Source: a virus. From it: a stretch of 25,040 bases of DNA. Where the stretch lies: IMG/VR virus record IMGVR_UViG_3300035698_002219, positions 1 through 25,040 of that record; one strand, 5' to 3'. Positions within the stretch are counted from its first letter, which is position 1. Every line of letters starts with the position of its first letter. The notes beneath the pieces were generated by a model that was not told where the DNA came from, ran no database searches, and saw nothing but the letters and a program-made list of their open reading frames with translations. Shown here one piece after another: positions 1-25,040 of this stretch. A program made the position numbers and the translations under genes.

Positions 1-449
1 ATACTTGGTGTTACAGTTAAAGCACCACTTCCAGTATAGTATTGGAATAGAAGATAGTTCGTGAATGTACTGTCAGCGAACACTAGCGATGACCCACCAC
101 TACTAAGTGTATCTGCTATTACAAGGAAGGTATCTAACGCCCCAGCGTTAGCTATTCCTATCGGTTCACCTACTGACCTTGCGCTAAGAAGAGGCAGAGT
201 AGATGCAGCCGCTGAGAAAGTGTGTTGTGAAAATAACCATGAATTGTTTACCGAATCGCCTACCCAAGTACCGTAACCGGCTTGTATCGTTTCGGTAGTA
301 CTGAAATTAGTTATCCATGAGAAATCTGCTGTCGGTACATTCGTTCCGTCTAAACGCAACCATTTGCCATCTAAGGCTGTTTCTTTCCATGTAGCATCTA
401 GTTGACCGCTAAATGGATTTAAAACTCTAAATTCGTAGTCATTGTCAGA
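1..449 (-). CDS. Downstream part of a tail-fibre-like reading frame, cut by the window edge and by the HNH gene
   Basis: An open minus-strand frame runs off the left edge. It reads from about SDNDYEFRVLNPFSG through DGKWLRLDGTN and a Ser/Thr/Gly/Ala-rich, beta-type stretch to the window edge. Composition and place (last structural gene, after the ejection proteins) fit a phage tail fibre or tail-associated protein. I recognise no named domain. The frame has no ATG, GTG or Shine-Dalgarno at its right end and simply continues antisense into the HNH promoter and gene. It is in the same codon phase as the fragment at 1143-1436, so the two look like halves of one gene separated by about 720 bases. 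The right boundary given is where the tail-like sequence seems to stop, an estimate. Whether this half is translated alone is unknown. Confidence 0.5.
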
Positions 450-456
450 ATAACAC

Positions 457-485
457 TTGACACAGGACAGCAAGACGAATATAAT
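457..485 (+). promoter_or_regulatory. Perfect consensus sigma-70 promoter for the HNH gene
   Basis: TTGACA at 457-462 and TATAAT at 480-485 are separated by exactly 17 bases, a full match to the bacterial housekeeping consensus. The predicted start site is near 492. A Shine-Dalgarno (AAAGGAGA, ending near 502) and the ATG at 507 follow, which leaves a leader of only about 15 bases. It points rightward, against the rest of the operon. It should let the HNH gene be expressed by host RNA polymerase independently of phage late transcription, and it would make RNA antisense to the tail-fibre frame. Confidence 0.85.
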
Positions 486-506
486 ACAAACAACAAAGGA
501 GACACA

Positions 507-1178
507 ATGCCTAACAACTTTTGCCTTACTTGCAACAAATCTTTTTATGTAAAACCTTGTTATTTCAAACTGGGACAAGGGAAATATTGTTCTCACGAAT
601 GTTATCATGTTTCGCTTAGAGGGAAACCCCGCCCTGATAGATGGACTACTAGAGTTCTTGTTAAATGTCAAGACTGCGGAAAATCTTTTTATACCTATCC
701 AAAGAAGATTGCCAACAACAGAGGAAAATTTTGTTCTAAGAAATGCTTTAATAAAAGCAAGATAACATCTGTACAGGTTTCTTGTGGATATTGCAACAAG
801 ACTATAACTAGAATCCAATCCGACATATCTAAGAATAAACTTTCGTACTGCTCTAAAGCTTGCTATGGACTTAGCAGAATAGGTAAAAAGCATCCTAACA
901 GCAAGAGGCAATATATTAGTGGCGGATACTCGTGGATCTATTGCCCTGACCATCCTAGAGCAACAAAGATGGGATATATCTCTGAACACAGTCTTATCTA
1001 TGAAAAGTTTCTTAAAAGATATCTTACAAGTGAAGAAGTAATCCATCATATTAACCGAAATAAAACTGATAATAGGTTTGAAAACCTTTCTTATTTTGCT
1101 AATAACGCTTTGCATATTAAATATCATAGAAAACTCCAAAGATTAGCTAAACAATCCATCATACTCCAAAAAAGTTAA
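507..1178 (+). CDS. HNH endonuclease with three N-terminal zinc ribbons (probable free-standing homing endonuclease)
   Basis: The product is 223 residues. It starts with three zinc-binding modules of identical spacing, C-x2-C-x18-C-x3-C: C6/C9/C28/C32, C54/C57/C76/C80 and C93/C96/C115/C119. A C-terminal HNH nuclease domain follows (about 135-210) with H161, the EVIHHINRNKTDNRFENL core (HH at 180-181) and H203/H207. This architecture is common in phage-encoded HNH enzymes that nick or cut DNA and spread their own gene. The start is supported by AAAGGAGA just upstream. It is the only plus-strand gene in the window and has its own consensus promoter. Its last 36 bases overlap the end of the minus-strand fragment at 1143-1436, as expected if it inserted into that gene. 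The nuclease family is clear; target site and mobility are inference. Confidence 0.9.
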   Translation: MPNNFCLTCNKSFYVKPCYFKLGQGKYCSHECYHVSLRGKPRPDRWTTRVLVKCQDCGKSFYTYPKKIANNRGKFCSKKCFNKSKITSVQVSCGYCNKTITRIQSDISKNKLSYCSKACYGLSRIGKKHPNSKRQYISGGYSWIYCPDHPRATKMGYISEHSLIYEKFLKRYLTSEEVIHHINRNKTDNRFENLSYFANNALHIKYHRKLQRLAKQSIILQKS

Positions 1179-1436
1179 TGTGCTACGAGCGTCCCAATCA
1201 GTTTGAAAGACACCAGAATTTTCAGAATTTTTGCTATGGAAATATTTTGTGATTATATCATTGCTGTCAGCCAAGTTCCTTTCCATAATAATATATTCGC
1301 CTGTTGCCGCTATCCAAGCATTAAACTGTTTATCAGCAACACTCCCCATGTCTTGCCTAGAGACTTGAAAATTGACATAGTTATCACCTCTTTTAGACAA
1401 AACATGAAGAGTATCCCTAAAAGTCAATCCACTCAT
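1143..1436 (-). CDS. N-terminal fragment of a tail-fibre-like protein, truncated by the HNH gene
   Basis: The frame is 97 residues and begins MSGLTFRDTLHVLSKRGDN. Its ATG overlaps the stop of the coiled-coil gene upstream (ATGA). Residues to about DWDARSTLTF look like normal protein. The last ten residues are encoded by the reverse complement of the HNH gene's 3' end and end at an accidental TAA. The codon phase equals that of the tail-like frame at 1-449, so removal of about 720 bases (near 447/1170) would give an in-frame ...STLTF-SDNDYEF... junction. I infer an original longer tail protein, now split. The fragment may still be translated, because its ribosome entry is intact. I recognise no family. 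Confidence 0.6.
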   Translation of the reverse strand: MSGLTFRDTLHVLSKRGDNYVNFQVSRQDMGSVADKQFNAWIAATGEYIIMERNLADSNDIITKYFHSKNSENSGVFQTDWDARSTLTFLEYDGLFS

Positions 1437-1879
1437 AACTTAAGTCCTAGCATTTTGGCCGCTTCTTTAACCCTTTTCGTGTTAACTTTTAGTTTTTCTT
1501 CACGCCCGATTAAATCAGTTTCTTTTTCGGCTAACCCTTCTTGTTGCTTATCCAAAGTAGCTCTCTCAGATACCATAAGAAACCTAGTATTCTTTATTTT
1601 CTTTTCTTCTTCAGAAGCTATCTCATCAGCATTAAGTAAAGCCGCTTGTGCTTCGGCTAAGACTTCATCTGTCTCTTTCTTTAATGTGACAACATCTTTA
1701 ACACCTTTGACTTCAGCACGTTCAGCCTTGAGAACTTTCTTTTCTACCTTGACTTCAGCAATCAAATCATCAAGCTTGATACTCTTTGCACTTGCCTCTG
1801 AAACCAATCCATCTAACATACTGTTTTTCTGTGCTACCATAGCACAAAGTTCCTGCAACTTGTTCACTATCGCTTCCAT
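1433..1879 (-). CDS. Small coiled-coil protein, unknown function
   Basis: A 148-residue protein, very rich in Glu, Lys and Ala with long heptad-like stretches (about 40-140, for example VEKKVLKAERAEVKGVKD and EEEKKIKN), predicted almost entirely helical coiled coil. It has no signal peptide or membrane segment. The start is fixed by AGGAGG seven bases upstream of the ATG. The stop overlaps the next start as ATGA, so the two are translationally coupled. It lies between the ejection proteins and the tail-fibre frame. Helical-bundle proteins here could be fibre chaperones, fibre-attachment parts or trimerisation factors, but the sequence does not decide. Confidence 0.75.
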   Translation of the reverse strand: MEAIVNKLQELCAMVAQKNSMLDGLVSEASAKSIKLDDLIAEVKVEKKVLKAERAEVKGVKDVVTLKKETDEVLAEAQAALLNADEIASEEEKKIKNTRFLMVSERATLDKQQEGLAEKETDLIGREEKLKVNTKRVKEAAKMLGLKL

Positions 1880-1892
1880 TGTAGACCTCCTG

Positions 1893-2093
1893 TTATTCTA
1901 TTCCAATAAAATCAACTGTTACATATATGTAATTTCCCGTTGTCGTACTTGCACCACTAGGCTGAAATTTAGCTCTAACCCACGGAGCAGTTAACCTTAC
2001 ATCAAAGTAAGTAACATACTTTTCATCTGCCGTTGATACTACACTCGTGTGGGTTTGTCTCCTGCCACAATAGCAGTTTTTATTATATCCTTG
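1893..2093 (-). pseudogene. Small beta-rich ORF without a start codon, probably frameshifted
   Basis: The gap between the large ejection protein and the coiled-coil gene holds a 66-codon open frame. It ends ...STTTGNYIYVTVDFIGIE and contains STADEKYVTYFDVRLTAPWV, which reads like real protein. It contains no ATG, GTG, TTG or CTG. The alternative frame just upstream reads TAIVAGDKPTRV and then stops at a TAG. Dropping one GT from the GTGT there (plus-strand 2042-2051 area) would join the two frames as ...GDKPTRVVSTADEKY.... Even then no good start with a Shine-Dalgarno is visible. It is either a decaying small gene or a sequence error. Function unknown. Confidence 0.35.
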
Positions 2094-4566
2094 TTATATC
2101 GTCTATCTCTCTCAATGGTCTAAGTATAATGTCTCTTCTAAGAGTATCTATTTCTTTTTTCTTGTCGCTATCAGATAACACTTTATATTCAAAACTTTTA
2201 ATCGTGATTCTCACTTGATTAGCATATTCTTTCTGATATGTTGATACAGCTTTATCAGATTGTTCAGTCTTAGGATGTGATACCGTAGGCATATTATTAC
2301 TTTGATTTAATCTGTTAAACTCTAGAAGAATATCGTTTGTCTTATCATCTTTGAACCCTAGAAAACCTGTAGATTCTACATCTCTACCAAGAAAATCGTA
2401 TCTCTTATCTCTTGGTACTACTGCGTTATATAAATCATACGATATGATTGCTGGTAGCACCCTAACCTTAATCCATTGTTTGAAATCCTTATTACCAAAA
2501 CCTAAAGAATCAACAGTATCAGCTAGTTCTTTTGAAGAAGCCGCTTTGGTTATTTTTCTTGTTATTATTTCGTTAGCTTCTTTGATACCCGGAGTTTCTA
2601 AAAGTTGCGCGAATAATCCTCCCATATATCCAGAAACTCCCGATTCGCCCTTGGCTCGTGCTTGCCGTAAACCCATGATTCCCGATAGAGGTATATTGAT
2701 TATAGGCAAGTATCTCAAGGGGATCCAAACCCCACCAACCCTCAACATTCCAGCGTTTGCACCTCTCGCCCTAGCTAATGCCCCTTCCTTTGGTTCTAAC
2801 GCATGATATGGTGCGATATAGTCATCGTCATCGAGAAGTGCCGCTATGACCACCACAGCGACTGAGAAACCTAGATATCTTACAAGTTTATCTACACCTT
2901 CGTGCATCCTCTCTGCCCTAGTTTCTATATTCTTTTCTTTTACTGAATTGCTTATTTGCCATAGTGCATTAAACGCACCTATTCCCAGAGCCGCTTGAAA
3001 CCCTTGACTTGCGGTAGTAGCTGGTATTTTTGCGAATGGCATAATTACCTTGCCAAAATTTACACCTGCTAGTTTGAATTTTTCTCTTACACCTAGTACG
3101 ATTTCACTCATGCCGTCTGTTTGCGTTCCGTTCATTCTATGCGCATCTTTTATTGCCGCATATCGTATATGAATGGCTTTAGGGTCTACTGGAGTAAAAC
3201 TATAACTATCTTTAAGCAACTGATCTGCCCTCTGCTCTTCTGTCATACCTTTAGGCAATTGTCCTTTCTTCGCCTCCATAGCCGCTATCTCACGGCTCAT
3301 CATCGTAGCTGTGTCTGCTCTACCCATATTAGCGAATAACGTATCTGTACCACCTGCTAACCATTTAGGTGCTTGGCTTGCCGTTCTCGATATCCTAGCC
3401 ATTACACTAGCGAATTTTTCTAATGCACCCTTAGATTCTCTGAATGGTTTAGCTACCGCACGGTTTACTTTCTCACCAAAGAACATACGTCCTTCGGCTA
3501 AGTTCTCCATACGAGATATATCATACCCTGTCTTATGGTACAACCTCATAGCAAAGGCGGTTTGTTTTCTAATGAACTCCCCCGATGCTTTGCTCGGTTT
3601 AATGCCCGATATCTTGGCTTGCATCTTCTCAAGGACGGTGCTTTTCATGTCAGCACTATTCATGTTGCCTGATACGATCCTTTTAACTATCGCTCTTTCT
3701 ATTGCGGGGATACCCTGATAAAGGAAACTATTCTTTAATATTCTATGTGACGCTAATATATTCGCTCTCATAGTATCTATTATCATGTTGGCTACCCTAG
3801 ATGGTGTCTGTGGAGTTAGCATAGCAGCGTAATCCCGTACCGCTTGCTCTTTAAGCAAAAAGTCCGTAATGACATCTTCGTTTTCGTAAGTCAACGACCC
3901 GTCAGTTTTCTCCATCATAAGATCAAAAGCATCACGTTGTGCATCTGTCAACTTAGATAGTTTCTGGCTTTCCTCAACTGTAAGATTAACGCCTAGCTTA
4001 TCCTCGACTAATGTCTCCATAAAACTAGCTGTATCTTCAGGATTCAACGCACCCAAATCATCAAGTGCCTCTATCTTAGAGATAGCACCTTTCAACCTCT
4101 TATCGTCTCTGAGCTTGTCAGTACCAAACGCACGTTTTTCCCATAGCTTCAGATTGCCAGAGACTTTCAAATCTCTATAGAAACCGTTGAGTGTCTTTGC
4201 CATCTCAGGATTAACGTACTTTTCTAATGTCTCTATGCGTTCACCCTCTGACATCTTTCTCATAGCTCTGATATTTATACCTTTCGCCATAGCTTGTGAT
4301 TCTGCGATAGATAACCCGTCATAGAGTGGCGTTACATTAAACATATTATACACCGCTCGCCTTAAAGCCATCTTCTGCCTAGGAACCAAGAAAGCCTTTT
4401 CTAGTCTAGCTACAGCCATCTTTGCACTATTTCCGATATACTTCTCAAGCATAGCAACCCTGTCTTTAGACGTTGCCTCACGCAGAATATCCATAGTGAT
4501 TTTCTTTTCCCTGAAAGCCTGTTTCAAGTCTTGTGCCTTATCTTTCATTATGCAATCTATAGGCAT
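2083..4566 (-). CDS. Large internal virion / DNA-ejection protein (gp16-like position)
   Basis: An 827-residue protein, mostly helical and charged, the last of three large proteins after the nozzle gene. This is the position of T7 gp16-type ejection proteins. A strong hydrophobic segment (about 565-580, GFSVAVVVIAALL) followed by DDDD, and a second apolar stretch (PLRYLPIINIPLSGIMGL), resemble the C-terminal regions of large phage internal or polyvalent proteins, which can enter the host membrane during injection. No lytic transglycosylase motif is seen, unlike T7 gp16. Its ATG shares one base with the stop of the upstream gene (TGATG), with GAGGAG about 11 bases upstream. A second ATG six codons in is possible. 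The role as an ejected virion protein is inferred from context, composition and size. Confidence 0.65.
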   Translation of the reverse strand: MPIDCIMKDKAQDLKQAFREKKITMDILREATSKDRVAMLEKYIGNSAKMAVARLEKAFLVPRQKMALRRAVYNMFNVTPLYDGLSIAESQAMAKGINIRAMRKMSEGERIETLEKYVNPEMAKTLNGFYRDLKVSGNLKLWEKRAFGTDKLRDDKRLKGAISKIEALDDLGALNPEDTASFMETLVEDKLGVNLTVEESQKLSKLTDAQRDAFDLMMEKTDGSLTYENEDVITDFLLKEQAVRDYAAMLTPQTPSRVANMIIDTMRANILASHRILKNSFLYQGIPAIERAIVKRIVSGNMNSADMKSTVLEKMQAKISGIKPSKASGEFIRKQTAFAMRLYHKTGYDISRMENLAEGRMFFGEKVNRAVAKPFRESKGALEKFASVMARISRTASQAPKWLAGGTDTLFANMGRADTATMMSREIAAMEAKKGQLPKGMTEEQRADQLLKDSYSFTPVDPKAIHIRYAAIKDAHRMNGTQTDGMSEIVLGVREKFKLAGVNFGKVIMPFAKIPATTASQGFQAALGIGAFNALWQISNSVKEKNIETRAERMHEGVDKLVRYLGFSVAVVVIAALLDDDDYIAPYHALEPKEGALARARGANAGMLRVGGVWIPLRYLPIINIPLSGIMGLRQARAKGESGVSGYMGGLFAQLLETPGIKEANEIITRKITKAASSKELADTVDSLGFGNKDFKQWIKVRVLPAIISYDLYNAVVPRDKRYDFLGRDVESTGFLGFKDDKTNDILLEFNRLNQSNNMPTVSHPKTEQSDKAVSTYQKEYANQVRITIKSFEYKVLSDSDKKKEIDTLRRDIILRPLREIDDITRI

Positions 4567-7277
4567 CAGCAGATCAACTCCTCAATTAAAGTATCTATTT
4601 GTTCTATAGTAGTTCCATTAGTCTTGCCTCTTAAACTCTCATTAACTTCTTTAGCGAATTTAGCAGATTCGGATTTAACTTTCTTCTCAACGGCTTTCTC
4701 TGGTTCTTTAACGTCCCCTAATTCCTCACCTATCTTATCTAGCCTAGCTTTGGTTATGTCGTGTCTTATCTTTGTGCTACTACTTACGTTCAACTTGGCG
4801 ATATTAAGCGTCTGAGCGGCCTCTGAGAACGATTTAGACATCTTCCTAGCCACATCCTCGGCCTGTGCGTGTTTACCATCAGCTATCAACGCTTGAACGA
4901 CAACAGACCTAATAGCATCAGGGAATACACTAGGAGGTGCTTTCACTATGCCATGTGCTATCTGCATCGCTTTCTGTGGGTTGTTCTGTGCGTAAGTAAA
5001 CGCTTTCTTCTCTTGGTCTTCTAATGTAATCGTATCTATCTTAACTTCGCCTTTAAATCCGAACTTGCCTTTAATCTTATTGAAATGTGTCGAATAACCT
5101 TTAAACGTGTACTTATCGAGGCTGATAGTGGGTACACCGTCTTTGGTTTTTTCTTGTTCTGCTGGTTCAACAGTTATTTCTTCTGTTACTTTGGCTTTCT
5201 TAGCTTTCTTCTTGGGTTTCTTTACCTCTGTCTTAACTTCCTTCCCCTGAGCTTTCTTCCATTCGGCTTTTAGTTGGGCGGTGGTTTTGATTTGTTCATT
5301 ACTAAAAGCTATATAAGAATCACCCTTGCCTTCTGCTGTATTGCTATACACAATTCCATCATAGCCCTTTTCTCTTAATATTTCTCGTACATCATATGTT
5401 TCTTTATTATATATATACTCATCGTATTGCTCTCTAGTTATTATATTTTTTTCAAATAACTGCGACAACACCCCAGAATGTGACCAACTATTTCTATCCT
5501 CAAGCCTTATCGGATTTTTTACGTCTATGATATATTCTTTCGTAGAAGCACCTTTCCTTGCACTTGCTACGAAATCAGCCTGTTCTTTAGTACCAAAATG
5601 CACCCCTACTGCTTCTTTTTTATATGGTGAAACTTCTCCTGCAATTTTAAATTCACCTTCTACTGTACCACCATGATAAACCTTATCGCCCTGTGCCTCA
5701 ACATACTCCTCAGCCGTCTTGAAGTTCTTCGGGTCTAGTGTCTTTGCAACCTCTTTTCTCAACGACTTCGTTCCTGTTACTCCTACTGGTAAGCCTGTCT
5801 CTGGGTCGATTTCTTCTTGCGTTGGTACTTTTAACTCTTCTTTGGGGATTACTGCGTCTACGGCTTCTTTGAGGATTGCGTCATATTCTTTATGATCCTC
5901 GCCTATTTCATTTTTGAGCGACTTCTGTATTTTTGAAACTACAGCTTTGCCACTCGCTCCGATACCACCGAGTATCGTTGTTAATAAAATAGTCTGCGGT
6001 GCGACCTCTTTAAATGCTTGCGTCCAAGTAATCTCGGCTTCTTCTCTCTGCCCCGCTTGATGTTCTATAGGAGCTTGAAACTTGGCGGTTATGGTTTCTG
6101 TTAGCAACTCCTCCCCGTACATACCAGCGACTCTTTCAAGTATCTGACCTGCGATTTGTTGCTTGATAACTCCACTTGCCGCCATCTTAGCGAATGGTGC
6201 TGTTAATAATTTGCCGAACGCTAAGTTACTCAATGCTTCTGGTACTGCTTCCCATAATCCATACCTAGTAGCCGCACCGTTAAAATCTTTCTTTAATCTC
6301 TGTTCTTCCGCTAGTGTCAACCCTTCACCAGTAGCTTCTTTCTTTTCTTCGTTCTTAATGTCTAAATAACTCTGCATTATGGAGTAGGTTGACATCTCGT
6401 AAGCCACTTTACCACTTGCCGCTGTTCCTGTTGCCCAAGCTACTACCCTTGCTCCCGGTACAGGTAAAGCCGCTACTGGTAACCCTGCCCCTAACCCCGC
6501 TCCCATTGATGTCAATGAATACGATATGCTTTTTGGCAATTGTGCTATGTCTGATATTTTTATAGGCACACCCGGCAATATTCTCGTTTGTTCGTATTGC
6601 TTGAAAACATCTTGAACAAAACCATCAGGGTTAGACCTTGCGTTTTGCAATGTTCTTTGTGTCCAATCCCCCCCGCCTTGCACAGTAGCACCCTCTGCAC
6701 CTGCATGAGCAGATAATATTGCCGTTCCTACTTCTTTGGGTACTCTTGCCAATGCTCGCCCTAGCACCTTTACAGAAACCACAATATCACTTCTATCCCT
6801 AGAAGCTAGAAACGATATAGTGTTTCTTAATGGCAACTCTTCCTTGTCAGCTAACGCCCTAGCATCCGAATATAGGTTCTTAGACTTTGCTACTCTTTCT
6901 GACCTATCTTGCATTATGCCAAACTTCTCTAAAACAGGTCTAATCTTATCAGCGAATATATTAGGCTGTGCTACCCTTAACTCTGTTTGGTAGAAATCAT
7001 CTACCTCATAAGCTATGTCAACCTCATCCATATCACCCGGTACGTTCATGGTCTTATCAACATCAGACATATATATAGTCTGTTCGGGTAGCTCTTCTTT
7101 AGTAGTAAAAAGTTCTTCTTGTGGCACTTCTGCAAACTGATCGAAATATGAAGGCTCTTCCTGTATGGGTTCCCCAACAACTGGCGTAACTTCCTCAACA
7201 ACTGGCTGAGTCACCATGTTAGGCTGAACCTCTTCGAACTGATCGAAATAATTATTGTCCGACTTTACTTGCACCAT
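4566..7277 (-). CDS. Large polyvalent internal virion protein with an ADP-ribosyltransferase domain
   Basis: A 903-residue multidomain protein. The N-terminus carries two copies of a YFDQF[EA]EV motif (10-17 and 44-51) in an acidic, Pro-rich linker. Residues about 155-450 are helical with Gly/Ala-rich apolar stretches (258-290, 425-445). Residues about 530-665 match the ADP-ribosyltransferase of phage polyvalent proteins (ART-PolyVal): VYHGG at 533-537, GVHFGTKEQADF at 558-569, YDGIVYSN at 639-646 and SYIAFSNEQIK at 654-664. ART enzymes move ADP-ribose from NAD+ to a target. A Lys-rich linker (KKPKKKAKKAK) leads to a helical C-terminus. The start lies 26 bases inside the preceding gene. I infer it is packaged and ejected, so the ART could modify host proteins at the moment of infection. 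Target and activity are unknown. Confidence 0.7.
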   Translation of the reverse strand: MVQVKSDNNYFDQFEEVQPNMVTQPVVEEVTPVVGEPIQEEPSYFDQFAEVPQEELFTTKEELPEQTIYMSDVDKTMNVPGDMDEVDIAYEVDDFYQTELRVAQPNIFADKIRPVLEKFGIMQDRSERVAKSKNLYSDARALADKEELPLRNTISFLASRDRSDIVVSVKVLGRALARVPKEVGTAILSAHAGAEGATVQGGGDWTQRTLQNARSNPDGFVQDVFKQYEQTRILPGVPIKISDIAQLPKSISYSLTSMGAGLGAGLPVAALPVPGARVVAWATGTAASGKVAYEMSTYSIMQSYLDIKNEEKKEATGEGLTLAEEQRLKKDFNGAATRYGLWEAVPEALSNLAFGKLLTAPFAKMAASGVIKQQIAGQILERVAGMYGEELLTETITAKFQAPIEHQAGQREEAEITWTQAFKEVAPQTILLTTILGGIGASGKAVVSKIQKSLKNEIGEDHKEYDAILKEAVDAVIPKEELKVPTQEEIDPETGLPVGVTGTKSLRKEVAKTLDPKNFKTAEEYVEAQGDKVYHGGTVEGEFKIAGEVSPYKKEAVGVHFGTKEQADFVASARKGASTKEYIIDVKNPIRLEDRNSWSHSGVLSQLFEKNIITREQYDEYIYNKETYDVREILREKGYDGIVYSNTAEGKGDSYIAFSNEQIKTTAQLKAEWKKAQGKEVKTEVKKPKKKAKKAKVTEEITVEPAEQEKTKDGVPTISLDKYTFKGYSTHFNKIKGKFGFKGEVKIDTITLEDQEKKAFTYAQNNPQKAMQIAHGIVKAPPSVFPDAIRSVVVQALIADGKHAQAEDVARKMSKSFSEAAQTLNIAKLNVSSSTKIRHDITKARLDKIGEELGDVKEPEKAVEKKVKSESAKFAKEVNESLRGKTNGTTIEQIDTLIEELIC

Positions 7278-8886
7278 TTTTTATTGCCTCGTCTACTTTG
7301 TCTTTAGGTATATTTCTCTGCTTACCATCAGGTGTCATCATAACAACAAATCCCTCGTTCTTTTCTTTCTGTGGCTTAGGTTTTACTGTACCCTTTAAAT
7401 CACTTTGAGCTGTTGTAACTTGACTAATCCCACCATCTTTAGTTGCTATATGAGTAGGCACATCCTTTACTCCAACTAGTGATGGATACATATTTACAGC
7501 TTCAACATTCCAGATAGATGTTGCTAACTCAGTTATTTCTTTGTTAGTATAGTCTTTATCTAAATCTATTCTTTTCATTAACTCTTCGTTCACATTCATA
7601 AATACTTTGTCCTGTTGCGTTTCTGTTAATTTAGATTTTTTTACTGCATCAAGATTAAAAGCAAAGAATCCTTTAACAGCACTTAGCCCTTTTAAACCAA
7701 CTAAATCTACACCATCTAATTTTGATTGATATATCTTTTGTGTTTGTTTAGCCCACATATCACCATTTTGTTTTCCTAGTCTACCTTCATTCACCGCTAC
7801 AACCATTTCTTTATTAAACATTGCCATATCTTTAAATAAGAGTTCTTCATCACCTTCGTTATCTAGTATTTTGCTATATTGAAGAGCTATTTTATCGTAA
7901 GTAGGTCTATGTAAAATAACTCTTTTCTTTGAATTAGTATTTACAGCTAAGTTAAAGAGCATCTTGATTTGAGATTCCTTGAACAATAGATCACCGTTAT
8001 AATCTTTCATATCTTTTAATGCTATTATTTCACTATAAGTAGGATTATCTTTTCCTGAAGGGTCTATTGATCTTAGAGTAAAGTCCATTAGTACATCATT
8101 TTTTTTAATCGTATCCTGTCGTTTAAGTTCCGTTGTTATAGCCTTTTGTTTTATCAATCCTGCTGTTAATAATGTTTGTCTTTTCTTAGCGTCTACATCT
8201 GCATAGATACCTTCCTCACCTAGCGCCAACTGATCTATCGTGAAATCAAGGTTATTCTCAAACTCGTCATATACGTCCGCATCAATGAACCGAGTACGTT
8301 GTTTTGCTTTCTCTGCTTCACCCTGTGCGGGGGTTAATAACCCTGTACTAACGTGTTCATCTATAAGTAGTCCCATTCCATCTAATATCATTTTTCTAGC
8401 AGGTTGAGAATCAGCTTTTGTATACGCTCCTTCCATAGCATCGAAATTCTCGTACATCTTGACCTGCGAATCTGCCATCTGTCGTTTTCTTAGAGTAGCG
8501 TCTATCCTTGTATTAGCCATTAAAGCTAACCCTTCGTATTCATATTCGTAAGCGTTACGAGCATAAGGAAGTGATATACCTTTGGCAGTCTCAGACTTGA
8601 TTTTAGCAATCTCATCAGTTAAAGTCTTTTTGTCATATACATCTGGTTGGGTCAAAGCTCTCTCTTCCAACTCAGCAAGTCTCTTTGCAGATATAGTCTT
8701 AGCCTCAGTTTTCTCGTTTAGTATCTGTATGTTCTCAAACCTCTGTGCAACTTCTTCGGTTTTCTGCAAGAACGCTTGACTCGCTTCTGCTGTACGAGAG
8801 TTTGCCCCAGGCTGTGTCCTTACTGCCGGAGCTTGTGTTGATAGTTCTGAACCCTGTAACGGATTTCTGCGAGGAATCTTGACCAT
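7252..8886 (-). CDS. Internal virion protein (gp15-like position)
   Basis: A 544-residue hydrophilic, mostly helical protein without signal peptide or membrane segment. The N-terminus (MVKIPRRNPLQGSE) is followed by an Ala/Gln/Glu-rich helical region (about 30-75), as in phage internal core proteins. The C-terminus has VVMMTPDGKQRNIPKDKVD then AIKNGASKVGQ. This 'PDG ... IP ... V..A...GA' pattern recurs at the ends of phage virion proteins. It sits between the gp14-like gene and the two large proteins, where gp15-type ejection proteins lie. The ATG directly follows the upstream stop, with AGGAG before it. The 3' end overlaps the next gene by 26 bases. Confidence 0.65.
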   Translation of the reverse strand: MVKIPRRNPLQGSELSTQAPAVRTQPGANSRTAEASQAFLQKTEEVAQRFENIQILNEKTEAKTISAKRLAELEERALTQPDVYDKKTLTDEIAKIKSETAKGISLPYARNAYEYEYEGLALMANTRIDATLRKRQMADSQVKMYENFDAMEGAYTKADSQPARKMILDGMGLLIDEHVSTGLLTPAQGEAEKAKQRTRFIDADVYDEFENNLDFTIDQLALGEEGIYADVDAKKRQTLLTAGLIKQKAITTELKRQDTIKKNDVLMDFTLRSIDPSGKDNPTYSEIIALKDMKDYNGDLLFKESQIKMLFNLAVNTNSKKRVILHRPTYDKIALQYSKILDNEGDEELLFKDMAMFNKEMVVAVNEGRLGKQNGDMWAKQTQKIYQSKLDGVDLVGLKGLSAVKGFFAFNLDAVKKSKLTETQQDKVFMNVNEELMKRIDLDKDYTNKEITELATSIWNVEAVNMYPSLVGVKDVPTHIATKDGGISQVTTAQSDLKGTVKPKPQKEKNEGFVVMMTPDGKQRNIPKDKVDEAIKNGASKVGQ

Positions 8887-9438
8887 TTATGCTCCTATAG
8901 TTATATTGTGACCTTTTGCACTAAAGGTTTCCCCAGCAGTAGACGCCGTGGAATCTCCTATTTTCTTATTCTTTCCCGGCACACTATACTTCTCTCCGTA
9001 TTTGGCTACTGAACTTAGTACGGTCTGTGAAGCTCTCAGGTTAGCTGCTGTGCTTCTGTCTCTGCCCTCTGCTCTATCTGCGTCTGCTTGACTCTGAAAC
9101 GCACTAGCACCCATCCTAGCGTTAATCTTGTCTATCGCTATATCAAGTTCCGCATCAGCTATGTCGTTCTGAACAACATCTATTGCACTACCTGAGAAAG
9201 TCACACCTGATTTAGCATACAATGCTACCTGTTCGCCTGTTAAATTACGCATAGCTTTACGTTTCTTGAACTCGTTTAGCTTCTGCTGTTCAGTAACCAG
9301 TACGCCTTGAGTCTCAGCTATCGTAGCGTTTAAATCAGCTTGTGCCTTATCTGCTTTACCTTGTGCATACTGTGATACCCCTTTGCCAATTCCAGATATC
9401 AAGCCTGATGCCGCCATTGATCCTGCTCCGACTGTCAT
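8887..9438 (-). CDS. Internal virion protein, gp14-like
   Basis: A 183-residue Ala/Gln-rich protein. It starts with a Gly/Ala/Ser apolar segment (MTVGAGSMAASGLISGIGKG). A helical part follows with KADKAQADLNATIAETQG, then a central YAKSGVTFSGSAIDVVQNDIADAELD. This layout (apolar N-terminus, Gln-rich helix, 'SGV..SGS...V' motif, acidic helix) is that of T7 gp14-type internal core proteins, which form the first part of the ejection channel through the outer membrane. It begins inside the nozzle gene's stop (ATGA overlap) and is followed immediately by the gp15-like gene. Confidence 0.75.
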   Translation of the reverse strand: MTVGAGSMAASGLISGIGKGVSQYAQGKADKAQADLNATIAETQGVLVTEQQKLNEFKKRKAMRNLTGEQVALYAKSGVTFSGSAIDVVQNDIADAELDIAIDKINARMGASAFQSQADADRAEGRDRSTAANLRASQTVLSSVAKYGEKYSVPGKNKKIGDSTASTAGETFSAKGHNITIGA

Positions 9439-12400
9439 TTTTCCGATACCTCCGATTTGACTACTACACCCAGTACATTCAATGGATTCGGTTTGTCCTG
9501 TCTTATAATTAACTCACCATCTTTACTCCACCATGTCTGAAAAAACTTCTCTAAATCTTTTGTTTGTAATGCTGTTACTACTTCAGAGTTTGTATCCCCG
9601 AAATTCACCGTGTCAAGCGTATCTTCAGTTAACCCTACTTTCATGCTTAAACTTCTGTCTACTCGTATTGTCGATAAGTATATTCTTCTGTTCTTCGTCT
9701 GGCCTGTACCTGTAGCACTACCGTCAGAGAACTTGAGTAGTTGTATCGTACCGTCATAAGGTAGCCCTGTATGGGTTACTGCCGCTTTAGTTGTTAGCAA
9801 TATAGCACCACTTGATACCGTAAAAGTTTCTGTCAACGCTACTCCGTCTGCTTGTACCTCAACCGTCTCGGTTTCAAGATGCAATAGTCCAGTTACCCCT
9901 GTTGACATCTCCCTGATTTCACCATCAGAAATATAAGTAGTATAATCACTTCCGTCAACATCTTCAGAATCAGTAGATATTTTGTATTTAATGTAATCCC
10001 AGTAGACCACTCCACCTCTATTAGCACCAGGGTTGGTATCTCCTAAAAGAATATATTTGTTTGCTGTAGCACTATCTAGAGTTCCTGTTATTCTACTCAC
10101 ACCATCAACAAGGACTGTTAATGAGGTACCCTTGACTACTATCTCATATACATGATAAGCATCCGTTGTATCCATAGTGTAAGTCTGTGTTGATTCTGCT
10201 AGATAAGCTGCATTAACATTGATTTCATCATTCTTAATAAACAAAAGAAAACCATAAGCTCCATCCCGTACTTGTATATCCGCAGCTCTAGTCGATCCAT
10301 AGGTTACAACTTTTAGTCTAACGGCTATAGTATATCCTTTAGAATTATCCACATCGTCATGGAATGGATCACCAGTAACATTATGAGCATAATAAGCCCT
10401 ATCTGTAGCGGCTGTAGTAGAAGATGTCTGAGTAGCACGATATCCATTAAGAGCATCCCCATCAGCAACCCGTGTCCATGCACCTATACCTGCCGTTGTT
10501 TTGTGCCACGGATAAGCTTCGCTAGAATCATCAGGAAGTGCTGTCAGATTGTTACTCTCTACATCCCAAGGTAGGCTATTTACAGTCTTTAACTCAAAAG
10601 TATCAGCCGTTTTACTAGCTACAATATATTCGTTACCGTTAAGTTCTGTCATACCCACTACGTTATCTATCTTTATCTGATCCCCGTCACTTAGACCATG
10701 CGTGCCAGCGGTTACTACTACTGGATCTGCCGCTGTTGCCGCTGTCATAGTAATAGCTGTGTCCCTTGTAACAGAGCTATCAAGCCTTATAGCGTCCCAA
10801 TCATCATCAAAATCTTCTGGTGTAAAGAACTCTATAAACCGTTTAGTCGTACCGCCTATAGTCCTATTAACAACTACCCATATCTGGTCAGCTTCGTCTT
10901 GCTTAGGGATAACCGCTACAGATTCAAACTTCCCTGCTTGTGTTGAATCTGTGCCAGCTTGAAGCCTACACCATCCTGTAACCTCTTGCTCTGGATTCCG
11001 TGTCAGTACCGCCATAATGCCATCGTCACGCACACACCACATCCTATCGTTAGGTGCTTGCTGATAATCTATATCTACCGCACCGTCACCGTCTTTGATT
11101 ATATGCGCGGCTAATAGGTTCATATCCCTAGCCATATTCGTATCTGAATTGAAATCGTAACTTATCTCTCTAAGCTTGTTAAGATTCCTTTGGATGTAAT
11201 AGATAAACGAGCTTAATCTTTTAGGTGCTAATGACGCTACCCCATAATTAGTATCTCTTGTTATCTGTATAGAATCAGGTGTAATCGGAGCTTCACTTGC
11301 ACCGCTTGCACTAAATGTTCCACCGCTTGTACCTATAGTTAGATTCCTTCTACCTGACATGAGCCAATTTATAGCATTTCTTTCTTCGGTAGCTATCTCA
11401 AAAGTTACGGCATCATCGTCAGCTTCTGTACCCTTATCAAAACTATCATAAGCGTTTACTGCGCTACCCCATATCTTCTGAGGCTCATGTGTAGTTCCAC
11501 CATAATAAAGTCTACCGTCATGGAACGCTACTGCCGAAGGATAACCTCTGACGCCGCTAAACGCACCTTCTGCCCAGTCTGTTGTAGCCGAAGATTGTTC
11601 CAAATCTCCTGCCGTTCCGTCTGGTTCAGCTTGTACATCTGCAACTGCATTAGTGGCATCAGTCACGGTAGTTATCTTAACCACACCGCTCTTTATTTTC
11701 CATAGCGAACCTACATGACCAGCCTCAAAAGTATTTGATGACGCTACAACATCTATACCTGTACCCGTACCGTTACTAGGAGCTAATGTTACCGCTGTAA
11801 TATTGTCATCCAGAAACGGGCCTCTAACAATATCAGCCGCCGCTATAGCAAAGGCTGTTGCGCTTGTCCGTGTAAGTTTCTGTACGGCATAACTGCTATG
11901 TGTTAAATACTTAACATCGTTTCTATGTGCTTGCATTATGCTGAATATGTCAGCTTCTAAATACGTTGTTGTTACGTCAGTTGACGTTAATGTTGTCTGC
12001 ATAACGAGCCGTCTGACAGACATCTGCGTTCCGCCATAGTTGTCAGCGAACTTGAAAGCATAATATCTGTAAGCAGTAGAGTTGGTTATCTCAATATATT
12101 TAGGGTCTGCTACGTCTGCTGAAGAGTGTTGCTCAAATGTTCCACTTGCCGCTGTTATCTGTGTCCAGTTCGTATCTGTTCCATAAGTCAACTCTGCAAA
12201 TGCCGCCGCTGTATTAGAACCCCATATAGTAAAAGTCTTTGCTCCAGGAGTCGAATCAGAACCGTTTATACCATTCTCGTAATATATCCTAGTAGCTACC
12301 TTTGCGGAACCTAAATCAATATGAAATCTCTGGTCAGTAGTTGCCGCATCAGACCGCCATGCGTTACCAGCCCATGTTCCAGTCAAACTCTTAGTTGGAT

Positions 12401-12797
12401 CAGTAGCGTAATAAGGCCAGTAATCCGTGCTTATTTTAGTCGTGGCTTTTACATAAGTGTCGCTTTGTGCCGTTGGATATACTGAAGTGAACTGCGTGAC
12501 ATTAACTAACGTAGCGTCATTAGAGTATACTCGTATATATAAGTGGCCTATCTCCAAAACATAATCTTGGTCAGCACTATACTGGAACGGCATCAACCTT
12601 GACGCTTTAGTAGAATCACTAGTCTCTGCGACATACCTCGTGCCAGTACGGAAGAACCCTCCACCTAGCTGATTGACAATGAAGTTCAGCATTACCTTCG
12701 CACTATTGGCGAACTTTGCTAAATCCCATCTGCCGTAAGCTTCTGGTGATATCTCTCCGTTGGAGAAATTCGACTGAGATGTTGTTACTTTGGGCAT
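9435..12797 (-). CDS. Tail nozzle / tail tubular protein B-like, with sugar-binding-type domain insertions
   Basis: A 1120-residue protein whose N-terminus (SNFSNGEISPEAYGRWDLAKF, NQLGGGFFRTGTRYVAE, MPFQYSADQDYVLEIG) is typical of phage tail nozzle (gp12-like) proteins. Two extra modules interrupt it. Residues about 112-270 look like a discoidin/F5-8 type C domain (AWRSDAATTDQRFHIDLGSA, KTFTIWGSNTAAAF, YRYYAFKF). Residues about 776-945 look like a LamG/concanavalin-type domain (YTIAVRLKV, YHVYEIVVKG, LTVLVDGVSR, YWDYIKYK). Between them, about 680-740 resembles the FCCH-like module seen in such proteins (GLSDGDQIKIDNVVGM, TADTFELK). A gp12-like nozzle is usually near 800 residues, so the extra length equals the insertions. 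AAGGAG precedes the ATG. The insertions probably face outward and could bind cell-surface glycans. Confidence 0.82.
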   Translation of the reverse strand: MPKVTTSQSNFSNGEISPEAYGRWDLAKFANSAKVMLNFIVNQLGGGFFRTGTRYVAETSDSTKASRLMPFQYSADQDYVLEIGHLYIRVYSNDATLVNVTQFTSVYPTAQSDTYVKATTKISTDYWPYYATDPTKSLTGTWAGNAWRSDAATTDQRFHIDLGSAKVATRIYYENGINGSDSTPGAKTFTIWGSNTAAAFAELTYGTDTNWTQITAASGTFEQHSSADVADPKYIEITNSTAYRYYAFKFADNYGGTQMSVRRLVMQTTLTSTDVTTTYLEADIFSIMQAHRNDVKYLTHSSYAVQKLTRTSATAFAIAAADIVRGPFLDDNITAVTLAPSNGTGTGIDVVASSNTFEAGHVGSLWKIKSGVVKITTVTDATNAVADVQAEPDGTAGDLEQSSATTDWAEGAFSGVRGYPSAVAFHDGRLYYGGTTHEPQKIWGSAVNAYDSFDKGTEADDDAVTFEIATEERNAINWLMSGRRNLTIGTSGGTFSASGASEAPITPDSIQITRDTNYGVASLAPKRLSSFIYYIQRNLNKLREISYDFNSDTNMARDMNLLAAHIIKDGDGAVDIDYQQAPNDRMWCVRDDGIMAVLTRNPEQEVTGWCRLQAGTDSTQAGKFESVAVIPKQDEADQIWVVVNRTIGGTTKRFIEFFTPEDFDDDWDAIRLDSSVTRDTAITMTAATAADPVVVTAGTHGLSDGDQIKIDNVVGMTELNGNEYIVASKTADTFELKTVNSLPWDVESNNLTALPDDSSEAYPWHKTTAGIGAWTRVADGDALNGYRATQTSSTTAATDRAYYAHNVTGDPFHDDVDNSKGYTIAVRLKVVTYGSTRAADIQVRDGAYGFLLFIKNDEINVNAAYLAESTQTYTMDTTDAYHVYEIVVKGTSLTVLVDGVSRITGTLDSATANKYILLGDTNPGANRGGVVYWDYIKYKISTDSEDVDGSDYTTYISDGEIREMSTGVTGLLHLETETVEVQADGVALTETFTVSSGAILLTTKAAVTHTGLPYDGTIQLLKFSDGSATGTGQTKNRRIYLSTIRVDRSLSMKVGLTEDTLDTVNFGDTNSEVVTALQTKDLEKFFQTWWSKDGELIIRQDKPNPLNVLGVVVKSEVSEK

Positions 12798-12809
12798 TTT
12801 AACTCCTTA

Positions 12810-13718
12810 TTAATACGGATGCCAAACACCATCATTTGACGTTCCGTATATATACGATGATCCTAACTGTCTTGCTACTATCCATTCATCTGCTCTTGCT
12901 TCACGGGGCGAACCCTGTGTAGAATCAGAAAATACAGCTTTGGGTAATGTAACACTTTCAAATTTCTGTAACAATTTCTCTGCTTTAGTAGCACTATTCG
13001 TTAACGAGAAACATATCTCCGAAGCTATCTTACCAGCTAATGCATCTCTAAACTGTGATGTATATGACGATGGTGTATCGAGACTATATGTGTATATTAT
13101 TTTCAAATCATCTACGTTAGATAAGATACGTAATTCCTCTACTTTTATCCTAGCTAGTCTATTAGAGAACATATTGACTTCAAGCAAATCTGTAGGACGA
13201 TAGAATATATAGCTCATCCCATCTTCTGTAAAATTAAGCACTTCTGATAATATCCAATATACCGATGTTAAGTCAGTAGCAAACGTCCCTGCTGTATGTG
13301 CTGTAAGACAAGTATAATTAAGCCCTGAACTATACACCTGATCGCCTTTAGCGTAGCCTGTAGCAGTCACCCAAGTCAACTTGACTTCCCAATCAAGTGC
13401 CGCTAACTCTACAGAAAACGTAACTGACGTATTCGCTATAAGACAGTTATAAACTACATCGTTATAAAAGACAGTATCACCTACTGCATAAGACGTAGCC
13501 GTTTCCCATAAATCAACGTCAGGATGCGTCATATCAATAAGCTCTGCACGTTTCTGCGCAAATGTCCAGGGATGTTCCATAAGCATAGAATCACGACAAT
13601 CATCATAGACATCTGTAACAAGTCGTTGCTCTTCAACATCATCGGCTACAGTAGATAATCTTCTAGAACCGCATAGAGATAATGTTTTATTGTAAATTGT
13701 TAATTTCGTTACTGCCAT
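12810..13718 (-). CDS. Tail adaptor / tail tubular protein A-like, with two CBM-like repeats
   Basis: A 302-residue protein beginning MAVTKLTIYNKTLSLCGSRRL, with CRDSMLMEHPWTFAQKRAEL at 41-60, both typical of gp11-like adaptors that join portal and nozzle. Inserted after residue 70 are two tandem repeats (71-111 and 116-156) of the form W-x2-A-x2-YA-x-GD-x-V ... Y-x-C-x2-A-x-T-x2-TF ... L-x4-W, resembling carbohydrate-binding modules of the CBM5/12 (chitin-binding-like) type. The conserved adaptor fold resumes with DGMSYIFYRPTDLLEVN and IIYTYSLDT. I chose this ATG over one ten codons upstream because AGGAG lies eight bases before it. The gene starts 32 bases inside the end of the Wzy-like gene. 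Adaptor identity is firm; sugar binding is inferred. Confidence 0.82.
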   Translation of the reverse strand: MAVTKLTIYNKTLSLCGSRRLSTVADDVEEQRLVTDVYDDCRDSMLMEHPWTFAQKRAELIDMTHPDVDLWETATSYAVGDTVFYNDVVYNCLIANTSVTFSVELAALDWEVKLTWVTATGYAKGDQVYSSGLNYTCLTAHTAGTFATDLTSVYWILSEVLNFTEDGMSYIFYRPTDLLEVNMFSNRLARIKVEELRILSNVDDLKIIYTYSLDTPSSYTSQFRDALAGKIASEICFSLTNSATKAEKLLQKFESVTLPKAVFSDSTQGSPREARADEWIVARQLGSSYIYGTSNDGVWHPY

Positions 13719-14862
13719 GTTCCACACTCCTGTTATGCAAAAGACCAACTAGAACTGCTGTGAATAGACAAAATGGACCCATCTGCCAAACAAACATACC
13801 TCCAGCACTTACAGCCACACATGTAAAACTGCTCAGTAAAGCAGTACGATACTCATTCTTAAGGAAATTCATCTTATAGATATACCCTATTGCCATCAGT
13901 AACATAATCAATCCTATAATCCCACAATTGTATGTCCACTCAAGATACTCGTTATGTGCCTCGTAAACTTTATTCCTGTGTATAATATGAAAGGTATAAT
14001 AGAAGCTTCCTAGCCCCCTGCCCGTTAAAGGGTACTTGCCAAACTCTTTGCCATCTTCCATATCTCTATCTGAGATAGGTGCGTTAATATCCTCAATTAC
14101 CTGTACCCATGCGTCAAACCTACCAGAACTTGTAACGTAGTCGGGTTTATAGTGCTTCAGGGCTACCACACCGCTACTTATCACTATAAGGCATACAATC
14201 ACACTAACTAATTGTTTTCGTCCCTTACAAGCGAAGTAGAACGCTAAACTCACTATCATCGCTCCGATACCGACTTGGCTCTGTATTACCAGTACAGCGA
14301 CTATTATTGTGAGTGCCATAGCCTTTTTCTTGAGATAAAACGCTAAAGGTACTATCATCGCTATAAATGGCCCAACAAATGCCGGATGTCCTAATGTACC
14401 CGAATAGTTCCATTGTTCGTGAAACATACCGTTTGATTTAAAAAACTGGTCAAGGTTTAAGCCTTGAAATAGAGTGAACCCTGCCATGATAGTCCCTACC
14501 CATACCATAACAGTTAAAATTGTTTTAACCTTGAAATCTTTACCTAGGCTGGATATCGCTACAATACCAAGTAAATACGCTAGAATATAGCAGAAAGGTT
14601 TCCAACTCCAGAACTGCATTAACTGCATCCCGAATAAATCTACTCCACTTGAAGGTGATAGCATTATGTTCAGCCATACGAACCCAACAAGTATCAATGC
14701 CCATTTGTTGCTGAACTGTTTTATTTCGCCCTTATATAGTGATAACAGCCCCAATGCTAACATAGTCGCAAACGCTAAAGCACTCTTAAGCTCACGGATA
14801 TCTTGGCTTTTTATGCTTACGAAAGGTACTATAATTAGCATCAAGGCTATTATCTTTTCCAT
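13687..14862 (-). CDS. O-antigen ligase/polymerase-like membrane protein (Wzy_C/WaaL type)
   Basis: A 391-residue protein with about ten transmembrane segments. A long extracytoplasmic loop carries the family hallmarks: GRFDAW (247-252), PLTGRGLGSF (278-287) and AHNEYLEW (302-309), followed by a Cys-Gly-Ile-Ile-Gly membrane segment. GTLGHPAFVGPF (155-166) is also typical. Known members polymerise O-antigen repeats or ligate glycan to lipid A core or protein, using undecaprenyl-linked donors at the periplasmic face. AAGGAG lies just before the ATG, and the 3' end overlaps the tail adaptor gene by 32 bases. It is fully embedded in the virion operon, not in a separate moron cassette with its own promoter. 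Ligase and polymerase cannot be told apart by eye. A role in changing the host surface is inference. Confidence 0.85.
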   Translation of the reverse strand: MEKIIALMLIIVPFVSIKSQDIRELKSALAFATMLALGLLSLYKGEIKQFSNKWALILVGFVWLNIMLSPSSGVDLFGMQLMQFWSWKPFCYILAYLLGIVAISSLGKDFKVKTILTVMVWVGTIMAGFTLFQGLNLDQFFKSNGMFHEQWNYSGTLGHPAFVGPFIAMIVPLAFYLKKKAMALTIIVAVLVIQSQVGIGAMIVSLAFYFACKGRKQLVSVIVCLIVISSGVVALKHYKPDYVTSSGRFDAWVQVIEDINAPISDRDMEDGKEFGKYPLTGRGLGSFYYTFHIIHRNKVYEAHNEYLEWTYNCGIIGLIMLLMAIGYIYKMNFLKNEYRTALLSSFTCVAVSAGGMFVWQMGPFCLFTAVLVGLLHNRSVEHGSNEINNLQ

Positions 14863-14870
14863 GTTACTCC

Positions 14871-15422
14871 TTATCCAGCATTAGACCAAGCTCCAGAGCC
14901 TATACCTGGCTTGATTGATTCAACATACCAATCTCCACCAAATGCTCTGAGTGTTATTACCGGATAACTGTCTGCATACGATCCTGTGATACTTTCACCA
15001 ACTGCCATGCTAGTTGACAAGAATATAATAGCATCGTCCTGTGGCTCTATATTCATGTCAGGTGGTGTTGCTCCACCTTTAGCTACGCCAGTCATAAAGG
15101 TGAAATATACACCGTCATGCGTTGTCGCTGTGATAGATGGCAAAACAAACGACCTACTACCCGTAGGTACTCCCGTTGCAACAAAAGTCGTTCCTGACTC
15201 AGAAACTTCAATTGTATCTGGAGTAGCGGATTCTTCCGATATCCGTTCACCGATCTTTACTTCCTGTACTGCCGTATAAGGGTCACCTATATCAACATTC
15301 CCGGTGAAGTTCAAATCCATCGCTGAATCTGTCCTTACACCCTGATCCCTTACACCTACACTTGCAAAAGCCATGCTACACGCAAAGACCAATGCAAGAG
15401 TCATTACAAATAACTTTTTCAT
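14871..15422 (-). CDS. Secreted protein with Sec signal peptide, unknown function
   Basis: The 183-residue product starts with a textbook signal peptide: MKK, then LFVMTLALVFACSM, with a likely cleavage after AFA (residue 20). The mature part is Ser/Thr/Gly-rich and beta-type, ending with YPVITLRAFGGDWYVESIKP and GIGSGAWSNAG. I chose this ATG because GGAGG lies just upstream. An upstream in-frame ATG would lie inside the preceding gene and bury the signal peptide. It follows the decoration-like genes and precedes the Wzy-like gene by eight bases. A signal peptide is unexpected in a virion operon. The protein is probably exported to the periplasm or surface, perhaps acting with its membrane neighbour. 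The C-terminal sequence also resembles small beta domains in phage structural proteins, so a virion role is not excluded. Confidence 0.8.
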   Translation of the reverse strand: MKKLFVMTLALVFACSMAFASVGVRDQGVRTDSAMDLNFTGNVDIGDPYTAVQEVKIGERISEESATPDTIEVSESGTTFVATGVPTGSRSFVLPSITATTHDGVYFTFMTGVAKGGATPPDMNIEPQDDAIIFLSTSMAVGESITGSYADSYPVITLRAFGGDWYVESIKPGIGSGAWSNAG

Positions 15423-15432
15423 AACTTCCTCC

Positions 15433-15882
15433 TTAATCCTTAGTGTAAAACACAACCATGTTGATCGTACCAGTAGTACCTGACGTTGACGCACCAGTAG
15501 TGATAGTGATCTGATTGTCAGGCGTTGCGGCCGTAGTCATATCAACTTCATAACCTAAACCGTCTGGTTTGTTCAACCGTGTAGTTACCGACCCATCACC
15601 GTGATTGGTCGCAGAAATGTATCTATCCGGATCTTCTAAATCCCCTACGGCAAGCGTTGTTGATGACCCACCGATGTCATCCGTACTCAGGATAACTTCA
15701 AGGATTTTAGAACCTAATGGCAGTTCTGGCCCCATCTCAATCACCGTGCCAGAAACCGTTGAAGATACTTCATACTGGTCAAAAAAGCATTTTACTCGAC
15801 CATCTAAATACCCTTGCTCGAATTTGTTGCTTAGTCCACCAGCGTCTATTAGTGTCTTATTAACACCTTTTACAGTTGCCAT
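15433..15882 (-). CDS. Capsid decoration-like protein, paralogue 2
   Basis: A 149-residue beta-rich protein beginning MATVKGVNKTLIDAGGLSNK, with GYLDGRVKCFFDQYE, GPELPLGSKILEVILSTDD, DPDRYISATNHG, PDGLGYEVDMTT and a C-terminal FYTKD. It is about two thirds identical by eye to its upstream neighbour and clearly arose by tandem duplication. Small abundant proteins encoded directly after the major capsid protein are often head decoration proteins or head fibres, so that role is inferred. The sequence has no diagnostic motif. GAGGAGGG precedes the ATG. Compared with its twin it has a Cys (VKCFF) and a longer Ser/Thr/Gly-rich segment before the C-terminus (GASTSGTTGT). Confidence 0.7.
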   Translation of the reverse strand: MATVKGVNKTLIDAGGLSNKFEQGYLDGRVKCFFDQYEVSSTVSGTVIEMGPELPLGSKILEVILSTDDIGGSSTTLAVGDLEDPDRYISATNHGDGSVTTRLNKPDGLGYEVDMTTAATPDNQITITTGASTSGTTGTINMVVFYTKD

Positions 15883-15892
15883 AATACCCTCC

Positions 15893-16336
15893 TCAATCTT
15901 TGGTATACTTCACTTCGATATTCATCGTACCTGTAGCCGCCGCCGTAGCAGTAGTTACAAGTATCTGATTATCGGGAGTTGAAGCAGTTGTCATGTCGAT
16001 TTCATACCCCAGACCATCCGGGGCATTAAGTCGGGTAGTTAGAACTGTACCTCCACCATGATCTGTAGAGGTTATGTATCTATTCGGATCTTCCGCATCG
16101 CCAACTATCAGCGTTACGTTGTTGCCAAGATCGTCCGTTGATAAAACAACTTCCAATATCTTCGCACCTAAAGGAAGTTCCGGGCCTACCTCGACAACTG
16201 TCGCTAGTAACTCACCTGCGAACTCATACTGGTCAAAAAAGGTTTTTACCCTACCGTCAATATAACCCTGTGATATCTTGTTACTAAGTCCACCAGCGTC
16301 TATCTTTGTTTTGTTTACACCTTTAACTGTAGCCAT
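15893..16336 (-). CDS. Capsid decoration-like protein, paralogue 1
   Basis: A 147-residue protein starting MATVKGVNKTKIDAGGLSNK, with the same blocks as its downstream copy: GYIDGRVKTFFDQYE, GPELPLGAKILEVVLSTDD, DPNRYITSTDHG, PDGLGYEIDMTT, YTKD. AGGAGG is seven bases before the ATG. It lies 43 bases after the major capsid stop and ten bases before its paralogue. By position it could be a decoration or head-fibre protein displayed on the capsid. The best conserved parts are the N-terminal 35 residues and the PELPLG and PDGLGYE blocks. The least conserved part is the stretch after FFDQYE, possibly the exposed face. Confidence 0.7.
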   Translation of the reverse strand: MATVKGVNKTKIDAGGLSNKISQGYIDGRVKTFFDQYEFAGELLATVVEVGPELPLGAKILEVVLSTDDLGNNVTLIVGDAEDPNRYITSTDHGGGTVLTTRLNAPDGLGYEIDMTTASTPDNQILVTTATAAATGTMNIEVKYTKD

Positions 16337-16379
16337 TTTAATCCTCCTATGCTTTAGAGCTTACGCTCAATGACTCGTA

Positions 16380-17243
16380 CTATTCGGAGCAAGCTATCTG
16401 GACAACTCTTTCCTCTTCCAGCCTTACCGCACCTAGAACGATCTTCAAATAAACCTGCCATCCATAGTTCTTGTCAGGTCTAGGATCAATACGTCCTTCA
16501 GCTTCATTCTGTATAGCAAGCTGTATACCTTTCTTCTGATACGCAAGCACAAGCCTACTATCAGAAGTATCAGTCTCAAGCTGTTCACTATGAACAAACT
16601 TAAAACCTAACCATGAGTCCAACGTACCTTCGACCAACGCTTTAACCGTATTGAAATCAGAACTCGTTACCTCTGTCGTACCCAGCAAATCTTCTAGCTG
16701 TTCCGCAGATATAACGATATGACGGTCTTCTTTCTCAACTTCGTTTGCGTTCAGTTTCTTGCTAGCTTCAATAAGTTTAGCCTTAGTGAGTCCCGCTCCA
16801 CCTACAGCTATCTTTGAAGTGCTAGGTAGTGCCGTACTTGTTCCACCAGCTTTACCTGCAAATGCCGCCGCACTTGCCGCCTGGATGATGATAAGGTCGG
16901 TCTTTCGAGCCGCCGACGCCATCTTAGCTTGCATATACGTGGATTTAGGGTCAACCAACATAGCTAGAGCATCCTGTGGATCTTCAAGGGTATTCGATAC
17001 AAAGAACCTTGGAGTCACTCGCCTACGCTCGTGGTCTGGAGTTTGTACTGGGGTGTCAGCATAACGAGTCATGATTTCTTCCATTGAATCTGAACCATAC
17101 TGATCGTAATACTTTGCTTCGCCTGTCCAGTCAGTATCAACCATGACAGTCTGACGTAGCCTGTTGTCCATCTGCTGTGCCAGCATAGTTATCGTATTCT
17201 GGTACTGTTGGACAAATGCTACTTCTGGTGTTCCTCTAGCCAT
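16380..17243 (-). CDS. Major capsid protein
   Basis: A 287-residue HK97-fold-type capsid protein of a family common in podovirus-like phages. It begins MARGTPEVAFVQQYQNTITM, has VMVDTDWTGEAKYYDQYGS near residue 33, a central KLIEASKKLNANEVEKEDRH with VISAEQLEDLLGTTEVTSSDFN, then LGFKFVHSEQL, and ends VRLEEERVVQIACSE. The 'AEQLEDLLGTTEVTSSDFNT' block is a strong family hallmark. It is translated from AGGAGG seven bases before the ATG. It follows scaffold and portal in the expected order. A 93-base leader separates it from the preceding small gene, one of the larger gaps in the operon, which may serve higher expression. Confidence 0.9.
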   Translation of the reverse strand: MARGTPEVAFVQQYQNTITMLAQQMDNRLRQTVMVDTDWTGEAKYYDQYGSDSMEEIMTRYADTPVQTPDHERRRVTPRFFVSNTLEDPQDALAMLVDPKSTYMQAKMASAARKTDLIIIQAASAAAFAGKAGGTSTALPSTSKIAVGGAGLTKAKLIEASKKLNANEVEKEDRHIVISAEQLEDLLGTTEVTSSDFNTVKALVEGTLDSWLGFKFVHSEQLETDTSDSRLVLAYQKKGIQLAIQNEAEGRIDPRPDKNYGWQVYLKIVLGAVRLEEERVVQIACSE

Positions 17244-17336
17244 TTTAAACCTCCTGTTAATAGTACATTCCTATTTAGCAGAGTGTCCAAAATGGGTCTG
17301 CGAATACTTTTGGGTCTCGTTAGAGAGTATCCGGTA
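17244..17336 (-). promoter_or_regulatory. Capsid gene leader with inverted and direct repeat
   Basis: This non-coding gap precedes the major capsid gene. On the plus strand CCAAAA (17287-17292) and TTTTGG (17308-17313) form an imperfect-context stem with a 15-base loop, and TGGGTCT occurs twice, at 17293 and 17311. AGGAGG lies at the end. No good promoter hexamers are visible. It may be a structured leader or a processing site; this is a weak call. Confidence 0.25.
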
Positions 17337-17552
17337 TTACTTCTTAGCTTGCTGTGAAGGTGAACGATATTCAGGTTTAGGTGCTTCCGCAGTATCCTTT
17401 GCCTGTTTCACGTTGGTGTCCTTCGTTACAAACTCATACATCTTCTCGCCTAGTGCAAACACTTCATCTTTACCAAGTGCGTGTTTTGACGCTACTGCTA
17501 CAAACGGTGTTGCACAATTTAACCTTAATTTGCATCTATCCATCTCAGTCAT
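17337..17552 (-). CDS. Small protein of unknown function between scaffold and capsid
   Basis: A 71-residue protein beginning MTEMDRCKLRLNCATPFVAVA, with GKDEVFALGEKMYEFVTKD in the middle and a Pro/Lys/Gln-rich, probably disordered C-terminus (EAPKPEYRSPSQQAKK). Its ATG overlaps the scaffold stop (ATGA), and GGAGG sits inside the end of the scaffold gene, so the two are coupled. The position suggests a minor head-assembly factor or capsid-associated peptide, but the sequence gives no family. Two or three cysteines in the first 13 residues are notable; no zinc motif is complete. Confidence 0.7.
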   Translation of the reverse strand: MTEMDRCKLRLNCATPFVAVASKHALGKDEVFALGEKMYEFVTKDTNVKQAKDTAEAPKPEYRSPSQQAKK

Positions 17553-18517
17553 TGTGCACCCCCACCATAAGCTATCTTGTGAAGCTCTGTCATCTCTCTG
17601 ACGGCCTTCTTATGTTCCATGCCTTCATTATGATACGGATGGTCTTTATTACCCATTATCTCTCGTATCTTAGATTCTGCACCCTTGCTATCAGTAGTCA
17701 ACGATGACGCTCCGTAACTCTTTATCGAATCTTCTGACATCGACTTGCCTATAGCCGTAAACATCTTTATTACTGACGGATCATTACCTACATCTTTCAT
17801 AGCCGTTAAAGCTTCAGCACCACCAAACCTCTCGATAACCTTCTTTCCAAGTTGGACATTACCCTCATACATATGCCCCATCTCACCTCTGAGCTTTGTT
17901 GTGGCTTCGTTAAACGCTGTAGTCTTAGCTTCATCATCCTGTTTAGCGGCATTGCTTAGTGTATCTACCATGAACTTATAGTTAGCATCAGCCTGTGCCT
18001 GTGTTAACCCTGCTGAATAGTTATGATCTTTAAGCGTCTTTTCAAACTCAGGACTAAACTTTGAACTCTCATGTGCGCCTTCTATAGGAGTGAACTTGTA
18101 CTCATCTGCTATTACTGGCCTACCTAGAGCGTTCAGAAACTCGTCTTTCTGCTCCTGTGTAGCGTCTGCTGGCGGTACAATAACACCTTTCTTGCCTACC
18201 ATCTCACTAGCGTGCTTATACCCTTTGTAGAAATCTTCACCCGTCTTGTACTTCTTTACCGACTCATCGTCTTTAGCACCATCACCAAGATAATCCACAA
18301 AAGTCTTACTGCTAGATGCCTTGTACGCATCACCCAACTCTTCAACTGTCGTTCCACTAAAACCTTCCCCTCCATCAAATCCTTCTGGTAATGGTGTTCC
18401 TTCCCCACCGTCATTCCATCTAGCTCTGAACCCTAACGCTCTTACTGCTTCCTTGAACTCGTTTCTCTTGGGTCTTATGTGTCCTTTCGGGATAAGAGTA
18501 TCCATCATAAATATCAT
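17549..18517 (-). CDS. Scaffolding (capsid assembly) protein
   Basis: A 322-residue acidic, Gly/Lys-rich, helical protein directly upstream of the capsid gene. The block from about 106 to 142 (MVGKKGVIVPPADATQEQKD, FLNALGRPVIADEYKF) is characteristic of phage capsid assembly scaffolds. A low-complexity Gly/Glu/Pro part (36-60) precedes it, and helices with a basic C-terminal region (AVREMTELHKIAYGG) end it. Scaffolds direct prohead formation and leave or are cleaved before packaging. The first ATG overlaps the upstream stop (ATGA) but lies only one or two bases from GGAGG. The ATGs at codons 4 and 5 have a more usual distance, so the true start may be three or four codons later. Confidence 0.85.
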   Translation of the reverse strand: MIFMMDTLIPKGHIRPKRNEFKEAVRALGFRARWNDGGEGTPLPEGFDGGEGFSGTTVEELGDAYKASSSKTFVDYLGDGAKDDESVKKYKTGEDFYKGYKHASEMVGKKGVIVPPADATQEQKDEFLNALGRPVIADEYKFTPIEGAHESSKFSPEFEKTLKDHNYSAGLTQAQADANYKFMVDTLSNAAKQDDEAKTTAFNEATTKLRGEMGHMYEGNVQLGKKVIERFGGAEALTAMKDVGNDPSVIKMFTAIGKSMSEDSIKSYGASSLTTDSKGAESKIREIMGNKDHPYHNEGMEHKKAVREMTELHKIAYGGGAQ

Positions 18518-18756
18518 TCCTCCTCTGTTAGTTCCATGCCCTCACCTGAGATCATGGTCTGTATGTGTAAATACACCCTACGCATACCTTCCTGTGTGTC
18601 ATTCTCTATCGGTGCGTCTACATAACAGCCTACACGCAAATCCTCTAATACCTTCTTCCCATCATCAGAGTTAAACAACCTCATGTACTTACGCTTTAAA
18701 GTCTTAAACTGCTCTATGCTTTCCGAATCCCCAATCTGTAAACCGTAATCTTCCAT
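18514..18756 (-). CDS. Bbp19-like small phage protein
   Basis: An 80-residue protein. The central FKTLKRKYMRLFNSDDGKKV, then LEDLRVGCYVDAP and GMRRVYLHIQTMI, matches the small Bbp19-like phage family, whose pattern is 'F..L...Y..LF...DG..VL.DL' followed by 'EG.RR..L.I...'. These genes often sit among podovirus head genes. No biochemical role is established as far as I know. AGGGGAG precedes the ATG, and the stop overlaps the scaffold start as ATGA, so it is coupled to scaffold translation. Confidence 0.72.
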   Translation of the reverse strand: MEDYGLQIGDSESIEQFKTLKRKYMRLFNSDDGKKVLEDLRVGCYVDAPIENDTQEGMRRVYLHIQTMISGEGMELTEEE

Positions 18757-18769
18757 ATCTCCCCTTACG

Positions 18770-18988
18770 TTATCTCAAGCAATATGTCTTGTTTGTGTTC
18801 GTTGTTCTATATCTGACTCTCTTTATTGCCTTTTCCTTCTTTCGGCGTACTGTCTCTGGACTTAACCCATAAGCTCTACCTACCTCAGCCAATGTCATGC
18901 CATCGTGAAACATCATATAAAGAATCAAAACATCATCGAATGTCCAACAAACTGTCATCAGATCTTCCCAAAATAGACGCTCTTCCAT
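18770..18988 (-). CDS. Sigma-region-4-like helix-turn-helix protein
   Basis: A 72-residue protein. Residues 31-57, MTLAEVGRAYGLSPETVRRK then KEKAIKRVR, follow the sigma-70 region 4.2 pattern, where promoter -35 recognition resides, including the 'TL.EVG..+G.S...V...+..A...+R' register. An aromatic, acidic helix (about 7-28) precedes it, as region 4.1 would. Regions 2 and 3 are absent. The start is the ATG at 18988 because GGAG lies just upstream and overlaps the previous gene's stop; an ATG five codons earlier has no Shine-Dalgarno. It could be an anti-sigma or sigma-appropriating factor, a small transcription regulator, or an HTH of the small-terminase type used for DNA binding. Its place in the head module is unusual. 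Confidence 0.65.
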   Translation of the reverse strand: MEERLFWEDLMTVCWTFDDVLILYMMFHDGMTLAEVGRAYGLSPETVRRKKEKAIKRVRYRTTNTNKTYCLR

Positions 18989-18996
18989 CTTACTCC

Positions 18997-19299
18997 TTAC
19001 CATACGTGCTTGTTAAGTCTATGAAACTTCTTATAATCAATATTCTTATCAGAGAATAACTTTTTACGGTTCTCAAGCTTGCCTTCAGAATCCTTCTTTA
19101 ATATACCGCCTAGCTTCTGTAGCATCAACTCTTGTGAATCGCTCTTGAACTTGTTTTGATTCCAACACATCATACCTCGCATCATATCATCTTCTTCTTT
19201 ATGCGTGATGCTCTTGTTATCATAGATGTATCTTAGCACAAGCTGACTTAACTTGCGCAAGCTCATTAGATAGTTACTGCTTATTTTGATGAACGGCAT
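18997..19299 (-). CDS. Small basic protein, unknown
   Basis: A 100-residue Lys-rich protein beginning MPFIKISSNYLMSLRKLSQL, with KEEDDMMRGMMCWNQNKF in the middle and FSDKNIDYKKFHRLNKHVW at the end. AAGGAG lies seven bases before the ATG. It begins inside the end of the upstream gene, and its stop provides the Shine-Dalgarno region of the HTH gene. The N-terminus (MPFIKI..NYL...+KL..L) resembles that of its neighbour (MPIVKI..KNYI...KLIRL), hinting at a shared small fold or old duplication. No function can be assigned. Confidence 0.65.
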   Translation of the reverse strand: MPFIKISSNYLMSLRKLSQLVLRYIYDNKSITHKEEDDMMRGMMCWNQNKFKSDSQELMLQKLGGILKKDSEGKLENRKKLFSDKNIDYKKFHRLNKHVW

Positions 19300-19487
19300 C
19301 TGCTCTCCTTAATGAAATCGTTGATTCTGAACCTATTGCCTGTCTTTATCTTCCCACCTTCAAGATAGATGTACCAAGCTTTGGCTTCTAGCTCGTTGCC
19401 GTCCTTGTCTACTACGTTCTCATAAGATAACCTAATCAGCTTATCTGTGTTGATGTAGTTTTTCTTGTTTATCTTGACTATCGGCAT
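19281..19487 (-). CDS. Small protein, unknown, coupled to the portal gene
   Basis: A 68-residue protein whose ATG overlaps the portal stop by one base (TAATG). It reads MPIVKINKKNYINTDKLIRL, then AKAWYIYLEGGKIKTGNRF, consistent with a small beta-type fold with paired strands (VKI, YI, LIRL, WYIYLE). No signal peptide or membrane segment. It is not recognised as a known family, though small proteins of this size commonly follow podovirus portal genes. Confidence 0.65.
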   Translation of the reverse strand: MPIVKINKKNYINTDKLIRLSYENVVDKDGNELEAKAWYIYLEGGKIKTGNRFRINDFIKESRCRSSK

Positions 19488-21106
19488 TATTTCTTGTCCT
19501 CTCTTAGATTCTTAGCAGCTTCGCTCCCAGTTTTCACGGTCTCAGCACCCTGTTGCATCTGGTCAGCTTTCATCTGCTCCATCTGTGCTTCTGCCTTTGC
19601 TGTTCGTGCCTCTTGTACATCCTCATCGCTTCTGATAAACTTAGGGTTTATCCTACGAATGTTAGCTATGTCTCTGCCTATCTCATCCGAATCAATCAAA
19701 TCAAGTATATCTGGCTTGAGTGACGCTATGTTAGCTATATCTGTCATAAACGCTTGCACATCCTGTATCTCACTCAACCTCTGTGCTTTAGCCAGCGGCG
19801 ATACATATACAACATCAAGTTCTTGCTCCCTTATAATGTCAGGTGGTTCGGGTAGCTTTCCAAGCCTTGTCATTATCGAATAGGATCTCAACACCATAAT
19901 ATCTAGCATCTCTTGAGAGAACCGACCAACTACCGGGCCTAGCAGTACCATATTCTCTGCTATCCTACGCATGACTTCCGGAACCGTCATGCTGTGTTTG
20001 TTTAGCTGATTGAACGCTTGAAACAACGGCACAAAGAACCCTTTCTCAATGTCTGCCTTGATGCCCTCAAGTATCCCTTCACCAACATCTACTCTGCCTC
20101 TGCTCTCTATAGCCTGTAACGAATCGGCTGGAGTCTTAGCGTCCCGGTAGTTCATCGCCCCAGGATTAAGGTTCAACGGTAACATATAACCCTTAGAAGG
20201 TGCTTGTAACGCTGGATCAGTTATCTTCATAGCAGATCTTAGATTAGTACGCTTAGTAGCACTCGCCAAGAATATGTCAGCTAATACATCCATAGCAGGT
20301 GAATAACCCTGTACCTCACCATTCTCTTTGTAGAACCTGCCTATAGCAAACGGGAACTCTTCAAATCCACCCTCACCTATAATATGTGCTTCGCTTGTCT
20401 CTATCCAAACACTCTCAAATGGCATATTCTGTGCATCTTCTTTGCCTTCCTCTCTCACGGCTCTAGGAGTAACCCTCAACACAAAGTCCATCTCCTTGTC
20501 CTCTTTGCCATCCGCTACAGCGTCAGCGACTGCTTTACCTGCATTATCGCCCCACAAGTCATGTGCTTGCTGTGCTGTGTACTTAAACGTCACCCAGATA
20601 CGCTTGATCCTCTCAGCAGTATCTTCTTCTATAACAACGTCCTGTGGCGGTAATAGCGTGAACGTGATGTCATTCTCTGCATCTTCTTGTATAAACACTA
20701 CACCTGTACCGAATACACCAGCATTGGTGTAGAACTCTTGCATTGTTGTATCAAAATTAGTCGAGTTAAACATAGCAAACATGATATCTTCTACTTCCGC
20801 GAACCATTGCTTAACTGACTTATCTTGCATAAACCCTATGTTCTTAGTCTGCAGGTTGAACCATTTGCTACTCGGATTCGTCAAGTTACTATGAAACCCT
20901 GCCGCCATTATCCTCAACGACCTTATAGCCGTAGTATCGAATACCCTTCTAAAGTTATATCTCTCGCCTCTTGACTTGAGAGCGTTTATATATGCCTTAC
21001 GAGGTAGACAAAACTCAGCTAAATCTTGCCAGTATGACCGCCAATTAGCTAGCTTACCATGCTTAGTGTCACGCTCTTTCTTGATCTGTTCGGCTTTGTT
21101 CGCCAT
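19487..21106 (-). CDS. Portal protein (T7-type head-tail connector)
   Basis: A 539-residue member of the podovirus head-to-tail connecting protein family. Marks include LANWRSYWQDLAEFCLPRKA near residue 18, RVFDTTAIRSLRIMAAGFHS, NLTNPSSKWFNLQT, AGVFGTGVVFIQED, EFPFAIGRFYKENGEVQGYS, and PVVGRFSQEMLDIMVLRSYS in the clip/stem region. The last 50 residues are a Gln/Lys/Ala-rich helix (AQMEQMKADQMQQGAE), as is usual for these portals. It forms the dodecameric vertex through which DNA is packaged and ejected and binds the adaptor encoded at 12810-13718. It starts after ACTCAGGAG and is followed by a TAATG-coupled gene. Confidence 0.92.
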   Translation of the reverse strand: MANKAEQIKKERDTKHGKLANWRSYWQDLAEFCLPRKAYINALKSRGERYNFRRVFDTTAIRSLRIMAAGFHSNLTNPSSKWFNLQTKNIGFMQDKSVKQWFAEVEDIMFAMFNSTNFDTTMQEFYTNAGVFGTGVVFIQEDAENDITFTLLPPQDVVIEEDTAERIKRIWVTFKYTAQQAHDLWGDNAGKAVADAVADGKEDKEMDFVLRVTPRAVREEGKEDAQNMPFESVWIETSEAHIIGEGGFEEFPFAIGRFYKENGEVQGYSPAMDVLADIFLASATKRTNLRSAMKITDPALQAPSKGYMLPLNLNPGAMNYRDAKTPADSLQAIESRGRVDVGEGILEGIKADIEKGFFVPLFQAFNQLNKHSMTVPEVMRRIAENMVLLGPVVGRFSQEMLDIMVLRSYSIMTRLGKLPEPPDIIREQELDVVYVSPLAKAQRLSEIQDVQAFMTDIANIASLKPDILDLIDSDEIGRDIANIRRINPKFIRSDEDVQEARTAKAEAQMEQMKADQMQQGAETVKTGSEAAKNLREDKK

Positions 21107-21188
21107 CTTTACTCCTGAGTATTTGACAGTAAATGTCTTTAATGTCTTTTATTTTATGCTTAATAGATTCTTTTCTCATCTTCTTCAT
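21069..21188 (-). CDS. Tiny coupled ORF overlapping the portal start
   Basis: The gap before the portal gene contains a 39-codon frame beginning MKKMRKESIKHKIKDIKDI. Its ATG overlaps the upstream stop (TAATG), and it runs 38 bases into the portal gene. The product is highly basic. This overlap style is the rule in this operon, which argues that it is translated, and it could couple portal translation to the upstream gene. There is no independent Shine-Dalgarno and no family match, so it may instead be a chance frame. Confidence 0.4.
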   Translation of the reverse strand: MKKMRKESIKHKIKDIKDIYCQILRSKDGEQSRTDQERA

Positions 21189-21529
21189 TATGCCCCTAAA
21201 ATGCTCTTGCTAGCATCCTCAGGCCCTTCAGCAGTAAGTATAGTCTTACCCTGTTTTGCCATTGTAGACCTACGCCTCCTCAAATCTTCACGAGCTTTAT
21301 CTGCCGCTATTCCTGGTGCGGCTTCTGCTTCCTCGCGTATCTGCTGTTGTAGTCTTTCTTGATCCTTAGATTGACCTTCAGCCCGCTTCTTTTCGTCTTT
21401 ACTAGCACTCATGCTCACGGCTGTCGTGGCTGTAGCCGCATACACGGCCGCTAATGCAACCATCCCAGTTGTAATAAGACATACTTTACGTTTCCCTATA
21501 TCATGCTTTTCAAAATGCCAGCGTACCAT
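21188..21529 (-). CDS. Single-TM protein with coiled-coil tail, phage head/portal region
   Basis: A 113-residue protein with one membrane segment (about 16-40, VCLITTGMVALAAVY then AATATTAVSM). A charged helical region (EKKRAEGQSKDQERLQQQIR) follows, then RRRRSTMAKQGKTILTAEGP with DASKSILGA at the C-terminus. The 'R..TILT..G......ILG' ending is a pattern I associate with small proteins near podovirus portal and head genes. I chose the ATG at 21529 because AGGAGG lies upstream; an upstream ATG would overlap the acetyltransferase gene. It could be a minor virion component or a membrane lysis-related protein; the ending favours virion association. Confidence 0.65.
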   Translation of the reverse strand: MVRWHFEKHDIGKRKVCLITTGMVALAAVYAATATTAVSMSASKDEKKRAEGQSKDQERLQQQIREEAEAAPGIAADKAREDLRRRRSTMAKQGKTILTAEGPEDASKSILGA

Positions 21530-21530
21530 C

Positions 21531-21974
21531 TTAATCCTCCTGTAAATTCTTGATATATTGTACTTCAAGTAACTTGTATCCTTCTGACAGATAGAATCTC
21601 TCAAATATCTCCATCTTGCTATTACCCATATTAGACATTATTATCTGTTTCATACCCATATCTTTGCATAGTTGAACGAATCCTTTATACAATTCTATGC
21701 CTTTCTTGCGGTGTTTACTAGATACATACCAAAGAACCTCTAACATTAATGGCTCAATGCCTACTATATGTGTTGTCTTTAACCCTGATATCAGCCCAAC
21801 TATCTTTTTATCTTCCTCAAGTAGCATTGTTGTCATAAGTGGTACTCTCTCGCTAACCATCTTATCGTCACATTCTACCCCAAAAGCATTGGCTATTTCA
21901 TCATGGAACTCTTTAACTAGCTCTAATATAGCAGGTGTGTCCTCTTCTGTGGCCAGTCTAATGATATATTCCAT
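21531..21974 (-). CDS. GNAT-family N-acetyltransferase
   Basis: A 147-residue protein with the full GNAT layout: strand 1 and helix 1 (MEYIIRLATEEDTPAILELV), the central KKIVGLISG strand, motif A with the acetyl-CoA-binding turn (LEVLWYVSSKHRKKGIELY, HRKKGIEL at 88-95), and motif B with FYLSEGYKLLEVQYIK. It would transfer acetyl from acetyl-CoA to an amine. The substrate is unknown and could be a virion or host protein, an amino sugar or a small molecule. The start is the ATG directly after the large-terminase stop; an in-frame ATG 42 codons earlier would lie inside that gene. GNAT genes recur between packaging and portal genes in some phages. Confidence 0.78.
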   Translation of the reverse strand: MEYIIRLATEEDTPAILELVKEFHDEIANAFGVECDDKMVSERVPLMTTMLLEEDKKIVGLISGLKTTHIVGIEPLMLEVLWYVSSKHRKKGIELYKGFVQLCKDMGMKQIIMSNMGNSKMEIFERFYLSEGYKLLEVQYIKNLQED

Positions 21975-21975
21975 A

Positions 21976-23364
21976 TTACCAGCCCCCTGCGTGTTGTGGC
22001 AATTCACTATACGTGCCGCCGTAGTTACCGTCATGTTGGTCATCTGTAGCGTATCTAGGTAACTGGTGTGTCTGTTTCTCGTATGTTTTCTGAACATCAT
22101 CTATCCGACTCACAGCCATCATTAGAGCATCAAAGTGGTCAGGTGACTTGACTTTGTACTTCTCTATCATCTTCTCTTTGGGTACAATGCGTTTCACCCC
22201 TGCCGCATTGTACTCAAACCTTATCGTCTCCATCTCTTCAAGGATATACTTGTGCGTTATCCTGAGTCGCTTCATCTGGAGCATATCCTTAATACGATAT
22301 GACGCTTTAGTCTTGAGATTAGCGTACCGGAGCTTATCAGGACTGTCCGCTTTGAAGGTAGTACCACCGTGAAACTCTTCTATATCAACACCGTTCTCTA
22401 TCAAATTGTCTATTATCGGGCCACCTAACCCATCTGCATCACCTACAGTTATGACAGGTTTAAGCCTTCTGCGTATGTCTAGCACCTTACCCTGGCTGAA
22501 TACAGCGTCTTTCTTCTCCCATGACTCTGTATATATCTCATCCCACTCTTCTGGCCCTTTCTGCTCAAGCACACACGCTACACACTTATCCCCACCGTAT
22601 CTAGCAAAGTCAACACCCATTATCCTATGTCCGTAGTTAGCTTCGTTATAGTACCACTCAAACCCCGGGGCTGACTCTATCTCCGATGTAGCGAATAAAA
22701 GGTTGTCAGCGTCATCCAGAGGCTCTCCAAGCCATATGTGATTATAGTCTCGCTCATCTCGGTGTTTACATTGTTCTGCCTCTTTTATAACATTACCAGA
22801 TATATACCGAGGTTCTATTTCATTGTAATTAGCTGACATAACTAAACAATCGTCACGATTCCTCATCTGTGTGTACACAGGATCTTTCTTTAAGTATCTG
22901 TTCATGGTGAAAAATACCTTAGCCTGAGGATTTCTTATTGTCGGTATTAAAGTATCGAGTGACTGCTTACTTATCGCCTGTGCCTCTTCTATCCATGCTA
23001 TGGAAATATTTTCCATGCTCTTTACAGATACTACACCCTGTTCCCTAAGGCCTACAAATCTTATGGTAGAGCCAGTCTTATTATGTTCTATTGTTGCTTT
23101 ACCAACTGAATAGTCTAAATTGAACTCATCAATTAAATCTCTAAACAAAGCATGCACACTATCCTCAATGCTCTTCTGAACCTCTCTCCCACACATGATC
23201 CTTAATTTCTTTTGCTCACCCAACCAGAGTATAAACCTTGCTACTGAATGGCTCTTACATGAGTTCCTACCAGAATGTAACAAGAAATACCTATACTTAT
23301 TGATATCGTCTATCATAGGTATCCAAGCTTGTGGTATGTCTAATATTTGGGGTAAGTTCAGCAT
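21976..23364 (-). CDS. Terminase large subunit
   Basis: A 462-residue packaging ATPase/nuclease. The ATPase part has a P-loop-like SGRNSCKS (31-38), Walker B with the catalytic Glu, ISIAWIEEA (120-128), and a coupling motif FFTMNR (151-156). The RNase H-type nuclease has acidic residues in GVDFARYGGDK (D252), VITVGDADG (D309/D311) and PDHFDALMMAVS (D412). In the P-loop the position before Lys is Cys instead of the usual Gly or Ala. It pumps DNA into the prohead through the portal and cuts the concatemer. Its ATG lies seven bases inside the end of the HNH frame. Its C-terminus is Gly/Gln/His-rich and probably flexible. Confidence 0.93.
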   Translation of the reverse strand: MLNLPQILDIPQAWIPMIDDINKYRYFLLHSGRNSCKSHSVARFILWLGEQKKLRIMCGREVQKSIEDSVHALFRDLIDEFNLDYSVGKATIEHNKTGSTIRFVGLREQGVVSVKSMENISIAWIEEAQAISKQSLDTLIPTIRNPQAKVFFTMNRYLKKDPVYTQMRNRDDCLVMSANYNEIEPRYISGNVIKEAEQCKHRDERDYNHIWLGEPLDDADNLLFATSEIESAPGFEWYYNEANYGHRIMGVDFARYGGDKCVACVLEQKGPEEWDEIYTESWEKKDAVFSQGKVLDIRRRLKPVITVGDADGLGGPIIDNLIENGVDIEEFHGGTTFKADSPDKLRYANLKTKASYRIKDMLQMKRLRITHKYILEEMETIRFEYNAAGVKRIVPKEKMIEKYKVKSPDHFDALMMAVSRIDDVQKTYEKQTHQLPRYATDDQHDGNYGGTYSELPQHAGGW

Positions 23365-23695
23365 TTTTCCCTTAATCTTGCGTGTTCCTTAGCATGACAC
23401 TTAACGCAAAGCGTGATGCCATTGTCTATATCGAAAAAAGGTTCCCACTTGTATGCTAACCGCAACAAAGTATCTGTGTCTTCTACCGGAGAAAACTGAT
23501 CATATTTATTCAAAAACTCTTCTCGTATCTCTACAAACCGTCTTTTATGATGAACATGTAGCTTTGTATTACCGCCACAATGTTGGCACGTGAATGAATC
23601 TCTGCATCTCTAGTAGAGCAGAACTTGGCTGTCTTCTCTCTCGCCTTATTAACTGAAAACACATCACCACACTCTTTACATACCATATCTATCAT
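23358..23695 (-). pseudogene. HNH endonuclease frameshifted by 2 bp, beside the terminase
   Basis: Two overlapping frames together encode one HNH enzyme. The first starts at ATG 23695 (ATGA overlap with the small terminase, AGGTGG upstream) and reads MIDMVCKECGDVFSVNKARE then KTAKFCSTR. The second continues CRDSFTCQHCGG, LHVHHKRRF, then DIDNGITLCVKCHAKEH, with the HNH residues HH, N and H, ending at 23358 inside the terminase start. Removing one CT from CTCT at 23608-23611 restores a continuous 111-residue protein and a C-x2-C-x16-C-x3-C zinc ribbon. As written, the first frame stops at 23531 and the second has no start codon. HNH proteins beside terminase genes can assist cos cleavage. It is either a real inactivation or a sequence error. 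Confidence 0.75.
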
Positions 23696-24135
23696 CCTAT
23701 TGCCACCTCATGCAGTTTACCATCTTTCTCTATCCTACCCATATTGGTTACTGTTCGTGTCTCGTTAATATCCTTTTTCTCTCGGTAGTTATGCTTGTTC
23801 TGTAAAACCATACCTTGAACGCTAGGACGCATCTGAGATTGGTCGTAAACTACTCTATTCTCTAGAGTTAGCTCAATAGCATTATGTAAGTTACAAATGC
23901 TTTTATTATCATAGTGTATATCATTAGTCCATTTAGATCGGATTTGTTGGCTTACTCCGTAGTTGGTGAGCATATATAATGATACTTCGGTTTTGAGTAG
24001 AACTTTCTCATTTTCGATTAACCAATTATATGTTTCTTCAAAAATGCTAACTATCTTTTCTGCTGGCCATTTCTCTCCGGCTTTATTACCCTTGAACCAT
24101 ACTTGATTATTAGGTGTAGATGCAGTTTTACTCAT
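23692..24135 (-). CDS. Terminase small subunit (probable)
   Basis: A 147-residue protein. It contains WPAEKIVSIFEETYNWLIEN, TEVSLYMLTNYGVSQQIRSK, then MRPSVQGMVLQNKHNYREKK. The 'G..LQNKH.Y..K' segment is a hallmark of small terminase subunits, where it follows the DNA-binding and oligomerisation helices. Small terminases recognise the packaging site and feed DNA to the large subunit encoded just downstream. No Shine-Dalgarno is visible. I chose ATG 24135; an in-frame TTG nine codons earlier (24162) also lacks one. A TATACT at 24142-24147 sits directly upstream, so the mRNA could start at or near the ATG. The stop overlaps the HNH start (ATGA). Confidence 0.78.
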   Translation of the reverse strand: MSKTASTPNNQVWFKGNKAGEKWPAEKIVSIFEETYNWLIENEKVLLKTEVSLYMLTNYGVSQQIRSKWTNDIHYDNKSICNLHNAIELTLENRVVYDQSQMRPSVQGMVLQNKHNYREKKDINETRTVTNMGRIEKDGKLHEVAIG

Positions 24136-24141
24136 ACATAA

Positions 24142-24169
24142 AGTATACTGCTTATGAGACAAGGTGCAA
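24142..24169 (-). promoter_or_regulatory. Possible promoter upstream of the terminase operon
   Basis: Reading leftward, TTGCAC (24169-24164) and TATACT (24147-24142) are 16 bases apart. The -10 matches five of six consensus bases but the -35 only three. Transcription would begin about seven bases on, at the ATG of the small terminase, giving a leaderless message. It lies in one of the few true gaps of the operon. A weak call. Confidence 0.28.
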
Positions 24170-24190
24170 GGTAAATATTCCCACTTTTAA

Positions 24191-24208
24191 CGCTTATCTC
24201 ATTAAGCG
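24191..24208 (-). terminator. Short hairpin at the end of the small membrane protein gene
   Basis: CGCTTA and TAAGCG (24191-24196 and 24203-24208) form a perfect six-base-pair stem around a six-base loop that includes part of the stop-codon region of the small membrane protein gene. The following bases (TTAAAAG in the minus sense) give no real U-tract, so termination would be weak. With the possible promoter just beyond, it may mark a transcription-unit border. Confidence 0.3.
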
Positions 24209-24357
24209 ACCCATCCCACGATGACTTTAAACAGACTCATTACACCCATAACGATTACGATACCGGATAACAATAACCATGATAAAGCTATCGCAAACGC
24301 TATGCCGTCATTGAACTCTGGCGATCTTGTTGCTAGACCTCTGTCATTTTTCTTCAT
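24202..24357 (-). CDS. Small single-TM membrane protein
   Basis: A 51-residue protein beginning MKKNDRGLATRSPEFNDG, followed by a long hydrophobic helix (about 19-48, AFAIALSWLLLSGIVIVMGV then MSLFKVIVGWVA) that ends at the C-terminus. GGGAGG is four to five bases upstream of the chosen ATG; the longer frame upstream lacks a Shine-Dalgarno. A hydrophilic N-terminus with one or two tightly spaced membrane helices could fit a small holin-type protein, but no endolysin is adjacent and the sequence gives no family. A generic inner-membrane phage protein is equally possible. Confidence 0.62.
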   Translation of the reverse strand: MKKNDRGLATRSPEFNDGIAFAIALSWLLLSGIVIVMGVMSLFKVIVGWVA

Positions 24358-24406
24358 GCCGCCTCCCTGTACATGACAATAAACAACATTACAAGATTGC
24401 GTTCCA

Positions 24407-24643
24407 TCATGCCCCCCATTGTTTGAATTTATCCTCATTTTTACACTTATCACATCGCCCCCGGTTGAGACATACCTTCTCACAAAGAGGATTGTTTATC
24501 GTTTCACCCGGATCAGGAGTAGCACATTTCTTCACACAATGTTTGACGTTCTCAAATACCCAGCGCCAGTCGATTTCTCCGGTTGGGAATTTTATACGAT
24601 CAAGCTCTTCAAGCGCTTTGTCTATGTCAATTTCATGCTTCAT
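24407..24643 (-). CDS. Small cysteine-rich protein, unknown
   Basis: A 78-residue protein. An acidic helix (MKHEIDIDKALEELDRIKFP) and a Trp-containing stretch (IDWRWVFENVKHC) lead to six cysteines: C36/C40, C54/C58 and C64/C67 (HCVKKC, LCEKVCLNRGRCDKC). The spacing C-x3-C, C-x3-C, C-x2-C suggests zinc or iron-sulphur binding or disulphides, but no named motif fits. The ATG lies 11 bases inside the end of the upstream secreted-protein gene, so it is probably coupled. Function unknown. Confidence 0.65.
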   Translation of the reverse strand: MKHEIDIDKALEELDRIKFPTGEIDWRWVFENVKHCVKKCATPDPGETINNPLCEKVCLNRGRCDKCKNEDKFKQWGA

Positions 24644-24869
24644 CTGGCTTCTTCTCATCTTTGTCCAACTCAAGTAAAAGATTATAAGCACCAACTTTCT
24701 GCTGTCCTAGTTGCGTTAGTTGCTGGATCTCTTTATGCTTCTCTCCGATTCTCAACTCTATTAACTTGATATCTTCTCTTAGCTTATCTTTTCGCTCATC
24801 GTGCGAAGCTTGGCTGACCCCCGCTATGAATATCCATACCACTACTATACATATAATTCTCTTCACCAT
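24633..24869 (-). CDS. Secreted coiled-coil protein with a possible dual start
   Basis: From ATG 24869 the product is 78 residues: a Sec-type signal (MVKRIICIVVVWIFIAGVSQ, likely cut after QA), then a charged coiled coil (HDERKDKLREDIKLIELRIG, KHKEIQQLTQLGQQKV) and an acidic end. AAAGGAGG is well placed before this ATG. A second in-frame ATG at 24935 also has a good AAGGAG and overlaps the upstream stop (ATGA). It would add 22 residues before the signal (100 in all). A periplasmic coiled coil resembles inner spanin subunits in general layout, but an uncleaved anchor would be expected there and no outer-spanin lipoprotein is seen. Function unknown. Confidence 0.65.
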   Translation of the reverse strand: MVKRIICIVVVWIFIAGVSQASHDERKDKLREDIKLIELRIGEKHKEIQQLTQLGQQKVGAYNLLLELDKDEKKPDEA

Positions 24870-24931
24870 CGTTCCTCCTTTTGTTATTCGGTTAAATTCG
24901 CCATACTGCAATATTTTAGTTTGAATATACT

Positions 24932-25040
24932 TCATTTTTTCTCCTTCCGCATATTGCGTATTTGTCCAAGAATAAACTTCTCATGCTCATCCATTAACTC
25001 TTGCAATTCTTTAACCGTCATTCCTTCTTCTAAAGGCTCA
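24932..25040 (-). CDS. C-terminal part of a small charged protein (runs off the window)
   Basis: The minus-strand frame enters from the right edge. It reads EPLEEGMTVKELQELMDEHE then KFILGQIRNMRKEKK, and stops at a TGA overlapping the ATG at 24935. It is helical and strongly charged. An internal ATG at 25021 could start a 29-residue peptide, but the frame is open to the edge, so a longer gene is more likely. Its end contains the Shine-Dalgarno for the longer form of the next gene. No family can be named. Confidence 0.5.
   Translation of the reverse strand, partial: EPLEEGMTVKELQELMDEHEKFILGQIRNMRKEKK

Follow-up and report, generated by a model that had tools for sequence, protein, structure and literature searches.

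A gene for an HNH endonuclease was found reversed inside a minus-strand operon of an environmental virus, and the strand complementary to its codons forms a reading frame free of stop codons that continues into the downstream gene. The stretch studied in this work, hereafter the window, is a whole virus record of 25,040 bases. Sequence comparison places the insertion within the first codons of the downstream gene (gene B), past its conserved ATG at position 1159 and next to a complete upstream gene (gene A). The openness of the complementary frame exceeds chance, and a lack of antisense stops recurs in diverse HNH genes lying antisense to both neighbours. We propose, with confidence and doubt about evenly balanced, that the stop-free complement is read as a relay keeping the A-B operon translated. 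The wider proposition, held slightly less firmly, is that endonuclease genes invading backward have repeatedly been selected for readability in both directions, a translated relay ORF from the upstream stop to the downstream start shielding the operon from polarity.

The HNH gene and its setting

Terminase and head-tail connector genes on the minus strand, as well as a capsid gene, were found in the window. The HNH gene lies on the plus strand, and the adjoining genes that passed the codon-use gene caller are all on the minus strand (Table 1). Its product matched Pfam family PF13392 (HNH_3) with 27.0 bits, the curated cut-off being 24.8 (E = 3.4e-6), and PHROG HNH families with E values down to 1.8e-17; residues H161, H181, N189 and N193 correspond to invariant columns of a seven-sequence alignment, and three zinc-finger-like repeats of Cys pairs were recognized by eye N-terminal to the HNH domain, with no library match. 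A search of solved structures gave no match. The gene is an ordinary representative of a known family. Further, no Rfam family reached the gathering score in the window when an intron around the HNH ORF was sought, and the gene lies outside any recognised intron, being of the free-standing type.

Table 1. Features around the HNH gene of the window.
Feature	Position	Strand	Basis or remark
Gene B body, running off the record	3..449	-	Homology to L002; no Pfam or PHROG family
Relay frame from ATG 1127, 375 codons	3..1127	-	Complement of the HNH gene, in phase into B, to the end of the record
Predicted sigma-70-type promoter of the HNH gene	457..485	+	TTGACA-17-TATAAT, 12/12; consensus match only
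Shine-Dalgarno-like AAGGAG ahead of the HNH ATG	496..501	+	Sequence
HNH_3-type endonuclease gene, 223 aa	507..1178	+	Pfam and PHROG matches; homologues in viral contigs and phages
Gene B start, displaced (ATG 1162 and 1159); overlaps A at its 3' end	1124..1162	-	Stop after 11-12 codons, TGA 1126-1124
GGAG six bases ahead of ATG 1127	1134..1137	-	Sequence
Gene A, 97 aa, complete with natural stop	1143..1436	-	52% identity, full length, to a 92-aa L002 gene
Small gene preceding A	1433..1879	-	L002 gene similar in size and place; basis size and place only

Fragments A and B, for which a tail-fibre match was sought, gave no Pfam and no PHROG family each; it is their position beside tail and virion genes that suggests the label tail-like. 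Upstream of the small gene preceding A, a start-less frame (1880-2090, minus strand) weakly resembles the last part of a 149-aa leader-bearing gene of the related contig L002, described below (24% identity across 49 aa; E = 0.001 when just these two sequences were compared). Between this frame and the next gene of the window, no ORF corresponds to the 499-aa gene of L002, and the tail-side module of the window may carry a deletion.

Other traits of the structural genes were recorded in passing. A multi-spanning membrane protein is encoded among them (13687-14862, minus strand), with a weak match to the O-antigen ligase family Wzy_C below the curated cut-off. By eye, signal-peptide-like leaders, which are unusual for virion proteins, were seen on proteins of the structural operon, namely in the window at 14871-15494 (minus strand), in L025 at 1435-1884, and at the start of B in L002 (from 6263). 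Also by eye, the genes at 15433-15882 and 15893-16336 (minus strand) appear to be a tandem duplication of a protein of about 148 aa.

Two separate genes flank the insertion

The sole relative found to hold both flanking genes was the contig IMGVR_UViG_3300005613_000183 (L002, also G001). It has the same gene neighbours with no HNH gene between them, in support of the sequence-only reading of a compact insertion made up of promoter and HNH gene; the presence/absence polymorphism characteristic of free-standing homing endonucleases was seen with this one relative. A second scan for gene A, based on a two-row alignment, again returned L002 alone, the beginning of B, searched for as a DNA pattern, was matched by the same contig only, and no relatives of A or B were found among annotated phages.

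Gene A is complete, because the 92-aa gene of L002 aligns across all 97 residues including the end, where L95 and F96 are invariant and the stop comes one residue later; these last residues had been taken for antisense noise, an interpretation that the alignment contradicts. The ATG of L002 gene B lies inside the end of A, in a different phase, and the encoded protein opens with a leader of hydrophobic character, after which comes DYEYIALNPFSGQPDAT. To this segment, DYEFRVLNPFSGQLDAT of the window is homologous (44% identity over 73 aa), and ATG 1159 stands at the same distance from the stop of A as the ATG of L002 gene B. The later portion of the window's gene B is 74% identical to L020, a mosaic contig that shares only this portion of B.

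These comparisons bear on the idea that a single tail gene was split by the HNH gene, its ancestral halves joining as STLTF-SDNDYEF. The HNH ORF indeed lies between two minus-strand frames of one codon phase, as had been reported from the sequence. However, A ends in L002 as it does in the window, and B is separate, out of phase and provided with its own ATG, so that where an uninterrupted gene was to be looked for in related phages, two genes were found. Since the homologues stop at the first fragment and start anew at the second, the arrangement named beforehand as refuting the idea, a single split gene is unsupported, and we regard it as extremely improbable. The shared phase behind the supposed junction is a coincidence, and the interrupted part is the 5' end of gene B.

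One end of the insert was placed near 1150 and the other somewhere from about 437 to 510; these positions are approximate because direct repeats between the flanks are of chance length (the longest, 7 nt, being unsuitably placed) and no relative is close enough. The minus strand of 437-510 reads as signal-peptide-like, with a length that fits the leader of L002 gene B, and the same stretch likewise contains the predicted HNH promoter.

A stop-free frame opposite the HNH gene

Stops in the codon-aligned antisense frame are the complements of TTA and CTA (Leu) and of TCA (Ser). The HNH gene of the window uses TCA in none of its 15 TCN codons and CTA in none of its 12 CTN codons, and its sole TTA is the complement of the stop of A; A-ending codons are otherwise freely used. 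The codon-aligned antisense frame shows no stop anywhere from the stop of A up to where the record ends. For the first 212 HNH codons, the chance of such an open frame is 1.3e-6 under the codon use of the phage and 4.1e-6 under the A-ending codon use of the HNH gene itself. ATG 1127 lies 15 nt past the stop of A and overlaps the TGA that closes the displaced start of B (ATGA). The downstream fragment had been described as devoid of a start codon, which holds for the vicinity of position 449, but the frame stays open as far as ATG 1127.

Alternatively, the insertion may have knocked out B, or the genome may be decaying, the open complement being an accident of the codon preference of the HNH gene. 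The start and leader proper to B are gone, and the missing counterpart of the L002 499-aa gene and the weak trace of the 149-aa gene indicate that the module may be decaying; further, a relay in the window would give gene B a long, odd extension, which counts against our reading. However, an accident is at odds with the two probabilities given above and with the free use of the remaining A-ending codons, and a stop-free complementary frame running into B argues against simple inactivation. Together with the survey results presented below, where 17 of the 32 antisense HNH genes among the matches listed are closed but the open pattern recurs in diverse ones, we consider a knockout with an accidentally open complement somewhat unlikely.

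Survey of HNH genes in viral and genome contigs

Viral contigs were scanned with two HNH motifs and genome contigs with one, both sets being samples of the matches listed. Neighbouring genes were called by codon use, and each HNH gene was classed by its direction relative to both neighbours; ORFs cut by the end of a locus, those below 80 or above 400 codons, and identical proteins were excluded. Expected antisense stops were computed from each gene's own A-ending codon use. The viral set comprised at least 214 distinct HNH genes, the window being excluded (22 antisense to both neighbours, 123 co-oriented), and the genome set at least 88 (10 antisense to both neighbours, 40 co-oriented). The first viral scan is no independent test because the idea arose on it; the independent sets came from the genome contigs and from the second of the viral scans.

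Among the matches listed, antisense HNH genes (n = 32) displayed 120 stops in their complement vs 249.6 expected, and co-oriented genes (n = 163) 1244 vs 1378.4. The viral matches listed contributed 73 stops vs 167.9 expected in antisense genes and 947 vs 1033 in co-oriented ones, the corresponding values of the listed genome matches being 47 vs 81.6 and 297 vs 345. Openness of the antisense frame across 90% or more of the gene's length was found in 15 of 32 antisense but only 4 of 163 co-oriented genes among the matches listed (Fisher p = 1.5e-10; GC-binned permutation p = 5e-5). By scan, the listed antisense genes showed 44 stops vs 99.6 expected with 6 of 11 open in the first viral scan, and 29 vs 68.2, again with 6 of 11 open, in the second; the latter became 24 vs 41.8 on omission of L164, for which the start was probably called too far upstream. 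For the genome matches listed alone, the stop deficit had p = 0.004 and the open count p = 0.11, the latter not significant. No comparable stop loss was detected in the remaining two antisense frames or in the shifted sense frames of the listed viral matches. The open antisense genes among the matches listed are spread over diverse HNH groups; in the non-antisense relatives closest to them, such stops are mostly numerous.

Spacing was also considered. Tightly packed antisense genes (summed gaps of 120 nt or less) held 55 stops vs 147.7 expected and were open in 11 of 18 cases, and loosely packed ones held 65 vs 101.8 and were open in 4 of 14; the comparison of gap size between open and closed antisense genes, among the matches listed, is suggestive only (p = 0.054).

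A deficit of this kind could be compositional, arising from higher-GC genomes or from a strand bias in mutation by which TTA, CTA and TCA become rarer. Consistent with this, median GC among the matches listed was 0.48 for antisense vs 0.36 for co-oriented genes, and an expectation based on the Leu and Ser codon use of the neighbours shrinks the contrast between the two classes: in the listed viral matches, antisense genes reached 0.91 of expectation, so that their deficit is nearly gone, although the same measure gave 1.17 for co-oriented genes, a value that included the window copy L001. In the genome matches listed, the respective ratios were 0.75 and 1.20. The effect nevertheless persists in GC-matched and GC-binned tests, the GC-matched viral antisense genes among the matches listed having 73 stops vs 134 expected and 12 open frames vs 1.43 expected. 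Furthermore, at GC 0.40-0.62, TCA was halved relative to ACA, CCA and GCA in listed antisense genes (0.12 vs 0.25 for the other NCA codons) but not in co-oriented ones (0.29 vs 0.27); CTA and TTA differed little between the classes over the same GC range and matches, as composition would have it. L315, by contrast, is fully open at GC 0.29, where 8.0 stops were expected, and composition does not explain why start codons near the stop of the upstream gene favour one frame, as reported below. Taken together, we find a purely compositional origin quite unlikely.

Empty and oppositely occupied loci

Among 80 relatives of the gene that precedes the L019 insertion, an HNH gene like that of L019 at the same junction was found only in L387, which is the same contig, and in L388, with an upstream gene 91% identical, the next gene follows directly after the stop with no insert. 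In L397, a junction lying more upstream holds another HNH gene in antisense orientation; this gene has 0 antisense stops in 162 codons vs 5.2 expected. L466 carries a sense HNH gene at the junction used in L397, with 8 stops in its complement vs 9.3 expected. Two related phages hence hold HNH genes at one junction in opposite orientations (L397 2076-2564, L466 2137-2634). The empty locus of L388 and the opposite insertions of L397 and L466 fit the relay idea.

As a separate observation, the HNH insert of L387 appears to restore the Lys-Lys-Asp-stop end of the gene that it entered (3640-3670), and this restored end shares TTAA with the stop of the HNH gene itself. A likely copy of the old gene end, AAGCGTGATTAA, persists beyond the insert (4180-4220).

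Start and stop placement in the open cases

The placement of start codons was compared in 17 open cases, i.e., the 15 survey genes, the window and L397, counting a relay-frame ATG within -18 to +30 nt of the stop of the upstream gene. Among the matches listed, 12 of the 17 have such an ATG, from which the relay is open in its entirety, and the other 5 lack one; in the other two antisense frames of the same cases, an ATG was present there in 2 of 17 and 2 of 17. Six of the 17 non-open antisense genes listed had a relay-frame ATG, none of which opened more than 26 codons. At the downstream side, the relay stop and the next start have four bases in common in L019, L084 and L212, and in L133, L199 and L233 the stop precedes that start by no more than about 10 bases; this closeness alone is unsurprising, because the next gene is near. 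The relay takes the form of a separate ORF in most open cases, that of the window being an in-phase fusion to B.

A long open frame with a start codon, packed like a gene between its neighbours in several cases, could also indicate overprinting, in which the protein encoded by the antisense frame would itself be functional and the frame would not serve for the passage of ribosomes. However, the open cases occur on diverse HNH genes, so that their antisense products would form no single family, and the relay of the window ends fused to B, not as a separate protein. We therefore judge overprinting very unlikely.

Discussion

The comparison with L002 shows that a free-standing homing-type HNH gene with its own predicted promoter has inserted in reversed orientation just past the start codon of B, in a densely packed structural operon. 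On the simplest account, the relay mechanism, an antisense insert of this kind would leave a long untranslated gap in the operon message and part coupled genes, and selection may then have purged stops from the sole antisense frame where synonymous change suffices, i.e., at Leu TTA and CTA and at Ser TCA. Ribosomes leaving A, or stopping 11-12 codons past the old ATG of B, could restart at ATG 1127, helped by the GGAG and the ATGA overlap, read the complement of the HNH gene and go on in phase into B. By this means the operon message would stay translated, with no untranslated gap for Rho, and ribosomes would be brought to the next gene or an extension would be fused onto it. The part assigned to Rho as the reason for the relay draws on general knowledge of polarity.

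Introns and inteins owe their tolerance to splicing. To our knowledge, how backward, unspliced endonuclease genes are tolerated in tight phage operons has been much less discussed. If the proposed relay is correct, a readable complement would constitute a splicing-free route to the tolerance of a mobile gene, long antisense ORFs of phage genomes would become interpretable, and mobile genes would be under measurable selection on synonymous Leu and Ser codons. For annotation, antisense ORFs of this type may be translated even though they lie outside any protein family.

In the literature searched, which comprised titles and the beginnings of abstracts, with subscription papers mostly outside its coverage, no description of a recurrent, orientation-dependent stop-free complement was found, and the available part of a review of phage homing endonucleases does not describe one (PMC2988022). 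According to the same part of that review, the free-standing endonuclease genes of T4 are all oriented with the surrounding genes except segD, which is antisense and described as terminator-flanked, and sense-oriented T4 endonuclease genes overlap upstream genes, which is suggestive of translational coupling (PMC2988022). The complement of segD is not open, with 9 stops vs 7.2 expected. Among 10 regions of named isolates obtained in two HNH searches of annotated phages, none held an antisense HNH gene, all being co-oriented with their nearest neighbours.

The HNH gene of the window resembles the T4 seg and mob genes in being a small, intron-less endonuclease gene tightly packed at a junction of structural or metabolic genes, as these are presented in the available part of the review (PMC2988022), but differs from them in its antisense orientation, its own consensus promoter and its stop-free complement. 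Intron- and intein-borne endonucleases face the same problem of keeping an interrupted host gene or operon working; in the window, however, no intron RNA family reached the gathering score and no splicing is involved, and the solution proposed is a readable complementary strand. The L019/L387 and L397 loci, from environmental podovirus-like contigs, share with the window an antisense HNH gene at a gene junction, a fully open complement and a relay ATG at the upstream stop, and differ from it in that their relay forms an ORF by itself, which stops by the start of the next gene at the latest, whereas that of the window is fused in phase to B.

Follow-up and report, generated by a model that had tools for sequence, protein, structure and literature searches.

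A putative Wzy_C-superfamily enzyme and a probable exported partner protein encoded among the virion genes of uncultured podophage-like viruses

Results

Position and integrity of the enzyme gene

The stretch of DNA under study (hereafter the window) is a virus record of 25,040 bases. It contains an ORF for a predicted polytopic membrane enzyme, with a ribosome-binding site rated good and a start separated from the preceding gene by 8 bp, on the same strand as genes for the capsid protein, two phrog_486 proteins, tail tubular proteins A and B and an internal virion protein (Table 1). The overlap with the tail adaptor gene that a preliminary description of the window had reported is real, and involves the start of tail tubular protein A. 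In most of the relatives that carry the enzyme gene in the same slot, it overlaps or nearly overlaps the adaptor gene, and homologues at 80 and 62% identity occupy the identical place. A dN/dS of ~0.08 was obtained for the window versus the relative L004 (an approximate value, with dS near saturation). The same-place relatives and this low ratio show that the ORF does not occur by chance; it is, on sequence comparison, an intact gene under purifying selection.

Table 1 Features at the locus, in window coordinates.
Feature	Position	Strand	Remarks
Tail tubular protein A (phrog_394), CBM_5_12 insert modules	12810..13718	(-)	Downstream neighbour of enzyme
Overlap of enzyme gene 3' end and tail adaptor start	13687..13718	(-)	32 bp; overlap likewise in most relatives
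Putative Wzy_C-superfamily polytopic membrane enzyme	13687..14862	(-)	391 aa, ATG start, about 10-12 TM
His303 codon (CAT)	13954..13956	(-)	AHNEY motif; invariant in 31/31 clusters; aligns with His313 of 7tpg
Arg248 codon (AGG)	14119..14121	(-)	RxxxW motif; first catalytic-type residue, invariant in 31/31 clusters
SP, predicted exported partner	14871..15422	(-)	183 aa; signal peptide MKKLFVMTLALVFACSMAFA/S and beta-rich mature part
phrog_486 virion structural protein, copy b	15433..15882	(-)	Upstream neighbour of the pair
phrog_486 virion structural protein, copy a	15893..16336	(-)
Major capsid protein (PF19821, phrog_3437)	16380..17243	(-)	Query for finding relatives

The proposal that the gene belongs to a late operon stands in part. 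Its one basis is the shared strand and the tight packing of the genes, and the arrangement is not universal, as the enzyme gene ends a replication operon in L100/L105. An argument from promoters and terminators was dropped, since the counts of promoter-like (28 versus 23.8 in shuffled sequences) and terminator-like sites (5 versus 4.5) are not above shuffle level.

Several further features of the virion block were observed. The phrog_486 genes are tandem paralogues in the window (15433-16336) and in L004, with a single copy in most relatives. CBM_5_12 inserts occur in tail tubular protein A of the window and several relatives; those of L020 (7013-7885) and L025 (4855-5757) carry an E1_FCCH-type insert instead, as if the insert site swaps domains. 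A 77-aa ORF in the head block (18770-19003 of the window) resembles, by eye, a helix-turn-helix or sigma region 4-type protein.

Family assignment and catalytic-type residues of the enzyme

Wzy_C is the sole Pfam match of the window enzyme, at 20.6 bits versus a cut-off of 31.7 (E 4e-4), or 37.7 bits with both matching stretches summed. The L002 relative clears the cut-off by itself (35.0 bits), as do other relatives, and a Pfam scan found Wzy_C (PF04932) in 17 of the 18 slot homologues. An 18-protein phage profile was compared to 177,635 PDB sequences and returned two matches only: 7tpg/7tpj, annotated as polysaccharide polymerase/ligase (E 9e-6; 7tpg is an O-antigen ligase), and 9rmk, annotated as oligosaccharyltransferase (E 1e-5). 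The Wzy_C-type class named in the preliminary description is hence confirmed by the Wzy_C matches, the Arg/His pair and the PDB matches to glycan enzymes. It had considered a match to a non-glycan membrane family as the contrary outcome; the profile search gave glycan enzymes only.

Across 31 enzyme clusters (non-redundant at 90% identity), R248, the GxG at 281-283, H303, N304 and G314 are all invariant. Some members were found with an HN-containing pattern, and the 18 found by other routes also keep the Arg/His pair. The RxxxW motif around R248 resembles R265-LKI-W269 of 7tpg (by eye; HMMER put this stretch in an insert). The R248-H303 spacing in the phage enzyme is 55, compared to 50 for R288/H338 of E. 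coli WaaL and 51 for R298/H349 of PglL (PMC3643930). Hydropathy and charge distribution predict that the loop bearing Arg and His lies outside the membrane, with residues ~233-313 forming the predicted large periplasmic loop. Important residues of E. coli WaaL also include R215, with R224 as the PglL counterpart (PMC3643930). No invariant Arg is present in the phage enzymes at the distance expected for this first arginine, and Lys179 is invariant in one phage subfamily (A) alone; an R215/R224-type residue is not a defining feature of the Pfam family or of the fold.

Pfam scans of all members left PglL_A (PF15864) and Wzy_C_2 (PF11846), the marks of PglL/PglS, unmatched, and PHROGs has no family for the enzyme. 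AlphaFold models built on six sequences were too poor for use (pLDDT 45, for the enzyme, and 36), and Foldseek yielded no meaningful match. The phage enzymes form two deep subfamilies in the tree, in which long branches blur their placement relative to cellular ones. Cellular relatives from Pseudomonadota scored far under the cut-offs of O-glycosylation-ligase or IctB models, and these matches do not fix the substrate of the enzyme. Judged from its sequence, the enzyme almost certainly belongs to the Wzy_C superfamily (O-antigen ligase/polymerase/protein-OTase; GT-C type). We do not file it as PglL, PglS or TfpO, because PglL_A and Wzy_C_2 are missing and its exported partner lacks a conserved C-terminal Ser/Thr.

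The likeness to WaaL (C. metallidurans 7tpg/7tpj; PF04932) lies in the profile match to the catalytic region, where the His, the GxG and the Arg-containing loop are kept, and in a multi-TM architecture with a large periplasmic loop. In contrast to WaaL, the phage gene lies among virion genes next to the gene of an exported partner, and the first WaaL arginine is not invariant.

A conserved exported protein is encoded beside the enzyme

The preliminary description missed a conserved partner, the predicted exported protein (SP) encoded just upstream of the enzyme. A simple signal-peptide rule was passed by all 25 SPs tested, compared to 0/66 capsid and 0/47 portal proteins. SP has a dN/dS of 0.26 between the window and L004 (approximate, with high dS). 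The C-terminal SP domain scored >50 bits at 19/28 enzyme-positive loci versus 0/9 enzyme-negative slots; a signal peptide accompanies 37 of its 38 occurrences, and the domain was not found in non-exported virion proteins. The C-terminal Ser/Thr that is the target of TfpO/TfpM is not conserved, with SP ends being variable. SP had no match among cultured phages.

According to profile searches, SP adjoins the enzyme gene in 26 of 30 assessable clusters, the 31st being cut by a contig end. A different signal-peptide ORF lies directly upstream of the enzyme in L066 and L121, and L122 and L123 are distant members. A comparison of pairwise distances gave a rho of 0.80 between enzyme and SP (n=15), and a partial rho of 0.77 given capsid, phrog_486 and tail tubular protein A (n=15; permutation p ~3e-4). 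The partial rho between the enzyme and the overlapping tail tubular protein A is ~0.10, some of the latter sequences being partial. No enzyme-SP co-divergence was seen within subfamily A by itself (n=5). The pair is kept in the head-tail slot and also occurs before the portal gene (L115/L116/L119); in L100/L105, SP is convergent to the enzyme gene and 49 bp off. A survey of the slot found no enzyme without an exported protein (Fisher p 0.0055, uncorrected for relatedness). In view of their adjacency, co-divergence, persistence across contexts and the distribution of the C-terminal SP domain, we regard enzyme and SP as one system, which very probably constitutes a two-gene module.

A functional link to the glycan-binding modules of the adjacent tail genes had also been suggested. 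This link appears weak, because a crude CBM-type tail motif is not significantly associated with the enzyme (p 0.16) and tail tubular protein A does not co-diverge with it.

SP-type proteins vary in their surroundings and architecture. The SP relative of L017 contains a region matching a tail fibre family (8e-17), and the signal-peptide protein in the slot of L033 (10029-10817) ends in K1-lyase_C, the K1 capsule lyase C-terminal domain (E 3e-18). Signal-peptide proteins of ~1,200 aa that match neither Pfam nor PHROGs families replace the pair in L044 (4414-8079) and L047 (10364-13951). In some enzyme-positive phages, a second exported SP-type paralogue is located between tail tubular proteins A and B, as in L106 (6773-7300) and L107 (8254-8823), and an SP-type paralogue is also found near tail tubular protein A of the enzyme-positive phages L025 and L065.

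Distribution among relatives and lifestyle

Relatives comprised 61 contigs obtained by the capsid-based search, with further ones from an enzyme-based search. The check proposed earlier, whether related phages have the gene at the same place, gave a location among virion genes in most relatives. Three main states of the head-tail slot were found: the enzyme with a signal-peptide protein, such a protein by itself or with an extended C-terminus, and neither. The enzyme gene is missing from several relatives, and inspection of four that are cultured or complete (HTVC010P, Baldr, ct3Et533 and Vibrio 1.182.O) found neither gene. Loss of the gene without other change, which the preliminary description had held to speak against its proposal, is not what was observed, since the partner is missing too from several enzyme-less relatives. 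Nine slots contain an SP-type protein with the enzyme missing, hence SP can act without the enzyme. In L049 (2254-3404) and L051 (10306-11459), the slot contains two ORFs for soluble proteins, 188 and 200 aa long.

An enzyme search of cultured phages and plasmids gave no match. Bacterial genomes gave one match, to a contig of 5.5 kb that was binned in a MAG and is not a flanked prophage. Tyrosine integrase (PF00589) was found in 0/34 records, including contigs of 37-49 kb, and resolvase (PF00239) in 0/16, both counts coming from records that may be incomplete. A virulent lifestyle of these phages is likely on this gene content. Expression in a lysogen, the other setting envisaged in the preliminary description, is not supported given the lack of an integrase in 34 records. 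Two late proteins of L100 (9041-12171, minus strand; 518 and 529 aa) carry signal peptides, unusual for genes of the virion block, and look repeat-rich or beta-helix-like by eye.

Discussion

We tentatively favour a model in which an inner-membrane glycosyl-transfer enzyme and SP form a module, with SP as the dedicated partner and a change to the envelope or lysate as the outcome. SP would be exported to the periplasm by the host Sec system during infection, where the enzyme would transfer a glycan linked to host undecaprenyl-pyrophosphate. SP would most simply be the acceptor, as with the pilin-specific O-oligosaccharyltransferases; the genes of dedicated O-OTases and of their targets are often neighbours (PMC12645811, PMC3643930). 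The product might then alter the envelope of the infected cell or the lysate such that the same receptor is not reused, blocking superinfection or re-adsorption. That SP is a glycan acceptor is a possibility we entertain with some reserve, and a block to re-adsorption as the purpose is put forward just as guardedly. It is rather unlikely that the genes amount to a dedicated phage protein-glycosylation system, in which a Wzy_C enzyme and an exported acceptor cognate to it would form a mobile pair, borne by phages without recognisable integrases and serving to coat the infected cell or lysate.

TfpO/PilO, TfpM and PglS likewise combine a Wzy_C-type enzyme gene with the gene of a small exported protein beside it (PMC12645811, PMC3643930). 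Unlike in these systems, the phage partner is not recognisably pilin-like and has no conserved C-terminal Ser/Thr, and the phage enzyme, the activity of which is putative, lacks PglL_A or Wzy_C_2. D3 Wzy-beta and VarioGold p25 are also phage-encoded, Wzy_C-type polytopic proteins, but they belong to temperate phages, where the enzyme gene lies opposite to the late genes and near the integrase. Both went undetected by the phage-family profile and form a separate clade in the tree. VarioGold p26, encoded upstream of p25, resembles SP in having a signal peptide; homology to SP was not supported, as it gave no match to the SP C-terminal domain.

O-antigen remodelling by the enzyme, the idea of the preliminary description, is possible as judged from its family. 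The enzyme would then be an alternative O-antigen or capsule polymerase/ligase, and a late change in LPS would stop adsorption of released virions or superinfecting phages, with SP as a separate exclusion protein or helper. Of the phage Wzy_C-type enzymes named here, D3 Wzy-beta alone has been tested, and it does change the O-antigen (PMC9658991 and its references); the family profile also matches the structure of an LPS ligase. There are exported phage proteins that block re-adsorption, e.g. T5 Llp (PMC9586334). By analogy only, Llp is comparable to SP as an exported phage protein of small size with a possible action on the envelope; it differs from SP in being a lipoprotein that blocks FhuA, in its early expression and in having no glycan enzyme partner. 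Remodelling alone, however, does not account for an enzyme that closely follows SP but none of its other neighbours; no further O-antigen modification genes were recognised beside the enzyme, and the D3 and VarioGold proteins lie outside the family detected by the profile. We therefore consider remodelling with a separate SP a serious candidate, if a somewhat doubtful one.

Decoration of the virion or lysate, in which a fibre-like SP would undergo export and modification by the enzyme and then bind virions or debris after lysis, would account for a slot among virion genes and for the fibre- or tailspike-type regions of some SP relatives (L017, L033). Export would nonetheless keep the protein away from virion assembly in the cytoplasm, and the enzyme-linked SP domain was not found in non-exported virion proteins, making this an improbable reading. 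A gene for lysogenic conversion (seroconversion), with expression from a prophage, would be of the same type as the phage Wzy genes of D3 and VarioGold, but neither integrase (34 records) nor resolvase (16 records) was found in the window or its relatives, and the sole bacterial-genome match has no prophage flanks, so that we give this origin very little credence. Least probable of all is a non-catalytic polytopic membrane protein, holin-like or a transporter, that merely resembles Wzy_C: the window protein alone does score under the Pfam cut-off, but the invariant residues are those of Wzy_C and the PDB matches are exclusively glycan enzymes.

Where a role has been established or proposed for a phage Wzy-type gene, it is lysogenic conversion by a temperate phage. 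What is new here is the presence of at least 31 distinct versions, mostly among virion genes, in uncultured podophage-like viruses with no recognisable integrase, each version normally lying beside an exported protein that evolves with the enzyme. If the module of enzyme and SP does transfer glycans, virion production would be tied to glycosylation of the surface or of proteins. How such phages avoid losing progeny to debris would then become testable, and the family may offer a source of new glycan-transfer enzymes with their own partner proteins.
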